The translations under genes and the position numbers were made by a program. The notes beneath the pieces are model-generated. The model was given only the letters and a program-made list of their open reading frames with translations, was not told the origin of the DNA and did not search any database. Shown here piece by piece: positions 1 through 64,000 of a stretch of DNA of 64,000 bases. The stretch covers positions 1 to 64,000 of the forward strand of contig JAUQWM010000040.1 of the NCBI GenBank assembly GCA_030835125.1. The letters are read 5' to 3'. How positions within the stretch are numbered: the first letter of the stretch is position 1; every line of letters begins with the position of its first letter. The stretch is from Gemmatimonadaceae bacterium. Lineage in GTDB: Bacteria; Gemmatimonadota; Gemmatimonadetes; Gemmatimonadales; Gemmatimonadaceae.

Positions 1-33
1 GGCGCGCGGGTCGCGAGGTGTTGCTCGCCCCGC

Positions 34-54
34 GACCCTCGCCCCTCGACCCTC
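34..54. repeat. Heptad repeat, GACCCTC type
   Basis: Three 7-bp units (GACCCTC, GCCCCTC, GACCCTC) lie just beyond the stop codon of the minus-strand M28 gene. The first unit overlaps CGCGACCC (31-38), the exact reverse complement of GGGTCGCG at 8-15, so the region can fold into a hairpin. The same word recurs at 34525-34608. Confidence 0.6.
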
Positions 55-56
55 TC

Positions 57-1886
57 CTACGGAACTATCGGTCTCGGCGGCTTCGTCGGGTTCGTTCCGT
101 TCATCCTGGGACGCGGCCCGTTGGACACCTCGACCAGCACGTCACCGATGTAGCTGGTGATCTTCGCGTAATGCGGATAGTCGATCCACTCGGGTTCGTC
201 GGTCCGCTGGTGATAATCGCCGTGCAGTCCCGTGAAGAAGAACGCGATCGGCACGCCCTGGCGCGCGTAGTTGTAGTGATCGCTCCGTCCGTAGATGTTG
301 TTGTAGCCCGACCAGGTCAGCGTCGTGTCGTACTTGTAGTCGAGCTCGAGCTGTCGTGCGCGCTTCTTGTTCACGTTGGCGACGGTCTCGCCAAGGTCCT
401 TCGAATCGAAGAAGGACCCGACCACGCCCAGGTAATCGGGCCCGCCGCCCGGCAGGTCCTCGGCGCGCCCACGGCCGATCATGTCGATGTTGAGCTGCGC
501 GACCACGGAATCGATGGGCACCGTCGGGTTGCGCGTGAAGAACGCCGAGCCCACCAGGCCAGCCTCCTCACCCGTGTGCCAGACGAACAGGGTCGAACGC
601 TTCGGCTTGACCCGCATCGCCTGGATCGCCTCGGCGATCTCGAGCACCGCCATCGAACCCGAGCCATCGTCGTCCGCCCCGTTGTTGATCGAGTCCAGCC
701 GCGGGCGCGGGTGCAGGCGCCGGATGCTGTCCATGTTGACGCGGATCTCGGCGAGTTGCGCCGCGGTCAGCGCCACCATCTGGTTGGCCAGGAGGCGGCG
801 GTTCCGCTCGGTGTTGAACGCCTTCAATGAGTCCTTGTCGACGGGCGCCGTGAACCCCACGTGATCGTTATGCGCCCCGATGGCGACATACTGTCCGCGG
901 AGCGCCCGATCGCTCCCCGGAATGACGCCCACGACGTTGCGCGCGAAATCGGATGGGACCTCGACGAAGTCGAGGGATGCCGTGACCGTCCCGCCGTCGG
1001 CGCCTGGCGTGAGCCCATCGATACCCTGCCGCCCGAACAGCGCGGCAGCCGCCGCTCGTGTCACTCGCAGGGTGGCTTGCGGCGCGTACTGGTCGACCAT
1101 ACCCCGGAAGAGGGCAAGCGAGTCGACCCGCTGCGTGTCGGGAGCCGCGCCTCCGCGTCCGCCCCGACCACCTCGCCCGCCGACGGCAGCCGTCTGCGTC
1201 GCGACCGTCGGCGTGTTGAGGGCCGCGCGCTGGGCCGGGGTCAGCGCATCCAGGTCGATGGTGGCGATCGCGACGGCGCCGGCAAAGCGCGAGGGCGCGG
1301 CGCCGCCGAACCCACCGCGTCCGCCTCCACGGCCGCCCCCGCGACCCGCGCCCGGAGGTTGCGGGGGAGCCGGCAGGAGCACAACGAGCTTGCCGTTGGC
1401 CTGCTGCGGCGTGATCTGGTTCAGGGTGTCCCCGGTGACGCCGCCGAAGATGACCGGCACTTCACTGATCGGACGTGGCGCCCGATTGCCAGGCACCGCC
1501 ACCCAGTCGGTATTCCAGGCCAGGGGATTGCCGTTCACCGTCAGGCGCGAGTGGCTGGTGAAATGACGCAGGTGGTACGGCAGCACCTGGAAGTAGGTGC
1601 CGTTATGTCCGGCGGGCAGGACGCCAAGGCGCTTGAGCTCGGCTGCGATGTAGGCCGTTCCCTTCATATTCCCGGCGCGGCCCACCTGTCGTCCCTGCAT
1701 GGAGTCATCCGCGAACTGATAGAGACGGATCTTCAGGTCGCGTTCCGAGATCGCCGCCGTCGTCGGCGCCGGGGCCAGGCGGGCCGGATTCCCGTACCGG
1801 TTCACGGCCACGTTTCCCTGCGCGAGGGCCGCCGAAGACACCGTCAGCAGGAGGCCGAGCGGAAGGCGTACGGGCAATCCTTTCAT
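57..1886 (-). CDS. Secreted M28-family zinc peptidase
   Basis: Probable exported metallo-aminopeptidase/carboxypeptidase of family M28 (609 aa). Residues 1-22 form a signal peptide ending in Ala-Leu-Ala-Gln. A long N-terminal region (about 100-310), where M28 enzymes often carry a PA-type insert, contains two Gly/Arg-rich low-complexity runs. The catalytic domain follows, with the expected zinc ligands: His339 in AHNDHV, Asp405 in ADDDGSG, the GluGlu pair 440-441 in HTGEEAG, an Asp in NIDMIG and a late His in GDYHQRTD. It is divergent from the S9 peptidase gene, with 220 bp between the two starts. Substrate is unknown; processive breakdown of peptides outside the cytoplasm is the family role. 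The start is supported by the signal peptide beginning at residue 1. Confidence 0.93.
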   Translation of the reverse strand: MKGLPVRLPLGLLLTVSSAALAQGNVAVNRYGNPARLAPAPTTAAISERDLKIRLYQFADDSMQGRQVGRAGNMKGTAYIAAELKRLGVLPAGHNGTYFQVLPYHLRHFTSHSRLTVNGNPLAWNTDWVAVPGNRAPRPISEVPVIFGGVTGDTLNQITPQQANGKLVVLLPAPPQPPGAGRGGGRGGGRGGFGGAAPSRFAGAVAIATIDLDALTPAQRAALNTPTVATQTAAVGGRGGRGGRGGAAPDTQRVDSLALFRGMVDQYAPQATLRVTRAAAAALFGRQGIDGLTPGADGGTVTASLDFVEVPSDFARNVVGVIPGSDRALRGQYVAIGAHNDHVGFTAPVDKDSLKAFNTERNRRLLANQMVALTAAQLAEIRVNMDSIRRLHPRPRLDSINNGADDDGSGSMAVLEIAEAIQAMRVKPKRSTLFVWHTGEEAGLVGSAFFTRNPTVPIDSVVAQLNIDMIGRGRAEDLPGGGPDYLGVVGSFFDSKDLGETVANVNKKRARQLELDYKYDTTLTWSGYNNIYGRSDHYNYARQGVPIAFFFTGLHGDYHQRTDEPEWIDYPHYAKITSYIGDVLVEVSNGPRPRMNGTNPTKPPRPIVP

Positions 1887-2106
1887 GCGTACTCCATCGG
1901 GTCGAGGTGATCAGCAAGTGTGCGTCTGTGAGGCCCCGCGGCGCCAGTCCGGGACTCCCGGCGTCTCGCCCGGCTGTCGTTGCGGCTAATTTCACGTGTC
2001 GCGCCAGCGGTTGGCTGCCCGGAGCCCGAATGCCCCAGCGACCTTGCGGGACGGGCCGTAGTCAGTAGTTGTAGCAGAATCCCCTTTCGGCCCCCTGGAG
2101 GCCTGA

Positions 2107-4782
2107 ATGACTCGCGCAGTTGCCCCGTCCAGCCCGCACGTCCGTCGCGCCATCCTGTTTTCGCTGGCGCTGTTCCCCGCGACCGCGGTCGCCCAGGGTC
2201 CGTGGAGTCCCGAGGAAGTCCTCAAGAAGGAAGGGTGGGTCAAGCCGCCCGCGGTCGTCGAGCGCATCATCACCGCGCCGCGCACCGACATCTCGTTCGC
2301 GCTTGCCAGTCCTGACCGGAAGTGGTTCGTGCGGACGGGCATGCCGGATCGCGGTGACATTCGCGACTACGGCAAGCCGCACCTCTACCTCGGCGGACTG
2401 GTGGTGGATCACAAGGCCAATCGGGCGCGATCGATGACGATGCGCGCCGGGACGGCCCTGACGCTGGTCGACCCGCGCACGAATGCCACGAAGACCCTCG
2501 AGGTGCCCAAGGGCGCGACGGTCTCGTCGCCGACGTGGTCACCGACCGGCACCCAGCTCGCCTTCATCGCGAACTTCCCGGACGCGTCGCACGTCTACGT
2601 CGCCGATGTGGCCAGCGGCAAGTCCACGCCGGTGACCCGCACGCCGCTGCTGGCGACGCTCGAAACCGGGATCGACTGGACGGCCGACGGCAGGAGCGTC
2701 ACCGTGGTGCTGGTCCCTGACGGGCGGGGCGCACCGCCGACGCATGGAGCGGACGGCGTCGAGGACGGTCCCCAGGTGCGACTGACCGAGGGGAAGAAGA
2801 TCCCCCAGCGGATCCACTTCAGCCTGCTGGAGGATCCGCACGACCAGGCCATCCTGAAGTACTACACGACCGGCCAACTGGCCCAGGTGGACGTCAAGTC
2901 CCGCGCGGTGCGCAAGATCGGCGCGCCGGCCATGATTCGGTCGGTGGATGCGTCCCCCGACGGGGCGTACTTCCGCGTCAGCCTCATGGCTGAGCCGTTC
3001 TCGTATCGAGTCCCCACGTCGAGCTTCGGTTCGATCGACCAGTTGTGGGACGCGAGCGGGAAGATGGTCGCGGAGCTGGGACGTACGCCGCTTCGCGAGG
3101 GCGAGGTCGGCGATGACGACGCGCCGGCGGGGTTCGGGCGCGGCGCGACGCAGTCAGCCTCCGACACCGGGAAGCGCAACCTCCAGTGGAACCCGGTCGG
3201 ACCGGGGATGGTGTACCTGCAGTCCGTCTTTGCGGCCAACGGCACGGAGCCGGCGGGACGCGCTGGGCGCGGGGCGGCAAACGCGGGTCGGGGCGGTGCG
3301 CCCGCCGCGCGGCAACCCAGCAGCGTCCGGTACATGCACTGGCTCCCGCCTTTCGGCCCGACCGACACGAAGGTCGTGTACGAGGGCAGCGGACGCCTGA
3401 CGAGTGTGGCGTACGGTGTCGACGGCAAGACGATGTTCGTCGCCGACAGTGCACTGGTGTTCGCCGTGCGCATCGCCGATCCGGCGAAGCGATTCAACCT
3501 GGGCCGTGGCGTCACGCTCCCGGCCGGCGGTGGCGGCGGATTCGGGCGCGGTGGCCGCGGAGGCGGCGGTGGTGGCGATGATTCCACGATGCTGGGTGGC
3601 GCCCTCGCAACGCGCCCCGGACCGAACGGTCCGGCGATGGTGGTCGTCGGGAGCGACGGCCGGTCCGTCTTCCTCTCGGGGAATCGCGCGCCGGGCGCCA
3701 ACTGGCAGTCGCAGGGTCCGCGACCCTGGGTGGACCGGCTCGACTTCGAGAGCGGTCGCCGGACGCGGATCTTCGACGCGCCGGCCGACGGCTATGACGA
3801 GTTCGTGGCCGCGCTGGACGACGATTACTCGCAGTACCTCTACACGCACGAGTCGCCGACCGTGGTCCCGGACGTCTACCTGCGCACCGTGGCCGCGAAC
3901 AACGCCACGAAGGTCACCAGCAACTCCGACCCGGCGCCCGAGGTGACCCAGGCACAGGTCAAGCGGATGCAGGTCACGCGTCCGCGCGACGGCATGAAGT
4001 TCTGGGTCGAGGTCACGCTGCCCCGGGACTGGCGACCGGGTCAGCGACTCCCCGGCATCATCTGGTTCTATCCGCGCGAGTACACGACCACGGCCGAGTA
4101 CGACCGATCCAAGTTCGGGACCAACGTCAACCGCTACCCGGCGCTGGCGCCGGCACGCCCGGCCTCGTCGATCAAGTTGTGGGTCACGCAGGGATACGCG
4201 CTCCTGGAACCCGACAGCCCGATCATGGGCGACACCGGCCGGATGAACGACAACTACACCCAGGACCTGCGCGAGAACCTGGATGCGGTCATCGATGCCG
4301 CCGTCGAAGCGGGGTATGTCGATCGCGACCGGATGGGCCTGGGCGGGCACAGCTATGGCGCGTTCAGCACCGTGAATGCGATGACGCTGGTGCCGTACTT
4401 CAAGGCGGGCATCGCCGGCGACGGCATGTACAACCGCACGCTGACGCCCTTCGGCTTCCAGTCCGAGCGCCGCGACTTCTACAACGCGCAGGACACGTAC
4501 CTCGACATGTCGCCGTTCTTCCGCGCCGACAAGCTCAGCGGGGCGCTGTTGATGTACCATTCGATCGAAGACCAGAATGTCGGCACGGCGCCGATCAGTT
4601 CGATCCGCATGCTTCACGCGCTGCAGGGTCTCGGGAAGACCGCGGCGCTGTACATGTATCCGTACGAGGACCACAGTGTGGGTACGTACCAGACGGACCT
4701 GGACCAGTGGGCCCGGTGGTTTGCGTGGTTCGACGTGTACGTGAAGAACCCGAAGCGGGACACGAAGGCGGTGCAGCCATAG
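2107..4782 (+). CDS. Secreted S9-family prolyl oligopeptidase-like serine peptidase
   Basis: Exported serine peptidase of 891 aa with an N-terminal signal peptide (hydrophobic run ending near Ala-Val-Ala-Gln, residue 28). Residues about 100-620 look like the beta-propeller of the S9 family. The C-terminal alpha/beta hydrolase carries the triad Ser749 (GGHSYG), Asp822 (IEDQN) and His856 (EDHSVG). Two Gly/Arg-rich low-complexity stretches interrupt the propeller (about residues 382-400 and 475-495). GGAGG at 2097-2101, five bases before the ATG, fixes the start. It probably trims oligopeptides outside the cytoplasm together with the two M28 enzymes around it; the substrate preference cannot be told from the sequence. 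Confidence 0.93.
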   Translation: MTRAVAPSSPHVRRAILFSLALFPATAVAQGPWSPEEVLKKEGWVKPPAVVERIITAPRTDISFALASPDRKWFVRTGMPDRGDIRDYGKPHLYLGGLVVDHKANRARSMTMRAGTALTLVDPRTNATKTLEVPKGATVSSPTWSPTGTQLAFIANFPDASHVYVADVASGKSTPVTRTPLLATLETGIDWTADGRSVTVVLVPDGRGAPPTHGADGVEDGPQVRLTEGKKIPQRIHFSLLEDPHDQAILKYYTTGQLAQVDVKSRAVRKIGAPAMIRSVDASPDGAYFRVSLMAEPFSYRVPTSSFGSIDQLWDASGKMVAELGRTPLREGEVGDDDAPAGFGRGATQSASDTGKRNLQWNPVGPGMVYLQSVFAANGTEPAGRAGRGAANAGRGGAPAARQPSSVRYMHWLPPFGPTDTKVVYEGSGRLTSVAYGVDGKTMFVADSALVFAVRIADPAKRFNLGRGVTLPAGGGGGFGRGGRGGGGGGDDSTMLGGALATRPGPNGPAMVVVGSDGRSVFLSGNRAPGANWQSQGPRPWVDRLDFESGRRTRIFDAPADGYDEFVAALDDDYSQYLYTHESPTVVPDVYLRTVAANNATKVTSNSDPAPEVTQAQVKRMQVTRPRDGMKFWVEVTLPRDWRPGQRLPGIIWFYPREYTTTAEYDRSKFGTNVNRYPALAPARPASSIKLWVTQGYALLEPDSPIMGDTGRMNDNYTQDLRENLDAVIDAAVEAGYVDRDRMGLGGHSYGAFSTVNAMTLVPYFKAGIAGDGMYNRTLTPFGFQSERRDFYNAQDTYLDMSPFFRADKLSGALLMYHSIEDQNVGTAPISSIRMLHALQGLGKTAALYMYPYEDHSVGTYQTDLDQWARWFAWFDVYVKNPKRDTKAVQP

Positions 4783-4788
4783 AGGGTC

Positions 4789-4846
4789 GGGGGTGAGGGA
4801 TCCCTCGCCCCCATTCTCATCTCCCCTCTCCCCATCTCCCATCTCC
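4789..4846. repeat. Palindrome plus heptad repeat, CATCTCC type
   Basis: A 24-bp inverted repeat (12-bp arms meeting at 4800/4801, one G-T pair) follows the S9 stop codon. It is followed by 7-bp units CATCTCC and CCTCTCC, an extra C, then CATCTCC twice, ending five bases before the next ATG. No Shine-Dalgarno sequence is seen in this gap. Confidence 0.6.
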
Positions 4847-4851
4847 GACGC

Positions 4852-6141
4852 ATGCGCACACTCCTCGGTTCCATCGCCGCACTCACGTTTGCCTCGCTGG
4901 CCGGCGCCCAGGGCGCAACGCCCGCGGATTCGACGGATCCCGTTCGCGAGATGGTCGCGCGGCTGGACCTCGAGAAGTACAAGGCGACGATCAAGGGCCT
5001 GACCCAGTTCGGCGACCGCATGCAGGGCACCAGGCGCAACGCGGAGGCGGTGGACTGGATCGAGGCGCAGTTGAAGAGCTATGGCTGCACCAACACCGAG
5101 CGGGTCCGGTATGAGTACGCGCCGCCCACTCCTCGCGGAGGAGGTGCTGGCGCCGCCCGCGGGGCCGGGGCCGGTGGCGGGCGGGCCGCCGGCGCTGGCC
5201 GTGCCGGTGGCGGCGGTCGCGCCGCTGGAGGTGCGGGTCGGAACACCGGGCCCATCACCGGCGTCGTCGGCGGCTCGGGTGGCAGCCGGCTTCGCGGGAA
5301 TCGCGGACCCACGGGCGTGAACCGGGACTCGATGCGCACCGATGCGCGCCTGCGCGCGCTCAACGCCGAGCAGGCGCCGACGACGCCGGGCATGCGCGAG
5401 CAGGTCTTCTGCACCAAGGTCGGTACCACGCGGCCGGACGAGATGTACATCGTCGGCGGACACATGGACGGCCATGGCTGGGGTGAGGCGGCGAACGACG
5501 ACGGGTCGGGAACCGCGATCGTGATGGAACTCGCCCGCATCTTCAGCAACCCCGACGTGCAGACGGAGCGGAGCATCCGCTTCGCGCTGTGGAACAACGA
5601 GGAGACGGGGCTGAACGGCGCCCGGGCCTACATCGAGCAGCGCCAGGCGCTGCAGGGCCGGGAAGAGCCGGCGGGGTCGGGTCGGTACCCGGAACCGAAG
5701 TGGCTCGGCATGATCCAGCACGACATGATGCTGTTCGACCACGGCATGCCGCGGGCCGATGGGACGCTCAGCCCGGAGCAGCGCCCGGAGGCCGACGTCA
5801 ACATCGAGTTCCAGATCGACTCGAAGATGGCCGACCAGTCGATGAAGCTCGCCTTCGTGTTCCACCGGGCGAACAACCGGTATGCCACGGACTATCCGGC
5901 CACCGTCGGCCCCCACATGACCAACACCGACTCGGGGCCGTTCCAGGACCTCATCCCCGCGATCAGCCTGCGCGAGAACGAGCGCGGGGCGCACGTCGGT
6001 GCGGGCTGGGATCCACACTGGCACCAGCCGACCGACCGGTACGACACCTTCAGCGACAAGGACTTCCGCCTGGGCCTCAACGCGGCCCAGACGACCCTCG
6101 CCGCGTTAGGCCAGCTGACCGGCGTGACGCTCCGGAAGTAG
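4852..6141 (+). CDS. Secreted M28-family zinc peptidase
   Basis: Second M28 metallopeptidase (429 aa), unlike the first in length and order. A signal peptide covers about residues 1-20 (ending Ala-Gly-Ala-Gln). A Gly/Ala/Arg-rich insert (about 88-140) precedes the catalytic core. Zinc ligands are visible: His204 in GGHMDGH, Asp216 in NDDGSG, GluGlu 250-251 in NNEETG, the Asp in QHDMM, and a C-terminal His (HWHQPTD). It lies 69 bp after the S9 gene and 3 bp before the creatininase-family gene, so the three may be co-transcribed. The ATG follows a heptad-repeat spacer without a ribosome binding site. Confidence 0.92.
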   Translation: MRTLLGSIAALTFASLAGAQGATPADSTDPVREMVARLDLEKYKATIKGLTQFGDRMQGTRRNAEAVDWIEAQLKSYGCTNTERVRYEYAPPTPRGGGAGAARGAGAGGGRAAGAGRAGGGGRAAGGAGRNTGPITGVVGGSGGSRLRGNRGPTGVNRDSMRTDARLRALNAEQAPTTPGMREQVFCTKVGTTRPDEMYIVGGHMDGHGWGEAANDDGSGTAIVMELARIFSNPDVQTERSIRFALWNNEETGLNGARAYIEQRQALQGREEPAGSGRYPEPKWLGMIQHDMMLFDHGMPRADGTLSPEQRPEADVNIEFQIDSKMADQSMKLAFVFHRANNRYATDYPATVGPHMTNTDSGPFQDLIPAISLRENERGAHVGAGWDPHWHQPTDRYDTFSDKDFRLGLNAAQTTLAALGQLTGVTLRK

Positions 6142-6144
6142 GCG

Positions 6145-6927
6145 ATGGGCGCGGGCGAGAGGATGCGACCGCGCCCGTGGGTGCTGGCCGACTGCACGCT
6201 GGAGGACGTGCGCACCTCGCGGTTCGAGGTCGCCGTCCTCCCCTGGGGCGCGACCGAGGCGCACAACCGTCACCTGCCGTACGGCACCGACACGATCGAG
6301 ACGGAATCGATCGCTGCCGCCGCCGCGGCGCTCGCGTGGGAGCGCGGGGCGCGGGTCGCGGTGCTGCCCGGCGTCCCGTTCGGCGTGAATACGGGCCAGC
6401 GTGAGGTCCCGCTCTGCCTCAACATGATGCCGTCGACTCAGGCGGCGGTCATTCGCGACCTGCTGCCGACGCTTGAGCAGCACCAGGTCCGGAAGCTCGT
6501 CATCCTCAACGGGCACGGCGGAAACGACTTCCGCCAGGTGATCCGCGAGCTGCAACCGTCGACAGCCGTGCTCCTCGTGCAGGTGAACTGGTACCAGGTG
6601 GTCCCGCCGACACCGCATTTCGATGAACCCGGCGATCACGCCGGTGAACTGGAAACGAGCGTCATGCTCCACCTGGCGCCCGGCCTCGTGCGCCCCCTGG
6701 AATCTGCCGGGCCGGGACGCTCGCGAACGCACCGGATCGCGGCGTTTCGAGAGGGTTGGGCCTGGATGCCGCGTCCCTGGGTCCAGGTCACCGATGACAC
6801 GGGGGTCGGGAACCCGGCGGCATCCACGGCAAGAAAGGGCGAGACGTACGTCGCCCTGGTGACGGAACGCATCGCCGGCCTGCTCGTCGACCTGACGGGA
6901 GCCGATCCGTCATCGCTCTACGAGTGA
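6145..6927 (+). CDS. Creatininase-family amidohydrolase
   Basis: Protein of 260 aa matching the creatininase/creatinine amidohydrolase family, metal-dependent enzymes that open cyclic or linear amides and also include mycofactocin-type and FAPy-type hydrolases. Visible motifs are GATEAHNRHLP with metal-binding Glu/His near residue 35, the Asp in GTDTIETES, the LNGHGGN loop near residue 120, and GDHAGELETS near residue 170. There is no signal peptide, so it is cytoplasmic. Its ATG comes 3 bp after the M28 stop codon, suggesting one operon. The actual substrate cannot be told from the sequence. Confidence 0.85.
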   Translation: MGAGERMRPRPWVLADCTLEDVRTSRFEVAVLPWGATEAHNRHLPYGTDTIETESIAAAAAALAWERGARVAVLPGVPFGVNTGQREVPLCLNMMPSTQAAVIRDLLPTLEQHQVRKLVILNGHGGNDFRQVIRELQPSTAVLLVQVNWYQVVPPTPHFDEPGDHAGELETSVMLHLAPGLVRPLESAGPGRSRTHRIAAFREGWAWMPRPWVQVTDDTGVGNPAASTARKGETYVALVTERIAGLLVDLTGADPSSLYE

Positions 6928-6981
6928 CAGACCCGCGGCGGAGGGAACGCCGAAAGTCGTAACTTGCGGTCTTGCCACACC

Positions 6982-7011
6982 TTGACTCTCGTGCGGAGGC
7001 GGGTCTATCAT
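6982..7011 (+). promoter_or_regulatory. Candidate sigma-70 promoter of the str operon
   Basis: TTGACT (6982-6987) and TATCAT (7006-7011) are separated by 18 bp and lie 55 bp before the rpsL ATG. This is the best -35/-10 pair seen in the window, and its place in front of rpsL fits a ribosomal protein operon promoter. Confidence 0.6.
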
Positions 7012-7065
7012 TCCTGTCTTCTCCGCCCCAGCCTGGGGCGTGCTGTTTCGTTGAGACACCACGGA

Positions 7066-7458
7066 ATGCCGACTATCAACCAGCTCGTCCGGCGTGCTCG
7101 TCGCGCCGTTGCCGCCAAGGGCAAGACGCCTGCCCTGCGGCAGAATCCGTTCCGGCGCGGCGTGTGCACGCGCGTGTACACCACGACGCCCAAGAAGCCG
7201 AACTCGGCGCTCCGCAAGGTCGCGAAGGTCCGCCTGACGAATCAGTTCGAGGTCATCGCCTACATCCCGGGCGAAGGCCACAACCTGCAGGAGCACTCCA
7301 TCGTGCTCGTTCGCGGGGGACGCGTGAAGGACCTGCCAGGCGTTCGCTATCACATCGTGCGCGGCACACTCGACGCCGCCGGCGTGTCCGGTCGCAATCG
7401 CAGCCGCTCCAAGTACGGCACCAAGAGGCCCAAGGCGGGCACCGGAGGCAAGAAGTGA
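7066..7458 (+). CDS. rpsL: 30S ribosomal protein S12 (uS12)
   Basis: S12 (130 aa) of the decoding centre, with the conserved [13 protein letters not shown] and GVRYHIVRG motifs. The lysine in PKKPNSA and the GRVKDLPG loop are the usual sites of streptomycin-resistance mutations, and both look wild type. The open frame runs further upstream, but the ATG at 7066 gives the canonical MPTINQLVR start. The stop codon overlaps the GTG of rpsG (GTGA), so translation of the two is coupled. Confidence 0.98.
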
Positions 7459-7925
7459 GTCGCCGCAAGAAGACCATTCGCCGTCCGGTGCTGCCGGACG
7501 CGCGTTATGACAGCCAGACCGTCTCCAAGTTCATCAACTCCCTCATGTTCGAGGGGAAGAAGGCCGTCGCGGAGCGCATCTTCTATGGCGCCATGGACCT
7601 GGTCGAGTCCCGCACCAGCCAGCCCGGCGTCAACGTCTTCAAGCAGGCGCTGGCGAACCTGAAGCCGGTCGTCGAGGTGAAGAGCCGCCGCGTCGGTGGC
7701 GCCACCTATCAGGTGCCCGTCGAGGTCCGCCCCGATCGTCGCACGGCCCTCGCCATGCGCTGGCTCATCTCCTTCTCGCGTGAACGCAACGAGAAGTCGA
7801 TGGCCGAGAAGCTGGCCGCCGAGGTGATCTCCGCGTCGAAGGGCGAGGGGAATGCGGTGAAGAAGAAGGAAGACACCCACCGCATGGCCGAAGCCAACAA
7901 GGCATTCGCTCACTATCGGTGGTAG
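7455..7925 (+). CDS. rpsG: 30S ribosomal protein S7 (uS7)
   Basis: S7 (156 aa), primary binder of the 3' major domain of 16S rRNA. It starts at a GTG overlapping the rpsL stop ([11 protein letters not shown]). Conserved features include the [12 protein letters not shown] helix and [11 protein letters not shown]. In most bacteria rpsG is followed directly by fusA; here fusA lies 11.5 kb downstream, beyond the RiPP cluster. A terminator-like hairpin follows the stop codon. Confidence 0.98.
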
Positions 7926-7931
7926 GACCCC

Positions 7932-7952
7932 GGGCCGCCTCACTGGCGGCCC
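7932..7952 (+). terminator. Weak terminator-like hairpin after rpsG
   Basis: GGGCCGCC and GGCGGCCC form a perfect 8-bp stem around a 5-nt loop, just after rpsG and 20 bp before the first RiPP cyclase. The stem is followed by GCGTCATATTT rather than a clean T run, so partial read-through is likely. Confidence 0.5.
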
Positions 7953-7971
7953 GCGTCATATTTGGGGGAGG

Positions 7972-9864
7972 ATGAGCGCGCTCGCTGCCGTCTTCGGCCC
8001 GGGCGCCGGCTCGGCCGGCGCCGTCCTCCCCGCGATGTTCGCCGCGATGCGGCACCGCGCCAGCGCGCCCCCCGAATCGTGCCTGACGCCCACCGCGGCG
8101 CTCGCTGCCGCACGGCACTCCTGGGAATCCGGCGTCTCCGGCTGGCACGGTCCCCTCATCGCGGAATCAGGTGACTGGGTCGTCGTCGCCGATGCCAGCC
8201 TCTATTACGTCGCAGAACTCTGCCGGAAACTCGGTGTCCAGCGCGGGCATGGCCAGCCAGAAACCGGGCAATTGCTGCTGATGGCGCTGCGGAAGTGGGA
8301 CACGCGCTTCGCCCGGCACGTCGAGGGCGATTACGCGATCGTGGCCTGGGATCGGCGGCGCGATCGCGTGCTGATGGCTCGCGATTTCGGCGGCCGGCGA
8401 AACCTCGCGTGGGCTCGCACCAGCGACGGATCCCTGGTCGTGGCGTCGTCTCCCGCAGCCGTCGTCAAGCATCCACAGGTCTCATCCGACTACGACCCGG
8501 TCTTCCTCGCCGCGTCGGCAGCGGGCATCTCGGCACATGGATACGGAACAGCGTATCGCGAGGTGTCGGTTGTTCCCGCTGGTGGGACGCTTCAGTTCGT
8601 CGACGGACGCGCGCTGCTGGTGGACCGCTGGGACCCGCCGCCCTTTGGTTCGGGATGGGAATCGTCGACTTCGGCAGCGGCCGCCGAGCAGTTGCGGTCG
8701 CTCCTTCAGGACGCGGCGCGCGAGAGGCTCGCGGACGACGCCCCGACCACGGTCTGGATGTCCGGCGGTTGGGATTCGACGGCGGTATTCGCCTCGGCAG
8801 CGGCTGCGCTCGAGAGCGAGCACTCGGGGCGCCCGCTCCTTCCGGTTTCGATGACGTATCCGGCGGATGACACCGGCAACGAGGACGCGCACATCAGGGC
8901 GGTCGCCGACCGGTGGAACGTGCCGATCCGGTGGGTCCAGGCGGACGACATCCCGTTGTTCGAGGACACCGCGAACCGCGCGCTGTTGCGAGACGATCCC
9001 ATGGCGCAGCCGTTCGAGTCGAAGATGCGCCACCTCTCGCGGGTCTCCCGGACGCTCGGGTCGCGGGTCGCGTTGGATGGTTTTGGTGGAGACCATCTCT
9101 TTCTCGTCTCGAGCGCCGCCATCACGGCGGACCACTTCTTCTCCGGGCGCTGGTCGCAACTCTATGGTGAATGGCGAGGGTGGCCTGGTTCCGCCCGCGA
9201 GTTTGCCCGGCTCAGCGTCCTTCCCCACCTGTCGCCATCAACCCGGAGATGGCTCGGATCGCTGAGGGGGAGGCCGATCGCGGGATTCTGGGATCGCTTC
9301 CTGCCACCGTGGCTGCAACCGCGCGCGGAAGTTGTGCGCATGGTGGAGCCGGAGCTGGAGCGGCAGCCGGGTGAAGGTGCCGCCGAGTACGAGTCGAGGA
9401 AGGGGATCGTATCGCCGTTCGTGGCCCGGGCGGTCTCATGGAACCACTCGTTCGCACTCGAGGAAGGCGTCCTGGTCCGCGCCCCGCTTTTTGACACCCG
9501 CGTCATTGCGTTCGCCTGCGGGCGGCCGCTCAGCGATCGAGGGGGCGGGGGTGACAGCAAACGAATCCTCCGGCATGCCATGAAGGGCCTGCTCCCGGAC
9601 TCGGTGCTGGCTCCCAGGCCGCGAAAGACCGGGACGCCAGCAGGCTACTTCCGTCGCCAGATGCAGGCGCACCTCATGGACGAAGTGGCGGCCGTGTTTG
9701 GCGGGTCGCCCGGCGAACTGGAGCGCCTCGGAATCCTGGATGCCGGGGTCTTCCGACAGGCGGTCGAGCAGTACGCCGGTTCCGGGGAGCACGCCTTGGG
9801 AGCCATGCTCCAGCTCACCCTGGAAGTCGAGCGATGGCTTGCCGCCCGGTCAGCGCGAGGGTAA
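7972..9864 (+). CDS. Lasso-peptide cyclase-type asparagine synthetase homologue (C protein 1)
   Basis: Protein of 630 aa with the layout of asparagine synthetase B. A class-II amidotransferase-like N-terminal domain (about 1-200) lacks the Cys2 needed for glutamine hydrolysis, and an ATP-pyrophosphatase domain has the PP-loop SGGWDS at 264-269. In lasso-peptide clusters such proteins (McjC type) adenylate an Asp/Glu side chain of the precursor and close the macrolactam. It is followed after 86 bp by precursor A1 and is paralogous to the second cyclase at 10670. The ATG sits directly on a GGGGGAGG run, so the ribosome binding site is unusually close. It starts 46 bp after rpsG with no promoter visible between. 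Confidence 0.88.
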   Translation: MSALAAVFGPGAGSAGAVLPAMFAAMRHRASAPPESCLTPTAALAAARHSWESGVSGWHGPLIAESGDWVVVADASLYYVAELCRKLGVQRGHGQPETGQLLLMALRKWDTRFARHVEGDYAIVAWDRRRDRVLMARDFGGRRNLAWARTSDGSLVVASSPAAVVKHPQVSSDYDPVFLAASAAGISAHGYGTAYREVSVVPAGGTLQFVDGRALLVDRWDPPPFGSGWESSTSAAAAEQLRSLLQDAARERLADDAPTTVWMSGGWDSTAVFASAAAALESEHSGRPLLPVSMTYPADDTGNEDAHIRAVADRWNVPIRWVQADDIPLFEDTANRALLRDDPMAQPFESKMRHLSRVSRTLGSRVALDGFGGDHLFLVSSAAITADHFFSGRWSQLYGEWRGWPGSAREFARLSVLPHLSPSTRRWLGSLRGRPIAGFWDRFLPPWLQPRAEVVRMVEPELERQPGEGAAEYESRKGIVSPFVARAVSWNHSFALEEGVLVRAPLFDTRVIAFACGRPLSDRGGGGDSKRILRHAMKGLLPDSVLAPRPRKTGTPAGYFRRQMQAHLMDEVAAVFGGSPGELERLGILDAGVFRQAVEQYAGSGEHALGAMLQLTLEVERWLAARSARG

Positions 9865-9950
9865 TGTAGTCACCCCCGAACGCACATCATGCTGTTCGCG
9901 TGATGGTATCGGTCTTGCAAGGAACACCTCCGAACCCCCAGGGAGGCATC

Positions 9951-10112
9951 ATGTACGAATCCCCAAAACTCGTCCGGTACGGTCAGTTCCGTGACCTGAC
10001 GCTCCAGTCTTCGGGCTGTCTGCTCCAGAAGCCTTGGACTGGGAAGGATCAACCGACGTTCGACTCGTTCTTCCCGAACGGTGTGAACGACGGCTGCCCC
10101 GCTCGCTCGTAA
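9951..10112 (+). CDS. Lasso-type RiPP precursor A1 (core lacks a normal ring acceptor)
   Basis: Precursor of 53 aa. The leader has the lasso recognition motif YxxPxL (YESPKL, 2-7), then RYGQFRDLT with Thr17 expected at position -2. Cutting after residue 18 gives a 35-residue core beginning QSSGCLLQKPW. Core positions 7-9 are Leu, Gln and Lys, so the Asp/Glu needed for an isopeptide ring is missing; the first acid is Asp33 (core 15). Cys23 and Cys49 could form a disulfide. The last residue is Ser, the type of residue phosphorylated in paeninodin. GGGAGG at 9941-9946 fixes the ATG. Identity as a precursor is well supported; the final structure is not. Confidence 0.85.
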   Translation: MYESPKLVRYGQFRDLTLQSSGCLLQKPWTGKDQPTFDSFFPNGVNDGCPARS

Positions 10113-10233
10113 GTAGTTCAGAACCAACGCAGTAGGCAGTTTCAGAAGTTGTACCAGCCGAGGCGCCGTCCGGGGCGCCCAAGGCAAGGGTCCGTCAGAA
10201 TCGAGCTAGCGAGAGCTTGGCTCAGTTCAGTTG

Positions 10234-10274
10234 GCCGCCACACCCAGAGTGTTGGGTTGTGGCGGCATTTTGTT
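10234..10274 (+). terminator. Rho-independent terminator after precursor A1
   Basis: GCCGCCACA (10234-10242) pairs with TGTGGCGGC (10258-10266), reinforced by CCC/GGG inside with one bulged T, and is followed by ATTTTGTT. It lies 121 bp after the A1 stop and 91 bp before the next gene, so it can stop most transcripts after the precursor while letting some through. Confidence 0.75.
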
Positions 10275-10365
10275 GCAACACTGCGCCACACTCGTCGCCT
10301 TTCGTTGCAGACGGCCACAACTGTTGGGTCCGATGCGGGACCCCCAAGCGAATGGGAGTTAGCCG

Positions 10366-10644
10366 TTGAGCCTGCCGAGCCCAAAATCGACAGTGGTCTT
10401 CCGGGAGGTGCCTGAGGGGGCCATCCTGTTCTGCACCGCAACCGAGACCTACTTCAGCCTCAACGCGGTCGGTGTCCAGGTTTGGCGCCTGCTCCATCCG
10501 ACATGTGTCTCGATAGACCAGGTCGTGGAGCGGCTTTCCGCAGAACACCCCGACGCCACCGCGGACGTCCTGCGTTCGGACATCGCCGAATTGCTGCGGG
10601 CCCTGCTGGAGAGCGGACTGGTAGAGCTCCCCAAGGCCGCGTAG
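10366..10644 (+). CDS. PqqD-like RiPP recognition protein (B1, copy a)
   Basis: Protein of 92 aa with the PqqD/RRE fold: beta-hairpin region FREVPEGAILFCTATETYFSLN, then a winged-helix part with GVQVWRLL and a C-terminal helix ending in LLESGLVEL. In lasso clusters the split B1 protein binds the YxxPxL leader and presents it to the B2 protease. The start is a TTG with GGGAG (10354-10358) 7 bp upstream. It lies 25 bp before the second cyclase. A second copy is encoded at 15316; the two share the FK/FREV/LPEG-x-LF and ETY/VYF features. Confidence 0.88.
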   Translation: MSLPSPKSTVVFREVPEGAILFCTATETYFSLNAVGVQVWRLLHPTCVSIDQVVERLSAEHPDATADVLRSDIAELLRALLESGLVELPKAA

Positions 10645-10669
10645 CCCCGACCGCGAAAGACCCGTTCGC

Positions 10670-12565
10670 GTGGCCGGCTTCGTTTTCGCCCTCGAGCCGT
10701 CGTCGACGAGGCGGACCCGCGCGGTTCACGCTGGGCTGGCCGCCATGGCCGATCGCGGCGACCAGCACACGATTCGGCTCCAGGGTCACGTGGCCGCCGC
10801 CGGGCTCACAACCCTGGATTGGCAGGAGCAGCTCAACGGGGGCTCGACCGGTCATTGTCGCGAGCTGGTCGTGGTTGCCGACGCGGTCCTCTACTACCGC
10901 ACGGAGCTCGTGGCGGACCTCACCCGATTCGGCTGCCCACCGCGGAGTGAGTCGACGGGCGACCTGATTGCCGCAGCCGTCCGGTCATGGGGTGACGATG
11001 CGCCGCTCCACCTCGAAGGCGACTACGCCTACGTCGCGTTCGACACGACGACAGGGCGTGGATACGCGGCGCGGGACCCGATCGGAAGCCGACCTCTCTA
11101 CTTCGTTCACACCACCGTCGGGTTGGCGATTGCCTCGGCACCCAGCGCGCTCGTCGCGGCCGGTTTCGCATCTTCGGCGCTCAACAACGCGTGGCTGGCC
11201 GAACTCTGCGCGGGCTTCGTGAATGTCGGCTCCGAGACCGCATACCGGCAGGTGGCGGCTCTTCGACAGGGAGAGCGACTGCGATTCGGTGTTGGGGTGA
11301 CGACGGCCGTTGATCAGTGGTGGTCGCCGCCGGCATTCACCGAAGATGGAACGTCGCGCGTGGCATTCGCCGATGCCGCGGTCGAGTTGCGTGAGTTGAT
11401 CGTGTCCGCGGTGCGAGAACGGCTCGATCCTCAACGTGCGACCTTTGTATCGCTCAGCGGCGGTCGCGACTCCTCCGCGGTCTACGCCGCTGGACGGCGG
11501 CTGGCCGGGGATCGTGTTCGGGCAATCTCGTTGTCGTATCCGGTCGGCGATCCCGGGCGCGAGGATGAGACGATCCGGGAGATCCTCGAGATGTGCGGGG
11601 GCCAGCCGCGGTGGATCGATACCGACCAGCTGCCGCTGTTTCGACTACAGGGGACGGGCACGATCCGGCCCGATGCGTTCACGCACCCATATGAATCCCC
11701 GACGGCAGCCATCGCCGACAGCGCCGGGGCGGAAGGAGGCCGGATCGTCCTGAATGGACTTGGCGGCGATACCCTGTTTCACAGCGAGCATTCGTTCCTC
11801 GCGGACCTCGTCTTTGCTGGTCGCTGGGTGGATCTTCGCCGTGAGTGGAGGCTCCAGGGAGGTGGCTTTGACCCCGCGATGTTCTTTCGCTGGGGCCTCC
11901 TGCCAAGGCTTGGTCCGGTCGCGCGCGATTTCGTCGCCGCGGCGCGAGGCGGTCGTCGCCTGCAGGATGTCTGGGATCCCCCGGTTCCGGGTTGGATCCG
12001 TGGCGGCGACGACACGCACGCGACCATCAGGGAGCGCGCCTGGCGGGAGCCGGTTCGTGAACTCCGTGCCGATGGGGCCGGCGACCGTGAGCGCCGCCTC
12101 ATGGTTCTGGGGCCGTTCGCCGGGCGGGTGGTGCCGGAGTACAGCCGCGTTTCCCTGTCGAGAGGGATAGAGCAGCGATCGCCGCTCTACGACTCGAGGA
12201 TCATCTCGTTCGCGGCCACCCGGCCTCGTGCCGAGCGGCAGCGAGGAGGGGACTACAAGCGTCTCCTGCGCGCCGCAATGGAGCCGTGGCTGCCTGTGTC
12301 AGTGACGGGTCCGCGCCTCAATCCGACAGGTTTTTCGGGTGGCTATTTTCGTCGTTTGGCGATGGCGGAGTTGCCGCAACTGATTGGTACACAGCGGGAT
12401 AAGCTGATTGCGGATGAGGCTGGCCTCATTGTTGCCAAGAAATACCGCGCCGAACTGCATCGCTTTACCGAATCGGGCGAGCATGGGCAGTTGCCGGCTC
12501 TGGTGTTCACGGCGTTGGTCGAGTCCTGGCTGCGCTCGCAGTCAGCGGATTCCGACAGACGCTAG
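10670..12565 (+). CDS. Lasso-peptide cyclase-type asparagine synthetase homologue (C protein 2)
   Basis: Paralogue of the cyclase at 7972 (631 aa), with the same layout: an N-terminal amidotransferase-like domain beginning MAGFVFALEP with no Cys2, and the ATP-binding PP-loop SGGRDS at 263-268. Later parts such as LNGLGGDTLFHSEH, the GxxEQRSPLYDSR motif and GGDYKRLLRAAM match the synthetase domain. It is predicted to activate an Asp side chain of precursor A2, whose gene follows after 69 bp. It starts at a GTG, 25 bp after B1a. The 3' end is somewhat less GC-rich than its neighbours. Confidence 0.88.
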   Translation: MAGFVFALEPSSTRRTRAVHAGLAAMADRGDQHTIRLQGHVAAAGLTTLDWQEQLNGGSTGHCRELVVVADAVLYYRTELVADLTRFGCPPRSESTGDLIAAAVRSWGDDAPLHLEGDYAYVAFDTTTGRGYAARDPIGSRPLYFVHTTVGLAIASAPSALVAAGFASSALNNAWLAELCAGFVNVGSETAYRQVAALRQGERLRFGVGVTTAVDQWWSPPAFTEDGTSRVAFADAAVELRELIVSAVRERLDPQRATFVSLSGGRDSSAVYAAGRRLAGDRVRAISLSYPVGDPGREDETIREILEMCGGQPRWIDTDQLPLFRLQGTGTIRPDAFTHPYESPTAAIADSAGAEGGRIVLNGLGGDTLFHSEHSFLADLVFAGRWVDLRREWRLQGGGFDPAMFFRWGLLPRLGPVARDFVAAARGGRRLQDVWDPPVPGWIRGGDDTHATIRERAWREPVRELRADGAGDRERRLMVLGPFAGRVVPEYSRVSLSRGIEQRSPLYDSRIISFAATRPRAERQRGGDYKRLLRAAMEPWLPVSVTGPRLNPTGFSGGYFRRLAMAELPQLIGTQRDKLIADEAGLIVAKKYRAELHRFTESGEHGQLPALVFTALVESWLRSQSADSDRR

Positions 12566-12634
12566 CACGTCAGATCACATTCTTGCGGCGCAGCGCCGCG
12601 CATACCTGCTTTGGGATGCAGGGGGGAGGAAGGG

Positions 12635-12805
12635 ATGTACGAGAGTCCGAAGCTGTTGCGCTACGGCGGTTTCCGGGATCTGACCCAAGCTGGGTGGAGC
12701 GGGGCGGACGATCACCTGTTCTTCCAGAACATCTCGGGCTGCAACCTCCTGGGGTGTCCGCCGGGCCAGCCGGGTGGTGGGCCGACCACGGGCGGATCGC
12801 GCTAA
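12635..12805 (+). CDS. Lasso-peptide precursor A2
   Basis: Precursor of 56 aa behind a strong GGGGAGGAAGGG ribosome binding site. The leader, with YESPKL and RYGGFRDLT, differs from A1 at only two of its first 17 residues (8 and 12). Thr17 at -2 and Gln18 at -1 give a core starting AGWSGADDHLFF, so Ala1 can be joined to Asp8 (or Asp7) in an 8- or 7-residue macrolactam. The 38-residue core is long for a lasso peptide, with Cys at core positions 18 and 23, a Gly/Pro/Thr-rich tail and a Ser-Arg end. Ring chemistry is inferred from family rules. Confidence 0.88.
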   Translation: MYESPKLLRYGGFRDLTQAGWSGADDHLFFQNISGCNLLGCPPGQPGGGPTTGGSR

Positions 12806-12836
12806 ACGGTCAAGGTCGCAGGTTGAATCGCTCGAG

Positions 12837-12868
12837 ATGCCGGCCCTGAAAAGGCCGGCATTTTCGTT
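12837..12868 (+). terminator. Rho-independent terminator after precursor A2
   Basis: A perfect 9-bp stem (ATGCCGGCC 12837-12845, GGCCGGCAT 12853-12861) with a 7-nt loop is followed by TTTCGTT. It lies 31 bp after the A2 stop, before the kinase gene, as at precursor A1. Confidence 0.8.
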
Positions 12869-12953
12869 GCGCAGGCCCAACAGAATCGTGTGCCGGGAGC
12901 ACACGATTCGGTGGCCACCGGGTCGTGATTCGTCACCTGGGGCGGGGACCGTC

Positions 12954-13910
12954 ATGGGCACCACCGAGTACCGAGAATACCGTGTCTTCGGTGGCGTGCT
13001 CCGGACAACGCTGCTGTTGCCGGAACTACACGAATCTCCCGATACCTCGAGCCCGACCTGGACGCTTGAGGTCCACGAAGGGGGTGCCGCTCCGGGCCTC
13101 GATGCCGCGCTGGTTGCATCCGAGGAGTTGGCCGGTGACGTCACCATCACCCTCCACAGGACCGTGGGTGGGGCGTCGCGTCTCTCTTACTCGGACACCG
13201 GCGCATTCGACATTTCGCCCGACGGTGCCACGATCGACTGGTACCGCCTGCCGGCGGCGCCTGACGACCTGGCGCGAACCGACATCCTCGGCCGGGTGCT
13301 CGCGCTGGCGGCGCACGCCAGCGGCACCGTGATGCTGCACGCAAGCGGCGTCGCCATCGGGGACCGCGTGATCGGGTTTCTGGCACCCAAGTTCTTCGGC
13401 AAGTCAACGCTGGCGTGCGCGATGACCGATGCCGGCGCCCGGCTGGTGACCGACGACGCGCTGGCGCTGCGGCTGCGCCGGGGAGTCGAATGCGCGCCTG
13501 GGGTGCCTGCTCTCCGGTTGCGGCGTGAGGCCGCCGCCCACCTGCGAGGCGCGTCCGGGCTGGAACTGTCCCACGACGATTGGGACTGGAGGCACCTCGA
13601 GCGGCGTGATGTGAGCGAAGTCGCCAACGGTTGGCTCCCGGTCGACGCCTTGTACGTGATCCAGCCGGTCGAGTCCGCGGGCATGGCGGCGGCGGTTGTC
13701 CGTGAAGCGCAGGCGCCGCTTCAGGCAGCGCTCGCGCTGGTCAGGTTCGCGAAGCTGGGCGGGCTGCTGGCAGGTGCGCTGGCTGTGGACTACCTCGGTC
13801 GCGCCGCTGACATCGCCGGCCGGGTTCCGGTGTACGCGCTCTACACCGCCCGGGACCTGGGGCGGCTGGGTGAGGTGGCTGCGGGGATTACCCAATGGCA
13901 TCGCGATTGA
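12954..13910 (+). CDS. HPr kinase-like protein, putative lasso-peptide kinase 1
   Basis: Protein of 318 aa resembling the HPr kinase/phosphorylase-like enzymes of lasso clusters. A P-loop variant APKFFGKST lies at 144-152, followed by a TDD motif (RLVTDDALALR) that resembles the catalytic acid region. The N-terminus YREYRVFGGVLRTT matches kinase 2 (YSVFGGILRSE), and both end in GRAADIA...VPVYAL. In paeninodin biosynthesis such a kinase phosphorylates the C-terminal Ser of the precursor. The frame is open upstream, but the ATG at 12954 is chosen because it aligns with kinase 2 and lies after the terminator. Confidence 0.8.
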   Translation: MGTTEYREYRVFGGVLRTTLLLPELHESPDTSSPTWTLEVHEGGAAPGLDAALVASEELAGDVTITLHRTVGGASRLSYSDTGAFDISPDGATIDWYRLPAAPDDLARTDILGRVLALAAHASGTVMLHASGVAIGDRVIGFLAPKFFGKSTLACAMTDAGARLVTDDALALRLRRGVECAPGVPALRLRREAAAHLRGASGLELSHDDWDWRHLERRDVSEVANGWLPVDALYVIQPVESAGMAAAVVREAQAPLQAALALVRFAKLGGLLAGALAVDYLGRAADIAGRVPVYALYTARDLGRLGEVAAGITQWHRD

Positions 13911-13966
13911 CGCACGGCAGCACTAGGTTGACGGGAATTCCGACGGCGTGACCGACTAATCCAGAC

Positions 13967-15148
13967 GTGAGCACTGCCCTGCGACTCGAGTCCTATGGGA
14001 ACCCGGAAGCGGCCCTGCTGCTGGCGGCGAGTCGTGGCGATCCATCTCGCGAGTCGGTGCGCCGCCTGATGGCGGGCCGGCTGGACTGGACGCAGCTCAC
14101 GCGCCTGGCGGTCGAGTCGCACGCGACCCCGGGGCTCTGGGAGGTCGTTTCGGCGTTCCCCGACCTGCCCCGTGAGGCGGAGGCGCTGCAGTCACTCGCG
14201 GTCGTCAACGACTTCAGGCGTTACCACATTCGCGCGCTGTTGGCGCGCGTGGTGGGCGAGCTGCGCGCGGCCGGCATCGAGGTCCTGGCGATCAAGGGTG
14301 CGGCGCTGCTGGCGGGAGGCGTGGCAAAGGCGGCGGGACGGACCATGTCCGACATCGACCTGCTGGTGGTGACCGGGTCGCCCGAACGGGCCTGGCAGGT
14401 GTGTCGCGAACACGGCTGGACGCTGGTTGACGAGGCGTGGACCGAGGCGTTGTACCGCGAGCATCATCACCTCCCGCCGCTGCTCGATCCGGATGGCGTC
14501 CAGATCGGCCTCGAGCTCCACCGCACCCTGTTGACCGGTGTCGATCGCCTCGGCCTGGACATCGAAGCGATCCTGGGGCGGTCGCGAACGGTGAACGTCG
14601 GCGAGGTCGCCGTGCTGGTGCCGTCCGTGGAAGACCTGCTGCTCCACGTCTGCCTGCACTTCGCGTGGTCCAACAAGCTGCAGCGCGGAACGTGGCGCGC
14701 GTTCGCGGACGTTCACGCCATCGTATCCGATCCCCGCTTTGACTGGGACCGGTTCATCCAGGTGTCCGGTTCGCGCCTCTCGCGGCAGTGCTGCTACTGG
14801 ACCCTGCGCCTGGGATCGGCCGTGGCCGACCTGAGTGTGCCGGACGGCGTGTTGCGACGGCTGGATCCGTCGTCAGGCGGCCGGTTCGCCGGCCTCCTGG
14901 AGCGACACCTGGTCAGCCAGATCATGGACCCGGCCGCGGGGACTGCGGTGTCCGAACGCGTCCGGCGCTGGTTCTGGTTCGCGGCGATGCAGGAGCGCGC
15001 GACATCGGACGAAGCGAGCCAGTTATGGAACGAAGGCGCGGTCCTGGTTCCCGGGGAGGGCGATCCGGTCGAGCATCCGGCGCGCGGTCCCCTGACCGCC
15101 GTCATCAGCACGTGTGGATACCTCGCCCGACTCCTCACGCGCGGGTAG
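13967..15148 (+). CDS. Nucleotidyltransferase-family protein (NTP_transf_5 type)
   Basis: Protein of 393 aa with features of the nucleotidyltransferase family found in many lasso-peptide clusters: IKGAALL near residue 109, then RTMSDIDLLV with the metal-binding pair Asp129 and Asp131. It starts at a GTG 56 bp after kinase 1. In the pseudomycoidin cluster a related protein acts after the kinase and is linked to further tail modification; here I infer tailoring of a phosphorylated lasso tail, with the donor unknown. No membrane segment is seen. Confidence 0.75.
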   Translation: MSTALRLESYGNPEAALLLAASRGDPSRESVRRLMAGRLDWTQLTRLAVESHATPGLWEVVSAFPDLPREAEALQSLAVVNDFRRYHIRALLARVVGELRAAGIEVLAIKGAALLAGGVAKAAGRTMSDIDLLVVTGSPERAWQVCREHGWTLVDEAWTEALYREHHHLPPLLDPDGVQIGLELHRTLLTGVDRLGLDIEAILGRSRTVNVGEVAVLVPSVEDLLLHVCLHFAWSNKLQRGTWRAFADVHAIVSDPRFDWDRFIQVSGSRLSRQCCYWTLRLGSAVADLSVPDGVLRRLDPSSGGRFAGLLERHLVSQIMDPAAGTAVSERVRRWFWFAAMQERATSDEASQLWNEGAVLVPGEGDPVEHPARGPLTAVISTCGYLARLLTRG

Positions 15149-15315
15149 GGTGCGCATGTCACCGGCATTGCCACCGCGCATCTTCTCAAGCGACGGGCCG
15201 GGAGTACGTTTCTCGCGGGCCGCACCGTCAGCGTCGCGCTGGTGGCGTGCGTTCCTTCCAGGTTCCCATTCATGCGGTACGGGGCGGGGCATCATCCTCT
15301 CCCACAGTCGACGCC

Positions 15316-15636
15316 ATGGCACGACACGAAGACAGGGCCCTGCCGACACGCGTGGCGGCCGCGGTGTTCAAGCGACTGCCGGAGGGTGGCGTGCTGTTCT
15401 CCACCGAGACCGAGGTCTACTTCGGTGTCGGCGAAGTTGGCGCGCGGATCTGGGAACTCCTGCCCCCCGCGGCGCACACGGTCGACGAAATGGTCGCCAT
15501 CCTGTCGGCGAAGTATCATGACGTCACCGCCGATCAGATCCGCGCCGACGTCGAGCGGTTCCTCGGCGAACTCCTCGACAACGGCCTGGTCGCGTACGAT
15601 CCGGCGCATCCGTCGGGAGGTCCAGCGATATCGTAG
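15316..15636 (+). CDS. PqqD-like RiPP recognition protein (B1, copy b)
   Basis: Second leader-binding B1 protein (106 aa): FKRLPEGGVLFSTETEVYFGV, GARIWELL, then helices ending in LLDNGLVAY. It is a little longer than copy a at both ends. It lies directly before the only B2 protease, the usual split-B order. The 167 bp in front of it (15149-15315) were read for a third precursor; no YxxPxL leader was found there. The ATG at 15316 is the first that gives the domain start; no strong ribosome binding site is visible. Confidence 0.85.
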   Translation: MARHEDRALPTRVAAAVFKRLPEGGVLFSTETEVYFGVGEVGARIWELLPPAAHTVDEMVAILSAKYHDVTADQIRADVERFLGELLDNGLVAYDPAHPSGGPAIS

Positions 15637-15664
15637 GGCCGGGCCGAAGCTGCGGTCACTGCGC

Positions 15665-16072
15665 GTGCGCGACTGGAAGGATCTCGTGCATGCCCAGGCG
15701 GCTCTCGTCCGCGCCCATCGTGACATGCGCTCGCGCCCGACCGGCGAGATGGTGCGCGACGAACCCGACCGTCCCGATCCACCGGTGCTCGATCGGATCG
15801 AGGACGCGCGACGCGTTGCCCTCGCGGTGAACCGGGCGGCCGCGTTTGGCATCTTCAGGCCGAAGTGCCTCGTGCGTTCCATGGCCCTGCGGCGGCTGCT
15901 CAATGCGGCCGGCATCGAGGGGGCGCACGTCCGGGTCGGTGTGTACCTCGCCCACGGGCAGTTCATCGCGCACGCCTGGGTGGAGTACGCCGGCCAGGTG
16001 GTCGGGGACGATCCCGCCTTCGTGGCGCGTTACGTGCCCATGACCGGACTCCAGGTCGCGGAACTCGAATGA
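15665..16072 (+). CDS. Lasso-peptide B2 leader protease (transglutaminase-like)
   Basis: Cysteine protease of the transglutaminase-like B2 family (about 135 aa from this start) that cuts the leader after the -2 Thr region. The triad is visible: Cys68 (PKCLVRSMAL), His103 (AHAWVEY) and Asp115 (VGDDPAF). The opening VRDWKDLVHAQAALVRA matches the usual N-terminal helix. The start is uncertain: GTG 15665 is chosen, GTG 15686 is an alternative, and the frame is open further upstream. It is the only B2 in the cluster, so it should serve both precursors. Its TGA overlaps the ATG of kinase 2. Confidence 0.85.
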   Translation: MRDWKDLVHAQAALVRAHRDMRSRPTGEMVRDEPDRPDPPVLDRIEDARRVALAVNRAAAFGIFRPKCLVRSMALRRLLNAAGIEGAHVRVGVYLAHGQFIAHAWVEYAGQVVGDDPAFVARYVPMTGLQVAELE

Positions 16073-17055
16073 CCGAACGAGCCTACAGCGTCTTTGGCGG
16101 GATCCTTCGCTCCGAACTCCCGATGGCGGAGCTTCCACCCGGAACGGCGCCGGCGACTCCGGAATGGCGGCTCCGCGTGGTTGCGGGCGCCGCCGATCAC
16201 GCTCCGGGCGAGTTGCTGGGCAGCGATACCGTATTCGGTGAGACGCTGGTCCGCGGCTACCGGCGTCCCGACGGATACAGCCTGGTCTTCGATGACACCG
16301 GACGGTTCGATGTGTCGGCCGATGGCGCCAGCATCACCTGGCACCAGCCGGGTCCCGAAGTGATCGAGGCGGCGCAGGCCGACGTCACCAGCCGCGTGCT
16401 CGCGCTCGCGCTCCACGCGGCTGGCGTCTTTTCCCTCCACGCCAGCGCCGTGTCGATTGACGGTGCCGGAGTGGCGTTCATGGCACCGAAGCATCATGGC
16501 AAGTCGACGCTCTGCAGTGCGCTGGTGCTCGCCGGCGCGCGTGCGATGAGCGACGACACGGTTCCTGTGCGACTCGGTACCACGCCATTCCTCGCCCCCG
16601 GGCTCCCGCGACTGCGGCTCTGGAGCGACTCGGCTTCACGGCTGTTCGGCATGGAGGACGCGAACCCGGCACCCTCGCCGGCCGTTGGCCCCCCGCCCCC
16701 GCGGAAACACCTCGTGAATGAGCTCGCACCATCGCAGGTGGAGACGACGCCGGTACCGTTCCGCGCCGCCTATCTCCTCAATCCGGTGAAGGAGCTCCCG
16801 GACGGCGAGTCGGTGGTGCGAGAGCGGCTCGACACGGTCATTGCCACGATGACATTGATGGCGCACGCGAAGCTCGGGCCGGTCCTCACCGGCACCGAGT
16901 CGACCGTCATGCTCGGCCGCGCGGCCGACATCGCGCGGGTCGTGCCGGTCTACGCGTTGCACGTCGTGCGCGACCTCGATCGCCTCGACGCGGTAGCACG
17001 CCAGGTGCGTGCGTGGCATGCGGCCGGGGCGTCCGTGGAGGAACCCGGCACGTGA
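16069..17055 (+). CDS. HPr kinase-like protein, putative lasso-peptide kinase 2
   Basis: Paralogue of kinase 1 (328 aa), with P-loop APKHHGKST at 139-147 and the acid motif AMSDDTVPVR. Predicted to use ATP to phosphorylate a precursor tail, most plausibly Ser53 of A1 or Ser55 of A2. Start ATGA overlaps the B2 stop, and the stop overlaps the GTG of the ABC ATPase, so B2, kinase 2 and exporter are translationally coupled. Two kinases for two precursors may mean one each, but nothing in the sequence proves the pairing. Confidence 0.8.
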   Translation: MTERAYSVFGGILRSELPMAELPPGTAPATPEWRLRVVAGAADHAPGELLGSDTVFGETLVRGYRRPDGYSLVFDDTGRFDVSADGASITWHQPGPEVIEAAQADVTSRVLALALHAAGVFSLHASAVSIDGAGVAFMAPKHHGKSTLCSALVLAGARAMSDDTVPVRLGTTPFLAPGLPRLRLWSDSASRLFGMEDANPAPSPAVGPPPPRKHLVNELAPSQVETTPVPFRAAYLLNPVKELPDGESVVRERLDTVIATMTLMAHAKLGPVLTGTESTVMLGRAADIARVVPVYALHVVRDLDRLDAVARQVRAWHAAGASVEEPGT

Positions 17056-18107
17056 CGGCCACGCAGGCCGGCGGCGACGTGGTGACGGCCGCGTCCCATG
17101 CCAGCGGTGTCGTCGTCCGCTGTCGCGGACTCACCAAGCGGTTCCCGGCACGCCGCGGGCTGAAGGAGGTCGTCCTGCACCCCTTCGACGGCACGACCAC
17201 GACGGTGGTGTCGGACGTGTCGTTCGAGGCGAATGCGGGCGAGTTCCTTGGCCTGCTGGGACCGAACGGCGCCGGCAAGACGACATTGCTCAAGATGCTG
17301 TCCACGCTGATCCTGCCTGACGAGGGAACCGCCGAGGTGGACGGACTGGACGTCGTGCGGGACGCGGCTGCCGTGCGCGCCCTCGTCTCGCCGTGTCTCG
17401 CGATGGAGCGCAGCCTCTATTTCCGTCTCACGGCCCGCCAGAACCTCGAGGTCTTCGCCGACCTGCAGGGCCTGGGGGGAAGGGAACGCGGGGCACGGAT
17501 CGAGGAGGTGCTGGCGGCCGTTTCGCTCTCGGACACGGGCGAGAAGCTGGTGGGACAATTCTCGAGCGGGATGCTCCAGCGCCTGCTCATCGCGCGGGCA
17601 CTGTTGACGCGTCCGCGGCTCCTGCTGCTCGACGAGCCCACCCGCAGCCTCGATCCCATCTCGGCGCGCGAGTTCAGGGCGTTCATGCGGGAGGAACTCG
17701 CGCGGCAGCGCGGCTGCGCGGTGATCCTGGCGACGCACAATGCCGAAGAAGCGTTCGAGTTGTGCGACCGGGTGGGAGTACTCGACCATGGCCGGTTGCT
17801 CGCGAGTGGGGTCGCCACCCGGTTGTCTCGCGAATTCCTCGGCGTGCGATACCGCCTGGCGACCAGCCATCCCGACCACCCTGCCTTCGCGCAGCTGCAG
17901 GCGCAGGGAGTCACGGTCGTGTCCAGGACGCGCCGGGATGAGGACGGGTGGCATGACGTCATGCTCATGATGCAGGTCGACCACGATCCCGCCGGCGTCC
18001 TGGCGTTGCTGGCCGCGGCCGGCGTCCCGATCGCCGCGTTCGAGCCCGTGCGGGCCTCCCTTGCGGATCTCATCGAGGGTGTGGTGAAGCGGGAGGTAGT
18101 CACCTGA
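17052..18107 (+). CDS. ABC transporter ATP-binding protein (RiPP export/immunity)
   Basis: ATPase of 351 aa. Walker A GPNGAGKTT is at 70-78, a signature variant FSSGM at 170-174, Walker B LLLLDEPT with Asp194-Glu195, and an H-loop ATHN. The fold resembles the ABC-2 exporter class (CcmA/DrrA type) with a C-terminal extension of about 90 residues. It starts at a GTG overlapping the kinase 2 stop, and its TGA overlaps the ATG of the permease (TGATG). Likely exports the mature RiPP or protects the producer. Confidence 0.9.
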   Translation: MTATQAGGDVVTAASHASGVVVRCRGLTKRFPARRGLKEVVLHPFDGTTTTVVSDVSFEANAGEFLGLLGPNGAGKTTLLKMLSTLILPDEGTAEVDGLDVVRDAAAVRALVSPCLAMERSLYFRLTARQNLEVFADLQGLGGRERGARIEEVLAAVSLSDTGEKLVGQFSSGMLQRLLIARALLTRPRLLLLDEPTRSLDPISAREFRAFMREELARQRGCAVILATHNAEEAFELCDRVGVLDHGRLLASGVATRLSREFLGVRYRLATSHPDHPAFAQLQAQGVTVVSRTRRDEDGWHDVMLMMQVDHDPAGVLALLAAAGVPIAAFEPVRASLADLIEGVVKREVVT

Positions 18108-18910
18108 TGGCCGGCGCCGTCGGGGCCCTGACCCGGGCATCGTGGTACCAGGCCCGGAGCTACCGGCTTTCACTGCTGATGCAGGCGGGCGGAATCGTCC
18201 TGACCGTGGTGCCGATCTATTTCATCGCCCACGCGCTGCAGCCGCTGGCTGCCGGGGCGATCGCCGGCGAGTCGGAGCAGTACTTCTCCTTCGTGCTCAC
18301 CGGGTCGATCGCCCTCATGTTCATCACGACGGCGATGTCGGGCCTGCAGGGGAGCATCGGGGCGGGGATCTCGACCGGCTATTTCGAGGCGCTGCTCATG
18401 TCCCGGGCCCCGCTGCCATCGATTCTCGCCGGCCTGACGTCCTACGCGATGCTGCTGACGACCGTGCGGGCCCTCGTCATGGTGGTCGCTGGCTGGCTCA
18501 TGGGCGCGAAGATCGTGGCAGGCGGGATCATCCCGGCGCTGCTGATCCTGGCCCTGCTGGTGGCCGCGCACTGGGGGATCGGGCTCGTGGCGGCTGCGCT
18601 CGTGGTCGCTTTCCGGACGTCAGGGCCGTTGTTGCAGGGCGTATCGACGCTCTCGGTCTTCTTCGGTGGGGTGTACTTCCCGATTTCCTCGATTCCCTCG
18701 TGGCTGGGGGTGATCGCAAAGCTCACCCCGCTGGCGTACGGACTCCGACCACTCCGGCAGGTGCTTCTCCAGGGTGAAAGCGTACTTTCGGTAGCCGGGG
18801 ACGTATCCATCCTGGCCCTGATGACGGTCGTCCTGCTGTCCGTGGGCGCTCTGGCGATGCGGGCGGCCCTCCGCTATGCCAGGAAGGCGGGGACCCTGGG
18901 GCTGTACTAG
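18107..18910 (+). CDS. ABC-2 type transporter permease
   Basis: Integral membrane protein of 267 aa with about six hydrophobic segments, for example around residues 20-45, 60-80, 105-130, 140-165, 175-195 and 230-255. It matches the ABC-2 permease family and pairs with the ATPase before it through a one-base overlap. It is the last gene of the RiPP cluster; no terminator with a T run follows, and the next gene is fusA after 492 bp. Confidence 0.88.
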   Translation: MAGAVGALTRASWYQARSYRLSLLMQAGGIVLTVVPIYFIAHALQPLAAGAIAGESEQYFSFVLTGSIALMFITTAMSGLQGSIGAGISTGYFEALLMSRAPLPSILAGLTSYAMLLTTVRALVMVVAGWLMGAKIVAGGIIPALLILALLVAAHWGIGLVAAALVVAFRTSGPLLQGVSTLSVFFGGVYFPISSIPSWLGVIAKLTPLAYGLRPLRQVLLQGESVLSVAGDVSILALMTVVLLSVGALAMRAALRYARKAGTLGLY

Positions 18911-19402
18911 GGCGGGTCGCCGAGTCCGGTCGCGGTCGAGCGCGTATCCGGCGCCAAAGCGAGAGCCCGGATCGAGCATCAGCCAGCAGTTGCCGTATCT
19001 CGTTCTGGCTTGTTGACTTTCGGGGTCCGCAGATCCAGATTATGCGGCTCCTGATAGTCACCGTCTCACTCTGAGGGCGACTGACGGGAACACCCGTGCC
19101 GACTGGCTGCGAGTCGGCTCCTATGGGACCGCGATGTCCGCGGGGATTGCACCTGATCCGGGAACCGCCGACCGGCGCGCTCCTTCCCGAAAAGCAACGC
19201 AGGACAACTTGACGCCGGAGCGGTTTCCGGCGCGCCTTGGGTCCCTCCCGTGCTGCAGAGGCGGGAACACCCGGCGAGAGCGGATGGATACCGGTCCCTG
19301 CCTCAAGGGACGCCCGGTCCACCCGCGTTTGTATTTCCAGCGGCACCAGACATCAGGCACCAGGCATCACGCGGCGCGGCCGCAGACGGATAAACGACAC
19401 GA
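18911..19402 (+). other. Long gene-free leader region before fusA
   Basis: No gene is seen in these 492 bp. A weak promoter candidate is TTGACT (19013-19018) with GATTAT (19038-19043), spaced 19 bp. Three small hairpins follow: GCCGACT/AGTCGGC (19098-19118), GCCGGA/TCCGGC (19214-19231) and GTCCCT/AGGGAC (19294-19311). A heptad repeat lies at 19343-19370. The region may supply a separate promoter and a structured leader for fusA and tuf, needed because the RiPP cluster separates them from rpsL-rpsG. Confidence 0.45.
19343..19370. repeat. Heptad repeat, GCATCAG type (degenerate)
   Basis: Four 7-bp units GCACCAG, ACATCAG, GCACCAG and GCATCAC, 32 bp before the fusA ATG. The word family is the same as in the long arrays at 46924 and 63076. 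Confidence 0.6.
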
Positions 19403-21523
19403 ATGCCAAGAACCACACCGCTCGAGCACTATCGGAATATCGGCATCATGGCCCACATCGATGCCGGGAAGACGACCACGACCGAGCGCATCCTCTACTA
19501 CACGGGCAAGTCCCACAAGATGGGCGAGGTCCATGATGGCGCCGCCACCATGGACTGGATGGAGCAGGAGCAGGAACGCGGCATCACGATCACCTCGGCC
19601 GCGACCACGTGCTTCTGGCGCCGCCATGGCGCCAGCGCCGAAGCCGGCGACGGTCCGGAGTACCGGATCAACATCATCGACACGCCCGGCCACGTGGACT
19701 TCACCGTCGAGGTGGAGCGGTCCCTGCGGGTGCTCGATGGCGCGGTTGCGCTGCTTGATTCCGTGGCCGGCGTCGAGCCGCAAACCGAGACCGTGTGGCG
19801 CCAGGCGGACCGGTATCGCGTACCGCGGATGATCTTCGCGAACAAGATGGACCGCGTCGGCGCCAACTTCGACCGGTGCATGACGATGATCCGCGAGCGC
19901 CTGTCGCGCCGCGCCTTTCCGCTGCAGCTGCCGGTCGGTTCCGGGGAGCTCTTCACGGGCCACATCGACGTCATCGAGCGCAAGGAGTACATCTTCCACG
20001 ACGAGACGCTCGGCAAGACGTTCGACATCGTCGAGGTGTCGCCGGAGTTCCGGGATCGCGTGGAGGAAGCCCGCCACGAGCTGATCGAGGCCGCGGTCGA
20101 GCACGACGAGGTCCTGCTCGAGAAGTACCTCGCCGGCCAGGAGCTGACCGTCGAGGAGATCCGCCACGCCGTCCGCAAGGCGACCGTCGCGATGCAGTTC
20201 GTGCCGGTGCTCTGCGGGGCGTCCTTCAAGAACAAGGGCGTGCAGGCGCTGCTGGATGCGGTGCTCGACTACATGCCCGCGCCGATCGACGTGCCAGCTA
20301 TTGAGGGGCACCTGCCGCACCACGACGAAACGTTCGAGCAGCGGAGCGTCCAGGACGACGCGCCGTTCGCCGCGCTGGCGTTCAAGATCGCCACCGACCC
20401 GTTCGTCGGGAAGCTGACCTTCTTCCGCGTCTACTCGGGCATCCTCGCGTCAGGCAGCTACGTCTACAACTCGACCAAGGACAAGCGCGAGCGCGTCGGC
20501 CGGCTGCTGCAGATGCACGCCAACAAGCGCGAGGAGATCGCCGAGGTGCGGGCCGGGGACATCGCCGCCGCCATCGGGCTCAAGGACACCCGCACGGGGG
20601 ACACGCTGTGCGACGATGAGGCGCCGATCATCCTCGAGGCGATGAAGTTCCCGGCGCCGGTCATCGACGTGGCGATCGAGCCCAAGACGAAGGCCGACCA
20701 GGACAAGCTGGGCATCGCGCTGAACAAGCTGGCCGAGGAAGACCCGACGTTCCGCGTCCACACCGACGTCGAGACGGGCCAGACGATCATTTCCGGCATG
20801 GGCGAGCTGCACCTGGAGATCATCGTCGACCGCATGATGCGCGAGTTCAAGGTCGACGCCAACGTCGGCCGCCCGCAGGTCGCCTATCGGGAGACGATCC
20901 GCAAGCGCGTCGAGAAGATCGAGGGGAAGTTCATCCGGCAGTCCGGCGGCAAGGGCCAGTACGGCCACGTCGTCATCAACCTCGCCCCGATGGAGCCCGG
21001 GCAGGGCTTCCATTTCGAGGACAAGGTGGTCGGCGGCACCGTGCCCCGCGAGTACATCGGGCCGGTGGAGCAGGGCATCAAGGAAGCGCTGGAAAACGGC
21101 ATCCTCGCCGGGTATCCCATGGTCGACATCAAGGTCGAGCTGACCGACGGGTCGTACCACGAGGTGGACTCGAGCGAGATGGCGTTCAAGATCGCGGGCT
21201 CGATGGCCTTCAAGGAGGGCGCGCAGCGCGCGCATCCGGTGATCCTCGAGCCCATGATGAAGGTCGAGGTGGTCGTCCCCGAGCAGTACATGGGCGACGT
21301 GCTCGGCGACCTGTCGGCGCGCCGCGGCAAGATCGGCGGCATGATGCAGCGCGGCGAGGCACAGGTGATCGCGTCCACGGTGCCGCTGGGCGAGATGTTC
21401 GGGTACTCGACCAAGCTCCGCTCGATGAGCCAGGGCCGGGCGGTGTACTCGATGGAGTTTTCGCATTACGACGAAGTCCCGAAGAGCAAGGCCGAAGAGA
21501 TCGTGAGCAAGGCGAAGGCGTAG
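19403..21523 (+). CDS. fusA: Translation elongation factor G
   Basis: EF-G (706 aa), the translocation and ribosome-recycling GTPase. G1 is AHIDAGKTT, switch [10 protein letters not shown]3 DTPGH, and G4 NKMD. Domain IV contains [10 protein letters not shown] short extra loop (about residues 74-85, [12 protein letters not shown]) sits between switch I and G3. No Shine-Dalgarno sequence precedes the ATG. Normally next to rpsG, it is displaced from it here by the RiPP cluster. Confidence 0.98.
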
Positions 21524-21550
21524 ACGGGAGTGGGAGGAGGGCGCCTCGCC

Positions 21551-21578
21551 CTCAACTCTCAACTCTCAACTCTCAACT
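21551..21578. repeat. Heptad repeat, CTCAACT x4
   Basis: Four perfect copies of CTCAACT between fusA and tuf, ending 24 bp before the tuf ATG. The same word family forms one arm of the array between rpsJ and rplC. Confidence 0.85.
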
Positions 21579-21602
21579 CCCCATCACCACCGGACCGTAC
21601 CA

Positions 21603-22805
<1,203 letters not shown>

Positions 22806-22815
22806 ACGACAACGG

Positions 22816-22887
22816 GTGAATCGTGAATCGTGAATCGTGGATGGCCACGGTTCGATGACGATTCACGATTCACTATTCACGATTCAC
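22816..22887. repeat. Inverted heptad arrays, GTGAATC x3 and GATTCAC x4
   Basis: Three copies of GTGAATC (22816-22836), a 23-bp spacer, then GATTCAC, GATTCAC, TATTCAC, GATTCAC (22860-22887). The second array is the reverse complement of the first, so the tuf-rpsJ gap folds into a stem of more than 20 bp. No T run follows. Confidence 0.9.
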
Positions 22888-22898
22888 CGGTATTCCCC

Positions 22899-23207
22899 AT
22901 GGCAGGACGCATCCGCATCCGACTGAAGGCCTTCGACCACGCGGTCATCGACGCCGCGGCGGCCGACATCGTGCGCACGGCCGAGAAGACCGGCGCCCAG
23001 GTGTCGGGTCCCATCCCGCTGCCGACCAAGACACGCCGGTGGACGGTCCTGCGCTCGCCCCACGTCGACAAGAAGTCCCGCGAGCAGTTCGAGCTCAAGA
23101 CGCACAAGCGCGTGATCGACATCCTCGACTCGCGCGCGCAGACCGTGGACGCGCTCACCAAGCTGGACCTGCCGTCGGGCGTCGACGTGGAAATCAAGGT
23201 TCAATGA
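22899..23207 (+). CDS. rpsJ: 30S ribosomal protein S10 (uS10)
   Basis: S10 (102 aa), also the NusE subunit of antitermination complexes. Starts [14 protein letters not shown] at the ATG 22899; the frame is open upstream through the heptad arrays, but those codons are repeat DNA. Conserved [11 protein letters not shown] and SRAQTVDAL are present. First gene of the S10 block, joined here to tuf. Confidence 0.97.
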
Positions 23208-23211
23208 GGCA

Positions 23212-23299
23212 GTTGCGGGTTGCGAGTTGCGAGTTGAGAGGCTGGACGGCTCTCCCTCCGGCGCGCGACGCTCTCAACTCACAACGCTCAACTCTCAAC
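23212..23299. repeat. Inverted heptad arrays, GTTGCGA/GTTGAGA and TCTCAAC types
   Basis: Units GTTGCGG, GTTGCGA, GTTGCGA, GTTGAGA (23212-23239) begin 5 bp after the rpsJ stop. A 32-bp spacer follows, then TCTCAAC, TCACAAC, GCTCAAC, TCTCAAC (23272-23299), ending 10 bp before the rplC ATG. The second array is complementary to the first with some mismatches. Confidence 0.88.
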
Positions 23300-23309
23300 T
23301 GAGTTCACC

Positions 23310-23999
23310 ATGCTAGGACTGATTGGCCGGAAAATCGGCATGACGCAGGTCTTCAACGAACAGGGACACCAGGTGCCGTGCACCGTGGTGGAGGCGAAGC
23401 CCAACCCGGTCGTGAAGGTGATCGCCGGCGAGCACACGAAGCCCGGCTATCGCGCGATCGAGCTCGGGTACGGCTCCCAGGTCACCCGTCGCGCCAACAA
23501 GAAGGGCGAGGGCAACCCCAAGGGCCGGCGCGCCAATCGCGCCGAGGTCCAGCACGCCGCCAAGGCGGGCGTGGCCGTCGTGCCGCGGGCGCTGCGCGCG
23601 TTCCGCCTCGATGACATGCCCGCCGACGTCGAGTTGCCCGAGTACAAGGCGGGCGACGCCATCGACGTCTCGATCTTCGCGCCCGGCGACTTCGTGAAGG
23701 TGACGGGGACGTCGAAAGGACGCGGGTTCCAGGGCGTGGTGAAGCGCTATGGCATCGGCGGCGGCCCGAACACCCACGGCAACACCAAGCACCGGAAGCC
23801 GGGTTCGGTGGGCGCCGGCACGGACCCCTCCCGCGTCATCAAGGGCAAGAAGATGCCCGGCCAGTACGGCAACAAGCGCCACACGCAGGTCAACCTGCGC
23901 GTCGAGAAGATCGACACCCAGCGCCACCTCCTCTATATCCGCGGCGCGGTCGCCGGTCCGACCAACGGCATCGTGCTCGTCCGCAAGCAGCAAGGCTGA
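23310..23999 (+). CDS. rplC: 50S ribosomal protein L3 (uL3)
   Basis: L3 (229 aa), an early assembly protein near the peptidyl transferase centre. Begins MLGLIGRKIGMTQVF; the tip loop GGGPNTHGNTKHRKPGSVG contains the Gln/Asn region that is methylated in some bacteria. The rplD ATG follows its TGA after 2 bp. Confidence 0.97.
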   Translation: MLGLIGRKIGMTQVFNEQGHQVPCTVVEAKPNPVVKVIAGEHTKPGYRAIELGYGSQVTRRANKKGEGNPKGRRANRAEVQHAAKAGVAVVPRALRAFRLDDMPADVELPEYKAGDAIDVSIFAPGDFVKVTGTSKGRGFQGVVKRYGIGGGPNTHGNTKHRKPGSVGAGTDPSRVIKGKKMPGQYGNKRHTQVNLRVEKIDTQRHLLYIRGAVAGPTNGIVLVRKQQG

Positions 24000-24001
24000 T
24001 C

Positions 24002-24838
24002 ATGCCCGACTCGACTATCCAGGCAGCGGCGTTCACGTCACTCGGCACGGCGCGCGAGCAGGTCAACCTGCCCGTGGAGCTGTTCGACGGCACCATCAAC
24101 ATGCCGGTGATGCACCGCGTGGTGACGGCCTACCTGGCCAACCAGCGCGAAGGCAATGCGTCCACCAAGACGCGCGGCCTCGTCATCGGCGGCAACCAGA
24201 AGCCGTGGCGGCAGAAGGGCACGGGCCGCGCCCGCGCCGGGTCCACGCGCTCCCCCCTGTGGCCGGGCGGCGGCACGGTCTTCGGTCCGCGGCCGCGCAG
24301 CTACGACCAGCAGGTGCCCAAGAAGATGCGGGCCCTGGCCCGGAAGAGCGCCCTGAACGCCCGCGCTCGCGAGGACTCGATCTTCATCATCGACCGCTTC
24401 GCCTACGACGCACCGCGCACGAAGGTGCTCGCTGGCCTGCTCGAGCGGCTCGGCGTCGCCGGCCGCAAGGTCCTCATCCTGACCGACGGCGCCAAGCCGA
24501 ACGTCTACCTGAGCGGCCGCAACATGCAGCGCGTCGAGATCCTGCCGTACAGCGACGTCTCCACGTACCACCTGCTGTGGTCCGACGTGGTCCTGATCGA
24601 GGCGACGGCCCTGGGCCAGTCGCTGCCGCCGGTCGCGGAGACGGTTGCGGCCCCGGCGCCCAGGCGGGCCCCGAAGGCCGAGGCCGAGGCGAAGCCGGTG
24701 AAGAAGGCCGCGGCGAAGAAGGCCGCGAAGGCTCCCGCCAAGAAGGCCGCCACGAAGACGACGGCGAAGAAGGCGGCGAAGAAGAAGACCACCTCAGCGA
24801 AGGCGAAGAAGCCGGCGCCGAAGAAGAAGGGGAAGTAG
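24002..24838 (+). CDS. rplD: 50S ribosomal protein L4 (uL4) with a lysine/alanine-rich tail
   Basis: L4 (278 aa), which lines the exit tunnel and in enterobacteria also regulates the S10 operon. The conserved loop TRGLVIGGNQKPWRQKGTGRARAG is present in part as NQKPWRQKGTGRAR. After about residue 208 a low-complexity tail rich in Lys, Ala and Pro follows (about 70 residues, repeating KKAA-type units), making it far longer than the usual 200-210 aa. The tail resembles histone H1-like bacterial tails and is probably disordered. Confidence 0.96.
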   Translation: MPDSTIQAAAFTSLGTAREQVNLPVELFDGTINMPVMHRVVTAYLANQREGNASTKTRGLVIGGNQKPWRQKGTGRARAGSTRSPLWPGGGTVFGPRPRSYDQQVPKKMRALARKSALNARAREDSIFIIDRFAYDAPRTKVLAGLLERLGVAGRKVLILTDGAKPNVYLSGRNMQRVEILPYSDVSTYHLLWSDVVLIEATALGQSLPPVAETVAAPAPRRAPKAEAEAKPVKKAAAKKAAKAPAKKAATKTTAKKAAKKKTTSAKAKKPAPKKKGK

Positions 24839-24841
24839 GCC

Positions 24842-25138
24842 ATGTCCACGTTGCATCGCACCATCGTCCGGCCGATCGTCACCGAGCGCACCTCGGCGGC
24901 GTACCAGGCGCGCGGCGAATACGTGTTCGAGGTCGCGACCGACGCGACCAAGCCGGCGATCCGTCAGGCGATCGAGCGGCTGTTCGGGGTGAAGGTCACC
25001 GGCGTCTGGACGATGAACGCGCGCGGCAAGACGCGCCGGGTCGGCCGTGGCGCGGCGGGCCGCCGGCCGAACTGGAAGAAGGCGTTCGTGACGCTCCGTG
25101 AGGGCGACAAGATCGAAGGCTACGGATTCGAGGGCTGA
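24842..25138 (+). CDS. rplW: 50S ribosomal protein L23 (uL23)
   Basis: L23 (98 aa), at the tunnel exit, docking site for trigger factor and SRP. Conserved [10 protein letters not shown] start, [19 protein letters not shown] and the Gly/Arg loop [17 protein letters not shown] are recognised. It starts 3 bp after the rplD stop and is followed by rplB after 7 bp. Confidence 0.97.
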
Positions 25139-25145
25139 GCCGACC

Positions 25146-25985
25146 ATGGGTATTCGACAGTTCAAGCCGGTCACCAAGGGCACGCGTTTCCGCTCGATCT
25201 CCGATTTCGCGGAGATCACGCGGTCGACGCCGGAGAAGTCCCTGCTGGAGCCGATCAAGAAGTCCGGTGGACGCGACAACCACGGGCACATCGCCGTGCG
25301 CCGCCGTGGCGGCGGGCACAAGCGCATGTACCGCCGGATCGACTTCCACCGCGACCGCTTCGGCATCGTCGCGACCGTGCGGGAGATCGAGTACGACCCG
25401 AACCGCTCGGCGCGCATCGCGCTCGTCGAGTACGCGGACGGCGAGAAGCGCTACATCCTGCACCCCAAGGGGCTGTCGGTGGGCGACACGATCGTCTCGG
25501 GGGCGGGCTCCGACGTCCGGACCGGCAACGCCCTTCCGCTGAAGGAAATGCCGTTAGGCACCTTCGTGCACTGCATCGAGCTGCACCCCGGCAAGGGCGG
25601 CCAGATGGCGCGCTCGGCGGGGATGTCGGCCGAGGTCGTGGCCAAGGAAGGCGAGTACGTCACGCTGCGCCTGGGTTCGACGGAAATGCGGCGCGTGCAC
25701 GGCCGCTGTCTCGCCACCATCGGCGAGGTCGGCAACGCCGAGCACGAGCTGATGTCCAAGGGCAAGGCCGGGAAGAACCGGTGGCTGGGCAAGCGGCCCA
25801 AGGTGCGCGGCGAGGTCATGAACCCGGTCGACCACCCGCACGGCGGCCGCACCCGCGGCGGGCGCAACGTGGTCAGCCCGTGGGGCAAGAAGGAAGGCAT
25901 CAAGACGCGCAACCTGAAGAAGCCGTCGCAGAAGCTGATGGTGCGCGGCCGCAAGCGCGGCAAGGCCACCGTAAGCGGATTCTGA
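25146..25985 (+). CDS. rplB: 50S ribosomal protein L2 (uL2)
   Basis: L2 (279 aa), needed for subunit joining and peptidyl transfer. Conserved RRRGGGHKR and, near the C-terminus, the [11 protein letters not shown]-type motif here written [14 protein letters not shown], including the essential His. The ATG at 25146 ([12 protein letters not shown]) is chosen over an in-frame upstream ATG inside rplW. Confidence 0.97.
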
Positions 25986-26005
25986 CGCAAACCTGAGATC
26001 GCCAC

Positions 26006-26353
26006 ATGTCGCGTTCGGTAAAGAAGGGTCCCTTCGTCCATGAGAGCCTCCTGCACAAGGTGGCGGGACTGAACTCGCGCAATGAAAAGCGCGTGATCAA
26101 GACCTGGTCGCGCGCCAGCACGGTGCTGCCCGACTTCGTCGGGCACACGTTCGCCGTGCATAACGGGAACAAGTTCATCCCCGTCTACGTGACCGAGAAC
26201 ATGGTCGGGCACCGGCTCGGCGAGTTCTCGCCGACGCGGCTGTTCCGCGGCCACTCGGGCAACCGGACGACGGACAAGAAGGCTCCGGGGGGCGCGCCCT
26301 CGGGTGCCTCGTCGGCGCCGGCCGCCGCGCCGGCCGGCAAGGGAGGGAAGTAA
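26006..26353 (+). CDS. rpsS: 30S ribosomal protein S19 (uS19)
   Basis: S19 (115 aa), forms a complex with S13 in the 30S head. [11 protein letters not shown] start, then [29 protein letters not shown]. After the usual end (about residue 92) an Ala/Pro/Gly/Ser tail of roughly 22 residues follows, unusual for S19. Four bases separate the stop codon and the rplV ATG. Confidence 0.97.
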
Positions 26354-26356
26354 GCC

Positions 26357-26722
26357 ATGCCCGCCGCCCAGGCTCGCGCCATCCAGCGCACGGCTCGGCA
26401 GTCGCCCTACAAGATGCGCCTGGTCATCGACCAGATCCGCGGCATGGGCGTCAACGAGGCGCTGGCCCTGCTCAAGTTCTCCAAGAAGCACGCCGCCCTG
26501 CAGATCGCCAAGGTGCTCAACTCGGCCGTGGCCAATGCCGAGCAGGCGGCCCGCCAGTCCGGCGACTCGGTGGACGTCGACACGCTGGTGATCACGCACG
26601 CAATCGTGAACGAAGGACCGAAGCTCAAGCGGTTCATGCCTGGCGCGCAGGGACGGGCCAACCCGATCCAGAAGCGCACCAGCCACATCGAGATCGTCGT
26701 CGCCGCGAGGGACGCACGCTAA
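26357..26722 (+). CDS. rplV: 50S ribosomal protein L22 (uL22)
   Basis: L22 (121 aa), whose hairpin lines the exit tunnel and is a site of macrolide resistance. Conserved [14 protein letters not shown] and the C-terminal [27 protein letters not shown] precedes the ATG. Its TAA overlaps the ATG of rpsC by one base (TAATG). Confidence 0.97.
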
Positions 26723-27381
26723 TGGGACAGAAGACCAATCCGATCGGTTTCCGCCTTGGCGTCACGAAGCAGTGGCGCTCGCGCTGGTTCGCGAACAAGG
26801 ACTATCCGAAGCTCGTCAAGGAAGACGACCTGCTGCGGAAGTACCTCAAGACGCGGCTCGAGCACGCGGCCATCGCCGACATCCACATCGAGCGCAAGCC
26901 GGGCAAGGTCGTCGTGACCGTGCACACCGGCCGCCCCGGCGTGGTCATCGGGAAGAAGGGGGCCGAGGTGGACAAGCTGCGTGACGAGCTGGCGCAGCTG
27001 TCGGGCAAGGAAGTCGGGATCAACGTCGAGGAGATCAAGCGCCCCGAGGTCGAGGCGCAACTGGTGGCGGACAACGTGGCCAACCAGCTGGCGCAGCGCA
27101 TCTCGTTCCGCCGCGCGATGAAGCGCGCGGTGCAGAGCGCCATGCGGATGGGGGCCCAGGGGATCAAGATCAAGTGCAGCGGCCGGCTCGGCGGCGCGGA
27201 GATCGCGCGGGTCGAGGGGTACCACGAGGGGCGGGTGCCCCTCCACACGCTGCGCGCGGACATCGACTATGCCACGTCCACGGCGCGCACGACGTTCGGC
27301 GCCATCGGCGTGAAGGTCTGGATGTTCAAGGGTGAGGTCGTCGAGGATCGGCGGGGGAAGACCTACAGCACCGGGTCCTGA
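26722..27381 (+). CDS. rpsC: 30S ribosomal protein S3 (uS3)
   Basis: S3 (219 aa), at the mRNA entry site, with helicase activity shared with S4 and S5. [13 protein letters not shown] start, the KH-domain [11 protein letters not shown] loop and the C-terminal [10 protein letters not shown]. Translationally coupled to rplV by a one-base overlap. Confidence 0.97.
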
Positions 27382-27393
27382 CCCGGCGCTGCC

Positions 27394-27421
27394 GAGTCAC
27401 GAGTCACGCATAACGAGTCAC
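27394..27421. repeat. Heptad repeat, GAGTCAC type
   Basis: Units GAGTCAC, GAGTCAC, GCATAAC and GAGTCAC in the rpsC-rplP gap, ending four bases before the rplP ATG. The same word appears at 30299 and 46337. Confidence 0.8.
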
Positions 27422-27425
27422 GAGA

Positions 27426-27854
27426 ATGCTCAGTCCGAAGCGAGTCAAATTCAGGAAGATGTTCAAGGGCCGCACGAAGGGCCTCGCCACCCGTGGCGCC
27501 GAGATCTCGTTCGGCCATTACGGGTTGCAGGCGCTGGAGCCCGGCTGGATCACGAACCGGCAGATCGAGGCCGCGCGCGTGGCGCTGACGCGGCACATCA
27601 AGCGGGGCGGCAAGGTCTGGATCCGCATCTTCCCGGACAAGCCGATCACGAAGAAGCCGGCCGAGACCCGCATGGGGAAGGGCAAGGGGTCTCCGGAAGG
27701 CTGGGTGGCGGTGGTGAAGCCCGGGCGCGTGCTGTTCGAGCTCGAGGGCGTCTCCCGCGACATCGCCGAGAAGGCGATGGCGCTGGCCGCCGCCAAGATC
27801 TCGGTGCGGTCCAAGTTCGTGGCCCGCGAGGAGGCTCCGACCAATGCAGGCTGA
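27426..27854 (+). CDS. rplP: 50S ribosomal protein L16 (uL16)
   Basis: L16 (142 aa), contacts tRNA in the A and P sites. [16 protein letters not shown] start, then [10 protein letters not shown] and [15 protein letters not shown], with the Arg that can be hydroxylated in some bacteria. It overlaps rpmC by 11 bp in another frame, so the two are coupled. Confidence 0.97.
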
Positions 27855-28047
27855 TGAAATTCGCGAGATGACGGAAGCGGACATCCGCGCCCGCATCGCC
27901 GAGCTCGAAGAGGAACGCTTTCGCCTGCGCTTCCGCGGGGCGACCCAGCCGCTGGAGGATCCGCTCCGGCTGCGGGTGCTGCGCAAGGACATCGCGCGCC
28001 TGAACACGGTGCTGCGGGAACGCGCCCTGACGACGTCAGGCCGCTAA
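27844..28047 (+). CDS. rpmC: 50S ribosomal protein L29 (uL29)
   Basis: L29 (67 aa), two-helix protein at the tunnel exit next to L23. Features are [20 protein letters not shown] and [18 protein letters not shown]. The ATG at 27844 lies inside the end of rplP. Confidence 0.95.
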
Positions 28048-28065
28048 GCGAGGATTGAACCGGAC

Positions 28066-28362
28066 ATGGCCGAGGGCATGATGACCAGCAACGAGCCGGC
28101 TGCGGGGACAGCGCGCAGCGTACGCAAGGTGCGCCTGGGGGTCGTGGTGAGCGACAAGATGCAGAAGACCGTCGTGGTCCGCATCGATCGCCGCTTCGCC
28201 CACCCGCGCTACGGCAAGATGGTAACGCGCTCCACGAAGGTGAAAGCGCACGATGAGGCGAACGACGCAAAGACCGGCGACACGGTGCGCATCATGGAGA
28301 CGCGCCCCTTGTCGAAGGACAAGCGGTGGCGCGTGGTCGAGATCGTCGACCGCGCCCGCTAA
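28066..28362 (+). CDS. rpsQ: 30S ribosomal protein S17 (uS17)
   Basis: S17 (98 aa), an early 16S binder. The core [19 protein letters not shown] begins after an N-terminal extension of about 20 residues ([16 protein letters not shown]) not usual in S17. Two further ATGs at residues 5 and 6 could be the true start. RxYHPRYGKM-type motif is present as [10 protein letters not shown]. Confidence 0.95.
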
Positions 28363-28374
28363 GGGGACGGAGCC

Positions 28375-28743
<369 letters not shown>

Positions 28744-28744
28744 C

Positions 28745-29143
28745 ATGCGCCGCCTGGTCAAGCGAAAGGGAGAGTCGGGCCGGTACGCCGCGCGCCATGC
28801 GCGGAAGGCCGAGCGGATGCGCATGCCGGTCACCAAGGGGGACACGGTGCGCGTGATGCGCGGCGAGGATTCCGGCAAGGAAGGGAAGGTGATCCGCGTG
28901 TTCCCGAAGACGGGACGGGTGACGGTCGAGGGCATCAACATCGTGAAGCGCCATCGCAAGGCGCGTCGCGCCGAGGAGCAGAGCCAGATCCTCGAGATGC
29001 CGGCCCCGATCCACCACTCGAACGTGATGCTGCTCGATCCCAAGTCCGGCGCGCCCACGCGGGTCCGGCGCCGGATCGATGACGATGGCACGAAGGAGCG
29101 CATTGCCGTGAAGAGCGGCGACGCGATTCCGCGAACGAGATAG
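28745..29143 (+). CDS. rplX: 50S ribosomal protein L24 (uL24)
   Basis: L24 (132 aa), assembly initiator. The KOW motif is clear: KGDTVRVMRGEDSGKEGKVIRV, in part GEDSGKEGKV. The N-terminus has about 26 extra residues rich in Arg/Lys before the normal start; GGAGG at 28731-28735 supports the ATG at 28745, but the internal Mets at residues 25 and 27 are alternatives. Confidence 0.95.
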   Translation: MRRLVKRKGESGRYAARHARKAERMRMPVTKGDTVRVMRGEDSGKEGKVIRVFPKTGRVTVEGINIVKRHRKARRAEEQSQILEMPAPIHHSNVMLLDPKSGAPTRVRRRIDDDGTKERIAVKSGDAIPRTR

Positions 29144-29149
29144 CGGGGT

Positions 29150-29190
29150 GAGGTCAGCGCGCTGACCTCGGACCTCTGACCTCTGACCTG
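29150..29190. repeat. Palindrome and heptad repeat, TGACCTC type
   Basis: A perfect 20-bp palindrome (29150-29169; arms GAGGTCAGCG and CGCTGACCTC) runs into 7-bp units TGACCTC, GGACCTC, TGACCTC and TGACCTG (29163-29190) between rplX and rplE. Related words occur at 47050-47077. Confidence 0.82.
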
Positions 29191-29202
29191 GTTTTCCGGT
29201 TT

Positions 29203-29928
29203 ATGGCAAAGGAAGAGAAGGACAACAAGAAGAGCGGTGGCGCCCCGAAGTCCGGTGGCGGCCAGCCCAAGGCGCAGAAGGGCGGCGGCGGCGAGCGGAA
29301 GTCCATGCTCGCCAAGGGTCCGCACGCCGGTCGGGACCTGCCGGTCCCGCCGCCGCGCCTGCGCGAGCATTACCGCACCACGGTGAAGCCGAAGCTCATG
29401 AAGCAGTTCGGGTTCACCAATGGGCACGAAGCGCCGTCGATCGAGAAGATCGTGCTGAATGTCGGCCTCGGTGAGGCCATCAAGCAGCCGAAGATGCTCG
29501 ACGCGGTGGTGGAGGAACTGTCGATCATCACCGGCCAGCGGCCGGTGCGGAAGCGCGCCAGGAAGTCCATCGCCAACTACGGGCTCCGCGAGGGCCAGGA
29601 GATCGGGGCGGCGGTCACGTTGCGCGGCGCGCGGATGTGGGAGTTCCTCGACCGGTTCATCAGCGCCTCCGTGCCGCGCATCCGCGATTTCCGCGGGCTC
29701 AGCACGCGGTCGTTCGATGGGCGCGGCAACTACTCACTGGGCGTGAAGGAGCAGATGATCTTCCCCGAGATCAACTTCGACATGGTCGAGCAGATCCACG
29801 GGATGGACATCACGATCGTGACCACGGCTGGCCGCGACGATCACGCGCTGGTGCTGTTGCGCGAACTCGGCGTGCCGTTCCGTGGCGAGGACAAGGAGAA
29901 CAAGGGTCAGCGGTTGATGGGCAACTGA
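29203..29928 (+). CDS. rplE: 50S ribosomal protein L5 (uL5) with long N-terminal extension
   Basis: L5 (241 aa), binds 5S rRNA and the P-site tRNA elbow. The normal body starts near residue 52 (RLREHYRTTVKPKLMKQ) and continues with IEKIVLNVGLGEA and GVKEQMIFPEI. The first 50 residues are a Lys/Gly-rich low-complexity extension. No Shine-Dalgarno sequence precedes the ATG, which follows the heptad repeat; Met35 is an alternative start that would remove most of the extension. Confidence 0.95.
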   Translation: MAKEEKDNKKSGGAPKSGGGQPKAQKGGGGERKSMLAKGPHAGRDLPVPPPRLREHYRTTVKPKLMKQFGFTNGHEAPSIEKIVLNVGLGEAIKQPKMLDAVVEELSIITGQRPVRKRARKSIANYGLREGQEIGAAVTLRGARMWEFLDRFISASVPRIRDFRGLSTRSFDGRGNYSLGVKEQMIFPEINFDMVEQIHGMDITIVTTAGRDDHALVLLRELGVPFRGEDKENKGQRLMGN

Positions 29929-29941
29929 TTCCCCAAGAGAC

Positions 29942-30247
29942 ATGGCGAAGACATCCTCAGTAGTGAGAAACGAGCGGCGCAAGAAGCTGGCGGCGAAGTA
30001 CTTCACCAGGCGCCAGGAGCTCGTGAAGATCGTGAAGAACCCGAAGACGACCCCCGAGCAGCGGGCCGCGGCGTACGCCAGGCTCCGCGCGCTGCCGAGG
30101 AACTCGGCGCGCATCCGCATCCGCAACCGGTGTTCGATGAGCGGCCGGCCCCGCGGGGTGGAGGGCTTCTTCGGGCTGTCGCGCATCGCGCTGCGGGACA
30201 TGGCGCTGAACGGGCTGCTGCCCGGAGTGAGGAAGGCCAGTTGGTGA
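29942..30247 (+). CDS. rpsN: 30S ribosomal protein S14, long zinc-free type (uS14)
   Basis: S14 (101 aa) of the long class that lacks the CxxC zinc motif; the conserved NRCSMSGRPRG contains a single Cys. Its stop codon is part of the first unit of the heptad array that follows. No second, short S14 gene is seen in the window. Confidence 0.96.
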   Translation: MAKTSSVVRNERRKKLAAKYFTRRQELVKIVKNPKTTPEQRAAAYARLRALPRNSARIRIRNRCSMSGRPRGVEGFFGLSRIALRDMALNGLLPGVRKASW

Positions 30248-30326
30248 CGCATGACTCGTGACGCGTGACTCGGCACGGCAGCGACGCGCCGCCATGCCGA
30301 GTCACGAATCACGAATCACGAATCAC
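30244..30326. repeat. Inverted heptad arrays, GTGACTC and GAATCAC types
   Basis: GTGACGC, ATGACTC, GTGACGC, GTGACTC (30244-30271) starts inside the rpsN stop codon. After a spacer come GAGTCAC and three GAATCAC (30299-30326). GTGACTCGGCA and TGCCGAGTCAC at the inner edges are perfect 11-bp complements; the same 11-mer pair recurs at 46307 and 46333. Confidence 0.9.
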
Positions 30327-30399
30327 CGTGTGATCAACGGAACACCACTTTCCTCTGCGTCCGGTCGCCGGATACGAGAGGAGCGAGGAACGAGATACG

Positions 30400-30798
30400 A
30401 TGACAATGTCCGATCCCATCGCCGACATGCTGACGCGGATCCGCAATGCCTGCGGGTCGAAGCACCGCCGCGTCGACATGCCGTCGTCGAAAGTGAAGGT
30501 CGAGATCGCGCGGATCCTGAAGGAGCACAACTTCATCCAGGACTTCCGCGTGCTCGAGGGCGAGACCGGTCCGCGCGTGCTGCGGGTGATCCTCAAGTAT
30601 GCGGGCGACCAGCCGGTCATCCGCGAGCTGAAGCGCGTCTCCACGCCGGGCCTCCGTCGCTATGTCGGCGTGACCGAGATCCCGCGGGTCCGGAACGGGC
30701 TCGGGATGGCGATCCTCAGCACGTCGAGCGGCCTGATGTCCGATGCGCAGGCGCGTCGTTCCCATACCGGGGGCGAGCTGCTCGCCCTCGTCTGGTAA
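30400..30798 (+). CDS. rpsH: 30S ribosomal protein S8 (uS8)
   Basis: S8 (132 aa), 16S central-domain binder and, in enterobacteria, translational repressor of the spc operon. [17 protein letters not shown] start, and the C-terminal [14 protein letters not shown] with conserved GGELLALVW end. A GAGGAGCGAGG stretch lies upstream of the ATG. The gap before it (30327-30399) holds no gene. Confidence 0.97.
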
Positions 30799-30810
30799 GG
30801 GGAGGACCGC

Positions 30811-31350
30811 ATGTCACGAATCGGAAGGATGCCGGTCCCGGTCCCGGGCGGAGTCACCGTCGACATCGACGGGACCAGCGTCTCGGTCAAGGGACCCCGG
30901 GGAGAGCTGTCCCGGAAGTTTCCCGAGGGGCTCTCGTTCGCCATCGAGGACGGGAACGTGATCGCCAGGCGGTCCGGTGAGGACGCCCGCCAGAAGGCGC
31001 TTCACGGATTGTCGCGCGCGCTGCTCGCGAACATGGTCGAGGGCGTGACCAAGGGCTACCAGAAGACGCTCGAGATCACGGGCGTCGGGTACAAGGCCGA
31101 ACCCCGGCCCTACGGCCTGCTGTTCTCCCTCGGGTATTCGCACACGATCGAGTTCAAGGCGCCGAAGGGCATCAAGCTGACCGCGCCGCAGCCGACGCAG
31201 GTGCTGGTCGAGGGCGCGGACAAGGAAATCGTCGGGCAGGTGGCGGCGGAGATCCGCTCGCTGCGCAAGCCGGAGCCATACAAGGGGAAGGGCATCAAGT
31301 ACGCTGGAGAGAAGATCCGCCGGAAGGCGGGCAAGGCCGGAGGCAAGTAA
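30811..31350 (+). CDS. rplF: 50S ribosomal protein L6 (uL6)
   Basis: L6 (179 aa), near the factor-binding site. [15 protein letters not shown] start and the C-terminal [21 protein letters not shown] motif. GGGGAGG precedes the ATG. Its TAA overlaps the ATG of rplR by one base. Confidence 0.97.
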
Positions 31351-31706
31351 TGGCAAAGATCGGGATCCCGCGGACGAATGCGGACCGGCGTCGTCGACGC
31401 CAGGTACGCGCGCGCACCCACCTGGCCGGCACGAGCGAGCGGCCGCGTCTGGTGGTGCACCGTTCGCTGAAGCACATCGCGGCGCAGCTCGTCGACGACG
31501 GCGCGCACCGGACCCTCATGGCCGTGTCGGACCAGGGCCTCGAGGGCACGAAGACGCAGCGCGCGTCCGAGGTCGGCAAGCGGATCGCCGCGCGCGCAAA
31601 GGAATCGGGCGTGTCGAAGATCGTCTTCGATCGCGCCGGGCACAGGTATCACGGCCGCGTCAAGGCGCTGGCCGACGGCGCCCGCGAGGGCGGACTGGAG
31701 TTCTGA
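31350..31706 (+). CDS. rplR: 50S ribosomal protein L18 (uL18)
   Basis: L18 (118 aa), binds 5S rRNA with L5. Conserved [20 protein letters not shown] and [22 protein letters not shown]. Coupled to rplF by a TAATG overlap and followed by rpsE after 1 bp. Confidence 0.97.
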
Positions 31707-31707
31707 C

Positions 31708-32466
31708 ATGGCTGATATTCCGGCGGGTACAGGGAGCGGACCAGGCAGCGCCAGGAGCGGTCGCGGCGGCGGTGGTGGCCGTGGCGGTGCCGGCGGGCGT
31801 GGCGGCGGCGGTCGTGGTCGCGGAGGCCCGGGCGGTCCGGGTGGCCGCGGTCCGGGCCGCGGCGGTGAGGCCGGTGCCGGTCGTGGCGGGCGCGAAGGCG
31901 GCCGTGACGGCGGTCGCGGCGGGCGCGGCGGCGACCAGCAGGTTCGCGAAGGCTCGGACCTCCTCGAAAACGTGGTGGCGATCAATCGCGTCGCCAAGGT
32001 CGTGAAGGGCGGACGCCGCTTCTCGTTCAACGCGCTCGTCGCGGTGGGCGACGGCAAGGGCCGCGTCGGCTATGCGACCGGCAAGGCGAACGAGGTGTCG
32101 GAGGCGGTGCGTAAGGCCGTCGACGGCGCCCGCCGCAACATGGTGTCGGTGCCGCTCACGGGGTCGACGATTCCGCACGAGATCGTGGGTCACCACGGCG
32201 CCGGGAAGGTGTTCATGAAGCCGGCGGCCCCGGGTGCGGGCGTCATCGCCGGCGGCGCGGTGCGCGCGGTGCTCGAGTGCGCCGGGGTCACCGACATCCT
32301 CACCAAGAGCCTCGGCTCGACGAACCCGCACAACCTGGTGCGGGCGACGTTCAACGGCCTCGCCCACCTGACGACGGTGGACCAGATCGCCCGCGAGCGC
32401 GGCGTCGAGTCGTCGTCGATCCCGTACCGGTCGCGCGCCCGCGGCAAGGAGACGGTGCATGCCTAG
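31708..32466 (+). CDS. rpsE: 30S ribosomal protein S5 (uS5) with Gly/Arg-rich extension
   Basis: S5 (252 aa), accuracy and mRNA-helicase protein. The canonical body begins near residue 83 ([19 protein letters not shown]) and is complete, including [10 protein letters not shown] and ending near TVHA. Residues about 12-75 are a Gly/Arg repeat (RGG, GRGG), probably disordered and RNA-binding. A typical S5 is about 165 aa, so the extension adds about half again. It overlaps rpmD by 8 bp. Confidence 0.96.
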
Positions 32467-32713
32467 GACATTCGTGTGGCACCGCACGCGGGGGCCGAAG
32501 GTCACCCCCAAGCGTGAGGAGCCGACCAGCGGCAAGGTGAAGGTCACCCAGGTCCGGAGCGGCATCGGCCACTCCTGGCGGATGCGGGCGGTGCTGAAGT
32601 CCATCGGGCTCCGCCACCACCAGCATTCGGTGGTGCATAACGATTCCGTGGCCCTGCGCGGACAGGTCAACAAGGTGCGGCACCTGGTCACGGTGACGCC
32701 CGTGAAGGAGTGA
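32459..32713 (+). CDS. rpmD: 50S ribosomal protein L30 (uL30)
   Basis: L30 (84 aa). The typical 60-residue body, [26 protein letters not shown], starts near residue 26, after a basic extension of about 25 residues. [18 protein letters not shown] is the usual conserved stretch. The ATG lies 8 bp inside rpsE. Confidence 0.93.
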
Positions 32714-32718
32714 TGAAC

Positions 32719-33186
32719 GTGGCGACGCATGAGAAGATCGGCCTCCACAACCTCGCGCCGGCACCCGGGTCACACCGGAACCGCAAGCGACTCGGCCGCG
32801 GTCCCGGCACCGGCCAGGGCAAGACCGCCGGCAAGGGGCACAAGGGGTCCATGGCCCGCGCGGGTCACGGCGGCCCCGGCGGCGGCAAGCCCGGCTTCGA
32901 GGGCGGGCAGATGCCGCTCACGCGGCGCATCCCGAAGCGCGGGTTCACCAACCCGTTCCGGGTGGAGTCGCAGGTGGTGACGCTGGACGACCTGGCGGGC
33001 CTTCCCGACGGCACCGAGATCACGCGTGAGGCGCTGGTGGACGCGGGCCTGATCAAGGCCCGCAAGGGCCCGGCCAAGATCCTCGGCAACGGCGAGGTGT
33101 CGCGCGCTTTCGTCGTGCGCGGCGTCAAGCTCAGTGCCGGCGCGCGTTCCCGCATCGAAGCGGCCGGCGGCCGCGTCGAGGAGTAA
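32719..33186 (+). CDS. rplO: 50S ribosomal protein L15 (uL15)
   Basis: L15 (155 aa from this start), late assembly protein. Conserved KRLGRGPGTGQGKTAGKGHKG and GGQMPLTRRIPKRGF. The start is a choice among GTG 32710, ATG 32713 and GTG 32719; the last is preferred because AAGGAG (32705-32710) then stands 8 bp upstream. All keep the same body. Confidence 0.95.
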   Translation: MATHEKIGLHNLAPAPGSHRNRKRLGRGPGTGQGKTAGKGHKGSMARAGHGGPGGGKPGFEGGQMPLTRRIPKRGFTNPFRVESQVVTLDDLAGLPDGTEITREALVDAGLIKARKGPAKILGNGEVSRAFVVRGVKLSAGARSRIEAAGGRVEE

Positions 33187-33189
33187 TCC

Positions 33190-34521
33190 ATGGCACAGCC
33201 GAACCCGGCCGCGGCGCTGGCGAACATCTACAAGACGCCGGAGCTGTGGGAGAAGATCAAGTTCACGTTCATGTGCCTGGTGATCTACCGGCTGGGGTCG
33301 GTCGTCACCGCGCCGGGCGTGGACGTCGTCGCCATCAGTGACTTCTTCCAGAACCAGGGGGGCCAGGGTCTGCTCGGCCTCTACGACCTGTTCGTCGGGG
33401 GCCAGCTCTCCCGCGCGACAGTGTTCGCGCTCGGGATCATGCCGTACATCTCCGCCTCGATCTTCGTCCAGATCGCCGGCGCCGTCGTCCCGACCGTCGA
33501 GAAGATGCAGAAGGACGAGGACGGCCGGAAAAAGCTCAGCCAGTGGACTCGGTATGCCACCGTGATCCTCGCCATCGTCCAGGCGTGGGGGTTCGCGATC
33601 TTCACCGAGTCGCTGCAGGGCGCGGTCGCCACGCCGGGGTTCTGGTTCAAGGTCCAGATGTCGCTCTTCCTCACGACCGGCGCCGTCTTCGTCATGTGGC
33701 TGGGTGAGCAGATCACCGAGAAGGGGCTCGGCAATGGCGCGAGCCTGATGATCTACTTCTCGATCGTCGTCGGGTTCTGGCCGGCCATCTTCGGCACGCT
33801 CGGGTTCGTCCGCACCGGCGCCCTGGGACTCTTCTCCCTCCTGGTGCTGGGCATCATGATGGCGGTGGTCGTGGCGGCGGTCGTCGCGATCACGCTCGCC
33901 GCGCGCCGGGTGCTCATCCAGATCCCGCAGCGCACGGTCGGGCGCGGCCGGATGCGGGAAGCGGCCCGGAACTTCATCCCGCTCCGCATCAACTCGTCCG
34001 GCGTGATGCCGATCGTGTTCGCGCAGTCGGTGATCGTCGTGCCGGGCGCCGTGGCGCAGTTCAGCCAGAACCCCACGGCCCAGCGCATCGCCGAGTTGTT
34101 CATGCCCGGCACGTGGCTCTACATCTCGCTGTTGGCCGTGCTGATCATGTTCTTCACCTACTTCTACACGTCGATCATCTTCAACCCGATCGACCTGGCC
34201 GAGAACCTCCGCAAGCAGGGCGGGTTCATCCCCGGCGTGAAGCCCGGCTCGAAGACGGCCGAGTACATCGACCTGGTGGTCACCCGCATCACGCTCCCCG
34301 GCGCGATGTTCCTGACCGCGATCGCCCTCATGCCGGTGATCATCGGGAACTGGTTGAACGTGCCGTTCCAGTTCGGCGGCACTTCGTTGCTGATCGTGGT
34401 CGGCGTGGCTCTCGACAGCCTGTCGCAGATGCAGCAGCACCTGCTCCTGCGGAAGTACGACGGGTTCATGAAGAAGGGACGCGTGAGGTTCCGCGGCCGC
34501 CAGGGGACGGGTGGGTTCTAG
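33190..34521 (+). CDS. secY: Protein translocase channel subunit SecY
   Basis: SecY (443 aa), the ten-helix membrane channel for protein export and insertion. Recognised by ALGIMPYISASIFVQ, NGASLMIYFSI, the cytosolic loop INSSGVMPIVFAQ and the late FNPIDLAENLRKQGGFIPG motif. Starts 3 bp after rplO, the usual spc operon position. Confidence 0.98.
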   Translation: MAQPNPAAALANIYKTPELWEKIKFTFMCLVIYRLGSVVTAPGVDVVAISDFFQNQGGQGLLGLYDLFVGGQLSRATVFALGIMPYISASIFVQIAGAVVPTVEKMQKDEDGRKKLSQWTRYATVILAIVQAWGFAIFTESLQGAVATPGFWFKVQMSLFLTTGAVFVMWLGEQITEKGLGNGASLMIYFSIVVGFWPAIFGTLGFVRTGALGLFSLLVLGIMMAVVVAAVVAITLAARRVLIQIPQRTVGRGRMREAARNFIPLRINSSGVMPIVFAQSVIVVPGAVAQFSQNPTAQRIAELFMPGTWLYISLLAVLIMFFTYFYTSIIFNPIDLAENLRKQGGFIPGVKPGSKTAEYIDLVVTRITLPGAMFLTAIALMPVIIGNWLNVPFQFGGTSLLIVVGVALDSLSQMQQHLLLRKYDGFMKKGRVRFRGRQGTGGF

Positions 34522-34524
34522 GAT

Positions 34525-34608
34525 GAGGGTCGTGGGTCGAGGGTCGAGGCTCGCGGGACGCGTGGGCATTCCGTTCTCTCGACCCTCGAGCCTCGACCCT
34601 CGAGCCTC
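34525..34608. repeat. Inverted heptad arrays, GAGGGTC and GACCCTC/GAGCCTC types
   Basis: GAGGGTC, GTGGGTC, GAGGGTC, GAGGCTC (34525-34552), a 28-bp spacer, then GACCCTC, GAGCCTC, GACCCTC, GAGCCTC (34581-34608), which runs directly into the adk ATG. The arms are reverse complements. No Shine-Dalgarno sequence is present. Confidence 0.92.
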
Positions 34609-35244
34609 ATGATCATCGTCCTGCTCGGGCCACCCGGCGCCGGCAAGGGCACCCAGGGCGACCTGCTCGCCGCCGAGCTGGGCATCCCCAAGATCGCGAC
34701 CGGTGACGTGCTCCGGGCCGCGGTGCGCGCCGGGACCCCGATGGGACTCGCCGCGCGGGCCGCCATGGATCGCGGGGACCTCGTTCCCGACGACGTCATC
34801 CTCGGCATCATGAAGGACGCGCTGTCGACAGCCGAGGCCAGGCCGGGCGCCATCCTCGATGGGGTCGTGCGCACCGAGCCCCAGGCGGCCGGCCTCAAGC
34901 GCGTGCTGTCCGAACTGGGGCGCCCGCTCGATGCCGTCCTCATGTTCGAGGTGCCTGACGAGGAGCTGGTGCAGCGCCTCAGCGGCCGGACCGTGTGTGA
35001 CACCTGCCAGACGCCCTACACGGGCCGCGAGCCCGGTTCGCGGTGCGAGAAGTGCGGCGGGACGCTCGTCAGGCGGAAGGATGATGATCCCGGGGCGGTG
35101 CGCAACCGGCTGGCCGTCTACCAGCGCCAGACGGCGCCGGTCATCGACTGGTACCGGCGGGACGGGGCCCGACTCGTCTCCATCGACGCGGTCGGGTCCA
35201 CCGGGGACGTCCTCCAACGGGCCCTCGCGGCCCTCGGCCGGTGA
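34609..35244 (+). CDS. adk: Adenylate kinase
   Basis: Adenylate kinase (211 aa): ATP + AMP to 2 ADP. P-loop GPPGAGKGT, the AMP-binding TGDVLR segment, and DGVVRT where most have DGFPRT. The LID carries a zinc site CDTC...CEKC, seen in Gram-positive and many other adenylate kinases. The ATG follows directly on a heptad array. Its TGA overlaps the GTG of map. Confidence 0.96.
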   Translation: MIIVLLGPPGAGKGTQGDLLAAELGIPKIATGDVLRAAVRAGTPMGLAARAAMDRGDLVPDDVILGIMKDALSTAEARPGAILDGVVRTEPQAAGLKRVLSELGRPLDAVLMFEVPDEELVQRLSGRTVCDTCQTPYTGREPGSRCEKCGGTLVRRKDDDPGAVRNRLAVYQRQTAPVIDWYRRDGARLVSIDAVGSTGDVLQRALAALGR

Positions 35245-36014
35245 TCAACCTCAAGTCGCCGCGCGAGATCGAGATCATGGCGCGCGGCGGGGCGATCCTC
35301 GCCGCGACGCTGGAGCGGCTGGCGGCGGAGGTGCGCCCCGGCATCACGACCCGCGCGCTCGACGTCGTCGCCGAGGATTTCATCCGCTCGCATCCGGGCG
35401 CCAAGGCTGCGTTCAAGGGCCTGTACGGATTCCCCGGGTCGGCTTGCATCTCGATCAACGAGGAGATCGTGCACGGGATCCCGTCGCCGAAGCGGGTGCT
35501 GAAGGAAGGCGACCTGGTGAAGCTCGATTTCGGGGTGGAGTTCGAGAAGTATTTCACCGATTCGGCGATCACCGTGGCCGTCGGCGAGGTGGATGCAGCC
35601 TCGCGGCGGCTGATGGACGTCACGAAGCAGGCGCTGGCCGCCGGGATCGAGGCGGCGACCGTCGGGAACCACATCGGGGACATCGGCGCGGCGATCGAGT
35701 CGGTCGTCCACAAGGCCGGGTACACCACGGCAGCGGACCTCGTGGGGCACTACGTGGGCTCCAAGCCCCATGGTGACCCGCAGGTGCCGAACTATGGCAC
35801 GCCGGGGCGCGGTCCACGCCTCCTCGCGGGACTCACGATCGCGATCGAGCCGATGGTCAACATCGGGAAGTCGGCGACGCGTACCCTGAAGGACAAGTGG
35901 ACGATCGTGACGCAGGACGGCTCGCGCTCGGCCCATTTCGAGCACACGGTGGCGATCACGGACGCCGGTCCGAGAGTCCTGACCCTCGCCACCGCCGCGG
36001 TGTCGTCGCGCTAG
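35241..36014 (+). CDS. map: Methionine aminopeptidase, type I
   Basis: Removes initiator Met (257 aa). Metal ligands appear as the Asp in KLDFGVEF, the Asp in FTDSA, His in VGHYVG, Glu in IEPMVNIG and Glu in HFEHTVAIT; the catalytic His is in KPHGDPQV. GHYVG replaces the usual GHGIG, a small change beside the metal-binding His. GTG start overlaps adk stop. The ribosomal run ends here: no infA, rpmJ, rpsM, rpsK, rpsD, rpoA or rplQ follows. Confidence 0.95.
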   Translation: MINLKSPREIEIMARGGAILAATLERLAAEVRPGITTRALDVVAEDFIRSHPGAKAAFKGLYGFPGSACISINEEIVHGIPSPKRVLKEGDLVKLDFGVEFEKYFTDSAITVAVGEVDAASRRLMDVTKQALAAGIEAATVGNHIGDIGAAIESVVHKAGYTTAADLVGHYVGSKPHGDPQVPNYGTPGRGPRLLAGLTIAIEPMVNIGKSATRTLKDKWTIVTQDGSRSAHFEHTVAITDAGPRVLTLATAAVSSR

Positions 36015-36074
36015 TCGCGAAGGAACGCGCCAAACCGGGCTGTGTAGCAGTGGCGACCCCGTCTGGAGGCGTCA

Positions 36075-37136
36075 TTGCGGCACCCCGGTATCCGGCTGGA
36101 CCTGATGGCGCTCGCCCTGTGCCTGGTGGCGCCCGTGACCGCGGCGCAGGCCCAGGCGGTGCCGCGGACGTTGACCGGCGTCGTTCGCGATACCATGGGA
36201 AGGCCGCTCGAGGACGCGGTGATCGTGCTGAATCCCATGGGGGCGCAACGCGCCACCCGCGCCGATGCCGCAGGTCGGTTCCGGTTCGACCGCGTCGATG
36301 CCGGCCGGTATGTCCTGCGCACGACGTGGATCGGGTACCTGCCTGACGAGCGGACGATCGAGGTGCCGCCAGCGGGCCTCCAGGTCACCGTGGCACTGAC
36401 GCCGGTCCCGTTCCGCCTCGATACGCTCACGGTCGTGGGAAGGCGGTCTGGCATCTTCGGGATCACCGCCTATCGCCAGGACCTGCGCGCCCTCGGTGGC
36501 GTCGACGTGTCCGTGCTCGGCACCAGGCATCGGACCCGCACCCCGTCGGACGGGAAGTTCTCGTTTGGCGAGGTTCGGGCGGGCGGATGGGTCGTGACGG
36601 CGAAACGCGATGGATTCGAGACCATGCTGCTCTCGGTCGCGGTGCCCGACAGTGCGGGCGTGGAACTCTCGATGGCGATGGACACCATTCGCACCAAGGC
36701 CCAGGCGATCGCGAACAACCGCGTGATGGACATGCAGATGCGGGTCAATCGCATGCAGCTCAACTCATCAGCGATCGTTCCACACCAGGAACTGGGGAGG
36801 GTTGGCCGGCCGAGCCTGGATGTCGCGCTCCGGTACTCGCCGTCGTTCCTGATCAAGGGACTCGTCATCAAGGACGTCGAGTGCGTGTTCATCAACGGCC
36901 TGCCGAAGCCCAGCATCCTGGCGAAGGACATCGCGGCGGACGAGGTCGCGATGGTCGAGGTCTACAATCATCGTGGCGCCGTGGAGTACCGGGATCGCCA
37001 GATGTTTCGCAACAACGGACAGGATTGCGGCGTGGGGCGCCTGCTGGAGACGTTTGGCGCGCAGGGGCGCTCGCTGAGTTCATCCCGTCCGTCGCGGCCG
37101 GATGTGGTGGCCTTCATCCACGTCTGGCTGAAGTAG
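36075..37136 (+). CDS. Secreted protein with carboxypeptidase regulatory-like domain
   Basis: Protein of 353 aa with a signal peptide (hydrophobic LMALALCLVAPV, cleavage near Ala-Gln-Ala). Residues about 30-120 form a carboxypeptidase regulatory-like beta-sandwich (LTGVVRDTMGRPLEDAVIVL, GRFRFDRVDAGRYVL). A second similar domain may lie at 150-225. The C-terminal part (VECVFINGLPKP, EVAMVEVYNHRGAVEYRD) resembles the plug region of TonB-dependent receptors, but no barrel follows. TTG start, with GGAGG (36065-36069) five bases before. Function unknown, likely cell surface. Confidence 0.75.
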   Translation: MRHPGIRLDLMALALCLVAPVTAAQAQAVPRTLTGVVRDTMGRPLEDAVIVLNPMGAQRATRADAAGRFRFDRVDAGRYVLRTTWIGYLPDERTIEVPPAGLQVTVALTPVPFRLDTLTVVGRRSGIFGITAYRQDLRALGGVDVSVLGTRHRTRTPSDGKFSFGEVRAGGWVVTAKRDGFETMLLSVAVPDSAGVELSMAMDTIRTKAQAIANNRVMDMQMRVNRMQLNSSAIVPHQELGRVGRPSLDVALRYSPSFLIKGLVIKDVECVFINGLPKPSILAKDIAADEVAMVEVYNHRGAVEYRDRQMFRNNGQDCGVGRLLETFGAQGRSLSSSRPSRPDVVAFIHVWLK

Positions 37137-37181
37137 GGACAAGCGCGATCCCGGTCACCGGCGCGTGTCGTTCGTGATCGA

Positions 37182-37200
37182 CCGTCGCCCTTCACGACGG
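37182..37200. terminator. Possible bidirectional hairpin between convergent genes
   Basis: CCGTCG and CGACGG form a 6-bp stem with a 7-nt loop between the 3' ends of the gene at 36075 and the toxin at 37226. There is no T run, so this is weak. Confidence 0.3.
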
Positions 37201-37225
37201 GCCCTGGACAAGGGGCGGACCTGGA

Positions 37226-37657
37226 TCAGCGGCCGCGCCGGCGGCGCGTTGCAGGGAGCATCCGGAACCCTGCCGCGGCGAAATGGGCGTCGAGCGCGAG
37301 TGCCTGGGAAATACCCCGGGCCTTCATGGTGGCGAAGCTGACGCCGTCGGCCAGCGAGAAATCCTGGTCTTCAAAGCGCGCGATCCAGGTGCTGATCGCC
37401 GCCTGCTCGATGTCCCGGCTGGACGCCACCACGACGGTCGGGGGTTCACCGACGGTCCTCGCGAACTCGAGTGCGATCGACCGGTTCGCGCGATGGAGGA
37501 GCAGCGCGTGCGTCTCCATGACGACCAGGTTGGTCGTCACGAGGCGCGCCCCGGCCTTCAGCACCTCGCGCAGCGACTCGGCGACTGCGGCATGGTCCGG
37601 ATGGTTGGACACGACGAGCGGGTACCACGCCGACGTATCGACGAACACCTCAGTCAC
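37226..37657 (-). CDS. vapC: PIN-domain toxin, VapC-like
   Basis: PIN-domain ribonuclease (143 aa) of a type II toxin-antitoxin pair. Acidic active-site residues are visible: Asp7 (VFVDTSAW), Glu48 (VVMETH), Asp99 and Asp104 (FSLADGVSFATM). It overlaps the antitoxin gene by 8 bp. Likely target is a tRNA or rRNA site, as for other VapC proteins; the exact target is unknown. Its C-terminus is Arg-rich. Confidence 0.85.
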   Translation of the reverse strand: MTEVFVDTSAWYPLVVSNHPDHAAVAESLREVLKAGARLVTTNLVVMETHALLLHRANRSIALEFARTVGEPPTVVVASSRDIEQAAISTWIARFEDQDFSLADGVSFATMKARGISQALALDAHFAAAGFRMLPATRRRRGR

Positions 37658-37991
37658 GGCGCCGCCCCCTCGCCTTCGGGTACGGCGCCGGCGCTGGCTC
37701 GTGCACCCCGGCCAGGAAGCGGTCGTGGTCGCGGGCGACGTCCGTCGCGGTGCCGCGGGCGTCTTCCCGCGCGGTGCCCAGGAGCCTCAGGACCGGATGG
37801 GCCGTTGGGTCGTTGGTTTCGCGCTCCAGCGCCAGCAATCCGCGCCGAAGCACCTCGGACTTGGAGGTCTCCAGCTGGTGGACCAGTTGGTCGAGGCGTT
37901 CGCGGCTCTGCCGGTCGAGGTAGACCTGCACCGGGGCCGTCTCGGATACACGCTTGGGAGGCATGCTCATGAACATTGAAGTGTCATTCAT
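37650..37991 (-). CDS. vapB: Ribbon-helix-helix antitoxin, VapB-like
   Basis: Antitoxin of 113 aa. VQVYLDRQSRERLDQLV and TSKSEVLRRGL match a ribbon-helix-helix DNA-binding domain (about 20-60). The rest is charged and probably wraps the toxin. Several in-frame ATGs (residues 1, 6, 8, 10) make the start uncertain. A palindrome directly upstream is a good operator candidate for autoregulation. Paired with the PIN toxin through an 8-bp overlap. Confidence 0.82.
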   Translation of the reverse strand: MNDTSMFMSMPPKRVSETAPVQVYLDRQSRERLDQLVHQLETSKSEVLRRGLLALERETNDPTAHPVLRLLGTAREDARGTATDVARDHDRFLAGVHEPAPAPYPKARGRRRD

Positions 37992-37995
37992 GATA

Positions 37996-38005
37996 GATGA
38001 TCATC
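37996..38005. promoter_or_regulatory. Palindrome upstream of the toxin-antitoxin pair, candidate operator
   Basis: GATGATCATC, a perfect 10-bp palindrome in a locally AT-rich stretch, five bases upstream of the antitoxin start. Ribbon-helix-helix antitoxins usually bind such sites to repress their own operon. The remaining 245 bp to the next gene (38006-38249) show no gene. Confidence 0.5.
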
Positions 38006-38249
38006 AAAGGTGTGTAAAGGGGGTCGGACCGACACTCCCGAAACTGGCCAGTGAGTGTCACCGGACCGTCATCCGGGACCCCGGCTCCACTTGCCTGGGC
38101 ACGGACGGCAGGCTTAGCATGCTGCCAGCGCGAGGGGCGCATCCAGTCCGCGGAAAGGGCCATGCCCACCCAGTGGCACCATTGATCGTCGAACCTCCCT
38201 TCAGCCCGACGTTGGCGGACCACGGGCACGCACTGAACGGAGATTCGCC

Positions 38250-39581
38250 ATGGACACGCTGCCGCTCCCGCCGCGCCCGGATATTGACCAGTACCGGAGA
38301 CGCGCCAAGTCCCTCGCCGCCGCCGCCAATTCCCGCGATCCGGACGCCGTCCGCGCGTGGGCAACCCAATGGCTCGGCGCGCTCACCCGTGCCCTCGGCT
38401 GGGAGGTCACGCCATTCATCCAGCACAGCTTCGATCGCGCCGTGGAGGAACTCGCTCGCGAAGCGGCCAGGCGCGTCAGCGCGTCAAAGCAGCGGAACCG
38501 GCCGTTCGCCCTGGCCGACGCGCAGCACCTGGTCGCGCAGGCCCACGGCTTCGAGAACTGGGCGGTGTTCGCGGACCACGCGCGGGGGCTGACGGTCGTC
38601 GACCCCGCCCACGCCGACTTCGAGGCTGCTGCGGATGCCATCGTGACCGGGGACCTCGCGACCCTCGATCGACTCCTCCTCGCCAATCCGGACCTGGTCC
38701 ACGCCCGCTCGCACCGCACCCACCACGCAACGCTCCTGCATTACGTGGCTGCCAACGGGGTCGAGGATTTCCGGCAGAAGACGCCGCCTGACGCGGTCGC
38801 GATCGCGACCCGGCTGCTGGACGCCGGAGCCGAGGTGGACGCGCTGGCCGACACGTACTCGCGGGACGCGTACCAGACCACGATGAACCTGCTGGTCTCG
38901 AGTGCGCATCCGGCCGACGCGGGTCTTCAGCCGGCGCTGGTCGAACTGCTGCTGGATCGCGGGGCGGCGATCGACGGCCCGGGAAACGACAGCTCTCCCA
39001 TCATGACGGCGCTCGCGTTCGGGTATCCGCGAGCGGCCGAGACGCTCATGCGGCGCGGCGCGCGGATCTCCAACGTGGCGATTGCCGCCTCGCTCGGCAG
39101 GCTCGACCTCGTGCGCGAGCTGGTGGTGGATCGCAACACGCTATCCCGCCACGAGCCACTGCGCGTTCCCTACTGGGTCCACATCCCGGAGGATGCTCCC
39201 GGCCAGATCGCGCGCGCGATGGTGGTGGCCTGCCGGTTCCAGCAGCCGGACGTGGCCCTGTTCCTCATCGAACTTGGCGTCGACGTGTCGTCGGCGGATC
39301 ACGACAACATGACCGCGCTCCACTGGGCATCGGCGACGGGGCTCCTCGACGTCGTCCAGGTGCTGATCGACCGCGGTGCTCCGCTCGAGGTGAGGAATAC
39401 GTGGGGTGGGACGGTGCTCGACTCCACCGTGTACTTCGCGATGAACCAGCCTGTCGCGGGCGCTGACTACCCCGCGGTCATCGAGCGACTCCTTGCTGCA
39501 GGCGCCGACATCGGGGCGGTGGACCCGAGGCCGACCGGGATCACGTCGATCGACGAGGTGCTCCAACGGTTTCGCGCGTGA
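38250..39581 (+). CDS. Ankyrin-repeat protein
   Basis: Cytoplasmic protein of 443 aa without a signal peptide. After a helical N-terminal part (about 1-120), ankyrin-type repeats are seen, for example ATLLHYVAANGVEDF, ATRLLDAGAEVDALA, LVELLLDRGAAIDG, ALHWASATGLLDVVQVLIDRGAPLEV and VIERLLAAGADIGAVD. Such proteins mediate protein binding; the partner is unknown. It stands alone between the divergent toxin-antitoxin pair and the convergent ftcD. Confidence 0.88.
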   Translation: MDTLPLPPRPDIDQYRRRAKSLAAAANSRDPDAVRAWATQWLGALTRALGWEVTPFIQHSFDRAVEELAREAARRVSASKQRNRPFALADAQHLVAQAHGFENWAVFADHARGLTVVDPAHADFEAAADAIVTGDLATLDRLLLANPDLVHARSHRTHHATLLHYVAANGVEDFRQKTPPDAVAIATRLLDAGAEVDALADTYSRDAYQTTMNLLVSSAHPADAGLQPALVELLLDRGAAIDGPGNDSSPIMTALAFGYPRAAETLMRRGARISNVAIAASLGRLDLVRELVVDRNTLSRHEPLRVPYWVHIPEDAPGQIARAMVVACRFQQPDVALFLIELGVDVSSADHDNMTALHWASATGLLDVVQVLIDRGAPLEVRNTWGGTVLDSTVYFAMNQPVAGADYPAVIERLLAAGADIGAVDPRPTGITSIDEVLQRFRA

Positions 39582-39601
39582 GGATGCGCGTCGCCTGGCG
39601 A

Positions 39602-39625
39602 GGGGCCGGTGAAGCGACCGGCCCC
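39602..39625. terminator. Bidirectional terminator-like hairpin
   Basis: GGGGCCGGT and ACCGGCCCC form a perfect 9-bp stem with a GAAGCG loop between the convergent ankyrin gene and ftcD. There is no T run. Confidence 0.5.
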
Positions 39626-39662
39626 GGGATTCCAATCCTCAGCAGCGCAGCGGCAAGTCGAG

Positions 39663-41189
39663 TCAGGCCGATATGTTCCGTTCGACGACGGCGGTTGCCG
39701 CCGCCGCGTGCTTCGCCGCCGCACGCAGCAGTCGTTCGCCCGCTTCAGCCAGTGCCGCTCCCTTCGACTTGTCCGTCATCGACGACACGTTGATCCGCAC
39801 ATTGTAGACCGCGCCGCGACATGCTGCCTCGGCCAGCAACGCCGCAACCCCGGCGTCCGAGGCGGCGTTCGTGTTCCCCTTTTCAGCCGCCGCGGCGGCA
39901 AGTTCGGCGACCGTCGCGCAGGCTTGCGCGGTCTCGAGTGGCACCTGCGCCGCGTACACGAGCGCGCTGTCGATCGCGGCCGTGCGGAGCGCCACCTGCT
40001 CCTCGGTGTCCTTCGGCAGCCGGTACGCCGTGGTCACGCCTTCGTACGCCTTGGCGTCGCGCACGACGAGCTCCTGCAACTGCGTGACCAGCTTCGCGGC
40101 CTTGAGGCCGAGCTCCTTCATCTCCGGCTCGACCGACGCGTACTTCTTCCGGCCGACCGTGAGGCCAGCGACCATCTGGGCCAGTGCGGCGCCGAGCGCG
40201 CCGACATGCGCCGCGACGGAACCACCGCCCGGGGCCGGAGTGGACGACGCCACCGCGGCGGTGAAGCCGGCGATCGTCTCACCGCCGGAGACCGCCTCGC
40301 GTACCCGACGGTCGAGCACCATCGCCGGCGTGAAGCCGCGAAGCTGGATATGCCGGGCCGCGGCTTCCTGCAATGCCCGCTCCGGAACGAGGCCGACGAT
40401 CTCGCTCCAGGTGGGCGACACGCCCTGGGCCTGCGCCTCCATGCGCACCATCTCGAAGGCGCGGTGCAGGGGAGTCCCCTCGAGATCCACCAGGTTCATC
40501 GACACTTGCGCCTGGCCGTCCACCTCGAGCGCCAGCGCCTTCACGTGCCGCAGACCGCCGGTCGAATGCCGCACGGCGCGGGCGACGTCGCGCGCCACCG
40601 GCATGTTGGTCGCCGGGCCGAGGTAGACGTTGTAGGCGACGAGGAACGGGCGCGCGCCGATGGCGGTCGCCCCCGCGGTGGGATGGACCCTGGGGTCGCC
40701 GAAGTCGGGGACCCGGGCCGGGTTGGTGAGGATGTCGTCGCGCAGGCCCTCGAACTCGCCGCGCCGGACGTCGGCGAGGTTGGCACGCTCGGGCCGGGTC
40801 GCGGCGCGTTCGTACAGGAAGACCGGGATGGACAGCTCCCTCGCCACCCGCTCGCCTAACGCGCGGGCGAGGTTGACGCAGTCCTCCATCGTGGTGCCCT
40901 CGAGGGGGACGAAGGGCACGACGTCGGTGGCGCCGATCCGCGGGTGCTCGCCCTGGTGCTTCGTGAGGTCGATCCGGGCGGCGGCTTCCTTCATGCCGGC
41001 GAACGCCGCCTCGACCGCCTTGTCCAGCGGGGCCACGACCGTCACGACCGACCGGTTATGCGACGCATCGGATGAGACGTCGAGGATGGCGACGCCTTCA
41101 GTGGCGGCGATCGCCGAGGTTATGGCCGCGACGACGGCTGGATCCCTGCCTTCGGAGAAATTGGGGACGATTTCAACGAGCCTTGACAC
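39663..41189 (-). CDS. ftcD: Glutamate formimidoyltransferase / formimidoyl-THF cyclodeaminase fusion
   Basis: Bifunctional enzyme (508 aa). The first 300 residues form the formiminotransferase (VEIVPNFSEGRDP, HNRSVVTVV, GEHPRIGATDVVPFVPL) and the last 200 the cyclodeaminase (AAVASSTPAPGGGSVAAHVGALGAAL). It moves the formimino group from histidine breakdown onto tetrahydrofolate and releases ammonia. A longer frame exists, but the GTG at 41187-41189 (MSRLVEIVPNF) gives the family start; codons upstream of it are heptad repeat. No hut genes are beside it. Confidence 0.95.
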   Translation of the reverse strand: MSRLVEIVPNFSEGRDPAVVAAITSAIAATEGVAILDVSSDASHNRSVVTVVAPLDKAVEAAFAGMKEAAARIDLTKHQGEHPRIGATDVVPFVPLEGTTMEDCVNLARALGERVARELSIPVFLYERAATRPERANLADVRRGEFEGLRDDILTNPARVPDFGDPRVHPTAGATAIGARPFLVAYNVYLGPATNMPVARDVARAVRHSTGGLRHVKALALEVDGQAQVSMNLVDLEGTPLHRAFEMVRMEAQAQGVSPTWSEIVGLVPERALQEAAARHIQLRGFTPAMVLDRRVREAVSGGETIAGFTAAVASSTPAPGGGSVAAHVGALGAALAQMVAGLTVGRKKYASVEPEMKELGLKAAKLVTQLQELVVRDAKAYEGVTTAYRLPKDTEEQVALRTAAIDSALVYAAQVPLETAQACATVAELAAAAAEKGNTNAASDAGVAALLAEAACRGAVYNVRINVSSMTDKSKGAALAEAGERLLRAAAKHAAAATAVVERNISA

Positions 41190-41217
41190 GAGATGGGAGA
41201 TGGGAGTTGGGAGAATT
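41190..41217. repeat. Heptad repeat, GAGATGG type
   Basis: GAGATGG, GAGATGG, GAGTTGG, GAGAATT on the plus strand abut the ftcD start codon (read on the minus strand as CCATCTC units). Related to the CATCTCC arrays at 4818 and 49623. Confidence 0.82.
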
Positions 41218-41261
41218 GAGACCACTGCCAACTTAAGAAGCTACGTCACCTACGAGTTGAT

Positions 41262-41278
41262 GCGGCTGCTCCAGCCGC
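41262..41278 (-). terminator. Hairpin after the inositol monophosphatase gene
   Basis: GCGGCTG and CAGCCGC around a 3-nt loop, 40 bp beyond the suhB-like stop codon on the minus strand. No T run follows, so it may act weakly. Confidence 0.35.
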
Positions 41279-41317
41279 CAGCCCCAGCACAAGGCCAGCA
41301 GGCCCAGTAAGCAGCAA

Positions 41318-42148
41318 TCAGCACGCAGGTCTCGCCTCCTGATCCCGGAGCATCTCAAGCAACCAGGGATGCATCCTGCCATTGCTGGCGACCACCGGGG
41401 TGTGCGCGGGCACGATGTCCACGCCGCCGAGGTCGGTGACGCGCCCACCCGCTTCGCGGACGAGCAGGAGCCCGGCCGCGATGTCCCATGGAGCGAGCCG
41501 CAGCTCCCAGAACGCGTCGAACCGGCCGCACGCGACCGACGCCAGGTCCAGGGCGGCGCTACCGGCCCGCCGCACACCGGCCATCGCCCGCGTGATGCGA
41601 TCGAACTGGCGCAGGTACGACGGAAGGAACTCCAGGTTCTTGAACGGGAATCCCGTGCCGACGAGCGTCCGGCCCGGCTGGTCGACGGTCGACACCCGCA
41701 TCGGCTTCCCGTCGCAGAAGGCGCCGCCGCCGGCCGTCGCGGTGAACAGCTCGCGGCGCGGGATGTCGAGCACGACACCGGCCACGACCTCCCCACCAGC
41801 CATGGCGCCTATCGAGACCGCGTACGCCGGGAAGCCGTGGAGGAAGTTCGTCGTGCCGTCGAGCGGGTCCACGACAAATACCGTCTCCCCGTCCGTGGAC
41901 GCCGAGGGCGAAAGCTCCTCACCCACGACGAGCGCGCCCGGCACCAGTCGGTCCAGCACCTCACGGATCCTCGTCTCGGCGCCGGTGTCGACCTCGCTCA
42001 CGAAATCGGCCGCCTGCTTCTCCCGGATGTCGAGCGACTGCCGGTCACCGGCGCGCTCCCGGATGAAATCGGCCGCGACCTGTGCCGCCGTCGCCGCCGC
42101 ATCGCGCAATTCGAGGGCCCTTCCTGAGCCGGCTCGTTGCGACGCCAT
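41318..42148 (-). CDS. suhB: Inositol-1-monophosphatase family protein
   Basis: Phosphatase of 276 aa. Metal sites are complete: GEE in VVGEELSP, DPLDGTTNFLHG, and late WDIAAGLLLVREAGG. Family members hydrolyse inositol phosphates and related sugars; in some bacteria SuhB also acts in rRNA antitermination. The start lies only 24 bp from the divergent trpS start, so either promoters overlap or translation begins later, for example at the TTG of codon 14. Confidence 0.92.
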   Translation of the reverse strand: MASQRAGSGRALELRDAAATAAQVAADFIRERAGDRQSLDIREKQAADFVSEVDTGAETRIREVLDRLVPGALVVGEELSPSASTDGETVFVVDPLDGTTNFLHGFPAYAVSIGAMAGGEVVAGVVLDIPRRELFTATAGGGAFCDGKPMRVSTVDQPGRTLVGTGFPFKNLEFLPSYLRQFDRITRAMAGVRRAGSAALDLASVACGRFDAFWELRLAPWDIAAGLLLVREAGGRVTDLGGVDIVPAHTPVVASNGRMHPWLLEMLRDQEARPAC

Positions 42149-42172
42149 TCACGCCGCCCTTAGTTTGACGGG

Positions 42173-43147
42173 ATGCCACGCATCTTCAGCGGCATCCAGC
42201 CCTCGGGCGAGCTGCACATCGGGAACTACCTCGGCGCCGTCAGGAACTGGGCGCAATTGCAGCACGAGATCGAGACCTTCATCTGCATTGTCGATTATCA
42301 CGCGATCACCATTCCGTACGAGCCGGAGGACCTCCGCCGGCGCACGCACGAGATGGCGATCTCGCTCATGGCGGCGGGCATCGATCCCGCGAAGTGCACG
42401 CTCTTCATCCAGTCGCGGGTGCCGGAACATACCGAGCTGGCGTGGATCTTCAACACGATCACGCCGCTCGGGGAGCTGGAGCGGCAGACCCAGTTCAAGG
42501 ACAAGGCCTCGCGCCAGGAGTCGGTCGCGGCCGGGCTCCTCAACTATCCGGTGCTCCAGGCCGCCGACATCCTGCTCTACAAGGCGGACACGGTCCCGGT
42601 GGGCGAGGACCAGGTCCAGCACCTGGAGCTGTCGCGCGAGATCGCGCGTCGCTGGAACGCCCGCTTTGGCGAGGGCTTCTTTCCCGAGCCCGCCGCGCGC
42701 CTGACGCCGACCCGGCGCATCATGGGACTCGACGGCCAGTCCAAGATGTCCAAGTCCCTCGGCAACACGGTGGGCCTGCTCGAACCGCCTGACGAGATCT
42801 GGAAGAAACTGCGGCCCGCGATGACCGACCCGGCGCGCGTGCGTCGCGAGGACCCTGGCACGCCCGAGATCTGCAACATCTACCACCTGCACAAGGCATT
42901 CTCTCCGTCCGCTACGGTGGACCACGTCGCCCACCAGTGTCGCACCGCCGGGTGGGGCTGCGTCGACTGCAAGAAGGTGCTGTTCGAGAACATGAACGCC
43001 GAACTCACGCCCATCCGTACCCGCGCCGCTGAATTGCAGGCGAACCCGAGGCTCGTGTCGGAACCGCTGGCTGCCGGTGCCGCGCACGCCAGCTCCATCG
43101 CCAAGGCGACCATGGCGGAAGTCCGGGACCGGATGGGGCTCACCTGA
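42173..43147 (+). CDS. trpS: Tryptophanyl-tRNA synthetase
   Basis: Class I aminoacyl-tRNA synthetase (324 aa) charging tRNA-Trp. HIGH-type motif HIGN (SGELHIGNYLGA) and KMSKS in SKMSKSLGN. MPRIFSGIQPSGE is the usual start. A Cys-rich stretch GWGCVDCKK near residue 265 is kept. Divergent from suhB with a 24-bp gap containing no normal ribosome binding site. Confidence 0.97.
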   Translation: MPRIFSGIQPSGELHIGNYLGAVRNWAQLQHEIETFICIVDYHAITIPYEPEDLRRRTHEMAISLMAAGIDPAKCTLFIQSRVPEHTELAWIFNTITPLGELERQTQFKDKASRQESVAAGLLNYPVLQAADILLYKADTVPVGEDQVQHLELSREIARRWNARFGEGFFPEPAARLTPTRRIMGLDGQSKMSKSLGNTVGLLEPPDEIWKKLRPAMTDPARVRREDPGTPEICNIYHLHKAFSPSATVDHVAHQCRTAGWGCVDCKKVLFENMNAELTPIRTRAAELQANPRLVSEPLAAGAAHASSIAKATMAEVRDRMGLT

Positions 43148-43153
43148 CAGGAC

Positions 43154-43246
43154 GAGGTCGGAGGTCGGAGGTCGGAGGTGCGGTCCCCAAGTCTCACGTC
43201 CACAGTCTCTCGTTCCCCAGGTTCTCGTCCCCACTCTCTCGTTCCG
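43154..43246. repeat. Heptad repeat, GAGGTCG x3, followed by degenerate heptads
   Basis: GAGGTCG three times, then GAGGTGC (43154-43181). From 43191 further imperfect 7-bp units follow (GTCTCAC, GTCCACA, GTCTCTC, GTTCCCC and others), reaching the GTG start of the next gene. Confidence 0.75.
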
Positions 43247-44278
43247 GTGCACAAGCTCGTCGTCGACCTGGCCGCGGTCTCGCGGAGCTGGGCACTGCCT
43301 TCGGAGGCGGCGCAGGCCATCCGGAACGCCGCTCCCGCCGACTGGGAGGTGGTCGTCGCGACGACGCCGGCGGTTTCCGATGGCGATGGCGGCACGAAGC
43401 CGAGCCCGCAGGTCCTGGATGCCATGCGCCAGGCGGAAGCCTACTTCGGGTTCGGCCTGCCGCGGGACCTCTTCCTCGCCGCGCCGGGGCTGAAGTGGGT
43501 CCACTCGGCCTCGGCAGGTGTCGGGAGCCTCCTGTACCCGGAGATGCTGGCCAGCGACGTGGTCGTGACCAATTCCGCCGTGGTCATGGGCGACCCCATC
43601 GCCGAGCAGGCCCTCGCCGGCATCCTGTACTTCGTCCGGAATCTCGACATCGCCGTGGACCAGCAGCGCCGCGGGGAGTGGAACAAGGCGCCCTTCGTGG
43701 ATGACGCGTCCCGGGCCCGGGAACTCTCCGAGTGCCGGGCCCTCCTCGTCGGCATGGGAGGCATCGGCGAAGCCCTGGCGAGGCGGCTGTCGGGGCTCGG
43801 GTGCCCGTGCGTGGGGGTCCGGCGCCACCCCGACCGGCCATTGCCGGCCGGCTTCAGGCGGGCGGTGCCAATGGACGGCATCGACGCCGAGCTTCCGAAC
43901 GCCGATATCGTCGTCCTGGCCACCCCGTTGACCCCGCTCACCCGGAACGTGCTTTCGGGGGCCAGAATCGATTGCCTGAAAGCGGGCGCAATCGTCGTCA
44001 ACATGGCCCGGGGTGCGTTGCTCGACGAGCCGGCGTTGATCCGTGGGCTGCAGGGCGGGAGGCTGCGCGGTGCGGTACTGGACGTCTTTGCGGAGGAACC
44101 CTTGCCGGCGGAGAGTCCGCTCTGGGGCCTGCGCAACGTCCTCATCACACCCCACGTCGCCGCGGTGTCACCGCGCCTGTTCTGGCAGCGTGAGCTCGAG
44201 CTTTTCCTCGACAACTGGGGGCGGTATCGTGCGGGCATGCCGCTCAGGAACCAGATCGACAAGCACGCGGGATACTGA
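43247..44278 (+). CDS. D-isomer-specific 2-hydroxyacid dehydrogenase family protein
   Basis: NAD-dependent dehydrogenase (343 aa). The nucleotide-binding GMGGIGEALARRL is at about 165-180, followed by VVLATPLTPLTRNVL with the catalytic-Arg region, NMARGALLDEPAL, and the catalytic His in ITPHVAAVS. The substrate 2-keto/2-hydroxy acid is not evident. The frame continues upstream through heptad repeat DNA, so the GTG at 43247 (MHKLVVDLAAV) is taken as the start. Four bases separate its stop from the PilT-type gene. Confidence 0.88.
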   Translation: MHKLVVDLAAVSRSWALPSEAAQAIRNAAPADWEVVVATTPAVSDGDGGTKPSPQVLDAMRQAEAYFGFGLPRDLFLAAPGLKWVHSASAGVGSLLYPEMLASDVVVTNSAVVMGDPIAEQALAGILYFVRNLDIAVDQQRRGEWNKAPFVDDASRARELSECRALLVGMGGIGEALARRLSGLGCPCVGVRRHPDRPLPAGFRRAVPMDGIDAELPNADIVVLATPLTPLTRNVLSGARIDCLKAGAIVVNMARGALLDEPALIRGLQGGRLRGAVLDVFAEEPLPAESPLWGLRNVLITPHVAAVSPRLFWQRELELFLDNWGRYRAGMPLRNQIDKHAGY

Positions 44279-44282
44279 CTGA

Positions 44283-45392
44283 ATGGAGAAGATCATCAAG
44301 GCCGCGATCGACCGGGGCGCCTCCGACCTGCACATCAAGGCCGGCGACGTCTTCCGGGCGCGCATCGACGGCAAGCTGGTGGCGATGACCAAGCAGGCGC
44401 TCTCGCCGGAGCAGACGCGCGCCATCGCCCTCCGCCTCATCTCGAACGAGAAGGTGCGCGAGAAGATCGACCAGATGACCGACTACGACTGCTCGTGGGG
44501 AGCGCCCGGCATCGGCCGGTTCCGCGTCAACATCCTGCGGCAGCGCTCGAGCTTCATGATCGTGATGCGCGTCATCCCCTTCAAGGTGCCCGGTACCGGC
44601 GACCTCAACCTGCCTAACGTGCTGGACCGCATCGCCGAGACCGAGCGCGGCATGGTGCTGGTGACCGGCGTGACCGGGTCGGGCAAGTCCAGTACGCTGG
44701 CCGCGATGATCCGGCACATCAACGAGAACATGGAGAAGCACATCGTCACGCTGGAGGAGCCGATCGAGTTCCTCCATCGCGACGTCCGCTCTTCGGTGAC
44801 GCAGCGCGAGATCGGCGTCGACACCGAGTCGTTCCGGCTGGGGCTCCGCGCCGCGCTCCGCCAGGATCCCGACGTGATCGTGCTGGGCGAGCTCCGCGAC
44901 TCGGAGACCATCGACACCGCGATGAAGGCCGCCGAGACCGGCCACCTGCTGCTGTCCACGCTCCACACCCCGGACGCGCAGGCCACGATCATGCGCATGA
45001 TCTCGATGTTCCCGCCCGAGGAGCACGATGGTGTCCGCCTTCGCTTGGCCGAGGCCCTCCACGCCGTCGTCTCGCAGCGCCTCCTGCCGCGGATGGACGG
45101 CAAGGGCCGCGTCGCTGCCTGCGAGGTCATGATCGTCACGTCGACCATCCGCGACCTCATCCTCCAGCAGCGGATCGGCGAGATCCGCGACTTCATCGCC
45201 GAGGGACGCGAACAGTACGGGATGCAGACCTTCGACCAGCACCTCGCCGACCTGGTCACCCAGGGCATCGTGGCCTTCGATGTGGCGCTGGCGGCCTCCA
45301 CCCAGCCGGCTGACTTCGAGCTGAAGATGAATATGTTCAGGGAAGGCTCAGGCGATTCGTCCGCATACATGGGTGTCACGGGAGGCAGGTAA
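44283..45392 (+). CDS. pilT: PilT/PilU-type pilus retraction ATPase
   Basis: Hexameric AAA-like ATPase (369 aa) powering type IV pilus retraction. Opening SDLHIKAGD, Walker A GVTGSGKSST, Asp box TLEEPIEF, Walker B IVLGELRDSET and the His box TGHLLLSTLHT. The PilT AIRNLIRE motif is replaced by STIRDLILQQ, so it may be closer to PilU or a paralogue. No other pilus gene is nearby. dapA follows with no spacer. Confidence 0.9.
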   Translation: MEKIIKAAIDRGASDLHIKAGDVFRARIDGKLVAMTKQALSPEQTRAIALRLISNEKVREKIDQMTDYDCSWGAPGIGRFRVNILRQRSSFMIVMRVIPFKVPGTGDLNLPNVLDRIAETERGMVLVTGVTGSGKSSTLAAMIRHINENMEKHIVTLEEPIEFLHRDVRSSVTQREIGVDTESFRLGLRAALRQDPDVIVLGELRDSETIDTAMKAAETGHLLLSTLHTPDAQATIMRMISMFPPEEHDGVRLRLAEALHAVVSQRLLPRMDGKGRVAACEVMIVTSTIRDLILQQRIGEIRDFIAEGREQYGMQTFDQHLADLVTQGIVAFDVALAASTQPADFELKMNMFREGSGDSSAYMGVTGGR

Positions 45393-46289
45393 ATGGCGCG
45401 AAGGTTTGGCGGGGTGATGGGTCCGCTGGCGACCCCATTCAAGGCGGACGAGTCCCTCGACGTCCCCGGGTTCGAGGCTAACATCCGCGCGCACCTGGCC
45501 GCGGGACTGCACGGGGTGCTGGTGGCCGGCTCTACCGGTGAGGCGGCGCTGCTCGATGAGGCCGAGCGGCGGCAGTTGATCGAGGCGGCCCGGAGGCTGG
45601 TGCCTTCGGACCGGATCCTCCTCGCCGGGACCGGCGCCGAGTCCACGCGCCAGTGCATCGCGCGCTGTCGTGATGCCGCGGCCGCCGGCGCTGACGCCGT
45701 GCTGGTGGTATCGCCCCACTACTACTCGAATGCCATGACGCCGGCCGCGCTGTCGGCGCACTTCCAGCGGGTGGCGGACCAGAGCCCGGTTCCGGTCCTG
45801 CTCTACAACATCCCGAAGTACGCCCATTTCCGCCTCGAGCCGGAACTCGTCGCCGCGCTCTCGCGCCACGGCAACATCGCGGGCATGAAGGACTCGGCGG
45901 GCGACATGTCGTATTTCGCGCGCTACCTGGAATCGCAGGCCGATACGTTCGACGTGTTGACGGGCCATGGTGGCACCTTCGCGACGGCGCTCCAGCTTGG
46001 TGCGCAGGGCGGCATCCTCGCGGTCGCGCTGTTTGCTCCCGACCTTTCCCTCGAGGTCTGGAACGCCGCCCGCGAAGGCAGGTTCGATGACTCGGAAACC
46101 GCGCAGCAGCCGTTGATTCCAATGGCCGCCGAAATCGTGGCCCGAATGGGTGTCCCGGGCGTGAAGGCGGCGATGGATCGCATGGGGCTGACGGGCGGCC
46201 ACGTCCGGCTCCCCCTCCTTCCCCTGCTGGCAGCCGACCTGGCCAGGGTTGACGAACTGATCTCCGGGGTCACGGTCTCTCATTCGTGA
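45393..46289 (+). CDS. dapA: DapA-family dihydrodipicolinate synthase/aldolase
   Basis: (beta/alpha)8 lyase of 298 aa. GSTGEAALL, the Tyr in LLYNIPKY, and the Schiff-base Lys in IAGMKDSAGD identify the family. DapA condenses pyruvate with aspartate semialdehyde for lysine and peptidoglycan synthesis; other members act on sialic or keto-sugar acids, so the exact role is an inference. It starts directly after the pilT stop. Its own stop lies inside the first unit of a heptad array. Confidence 0.85.
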   Translation: MARRFGGVMGPLATPFKADESLDVPGFEANIRAHLAAGLHGVLVAGSTGEAALLDEAERRQLIEAARRLVPSDRILLAGTGAESTRQCIARCRDAAAAGADAVLVVSPHYYSNAMTPAALSAHFQRVADQSPVPVLLYNIPKYAHFRLEPELVAALSRHGNIAGMKDSAGDMSYFARYLESQADTFDVLTGHGGTFATALQLGAQGGILAVALFAPDLSLEVWNAAREGRFDDSETAQQPLIPMAAEIVARMGVPGVKAAMDRMGLTGGHVRLPLLPLLAADLARVDELISGVTVSHS

Positions 46290-46365
46290 CTGGTGATTCG
46301 TGACTGGTGACTCGGCACAATGGGTAGTGACCTGCCGAGTCACGAATCACGATTTCACGAATCAC
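46286..46365. repeat. Inverted heptad arrays, GTGACTG/GTGACTC and GAATCAC types
   Basis: GTGACTG, GTGATTC, GTGACTG, GTGACTC (46286-46313) begins in the dapA stop codon. The complementary array GAGTCAC, GAATCAC, GATTTCAC, GAATCAC (46337-46365) follows. The inner 11-mers GTGACTCGGCA and TGCCGAGTCAC are identical to those at 30265 and 30295. Confidence 0.9.
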
Positions 46366-46379
46366 GAGGAGGTCCCTGC

Positions 46380-46427
46380 TTGAATCCTCGTGCGGCGATC
46401 GGCCGTAGGGCGGGGCGAGTATGCTGA
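46380..46427 (+). CDS. Possible 15-codon leader ORF before the DUF456 gene
   Basis: GAGGAGGT (46366-46373) stands 6 bp before a TTG at 46380. That frame runs 15 codons and stops with a TGA at 46425-46427, overlapping the DUF456 ATG region. The ribosome binding site is better than the one for the next gene, so a coupled leader peptide is possible. It could also be chance. Confidence 0.3.
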   Translation: MNPRAAIGRRAGRVC

Positions 46428-46918
46428 CCATTGCCTTTCTCGCCGTCTGCCTGATCTCGGTCGTCCTGGTGCCCCTGGGGCTTCCCGGGACGTTCATCAT
46501 GGTCGCCGCCGCGATGGCTGCGGACTGGCTGGCCTCGGCGGGCATTGGCTGGGTCGCGATCGGCGTGTCGCTGATCCTCGCGATCATCGCCGAGGTGTTC
46601 GAGTGGACGCTGTCTGCACAGTTCGCGCGGAAGTACGGCGGGTCGAAGCGCGCGGGCTGGGGCGCCCTGATCGGCGGGTTCGTCGGCGCATTCGCGGGCG
46701 TCCCGGTGCCGGTAATCGGGTCGATGATCGGGGCCTTTGCCGGCGCGTTCCTCGGTGCCCTGGTCGCCGAGTACACGCAACCGCACTCTGATGCCACGTC
46801 GGCGACCCGGGTGGCCACAGGCGCCCTGCTTGGCAAGGCGGCTGCCACCGCGCTCAAGCTGGCAATCGCCTTCACAATCGCAAGCATCCTCCTGTTCGCC
46901 CTCATCGGGGGCGGGTAG
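46421..46918 (+). CDS. DUF456-family membrane protein
   Basis: Small membrane protein of 165 aa with about four hydrophobic segments (1-25, 30-62, 88-115, 140-165) and glycine-rich turns such as GGFVGAFAGVPVPVIGSMIGAFAGAF, in part GAFAGVPVPVIGS. This pattern matches the DUF456 family, whose function is unknown. It lies alone between dapA and purA and is flanked on both sides by heptad arrays. Confidence 0.82.
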   Translation: MLTIAFLAVCLISVVLVPLGLPGTFIMVAAAMAADWLASAGIGWVAIGVSLILAIIAEVFEWTLSAQFARKYGGSKRAGWGALIGGFVGAFAGVPVPVIGSMIGAFAGAFLGALVAEYTQPHSDATSATRVATGALLGKAAATALKLAIAFTIASILLFALIGGG

Positions 46919-46923
46919 GCCGA

Positions 46924-47021
46924 GCATCAGGCATCAGGCATCAGGCATCAGGCATCAGGCATCAGGCATCAGGCATCAAGCATCGGCATCAGGCATCAGG
47001 CATCAGGCATCGGGGCATCGG
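46924..47021. repeat. Long heptad array, GCATCAG
   Basis: Ten perfect GCATCAG copies (seven in a row from 46924, then three from 46986) with variants GCATCAA, GCATCG and GCATCGG. It begins 5 bp after the DUF456 stop and is one of the two longest arrays in the window, with the one at 63076. Confidence 0.95.
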
Positions 47022-47035
47022 GATGAGGTTTCTGG

Positions 47036-47077
47036 CCTCTGGCCTCTGGCCTCTGACCTCTGACCTCTGACCTCAGG
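47036..47077. repeat. Heptad array, CCTCTGG/CCTCTGA
   Basis: CCTCTGG twice, CCTCTGA three times, then CCTCAGG. A different word follows the GCATCAG array in the same gap, with the same 7-bp period. Confidence 0.92.
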
Positions 47078-47110
47078 GTTTGTGCCTCTGGCCTTTTGTC
47101 GATTCCGGAA

Positions 47111-47116
47111 TAGAAT
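47111..47116 (+). promoter_or_regulatory. Candidate -10 element before purA
   Basis: TAGAAT with CTGGCCTT some 18 bp upstream; glyS has the same TAGAAT (49581-49586), also with CTGGCCTT nearby. No TTGACA-like -35 is seen, so this is tentative. Confidence 0.3.
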
Positions 47117-47123
47117 TCATCAA

Positions 47124-47160
47124 CGCCCCGCCCGTCCCGGACCCGGGGCGGATTTTTTTT
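47124..47160 (+). terminator. Strong Rho-independent terminator just before purA
   Basis: CGCCCCG (47124-47130) pairs with CGGGGCG (47144-47150) and is followed by GA and eight T. It ends 22 bp before the purA ATG. It either stops transcripts from DUF456 or works as an attenuator in the purA leader. Confidence 0.85.
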
Positions 47161-47182
47161 GCCCTTGCTTCCCCCTGCACTC

Positions 47183-48463
47183 ATGTTCGACACGAAGACC
47201 CGCACGGTGGTGGTCGTCGGCGCCCAATGGGGCGACGAGGGGAAGGGCAAACTGGTCGACGTCATGGCCGAGCGGGCCGACTGGGTGGTTCGGTATCAGG
47301 GGGGCGCCAATGCGGGCCACACCGTGGACATTGGCGAGCGGTCGTTCATCCTCCACCAGGTGCCCAGCGGGATCCTGCACAAGGGCGTGCGCTGTGCGAT
47401 CGGGAACGGCGTGGTACTCGATCCGGAGACGCTGTTCGCGGAGATGGATGAACTGGTGCGCGACGGCGTGGACGTGGAGGGCCGCCTGTACGTGAGCGAC
47501 CGGGCGCACCTCGTGCTGCCGTACCACAAGCTCGTGGATGGCGAGAGTGCGGCGAGCAAGGCCATCGGGACCACGGGGCGGGGGATCGGGCCGGCCTACG
47601 AGGACAAGATCGGGCGGCGGGGTGTCCGGGTCACGGACCTGAGGCACATGGATCGCCTGCGCCAGCTGGTGGAACTGGGGGTGGATCACGCCAATGCGCA
47701 GTTGCAGCGCTTCCACTCGTCGCGCCGGGCCGATGTGGCCGCCACGATGGACGTGCTCAGGGCCATCGCGCCGCGCCTGCTGGCCCTGTCGGAGGATGTC
47801 GGGCTCGTGATCCACCAGGCGCGGCAGTCCGGCGCCGCCGTGCTGCTCGAGGGGGCACAGGGGTCGCTCCTGGACGTGGACCACGGCACCTACCCCTTCG
47901 TGACGTCGAGCAATACCACCGTGGGCGGCGCGTTCATCGGGGCCGGGATCGCGCCTAACGCGTCGCACGCCGCCCTGGGGGTCGTCAAGGCGTACACGAC
48001 CCGGGTGGGCAACGGGCCGTTGCCCACCGAGTTCGACGAGGCCATGGGGACGCGCGTGCGCACGCTGGGGAACGAGTTCGGCGCGACCACGGGGCGCCCG
48101 CGGCGGTGCGGCTGGTTCGACGCGGTCGTCGTGCGATACGCGGTCCGGGTGAACGGCCTGACGCACCTGGCCGTGACGAAGCTCGACGTCCTGGATACAC
48201 TGGAGCGGATCGGGCTCTGCACCGGATACCGGGTCCACGGGGAGCACGTCAGCGAGTTCCCGGCCGACATCGCCGCGCTCGACGATGTGGAGCCGGAGTA
48301 CGAGTGGTTCGAGGGCTGGCAGTCGTCGATTGCCGACGCGCGTCGCCTGGAGCAGCTGCCCGCGACCGCGCGGCGGTACCTCGATCGCATCGAGTCCCTC
48401 GTCAACGCACCCATCCGGTTCGTGAGCGTGGGGACGCGGCGGGACCAGATCATCGGAAGCTAG
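47183..48463 (+). CDS. purA: Adenylosuccinate synthetase
   Basis: Makes adenylosuccinate from IMP, aspartate and GTP, the first step to AMP (426 aa). VVGAQWGDEGKGK with catalytic Asp, QGGANAGHTV with catalytic His, TTGRGIGPAYEDK, and EGAQGSLLDVDHGTYPFVTSS are all present. The ATG at 47183 starts MFDTKTRTVVVVG; a longer frame upstream would cross the terminator. A strong terminator precedes it, so attenuation control is possible. Its stop codon touches the ATG of the next gene. Confidence 0.97.
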   Translation: MFDTKTRTVVVVGAQWGDEGKGKLVDVMAERADWVVRYQGGANAGHTVDIGERSFILHQVPSGILHKGVRCAIGNGVVLDPETLFAEMDELVRDGVDVEGRLYVSDRAHLVLPYHKLVDGESAASKAIGTTGRGIGPAYEDKIGRRGVRVTDLRHMDRLRQLVELGVDHANAQLQRFHSSRRADVAATMDVLRAIAPRLLALSEDVGLVIHQARQSGAAVLLEGAQGSLLDVDHGTYPFVTSSNTTVGGAFIGAGIAPNASHAALGVVKAYTTRVGNGPLPTEFDEAMGTRVRTLGNEFGATTGRPRRCGWFDAVVVRYAVRVNGLTHLAVTKLDVLDTLERIGLCTGYRVHGEHVSEFPADIAALDDVEPEYEWFEGWQSSIADARRLEQLPATARRYLDRIESLVNAPIRFVSVGTRRDQIIGS

Positions 48464-49519
48464 ATGGGAGACGGGAGGCGGGAGACGGGAGCCACAGCCC
48501 TCCCAATCCTGGATGCCGTGGTCATCGGCGCGGGACCATGTGGGCTGGCCGCCGCCATCGCGTTGCGGCAGGCGGGGCTCTCGGCATGCGTGGTCGACCG
48601 GGATTGCGTGGTCAGCAGCATCACCCAGTACCCGCCGTACGCCACGTTCTTCTCCACCGCGGAGAAGCTGTCGTTAGGTGGGCTGCCGTTCGTGGTGGCG
48701 GAGGCCAAGCCGTCGCGGCGCGACGCGCTGGCCTACTACCGCGCCGTGGTGACCTACTTCCAGCTCGACGTGCGGCAGTACGAGGCCGTGGAGTCCATCG
48801 AGGGCGCGCCGGGCGGCTTCGTGGTGCGGACCCGGGGGCGCGGTGGCGAAGTCCGGGAGGTCCCGGCGCGGGCAGTGGTCGTCGCGACGGGGTACTGGGG
48901 ATCGCCGAACCGGCTGGGCGTGCCCGGCGAGGAACTCCCCCATGTCTCCCATGCCTACAGCGAGGGACACCACGCATTCCAGCAGGCCGCCATGGTGGTT
49001 GGGGGCGGCAACTCGGCGGCCGAAGCCGCGCTCGACCTGTGGCGCGCCGGGGCCAGGGTCACCATCACGCACTTCGGGCCTACCTTCGACAAGAAGATCA
49101 AGCCGTGGATCCTGCCGGACCTCGAGAACCGGATTGCCGAGGGGAGCATCGGGGCCCGGTGGAACCGGAGGGTCGCTTCGATCGAACCGGGCTGGGTGAC
49201 CCTCCGGGACGAGGGAGGGAACACGGAACGGGTGCCGGCCGATCATGTGTACCTGCTCACCGGCTACTCGCCGAACGTGGACCTGCTGCGCGCCTCCGGG
49301 GTGTCGATCGACGCCACGACCGGGATCCCGAGTCATGATCCGGCGACGCTGGAGACCAGCGTGCCGGGGTTGTTCATCGCCGGGGTGGTGGTGGCCGGGT
49401 TCGACGCCAACAAGGTGTTCATCGAGAACGGGCGGTACCATGGCGACCGGATCGTGGCGCGGATCCTGGGCCGTCCGGCCCCGGAGACGCCCGGTGTGAG
49501 CCGGGACCTGGACGGGTAG
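48464..49519 (+). CDS. YpdA/Bdr-like flavin disulfide reductase
   Basis: FAD/NAD(P)-binding protein (351 aa) resembling YpdA, the bacillithiol disulfide reductase. FAD motif VVIGAGPCGLAAAI (19-32), second dinucleotide motif MVVGGGNSAAEAAL, and the late GLFIAGVVVAGFDANKVFIENGR. This would imply bacillithiol as the low-molecular-weight thiol. The first 10 codons are heptad repeat DNA (GGGAGAC units), so a natural start may lie further in, though no better start codon is obvious. It directly follows purA. Confidence 0.85.
   Translation: MGDGRRETGATALPILDAVVIGAGPCGLAAAIALRQAGLSACVVDRDCVVSSITQYPPYATFFSTAEKLSLGGLPFVVAEAKPSRRDALAYYRAVVTYFQLDVRQYEAVESIEGAPGGFVVRTRGRGGEVREVPARAVVVATGYWGSPNRLGVPGEELPHVSHAYSEGHHAFQQAAMVVGGGNSAAEAALDLWRAGARVTITHFGPTFDKKIKPWILPDLENRIAEGSIGARWNRRVASIEPGWVTLRDEGGNTERVPADHVYLLTGYSPNVDLLRASGVSIDATTGIPSHDPATLETSVPGLFIAGVVVAGFDANKVFIENGRYHGDRIVARILGRPAPETPGVSRDLDG
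48466..48493. repeat. Heptad repeat inside the 5' end of the reductase gene, GGGAGAC type
   Basis: GGGAGAC, GGGAGGC, GGGAGAC, GGGAGCC. The only array of this family in the window that lies inside an annotated reading frame. Confidence 0.8.
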
Positions 49520-49598
49520 GGCAGCGCACAGAGCGCGAGGCGCAAGGCGCAGAGGGCAGCGGAGCGCTGGCCTTCGGGGCTAGAATACGGCACCGAGG

Positions 49599-49643
49599 GA
49601 TGGGAGTTCTCCATTCGCCTCCCATCTCCCATCTCCCATCTCC
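49599..49643. repeat. Inverted repeat and heptad array, CATCTCC x3
   Basis: GATGGGAG (49599-49606) is complementary to CTCCCATC (49619-49626), which leads into CATCTCC three times (49623-49643). Then CGTCTC runs into the ATG of glyS. A weaker AGGCGCA-type repeat lies at 49538-49558. Confidence 0.88.
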
Positions 49644-49649
49644 CGTCTC

Positions 49650-51008
49650 ATGCATCCCGACGTCTTCGACAAGCTCGTTTCCCTCTGCAAACGGCGCGGG
49701 TTCATCTTCCAGTCCTCCGAGGTGTACGGCGGGACCGGCTCCGTGTGGGACTACGGCCCGTTAGGCGTCGAGCTCAAGAAGAACCTCAAGGACCGCTGGT
49801 GGCACGCGATGGTGCGTGCCCGCGACGACATCGAGGGGCTGGACGCGGCGATCCTGATGCACCCGAAGGTGTGGGAGGCTAGCGGCCACGTCGCCGGGTT
49901 CACCGACCCGCTGGTGGACTGCAAGGCGTGCAAGGCGCGCTTCCGCGCCGACCAGGTCGAGTCGTCGCAGTGCCCGCGGAAGCCGAGCAAGCACCCGGGC
50001 GAGCACACGGACTGCCAGCTCACCGAGCCGCGGTTGTTCAACCTCATGTTCAAGACCTTCATGGGGCCCGTGGAGGACAGCGCCGCGGTCGTGTACCTGC
50101 GCCCCGAAACGGCGCAGGGGATCTACGTCAACTTCCTCAACGTCCAGCAGGCCACGCGGCAGAAGGTGCCCTTCGGCATCGCCCAGATCGGGAAGGCGTT
50201 CCGGAACGAGATCACGCCCGGAAACTTCATCTTCCGCACGCGCGAGTTCGAGCAGATGGAGATGCAGTTCTTCGTCGACCCGCAGCAGGCGTCGGGCGGC
50301 CGCACCGACATGGAGTGGTTCGAGTACTGGAAGGAGCAGCGGCTGCAGTGGCACCTGGCGCTCGGGCTCGACCGGGAGCGCCTGCAGTTCCACCAGCACA
50401 CCCCGCAGGAACTGGCGCACTATGCGCGCGCGGCGTTCGACGTCCAGTTCGACTTCGGCGGTACGCTCGGCTTTCAGGAGATCGAGGGCGTCCACCATCG
50501 CGGTGACTTCGACCTCACGCAGCACCAGAAGGCGTCCGGCAAGCGACTCGAGTACCTCGACCAGCCGGCGAACCGCCGGTATGTGCCATTCGTGATCGAG
50601 ACCTCGGTGGGGTGCGATCGGACGCTGCTGTCCGTGCTGGTGAACGGCTACCGCGAGGAAGTCGTGGAAGGGGAGGAGGAAGGGCGCACCGTGCTGCGCA
50701 TCCTGCCGTCCCTGGCGCCGATCAAGGCGGGCATCTTCCCGCTCGTGAAGAAGGACGGGATGCCGGAGTTCGCCGAGAAGCTGGCCGCCGAGTTGAGGCC
50801 GCAATTCCCGGTGTTCTACGACGAGTCTGGCGCGATCGGTCGCCGGTACCGTCGTCAGGATGAAGTCGGGACGCCCTGGTGCCTCACGGTGGACGGACAG
50901 ACGATGCAGGACCAGACGGTGACGGTCCGGGATCGTGATACCCTGGCACAGGAGCGGGTCGCGGCTGACCAGGTACGCGCCTGGATTTCCGGGCGACTCT
51001 CCAGCTGA
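49650..51008 (+). CDS. glyS: Glycyl-tRNA synthetase, alpha2 dimeric type
   Basis: Class II synthetase (452 aa) of the single-chain homodimer type rather than the alpha2-beta2 form. [15 protein letters not shown] near the start, motif 2 region [28 protein letters not shown], and motif 3 [12 protein letters not shown] zinc-type Cys/His insert is seen (CKACKARF...CPRK). The ATG follows directly on a CATCTCC array with no ribosome binding site. Confidence 0.97.
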
Positions 51009-51309
51009 TCCGGGCCGGGTTCACTCGAGCAGGCTGCAGCGCTCGAGTGGCTGCCCGGTGCGTCGAACGGCGGGGTCGGCGACGGTGACAGGATCGATGG
51101 ATCGCGTAACGCTTTGAGTCGGTGCGTGGATCGACTTGTTACCTCGCCGTGCGCCGCGCGAGCCCCGATGGTGAGGACAAGTCGTTGCCGCCGAGGCACT
51201 TCGTTGCGCCGCCTGCGCGGCACACATGTCGCATTGGCCGGGACGGGATGTGGGAATTGGGCGGAGCACGTCCATCCATCCAGAGTCACCGTCACCAGGG
51301 GTCATCCTC
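51009..51309 (+). other. Gene-free, hairpin-rich region before the large lipoprotein
   Basis: No gene seen. CACTCGAG/CTCGAGTG (51022-51049) makes an 8-bp stem after glyS. A longer imperfect hairpin, CGACTTGT (51132-51139) with ACAAGTCG (51177-51184) and an inner CCTC/GAGG pairing, lies mid-region. AGGGG near 51297-51301 is the ribosome binding site of the next gene. Confidence 0.45.
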
Positions 51310-54300
51310 ATGTATCAGGTCACCGCGCACGCCCCGACGGGCCTGCGCATCATGCGGCCCGCACTCGGCGTGCTCGCGTTCCTCCTCATCGCGGCCTGTG
51401 GAGAGTCGGATCGCCAGGCAGCGGGCCTCTCCGGACCAGCGCCCGCGCCGCAGATCCTCGATGGCGCACGAGAGGGCAATCCGCACTTCTTCTTCCTCCC
51501 GCCGCTCGTCCCGCAGCCGTCCTTCAGCGGAACGAGCGACGCCAACGCCTCGCCCCTGGTGGTCATCTGCGAGTGGGATGCGGCGAACGACGCCTGCACA
51601 CGCGTGATGGCGCAGTTCGCACGCGCCAACCGCGAACCCGATGAGGGGGAGGAGGACGATGACGTCATCGAGGGGATCCGGTACAACAAGCGAAAGGGGC
51701 GTTTCCACTTCAAGTGGGATACGGAAGAGTGCTCCTTCGGCCCGTGCCAACTCGACCCGGCGAAGACCTATCGAATCCGGGTCCTGGTCGGGTCCACCGA
51801 GCTCGGTCACGCGGATGTGGATGTCGTCGCGAACAAGAAGGAGCTGAAGAACGTCGAGACCGATGAGTTCATCGGCCTGGTCGAGGGCAAGAAACTGCCG
51901 ATCAAGTTCCGCATCGAAACCGGTGCGGTGGCCGTGGTGGCTCCGGGTGCGCCGGCGGTGGTCGGGAGTACGGGTGGTGAAGTGACCACGAACGACGGGG
52001 AGGTCTCGCTTCACTTCCCCCCGGGCGCCCTGCCGGGCGCCACGTCGATCACCGTCTCACCGATCACCGACACCCGTCCGCAGACGGGGCCGTGGTCCGA
52101 TCCGGTCGAGCTCGGGCCGGATGGCACGCAGTTCGCGCAGCCGGTGACCCTGACGCTGTCGTACGATGTGCGTCAGTTGCCTCCCGGCGTTCCTCCAGAG
52201 GCGCTTCGGCTGTCGACCTGGGTCGTCGACCACTGGGAAGAAGTCCCGGGGAGCACGCTCCACGTGGATGACGCCACGATCAGCGCACCGATCACGCACT
52301 TTTCCGGATACGCCCTGGCGATCTGGCCTAACGCGGCGCGCACGCCGACCGGGGCCACCCAGCTGTACGTCGGCCAGGGGACGACCTTCTCCGGGAGCAC
52401 GTACTACTACGACACGGTGCCCTATCAGGGGTGCTGGACCTACCGCGTCTGGGTGGGGTCGTCGTTCTCCGGGTACTGGTCGTACCAGACGCAATGTTAC
52501 ACCTACACCCACACGTACTCCTATCCGGTGAGCGGGTACGTGAGCTGGGCCTCGACCAACCCCGGTGTCGTCAGCGTCGGACCGCCGGGGTGGTCCCTGG
52601 CGAACAACGGGTTCACGACGTCGCCGGCGATGACCGCCGTGGCCCCGGGGTCGAGCGACATCATCGGTTCCTTCGGCAGTGTGCGTTCCACGGTGACCGT
52701 GACCGTGCTCCCGCAGCTCGTCTTCGATGTCTTCGGGACCGGGCTCTCCCCGGTCAGGACCTTCGGGTTCAACCAGGGCACGGGCCTGAACGTTCGCCTT
52801 CCGGCTCCACTCGCCAGCGACCTGGCCGTGTCGCTCGCGCACTCGAACACCGCGGTCGGCACCAGCAATCCGGGCCTCGTCATTCCGGCGGGCGCCACGC
52901 AGCACGGCGTCACGATCAGGGCACGGACCGAGGCAGGGGCAGACACGCTGGTCGGCACCGCCCCGGGCTTCGGCCCCGATACCCTCATCATCCTCACGGG
53001 GCCGGGACGCGTCACGGTCGCCGGCTGGCCGTCGTCCCTGGCCCACGGTGACTCGGCGAGGATCCGGATCCATCCCATGAACCCGGACAGTTCGATCATC
53101 GACAACGCCTGGTTCACCAGCTTTGCGCTGGGCTCGAACGGGCTGCTCGCGTTCAGTCGCAACGACGCGCCGATCACGAGCATTCCCGTGCCCGACGGCA
53201 CGTCGTCCACGCCGGACTTCTACGTGAAGGCGATCGGCACCGGCGCGGCAACCATGACGGTGTCCAACCCGCAGTACGTGACCGGGCCGTACGCAGTGAA
53301 CGTCTTGCCGCCGCCCTTCACGAGCATCAGCGTGCAACCCGACCCGGCGGGCGTGAAGCCGGGGCAGACGGTGCAGCTCACAGGCGCGGCGCTCGATGCC
53401 TCGCACCTGCCGGTGGCGGGAGTGGTCCTGGCCTGGACGTCGTCGAATACGGCGATCGCCACGGTGGACGCCAACGGCCTCGTTACCGGGATCGCCAACG
53501 GGAACGTCACGATCACGGCGTCGAACGGGGGCGTGGCCGGTTCCGCCACCGTGAAGGTGGGAACGCCATCGATCGCGCCGTCGCCCGGCTCGCTGACCAT
53601 CCAGGTCCAGCAGGGCCAGGTGAACCAGGCGCAGATCGCGATCAACAACGGCGGCACCGGCCTGCTCACGGGCCTCCAGGCCGGCACGTTCTCGAACTAC
53701 TTCAACGGCTCGCCGGCTCCCTGGGTGACCGCGACGTTCAACACGACGACCGCGCCGTCCATCCTGACGATCACCGCCGCGCCCGGGACGAACATCGGGC
53801 CGGGGGTGCACCAGCTGCGCTTCGACGTGTGGGGCGACGGCGTCCCGGCGTACACGTTCTACTCGATCAACATCACCGTCGTCGCGGCCGGCGTCACGCC
53901 GGTCAACGCGACCATCGCCCCGAGTCCGGGCAGCCTGGCATTCACGGTCGCGCAGGGCGAGTCGGCCTCCCGGCAGATCACCATCGGAAACACCGGCACC
54001 GATCCGCTGACGAACATCACGGCCGGTTCCTTCTCCAACTATTTCAATGGCGCACCCGCTCCGTGGGTGACCGCCAGCGTCTCCCCCACCACCGCGCCGG
54101 CGACGGTCACCGTGACGGCGGCACCGGACCTGACCGTCGGATTGGGCACGCACCAGTTGAGATTCGATGTCGCGTCACCGGGGGCCACGAACAGCCCGTA
54201 CACGTTCTACAGCATCAACGTCACCGTGACGGCGCCCGTCGTCCCGCCCTGGCTGGCGGGCGGCGGCAAGTCCACGTGTGCCCTGCGCACCGACAGGACC

Positions 54301-55029
54301 GCCGTCTGCTGGGGTGAGACGTCGTTCGGCGCAACGGCGGCGTCGTCAGGCACCTTCGCCACGATCGGCGGCGGATTCTTCCACTACTGCGGGATCCGGC
54401 CGGATCAGTCCCTGAACTGCTGGGGCTACAACAGCGACAACCGGGCGACGCCGCCAACGACCGGGACGTACGACCGCCTCAGCGTCGGCCCGGAACACAA
54501 CTGCGCGCTGCGCACCGACAACACCGCGGCCTGCTGGGGCTTCGGTGGCGACGGTCGGGCTTCCCCCCCGGCGGGAACGTACAAGCAGATCGGCGTGGGG
54601 TGGTACCACGGATGCGGCGTTCGATCGGACGACACCGTGGCGTGCTGGGGACAGAACGGCCAGGGGCAATCGACGGCACCGGCCGGCACGTTCAAGTCGG
54701 TGAGCGGGGGTGCATCGTTCACCTGCGGCATCCGCACGGACGACGCGCTGCAGTGCTGGGGAACGATTGCGTCTCCGCCGGCCGGGGCGTTCACGCAGGT
54801 GGCCAGTGCCAGCGCCGGGGCTCACGCGTGTGCGATCCGCCAGGACCGGACGATCGCCTGTTGGGGAGAGAACACCTTTGGTCAGGCGAACGCGCCGGCG
54901 GGTCAGTACCTGCAGGTCGTGACGAACTACCAGCAATCGTGCGCGGTCCGCAGCGACCGGGTGGTGGTGTGCTGGGGATCGGGCGCGACGGGGGCGACTT
55001 CGGTTCCGGCTGAACTCCAGAATCCGTAG
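51310..55029 (+). CDS. Giant lipoprotein with ZU5-like, Ig-like and RCC1-like repeats
   Basis: Surface lipoprotein of 1239 aa. Lipobox LLIAAC near residue 29 predicts lipid anchoring. Order: an acidic N-terminal domain; a ZU5-like segment (about 215-345, STGGEVTTNDGEVSLHFPPGAL); central beta domains; a BIG2-like Ig domain (about 675-755, ITASNGG); two tandem repeats of about 105 aa, each with APSPGSL and FSNYFNG; and finally about seven RCC1/BLIP-like blades (980-1230), each with CALRTD and a CWG motif. Probably cell-surface binding or adhesion. AGGGG supports the ATG; Met15 is an alternative. Confidence 0.85.
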   Translation: MYQVTAHAPTGLRIMRPALGVLAFLLIAACGESDRQAAGLSGPAPAPQILDGAREGNPHFFFLPPLVPQPSFSGTSDANASPLVVICEWDAANDACTRVMAQFARANREPDEGEEDDDVIEGIRYNKRKGRFHFKWDTEECSFGPCQLDPAKTYRIRVLVGSTELGHADVDVVANKKELKNVETDEFIGLVEGKKLPIKFRIETGAVAVVAPGAPAVVGSTGGEVTTNDGEVSLHFPPGALPGATSITVSPITDTRPQTGPWSDPVELGPDGTQFAQPVTLTLSYDVRQLPPGVPPEALRLSTWVVDHWEEVPGSTLHVDDATISAPITHFSGYALAIWPNAARTPTGATQLYVGQGTTFSGSTYYYDTVPYQGCWTYRVWVGSSFSGYWSYQTQCYTYTHTYSYPVSGYVSWASTNPGVVSVGPPGWSLANNGFTTSPAMTAVAPGSSDIIGSFGSVRSTVTVTVLPQLVFDVFGTGLSPVRTFGFNQGTGLNVRLPAPLASDLAVSLAHSNTAVGTSNPGLVIPAGATQHGVTIRARTEAGADTLVGTAPGFGPDTLIILTGPGRVTVAGWPSSLAHGDSARIRIHPMNPDSSIIDNAWFTSFALGSNGLLAFSRNDAPITSIPVPDGTSSTPDFYVKAIGTGAATMTVSNPQYVTGPYAVNVLPPPFTSISVQPDPAGVKPGQTVQLTGAALDASHLPVAGVVLAWTSSNTAIATVDANGLVTGIANGNVTITASNGGVAGSATVKVGTPSIAPSPGSLTIQVQQGQVNQAQIAINNGGTGLLTGLQAGTFSNYFNGSPAPWVTATFNTTTAPSILTITAAPGTNIGPGVHQLRFDVWGDGVPAYTFYSINITVVAAGVTPVNATIAPSPGSLAFTVAQGESASRQITIGNTGTDPLTNITAGSFSNYFNGAPAPWVTASVSPTTAPATVTVTAAPDLTVGLGTHQLRFDVASPGATNSPYTFYSINVTVTAPVVPPWLAGGGKSTCALRTDRTAVCWGETSFGATAASSGTFATIGGGFFHYCGIRPDQSLNCWGYNSDNRATPPTTGTYDRLSVGPEHNCALRTDNTAACWGFGGDGRASPPAGTYKQIGVGWYHGCGVRSDDTVACWGQNGQGQSTAPAGTFKSVSGGASFTCGIRTDDALQCWGTIASPPAGAFTQVASASAGAHACAIRQDRTIACWGENTFGQANAPAGQYLQVVTNYQQSCAVRSDRVVVCWGSGATGATSVPAELQNP

Positions 55030-55052
55030 CCCCGACACGGCGATGGAGTGAC

Positions 55053-55087
55053 GAAAGAGGGCGAGGCTGGAGGCCTCGCCCTCTTTC
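55053..55087. terminator. Strong bidirectional terminator
   Basis: A perfect stem of about 15 bp (arms GAAAGAGGGCGAGG and CCTCGCCCTCTTTC plus one inner pair) between the convergent lipoprotein and anti-sigma genes. Short T-rich ends on both strands fit bidirectional termination. Confidence 0.8.
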
Positions 55088-55102
55088 CGTTTCCGTCCGT
55101 TC

Positions 55103-55975
55103 CTACTCGCCGCCCAGGTGACGCAACAGGTTGTCGACGGCGATGAGGACACCCGGCCAGTCGGGCGATCGCTGCTGGGCGCGCTGCTCGAACTCGCGGG
55201 CCAGGGACGTGGCCGAAGCATCGACCTGCGTTGCCGCACCGACGATGGTCCTGACCGTCGAGCGGGAGAGGAACGCCGAGTCACCCGTTGCCGCGGCGAT
55301 GCGGGCGGCCTGGAGCATCGCTCCCAGCCTCAAGGGACGTTGGCCGACCACCTGCTCGGCAAGCGATATCGCCGAGAGGACGGCGCGATCGGTGGGGATC
55401 GCATTCAAGTCGCCGAGCGCGCGCCATGCCGATGCGGCGATGCCGCCGCCGGGGAAGCTCTCCAGTTGCGCGGCTGCGTCGAGCGCGGTGATGGCGCTGT
55501 TCGTATCGGCGCGCTCTCGCTGGGCCTCGAACGTGGCCAGGGTGGCACCCAGGCACACCGCCCGAGCACTGGCCACCCGGGCCGGGTCCGTCGCCCCGCG
55601 AGCCACCCGCCACACCGGCTCGCCGAGAATGCGAGCGGCGCCGGAATCCGCCAGGGCGAGGCTGGCGACCAGGACCCCCGGCTCCGGCAATTCGCCGCGA
55701 CCTCGTCGCATGAGGGTGGCACTGACGGCGATGACAAGGACTGCGGCTGCGGCAAGGCCGATCCAGGTGCCCGTTCGCGGCGCGGCTGACCACCGGCGGT
55801 CACCGAGCGACACGGCCGCCGACTCGGGCGGGAGCGCGGCCAGCACGTCCGCGAACAGCGCGCGCGCGTCGGGAGACGCCTCGATCTCGGCGAGCAACCG
55901 CCGCCGTTCGTCAGGCGACAGCCGTCCCTCGATCAACGCCGACAGGCGCTCGGGATCCAGGTCAGAAGCGCTCAT
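55103..55975 (-). CDS. Putative anti-sigma factor, membrane-anchored
   Basis: Protein of 290 aa. The first 60 residues (LSALIEGRLSPDERRRLLAEIEASPDARALF) resemble the helical anti-sigma domain, without the zinc Cys/His residues. One membrane helix (about 76-97, WIGLAAAAVLVIAVSATLM) is followed by an outer part of about 190 residues with tetratricopeptide-like helices. It lies 70 bp after the sigma factor gene on the same strand, the usual arrangement. The ATG at 55975 is chosen over the much longer frame because the upstream part overlaps the sigma gene. Confidence 0.72.
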   Translation of the reverse strand: MSASDLDPERLSALIEGRLSPDERRRLLAEIEASPDARALFADVLAALPPESAAVSLGDRRWSAAPRTGTWIGLAAAAVLVIAVSATLMRRGRGELPEPGVLVASLALADSGAARILGEPVWRVARGATDPARVASARAVCLGATLATFEAQRERADTNSAITALDAAAQLESFPGGGIAASAWRALGDLNAIPTDRAVLSAISLAEQVVGQRPLRLGAMLQAARIAAATGDSAFLSRSTVRTIVGAATQVDASATSLAREFEQRAQQRSPDWPGVLIAVDNLLRHLGGE

Positions 55976-56045
55976 GACCACACAGGCGAGTTGTCCCCAC
56001 ACCACGTTAGATGAACCGGTCGCACGTTTCTCCCGGTGACGGCGG

Positions 56046-56825
56046 TCACGACACTGGCTCGTCGAGGATTTCCTGCAGCATGCCGGCCTCGACACCGCTC
56101 GCGGCGAGCGCCTGCCGCAGCCCCGCCAGGAGCCGGTCGAGACGACGATACAACGGTTTCTGCTCGATGCGCAGTCCACGCGCGATGTCCGCGATGCTGA
56201 GGTTCTCCCAGAACCGCAGCCGGAGGATGAGGCGATCGTCGTCAGGCAGCGTCCCGATCGCGTCCTCGACGCGGCGTCGCAACGACTCGCGATGGGCGTC
56301 GTTCTCCCGGAACGCGAGCGGCGCGTCAGCCGAACCCGCGTCGGTGACGGTCTCGAGTGACTCGGCGCCGACCTCAACCGGACGCAGGGGTTGGCGCGCG
56401 GGGAGGCTGGCGAGGAGTGCCGCGAGATCGCGGTCGGACTGCGTCGTGAGGCCGGCGGTCCGGAGCAACTCGCCCGCCTGCTGGAGCGGATAGCCGTTGC
56501 GACGGACGAGGGTCTCCAGCCGGATGGCGACGTCGCCCAGCCGACGCGCGGTGGCCGAGGGGCGCCACCGGCCCCAGCGCTGGACGCGGTAGTCGCGCAC
56601 GAGCATCGCGACGACGACGGTGAGGTAGGTGCTGATGGAACTCTCGCCGCGGAACTTGCGGAGGGTGGCGTAGTCGTCCTCGATCAGCTTGAGCTTGACC
56701 CAGGAGGTGAGGTCGGCGATGTCGTCCGGCGTGAAGCCGTAGCGACGGGCGACGGCGCTGGTGGCCCGCTCGACCACGGGCAGGTGCTGCAGGAAGGTGG
56801 ATTCCAGGTCGGCGGCGACGGCCAT
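56046..56825 (-). CDS. ECF-like RNA polymerase sigma factor
   Basis: Sigma-70 family protein of 259 aa, longer than most ECF factors. Region 2: DDIADLTSWVKLKLIEDDYATLRKFRGESSISTYL, in part RKFRGESSISTYLTVV. A linker of about 80 residues follows. Region 4: LPDDDRLILRLRFWENLSIADIARGLRI with a helix-turn-helix. It is followed by the anti-sigma gene and preceded after 54 bp by an unknown gene on the same strand, perhaps its target or partner. Confidence 0.88.
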   Translation of the reverse strand: MAVAADLESTFLQHLPVVERATSAVARRYGFTPDDIADLTSWVKLKLIEDDYATLRKFRGESSISTYLTVVVAMLVRDYRVQRWGRWRPSATARRLGDVAIRLETLVRRNGYPLQQAGELLRTAGLTTQSDRDLAALLASLPARQPLRPVEVGAESLETVTDAGSADAPLAFRENDAHRESLRRRVEDAIGTLPDDDRLILRLRFWENLSIADIARGLRIEQKPLYRRLDRLLAGLRQALAASGVEAGMLQEILDEPVS

Positions 56826-56879
56826 GCAGTCGTGGATGCTCTCGTCAGGCGCCGTAAGGCGTACGTCGGATGCCGGCGG

Positions 56880-57731
56880 TCAGCACGCCGGCTCGCCGGG
56901 TGGGCAACCGCCACCCAGGGTGCAGGTGTACGGGTCGATAAAGCGAGGTCCCGCACCTTCCGGTGAGCCGAAGCTGATGTCTCCGCAGTCCTGGTGGTCG
57001 GGAAGGTCGGGCGGCCCGGCGATGGTCTCCGCGATGATGGGGCGCGGCCCAGTGGAGCTGACCTTGCCCTGCAGCAGCGCATGATACGCCTGCGGGTGTT
57101 CCCAGGTGTCCCCCGCGACGTGCTCGTACAACATGCCCTGCAGGTCCTTCGGCCGGATATTGAGGAGCGTGATCCGGATCTCGTCATGCTGGTCCGGCCT
57201 GAGCCGGATTCCCTTGATCCGCAGATTCCACTTGTGGTCTTCCTTCACGTCGAAGATCACCGTACAAAGGCCTGCGAAGTCGCTGGTGGGATTGTAGTCG
57301 CCCGGGGTGGAGGGCTTCGGGGTCCTGAGCTTGGCTTTGCTTCCCGAGGCAAAGAACGGAGTGGTCGGTATCGGGAGCACGACGCGAGCGGCGAGGTTGC
57401 GGGGCGAGACGCCGTCCAGGCATTCGATCGCGACGGGCAAGTTCGGTTCGTGGAACGACGAGACCCGGGCGACGAACTCGGGCAGCTTCTGCTCGCCGTG
57501 CACCGCCACGTCACTCAGGTCAATCTCGTCGGACAGTTCCTCGAGTTGCAGCTGCCGAAACTCCAATCTGCCTGACACGGTGGACGACGGTGGACAGACG
57601 ACCATCGGGCAGTGGACGTGGCCATGCTGTGCCGAACGGGGCATGAGGACGTAGAGGCCCTTCCGGTCATGCTGGCGCGGAACAAGCATGCACAACCCGC
57701 CCAACTCGACTCGCAGTCGTTTCAGAGGCAT
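56880..57731 (-). CDS. Uncharacterised protein upstream of the sigma factor
   Basis: Not recognised. 283 aa from the ATG at 57731 (MPLKRLRVELGGLCMLVPR). It looks globular and cytoplasmic, without a signal peptide or membrane helix. It contains short Cys/His-bearing stretches (HGHVHCPMVVCPP near residue 40) and a Cys-rich end (CTLGGGCPPGEPAC). The frame is open a further 73 codons upstream, but that part is Arg-rich and of low quality. Same strand as the sigma/anti-sigma pair, 54 bp before it, so probably one operon. Confidence 0.6.
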   Translation of the reverse strand: MPLKRLRVELGGLCMLVPRQHDRKGLYVLMPRSAQHGHVHCPMVVCPPSSTVSGRLEFRQLQLEELSDEIDLSDVAVHGEQKLPEFVARVSSFHEPNLPVAIECLDGVSPRNLAARVVLPIPTTPFFASGSKAKLRTPKPSTPGDYNPTSDFAGLCTVIFDVKEDHKWNLRIKGIRLRPDQHDEIRITLLNIRPKDLQGMLYEHVAGDTWEHPQAYHALLQGKVSSTGPRPIIAETIAGPPDLPDHQDCGDISFGSPEGAGPRFIDPYTCTLGGGCPPGEPAC

Positions 57732-57938
57732 ATCGTTGAGCCCTCGCGGATGGTACGTGCTGGCGAAAATGAGCCCAGCGACGATCGAAACGAAGGTGCG
57801 GCGGACCGCAGCGGAGGCACGCAGGCGGCGAACGTACTCCGCCCCGGGTTTTCTGGCAACGGCGCGCCACCGTCCTTCCCCTGCCGCGCGGTCTCCCGAT
57901 CGCCTAGCCTTCCCGTTGTCTCGTTTGGGGAGACTGTT

Positions 57939-59312
57939 TTGGCATCGCACCCGCCCGTCTCACACGACGGAATCGACTGGGAGGGCGCGCTCTGGGAGTG
58001 TATCGCGCACCTCCAGGCGCTCATCCGCATGGACACCGTCAACCCCCCGGGACGGGAGATCGGCGTCGCCCGGTACCTCGATGACGTGCTACGCGGCGCG
58101 GGGATCGAGACGACGCTGATGGAGCCGGCCCCCGGCCGCGCGGCGCTCGTGGCCCGGCTCAAGGGTAACCGCAGCAAGCGACCCGTCCTGATGATGGCGC
58201 ACATGGACGTCGTGGGCGTCGAGCGGGAGCACTGGAAGACCAACCCCTTCGGTGGCGAGATCCTCGACGGCTACCTCTATGGCCGCGGCGCCATCGACGA
58301 CAAGGGCATGCTTGCCGTGAACCTCCAGGTCATGCTGCTGCTCCAGCACCACCTGGTCCGCGCGGGACGGATCCTCGACCGCGACGTCATCTTCGTCGCG
58401 ACCTCGGACGAGGAGGCCGGCGGCGAGGTCGGCATCGACTGGGTCATCGCCAATCACCCGGCCATCCTCGAGGCGGAGTACGCCCTCAATGAAGGCGGCC
58501 GCGTGCGCGAGGTCGACGGCCGTCCCCTCTACGCGGCCGTCCAGTGCGGTGAAAAAGTCCCGCACAACCTGCGCCTCCTCGCGACCGGTTCGCCCGGCCA
58601 CGCCGCCATCCCGCTTCCCGATAACGCCATCGTCCGGCTCGGCCGCGCGCTGGCGGCCGTCGGCGCGCATCGGGAGCCGCTCGAGCTCGGGCCCATCACG
58701 GAGCGCTTCTTTGCCGGCATGGCGTCGCTGTGGCCCGATGCGGTATTGCGCCAGGCGTTCAGTGACGTCTCGTCAGGCGACCCCGCGCGGCGCGGGCGCG
58801 GCGCGACGGTCCTGGAGTCGCACCCGGTCTTCAACGCGGTGCTGCGGAACGGCATCTCGCCCACGATGGTCAGCGCCGGCATCCGGGCCAACGTCATCCC
58901 CGGCGAGGCCAGCGCCACCCTCAACGTCCGCCTGCTCCCGGGCCAGTCCATCGACGACCTGGTCGCCAGGCTGCACGCCGCGATCGGCGACGACGGGGTG
59001 CGAATCGTCGTGGAGTCGCGCGGCGAGGAAGCGCCCCCGTCTCCCGACGACACCGGGATGTTCGTGGCCATTCGCGATGCCGTGGCGGCCCTCGCGCCAG
59101 GAGTCCCCGCGCTCCCCTTCCTCAGCACCGGGGCCACCGAAAGCGCTCCCCTGCGGCGCGCGGGCGTCCGCGCGTACGGCCTGCTCCCGTTCCCCCTCAC
59201 CGAGGAGGACGAGGGGCGGATGCACGGCCACGACGAGCGGGTGTCGGTGTCCTCGCTCGAGTTCGCGGTGCGCCTGACGTGGCAGGTCATGACGCGCATC
59301 GGCACGGCCTGA
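57939..59312 (+). CDS. M20-family zinc peptidase
   Basis: Cytoplasmic metallopeptidase (457 aa) of the ArgE/DapE/CPG2 type. Metal ligands: His88 in MAHMDVVG, Asp120 in GAIDDKG, GluGlu 158-159 in SDEEAGG, and a late His (HGHDERV). A dimerisation domain (about 200-340) is inserted. TTG start with GGGGAG (57927-57932) 6 bp upstream; the longer frame lacks the family start. Could hydrolyse dipeptides or N-acyl amino acids. The SDR gene follows 2 bp after its stop. Confidence 0.9.
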   Translation: MASHPPVSHDGIDWEGALWECIAHLQALIRMDTVNPPGREIGVARYLDDVLRGAGIETTLMEPAPGRAALVARLKGNRSKRPVLMMAHMDVVGVEREHWKTNPFGGEILDGYLYGRGAIDDKGMLAVNLQVMLLLQHHLVRAGRILDRDVIFVATSDEEAGGEVGIDWVIANHPAILEAEYALNEGGRVREVDGRPLYAAVQCGEKVPHNLRLLATGSPGHAAIPLPDNAIVRLGRALAAVGAHREPLELGPITERFFAGMASLWPDAVLRQAFSDVSSGDPARRGRGATVLESHPVFNAVLRNGISPTMVSAGIRANVIPGEASATLNVRLLPGQSIDDLVARLHAAIGDDGVRIVVESRGEEAPPSPDDTGMFVAIRDAVAALAPGVPALPFLSTGATESAPLRRAGVRAYGLLPFPLTEEDEGRMHGHDERVSVSSLEFAVRLTWQVMTRIGTA

Positions 59313-59314
59313 CG

Positions 59315-60028
59315 ATGCCCGGTCGTCCCGTCGCCGTCGTCACGGGTGCCTCACGCGGCATCGGGCGTGCCATCGCGATCCGCCTGGCGCCGACCCACGA
59401 GATCGTCGCGGTCGCGCGGGACGCGGCCCGGCTCGACTCCCTCGCCGCCGAGATCACGGCGCTCGGCGGAACCTGCCGGCCCGCGATCGTCGACCTCGCC
59501 CGCCCCGACGCGATCCACCGGGCCCTCGACGGCGTGGAGGCGGACGTGCTGGTGAACAATGCCGGCGTCATCACGAAGAAGCCGATGCTGGAGTTCACGC
59601 CTGACGAATGGCACCGCATGGTGGACGTCAACCTGAACGCCCTCTTCCACGTGACCCGCCAGCTGCTGCCGGGAATGATCCGCGCCGGACGCGGCCACAT
59701 CGTCAACATCGCGTCCATCGCGGGGCGCAGCGCGTTCCCAGGAGGGACGGGATACGTCGCGACCAAGCACGCGGTCCTGGGCTTCACCGAGTCGCTGATG
59801 CTCGAGGTGCGCCAGCATGGCGTGAAGGTCTCCGTGGTCATGCCGGGCTCCGTCGCGACGGGCTTCTTCGAGCCGGGCGCCGACATGAGCTGGATGCTCA
59901 GGCCGGAGGATGTCGCCGACGTCGTGGCCGGCATCCTCGACACCCCCCAGTGGGCGCTGACCTACCAGGTCGAGGTCCGCGCGTCCAACCCGCGGAAGCA
60001 GGGACCCGGGGGGCAGGCTCCCGCCTGA
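59315..60028 (+). CDS. Short-chain dehydrogenase/reductase
   Basis: SDR of 237 aa. TGASRGIG at 10-17 binds NAD(P), NNAG near residue 84, and the catalytic Ser134-Tyr147-Lys151 is complete (TGYVATK). Resembles FabG-like and other classical SDRs; substrate unknown. It lies 2 bp after the M20 gene, suggesting co-transcription, and 25 bp before the histidine kinase. Confidence 0.9.
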   Translation: MPGRPVAVVTGASRGIGRAIAIRLAPTHEIVAVARDAARLDSLAAEITALGGTCRPAIVDLARPDAIHRALDGVEADVLVNNAGVITKKPMLEFTPDEWHRMVDVNLNALFHVTRQLLPGMIRAGRGHIVNIASIAGRSAFPGGTGYVATKHAVLGFTESLMLEVRQHGVKVSVVMPGSVATGFFEPGADMSWMLRPEDVADVVAGILDTPQWALTYQVEVRASNPRKQGPGGQAPA

Positions 60029-60053
60029 CGCTCCCGTCCCGTAGTATTGTGCC

Positions 60054-61412
60054 GTGCAAAAACCCACGCGGATCCTCACGCACCAGCGCTTTGCGACCCG
60101 GGGCGAGACTCCGGATTCGGCGGTTCGGGAGTTGCTGGCGGTGCGCGAGATCGCGCATGCCTTCCTGCACGCCGACCGGCCCGAGGAAGTCTTCCAGTTC
60201 GCGCTCGACCGCGTCAGCCCGCTCGTCGGCGCCACGTTCGCGTCGATCTACCTGGTGGACGGCTCTTCGGAACTCATGCGACTGGCGGCGTCGCACAACT
60301 GGCCGGAGCAATACCGCCCATGGCTCGGGCAGATGCGCGTCCGGCTCGGCTTCGGTCCCAGCGGCGAGGCGGCCGCGGAGCGCCGCGTGATCGAGGTCCC
60401 CGACGTCATGTCGGACGCGGATCTCGACGACTGGCGTGAGGTGGCGACCGAACTCGGGTTTCGTTCCCTCGTGGCCTTGCCGCTGCACACGGGGAACCGC
60501 ATGGTGGGCACGGTCACGTTCTACTATGCCGACCCCGGAGCGCGAAGCGCCGAGTCGCGGAGCCTGCTCCGGATCGTGGCCGACCAGATGGCGGCGACCG
60601 CGGAGAAGGCGTCGCTCATGGACGAGATGCGCCGCGCGAACGTGGCGCTGACCGAGGCGAACGAGGAGCTCGAGCGCCAGTACACCGCCGTCATCGAGGC
60701 GCGACGGGTGAAGGACGAGTTCCTCGCCAACATCTCGCACGAACTGCGCACGCCGCTCACCGCGGTGCTCGGCTACATCGCGCTGCTGCAGGAGGAGTTG
60801 TCGGGTCCGCTCACCGCCGGGCAGCGCAACGACCTCGCCCAGGTGAAACGGGCCAGCGAGCGGCTGCTGGAACTCATCGAGGACCTGCTGGACCTGACGG
60901 TCCTGAAGCGCGGCGTACCGGACCTCGCGCTCGAGGACATCGACATCATGGCGCTGCTCGGGGACGTGCTGGAGTCGACTCCCGGCCGTCAGGGCGGGGT
61001 GGACGCATGCCTGCTGCGTCCCGAGGCGCCCCTGCCGACGGTCCGGTCCGACCGCAAGAAGCTCAGCCGACTGCTCGGCACCCTGGTGGGTAACGCCTAC
61101 AAGTTCACGCATGCCGGCGTGGTGACGGCTGGGGCCGAGGTGCACGGCAACCGGGTCTTTGTCCGGGTGATCGACACCGGGATCGGGATTCCCGCCGACG
61201 CGCAACGTGTCATCTTTGAGGAGTTCCGGCAGGTGGACGGATCGGTGACCCGACGCTATGGCGGCTCCGGCCTCGGACTCACCCTGGCGCGACAGCTCGC
61301 GCGCCTTCTGGGTGGGGACATCGAGGTGGACTCAACGCCCGGCACGGGCTCGACGTTCACGGTGGACCTGCCCCTGGGCCAGCCGGGACCGGTCACCCGC
61401 CCGCGTACCTAA
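60054..61412 (+). CDS. GAF-domain sensor histidine kinase
   Basis: Soluble histidine kinase (452 aa). A GAF domain spans about 25-190. The H box is KDEFLANISHELRTPL with His229, and the ATPase has the N region, VIDTGIGIP (G1) and YGGSGLGLTLA (G2). There is no membrane segment, so it senses an internal signal. No response regulator gene is nearby, making it an orphan in this window. GTG start. Confidence 0.9.
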   Translation: MQKPTRILTHQRFATRGETPDSAVRELLAVREIAHAFLHADRPEEVFQFALDRVSPLVGATFASIYLVDGSSELMRLAASHNWPEQYRPWLGQMRVRLGFGPSGEAAAERRVIEVPDVMSDADLDDWREVATELGFRSLVALPLHTGNRMVGTVTFYYADPGARSAESRSLLRIVADQMAATAEKASLMDEMRRANVALTEANEELERQYTAVIEARRVKDEFLANISHELRTPLTAVLGYIALLQEELSGPLTAGQRNDLAQVKRASERLLELIEDLLDLTVLKRGVPDLALEDIDIMALLGDVLESTPGRQGGVDACLLRPEAPLPTVRSDRKKLSRLLGTLVGNAYKFTHAGVVTAGAEVHGNRVFVRVIDTGIGIPADAQRVIFEEFRQVDGSVTRRYGGSGLGLTLARQLARLLGGDIEVDSTPGTGSTFTVDLPLGQPGPVTRPRT

Positions 61413-61426
61413 CGACAACCACGACC

Positions 61427-61714
61427 ATGACCACCCAACGCCGGACCATGATCGAGCACCGCACCACGCTGGAGCCGGCGCGCGTGCTCGAGGCGGCCGT
61501 CGCCTTCTTTTCGCGCCGCAACAGCCTCTATGCGGCGTTCGTGGAGCAGGTCAGCCCGACCCACGTGAGCCTGCGGGGACAGGGCGGCGAGGAGATCGTC
61601 ATCGCCGCGACCCCGGCGGGCGGGCACACGCTGGTGACGGGTTCGTCCTACCTCTTCGACGCGCAGGTGTCCCGCTTCCTGGCGACGCTGCCGCCGGCGG
61701 GAGCCATCGCGTGA
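61427..61714 (+). CDS. Small conserved-looking protein of unknown function
   Basis: 95 aa, not recognised. Predicted N-terminal helix (LEPARVLEAAVAFFSRRN) then beta strands (YAAFVEQVSPTHVSLRGQGG, EIVIAATPAGGHTLVTG). Its TGA overlaps the GTG of the next small gene, so the two are coupled and probably belong with the MoxR/DUF58 genes. Confidence 0.65.
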   Translation: MTTQRRTMIEHRTTLEPARVLEAAVAFFSRRNSLYAAFVEQVSPTHVSLRGQGGEEIVIAATPAGGHTLVTGSSYLFDAQVSRFLATLPPAGAIA

Positions 61715-62040
61715 GCGCCGCCGCGCCGTTCGTCGCGCAGCTCCGCTCCCGTCCCGGGGTCATTCGGCTGGGCACCGCGGGCGCGCCCGTCATCACCGTC
61801 CGGGTGCAGGTCCCCGAGGTGTGGGATACCGTCCGTGTCGATGCGCCCCCCGACACCGCCGTGCAGGCCGTGAAACAGCGCGCCCTCGAGGCGCTCACCG
61901 GTGAATCCGACCCGTCGGCATGGGTCGTCAAGCTGCGCGGCTTCGAGGTGCTGGACGAGTCGGCCTCGCTGTCCGCCGCAGGCGCCGTGAACGGGTCCAC
62001 GTTGCTCGTCACCGCCCGGCGCCGCCGGCCGGTCCGCTGA
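61711..62040 (+). CDS. Small protein with ubiquitin-like (beta-grasp) features
   Basis: 109 aa. The central part VRVQVPEVWDTVRVDAPPDTAVQAVKQRALEAL and the late DESASLSAAGAVNGSTLLV resemble the beta-grasp fold of ubiquitin-like proteins such as YukD (in part TVQAVKQRALEAL-type helix). There is no C-terminal di-Gly; it ends Arg-rich. GTG start overlaps the preceding stop. It lies between the coupled 95-aa gene and moxR. Function unknown. Confidence 0.6.
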   Translation: MSAAAPFVAQLRSRPGVIRLGTAGAPVITVRVQVPEVWDTVRVDAPPDTAVQAVKQRALEALTGESDPSAWVVKLRGFEVLDESASLSAAGAVNGSTLLVTARRRRPVR

Positions 62041-63068
62041 GCGCGCCGCGTCCCCTGCGGCCGCAGCCTGACGAGTCGGGCGGTCGCGCAGCCCTCGTCG
62101 CCGCCGCCGTGCGGCTGCGGTCCGAGGTCGGGCGCCGGATCGTCGGGCAGCAGAACGCACTGGACGAGATCCTCATCGCCTTGATGGCGGGCGGCCATGC
62201 CCTGCTCGTGGGCGTGCCGGGCCTGGCCAAGACGCTGATGATCCGGTCAGTCGCGGAGGCGTTCCATCTCGACTTCCGGCGGATCCAGTTCACGCCCGAC
62301 CTGGTCCCCAGCGACATCACCGGCACCGAGATCCTCGAGGAAGACTCCGCGTCCGGCGCGCGGAGCTTCCGCTTCGTCCGCGGACCGGTGTTCGCGAACA
62401 TCGTGCTGGCCGACGAGATCAACCGCGCCCCGCCGCGCACGCAGGCGGCCCTGCTCGAGGCGATGCAGGAGCACCGCGTCACCGCCGCGGGCGAGACCAT
62501 GGCCCTCCCGGAGCCGTTCTTCGTGCTGGCGACGCAGAACCCCATCGAGCAGGAGGGCACCTACCCGCTGCCCGAGGCGCAGCTCGACCGGTTCCTGTTC
62601 GATATCCGGCTCGGGTACCCGGGCGCGGCGGATGAGGTGGAGATCCTGCGCGCGACGACGGGCAACACGACGGTCGCGCTCGAGGCGGTGCTCGATGCGC
62701 GGCAGGCGCTGGATCTCCAGCGCCTGACGCGCGACGTCGCCTGTGCCGAGCCGGCGCTCCGCTACGCGGCGTCCCTTGCCCGCGCGACCCGGCCGGACGA
62801 CCCGTCGGCCACGCCACTCGTCAGGCGGTACGTGCGCTGGGGGGCCGGGCCCCGCGCCGGACAGGCGCTCATCCTCGGCGCCAAGGCGAACGCACTGCTC
62901 TCCGGCCGACTGCACGTCGCGCCGGAAGACATCCGTCGCGTCGCCCCGCCGGTGCTGCGGCACCGCGTCCTGCCGAACTTTGCCGCCGAGGGCGAGGGTA
63001 TCACCGCTGACCGGATCGTCGAGGACGTGCTGGCGAGTGTCGGCGAGCCGCGGAGCGGGATCCTCTAG
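62037..63068 (+). CDS. MoxR-family AAA ATPase
   Basis: MoxR ATPase (343 aa from this start), thought to act as a chaperone for metal or complex insertion together with a DUF58/VWA partner. Walker A GVPGLAKT at 59-66, Walker B VLADEINRAPP, and GTYPLPEAQLDRF are present. The start is uncertain: a CTG at 62037 overlaps the preceding TGA and keeps the usual N-terminal helix; GTG 62109 is an alternative. The DUF58 gene follows after a heptad array. Confidence 0.9.
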   Translation: MSAPRPLRPQPDESGGRAALVAAAVRLRSEVGRRIVGQQNALDEILIALMAGGHALLVGVPGLAKTLMIRSVAEAFHLDFRRIQFTPDLVPSDITGTEILEEDSASGARSFRFVRGPVFANIVLADEINRAPPRTQAALLEAMQEHRVTAAGETMALPEPFFVLATQNPIEQEGTYPLPEAQLDRFLFDIRLGYPGAADEVEILRATTGNTTVALEAVLDARQALDLQRLTRDVACAEPALRYAASLARATRPDDPSATPLVRRYVRWGAGPRAGQALILGAKANALLSGRLHVAPEDIRRVAPPVLRHRVLPNFAAEGEGITADRIVEDVLASVGEPRSGIL

Positions 63069-63075
63069 GTTCCAG

Positions 63076-63178
63076 GCATCAGGCATCGGGCATCATCGGG
63101 CATCAGGCATCAGGCATCAGGCATCATCGGGCATCAGGCATCATCGGGCATCAGGCATCAGGCATCATCGGGCATCGG
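63076..63178. repeat. Long heptad array, GCATCAG/GCATCGG with 10-bp units
   Basis: GCATCAG and GCATCGG 7-mers alternate with the 10-mer GCATCATCGG (four copies, at 63090, 63121, 63138 and 63162). It starts 7 bp after the moxR stop and ends at the GTG start of the DUF58 gene. Confidence 0.95.
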
Positions 63179-63179
63179 C

Positions 63180-64000
63180 GTGCCGACCCTCTTTGACTCT
63201 CTCCGCGGCCTGACGTGGCCGGCACGGCGCCGCGCGCTGGGCGTCCTGCCGGGCACGCATCTGTCACGCCTGCGCGGCACGGCGCCCGAGCTGTCGGAGT
63301 ATCGGTTGTACCGGCAGGGGGACGATCCCCGGCAGCTCGACTGGAAGCTTCTGGCGCGCAGCGACCGGGCCTACATCCGTCTGGCCGAGGATCGTTCGCT
63401 GCTTGCGACCTGGTTTGTCGTCGACGCATCGGCCTCGATGGCCTGGCCGGAGGCGACACTCGCGAAGTGGCGGACCGCCGTGGCCCTCACCCTGGGCCTC
63501 GCGTCCGTGGCGCTTGGTGCCGGTGATCCGGTGGGGCTGGTGGTGGCGCACCACTCGCACGCGCGGCTCGCGGCCCGGTCGAGGCGGGGCACGCTCCGGG
63601 AGATGGTGACGATGCTCGAGTCGCTCGCGCCCGCCGGCGCCGTGCCGCTCGCCCCGTTGCTGGCCGATGCGCGGCCCGGCGTACGGGTCGTCGTCGTCAG
63701 CGACTTTCTTGGCGACGAGGCGGAGGTCCGGTCGGCGGGACGCGCGCTCATGGCTGGTCACTGCGACCTGCATGCCGTCCACGTGGTGGCCGCCGAGGAA
63801 CTCGACCCGCCGACGCGGCCGATCCGGGCCGTCGATCCCGAGTCCGACCGCATCGCCCGGCCGTTCGACGAGACCATGCGCACGGCGTATGACGCCCGTT
63901 TCGCGGAATGGCGGCGCGACACCGCCACCGCCTGGCGGCACGCGGGGGCGACGTGGACCACCGTCTCGACGGCCGACGACCCGGCGCTGGCGGTGCGGCG
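63180..64000 (+). CDS. DUF58-family protein, VWA-like (partial)
   Basis: Runs off the window end (273 codons visible). GTG start right behind the GCATCAG array, then VPTLFDSLRGLTW. SEYRLYRQGDDPRQLDWKL is the DUF58 signature and VVDASASMAW the VWA metal-site region. Typical partner of MoxR in an operon, with a proposed role in assembling surface or metal complexes. No ribosome binding site is present. Confidence 0.9.
   Translation, partial: MPTLFDSLRGLTWPARRRALGVLPGTHLSRLRGTAPELSEYRLYRQGDDPRQLDWKLLARSDRAYIRLAEDRSLLATWFVVDASASMAWPEATLAKWRTAVALTLGLASVALGAGDPVGLVVAHHSHARLAARSRRGTLREMVTMLESLAPAGAVPLAPLLADARPGVRVVVVSDFLGDEAEVRSAGRALMAGHCDLHAVHVVAAEELDPPTRPIRAVDPESDRIARPFDETMRTAYDARFAEWRRDTATAWRHAGATWTTVSTADDPALAVR

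Follow-up and report, generated by a model that had tools for sequence, protein, structure and literature searches.

Phosphorylated and phosphoglycosylated lasso peptides are represented by paeninodin and pseudomycoidin from Firmicutes, whose clusters encode an HPr-kinase homologue and a precursor with a C-terminal Ser, together with a nucleotidyltransferase in the pseudomycoidin type; the available part of that account does not mention a link to the str operon (PMC8498205). In another phylum, the bsf cluster of Bradymonas sediminis FA350 combines one precursor and one cyclase with a discrete RRE, a B2 peptidase, an ABC transporter, an HPr-kinase-like kinase that acts on Ser3 of the core and a nucleotidyltransferase, and reportedly has ribosomal protein genes at one of its borders (PMC10368454). 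The str operon of E. coli has the order rpsL-rpsG-fusA-tuf (PMC3150367, PMC2965389). Integration hot spots, in which constant core flanks enclose variable content, have been surveyed within species (PMC5635113). A regulatory RNA candidate ahead of fusA is also known, which resembles the leader described below in its position.

The locus described here lies in a stretch of 64,000 nucleotides from a bacterium of the Gemmatimonadaceae, a soil-dwelling family (the window; contig JAUQWM010000040.1 of assembly GCA_030835125.1). It has the str genes of E. coli in the same order and on the same strand, but a predicted terminator, cargo, promoter and leader split them into rpsL-rpsG and fusA-tuf units. 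The cargo, enclosed by rpsG (ending at 7925) and fusA (starting at 19403), is an 11.5-kb lasso-type RiPP cluster on the forward strand (Table 1). An earlier note on this DNA had placed rpsL, rpsG, a RiPP locus, fusA and tuf at these coordinates on one strand; rechecking found the coordinates and strands correct and the locus richer than described, with a doubled gene set. In comparison with the known hot spots, the flanks here are ribosomal and translation genes, and our comparison runs between genera.

Gene content and proposed biosynthesis

The 12 cluster genes span 7972–18910, all on the + strand, in the order asnB1, precursor A, pqqD1, asnB2, precursor B, kinA, nucleotidyltransferase, pqqD2, B2, kinB, ABC ATPase and permease. 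Unlike the paeninodin and pseudomycoidin clusters, and unlike bsf with its single precursor and cyclase, the window has two each of precursors, cyclases, RREs and HPr-kinase-like kinases, while the B2 peptidase, the nucleotidyltransferase and the ABC exporter are single-copy. The enzymology is nevertheless of the kind known from paeninodin, pseudomycoidin and bsf.

Both precursors have a YxxPxL leader with Thr at −2, where bsf has Ile (PMC10368454), and both score above the cut-off of the lasso leader model NF033521. The core of precursor B is canonical (Thr at −2, Ala1, Asp7/Asp8); that of precursor A lacks the usual ring acceptor, an Asp or Glu at positions 7–9, despite the cyclase gene in front of it. 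Comparably unusual cores (TLQ..., GDDLIP...) occur in several relatives of its clade. Precursor A ends in RS, with terminal Ser, and precursor B in SR, with penultimate Ser; most relatives end in RS, GS or TS. RRE and B2 proteins are both present, supported by matches to PqqD in Pfam and TbiB1 in the PDB and by a B2 score well over its model's cut-off. For pqqD1, an alternative start at 10393 is possible. The top NCBIfam match of both asnB1 and asnB2 is the lasso cyclase model (2.5e-41 and 3.1e-44), far under its 525-bit cut-off, and the two proteins have an intact ATP motif SGGxDS (SGGWDS in asnB1) and no N-terminal Cys. The kinases share the invariant residues H124, G144-K145-S146 and D162-D163, of which the P-loop and the Asp-Asp pair are common to HPr kinases, and match HPrK in the PDB; the motif (His, Gly-Lys-Ser, Asp-Asp) agrees with that given for BsfK (PMC10368454).

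By analogy with characterized members of these families, both RREs would bind the YxxPxL leaders, B2 would cleave after Thr-x, and AsnB1 and AsnB2 would close the ring, in precursor B between Ala1 and Asp7/8. The kinases would phosphorylate the C-terminal Ser, the nucleotidyltransferase would decorate the phosphate and the ABC pair would export the product.

Table 1. Features of the rpsL–tuf region, in positions of the window.
Feature	Position	Strand	Support or remark
rpsL promoter, TTGACT-18-TATCAT	6982..7011	+	best sigma70 match in 6900-19500
rpsL (S12), left flank	7066..7458	+	97.6% identity with same-genus G001
rpsG (S7), left flank, GTG start	7455..7925	+	Pfam Ribosomal_S7
terminator-like hairpin 3' of rpsG, CGTCATATTT	7931..7953	+	9 G-C pairs, weak T tail
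asnB1, lasso-cyclase-like asparagine synthase	7972..9864	+	Pfam Asn_synthase; NF033535 E 2.5e-41, below cut-off
precursor A, MYESPKLVRYGQFRDLT-LQSSGCLLQKPWTGKDQPTFDSFFPNGVNDGCPARS	9951..10112	+	NF033521 24.3 bits, cut-off 19
terminator-like hairpin 3' of precursor A	10225..10275	+	sequence and fold, -26.7 kcal/mol
pqqD1, discrete RRE (B1)	10366..10644	+	Pfam PqqD 9.6e-13; NF033530 2.4e-10, below cut-off
asnB2, second lasso-cyclase-like protein	10670..12565	+	
precursor B, MYESPKLLRYGGFRDLTQ-AGWSGADD...	12635..12805	+	NF033521 25.3 bits, cut-off 19
terminator-like hairpin 3' of precursor B	12830..12870	+	sequence and fold, -22.2 kcal/mol
kinA, HPr-kinase-like peptide kinase (GKST, DD)	12954..13910	+	TIGR04352 1.7e-7, below cut-off
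nucleotidyltransferase (PF14907)	13967..15148	+	1.3e-32
pqqD2, second discrete RRE	15352..15636	+	PDB TbiB1 4.7e-5
B2 leader peptidase (Transglut_core3)	15665..16072	+	Pfam 1.2e-17; NF033537 57.6 bits, cut-off 33
kinB, HPr-kinase-like peptide kinase	16069..17055	+	
ABC transporter ATPase	17052..18107	+	2.6e-30
ABC-2 permease, final gene of the cluster	18107..18910	+	1e-15
fusA promoter, TTGACT-17-CAGATT	19013..19041	+	family conservation
conserved fusA leader RNA, terminator-like hairpin at 3' end	19203..19333	+	
fusA (EF-G), right flank	19403..21523	+	
tuf	21603-22805	+	rpsJ next

The rpsG–fusA gap across the family

We looked for fusA and rpsG in 179 family genomes and compared the intervals between them, a check proposed in the earlier note. 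The 88 complete gaps range from 331 bp to 28 kb, with a median of 5.6 kb and 17 gaps below 800 bp; a distance of 41 kb separates the flanks in G090. In 22 genomes, from nine genera, the gap contains a lasso-type cluster; a single contig carries both flanks in 12 of them, and the other 10 have one flank. All scored lasso genes are co-directional with rpsG (131/131). The remaining cargo consists of unrelated genes in both orientations (166 with rpsG, 126 against); in the non-lasso cargo of L021, L028 and L030, families c14–c16 are common to G015 and G022, and c10 is also found in G024. The gap holds 20 of the family's 40 strong lasso-kinase loci; the other half are elsewhere or unplaced, and the gap is therefore not required. 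The commonest order in the gap is pqqD-B2-asnB-precursor-kinase-ATPase-permease-nucleotidyltransferase-fusA, so the version in the window is rearranged as well as doubled. Beyond the order, 14 genomes representing other families of the class gave 16 loci, none of them linked to str, and no paper dealing with str-located lasso clusters turned up in the open-licence literature. The reported border of bsf with ribosomal protein genes may be a parallel to the str location.

Several variants of the arrangement were seen. A related lasso cluster lies immediately upstream of rpsL in G059 of the sister family (L042). Four str loci of lasso type have no cyclase gene: L013 (G004), L116 (G134), L041 (G028) and L112 (G133), the last seen in part as its contig ends inside the kinase. 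The precursors of G004, G134 and G028 have no Asp or Glu at core positions 7–9. The g4 genomes gave no strong cyclase match, whereas G028 has one at a different locus. These str loci possibly represent cyclase-less derivatives of lasso peptides. In G026 and G184 the cluster is split: the str locus (L032 and L117) holds pqqD, B2, transporter and nucleotidyltransferase, and the precursor, cyclase and kinase are at a separate locus (L143 and L118).

Two probable transcription units and a conserved fusA leader

A strong hairpin lies within 120 bases 3' of rpsG at 87 of 98 family loci, 77 of them with a T-tract, compared with 15 hairpins and four T-tracts in shuffled controls. That of the window, described as weak in the earlier note, has nine G-C pairs and a predicted energy of −21 kcal/mol, at the place occupied by clear terminators in relatives, but with a degraded T-run; G001, of the same genus, has the same hairpin with a better T-run. 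On the other side of the gap, the promoter motif TTGAC[AT]-N16-18-Y[AT]NNNT is found upstream of fusA in 80 of 96 family genomes (0.9 expected).

The structured fusA leader that had been noted in the window proved to be real and strongly conserved. It is about 130 nt long, lies downstream of the promoter and ends in a hairpin followed by T's. Over 36 sequences it has 37 invariant columns, and compensatory changes on both sides at nine of 25 predicted pairs point to covarying helices. Nearly all genomes have one copy, which adjoins fusA wherever both were mapped, and the window's genome has one match above chance; further copies include L018:567-697 and L037:9737-9878. Of 390 genomes sampled from the phylum, those with the leader number about 125 in the family and about 26 in the sister family, plus a single one elsewhere. 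It is less strongly conserved in the sister family, where the rpsG–fusA gap is about 200 bp and empty. An Rfam search returned chance matches only, below gathering scores, and no report of the leader was found in the open-licence literature. Unlike the known candidate ahead of fusA, it is nearly confined, within the sampled phylum, to the family of the window and its sister family and has no Rfam match, and we regard it as a candidate new cis-regulatory RNA.

Given the rpsG terminator hairpin and fusA's own promoter and conserved leader, the site appears to be a junction of transcription units, and rpsL-rpsG and fusA-tuf are best read as two units with the cluster between them. Promoter and terminator calls are consensus-based here, and by such prediction the region does not form a single unit, which would have neither a terminator between rpsG and fusA nor a fusA promoter. 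A natural break of str is seen in G018 (L024), where rpsL-rpsG and fusA-tuf are on opposite strands about 12 kb apart. The earlier reading of a cluster inside the str operon stands in part: a lasso-type cluster between rpsG and fusA with a separate structured fusA leader is upheld, and proves to be a conserved arrangement, and the placement within one operon is unsupported in view of the family-wide hairpin, the conserved fusA promoter and leader, and the strand split of G018.

Expression, descent and retention

How the cluster is transcribed is the weakest step of the proposed mechanism. A relaxed −35/−10 scan of the gaps between the window's cluster genes gave no promoter, and no consensus promoter was recognized before the cluster, nor upstream of it in those relatives that have the shortest spacing, in line with the earlier remark that none is visible before the first gene. 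In the window, asnB1 has a good ribosome-binding site and starts 46 bp after rpsG, a spacing that makes some read-through from rpsL plausible, and read-through of the degraded terminator is possible. In relatives, 89–385 bp or over 1 kb separates rpsG from the first lasso gene, which usually follows a terminator and sometimes an opposing gene. Growth-coupled expression from rpsL would be least implausible in the window itself, with its short spacing, degraded T-run and lack of another recognizable promoter. We suggest that transcription would start mainly at a promoter outside the consensus, with some read-through past the 7931–7953 hairpin, and that the hairpins 3' of each precursor would yield more precursor than enzyme transcript. 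The absence of a consensus promoter would also be expected under rpsL read-through, and in that respect counts against our preferred explanation.

A tree of rpsL, rpsG and fusA fragments recovers a five-genus clade (g1, g11, g26, g28, g29) whose 11 genomes all carry the cluster or a relic of it, one member being a one-gene relic. In the transporter tree, g1/g11/g26/g28/g29 and g21/g32/g34 make up the two main groups of str copies, and g4 and G183 stand apart; this tree implies at least two changes (best value, five), and the species tree needs four. In G001, the one further genome sampled from the genus of the window, the conserved flanks enclose a lone pqqD with 67% identity. DNA comparison identifies this gene as pqqD2, the sole remnant in a deletion footprint from which all other cluster genes are gone, so that the genus ancestor probably had the cluster. 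A single ancestral insertion is unsupported, considering the two main str groups, the two outliers and the four changes on the species tree. Long retention by vertical descent, together with more than one arrival, agrees with the pattern, and comparison of the genomes shows the cluster to have been held in the gap through speciation in at least two clades, always co-directional.

The explanation that we consider probable is that the gap is a permissive junction throughout the family, at which a doubled cluster of phosphorylated-lasso type is maintained between str halves that are transcribed separately. An alternative, raised in the earlier note, is that the cluster extends the rpsL-rpsG operon, so that the rpsL promoter ties peptide output to ribosome synthesis. 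No strong consensus promoter other than this one lies in 6900–19500, and the closeness and ribosome-binding site of asnB1, the degraded T-run and the co-directional clusters of all genomes agree with such an extension. It is nonetheless unlikely in view of the GC hairpin at the family's terminator position, the T-run retained in G001, the more distant and usually terminator-shielded lasso genes of relatives, and the hairpins 3' of each precursor, which would stop a long transcript. Constant orientation could reflect selection for read-through; as independent origins are few (the trees need four to five changes), descent alone may explain it, and we do not accept co-directionality as proof of co-transcription.

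Concerning the place of the cluster, a neutral-passenger explanation agrees with the permissive junction that we favour, and differs on why the cluster is retained: the junction would tolerate insertions, and the cluster would be kept by chance and moved between genera by flank recombination. Many unrelated cargoes do share the gap, the str-located clusters are not one clade, lasso clusters occur elsewhere too, and hot spots flanked by core genes are already known (PMC5635113). We consider this less likely than not, since one gap contains half of the family's strong lasso-kinase loci, every member of the five-genus clade keeps the cluster or a relic, and the sister-family cluster lies right upstream of rpsL. 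Quite unlikely, in our estimation, is a functional position, kept long because leaky rpsL-rpsG termination links the amount of peptide made to the rate of growth, or because translation is the target of the peptide, with some genera having drifted to cyclase-less derivatives. An assembly error at the cluster edges, which the earlier note had named as a possible refutation, would have joined a RiPP contig wrongly to the str region, and the genome is indeed a draft of 73 contigs. The recurrence of the cluster in 22 genomes argues against such an error, and the same order and flanks are found on long independent contigs (386 kb in G011, 622 kb in G029 and 584 kb in G181); we therefore reject it as having a negligible probability.

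The permissive junction that we favour means that a textbook ribosomal operon would be open across a whole bacterial family, with natural-product genes at the opening through many genera. A tie between the synthesis of an antibiotic-type peptide and that of the ribosome becomes a directly testable question. The comparison of the flanks also revealed a fusA leader RNA that is conserved but absent from Rfam, a finding of possible relevance to the regulation of translation.
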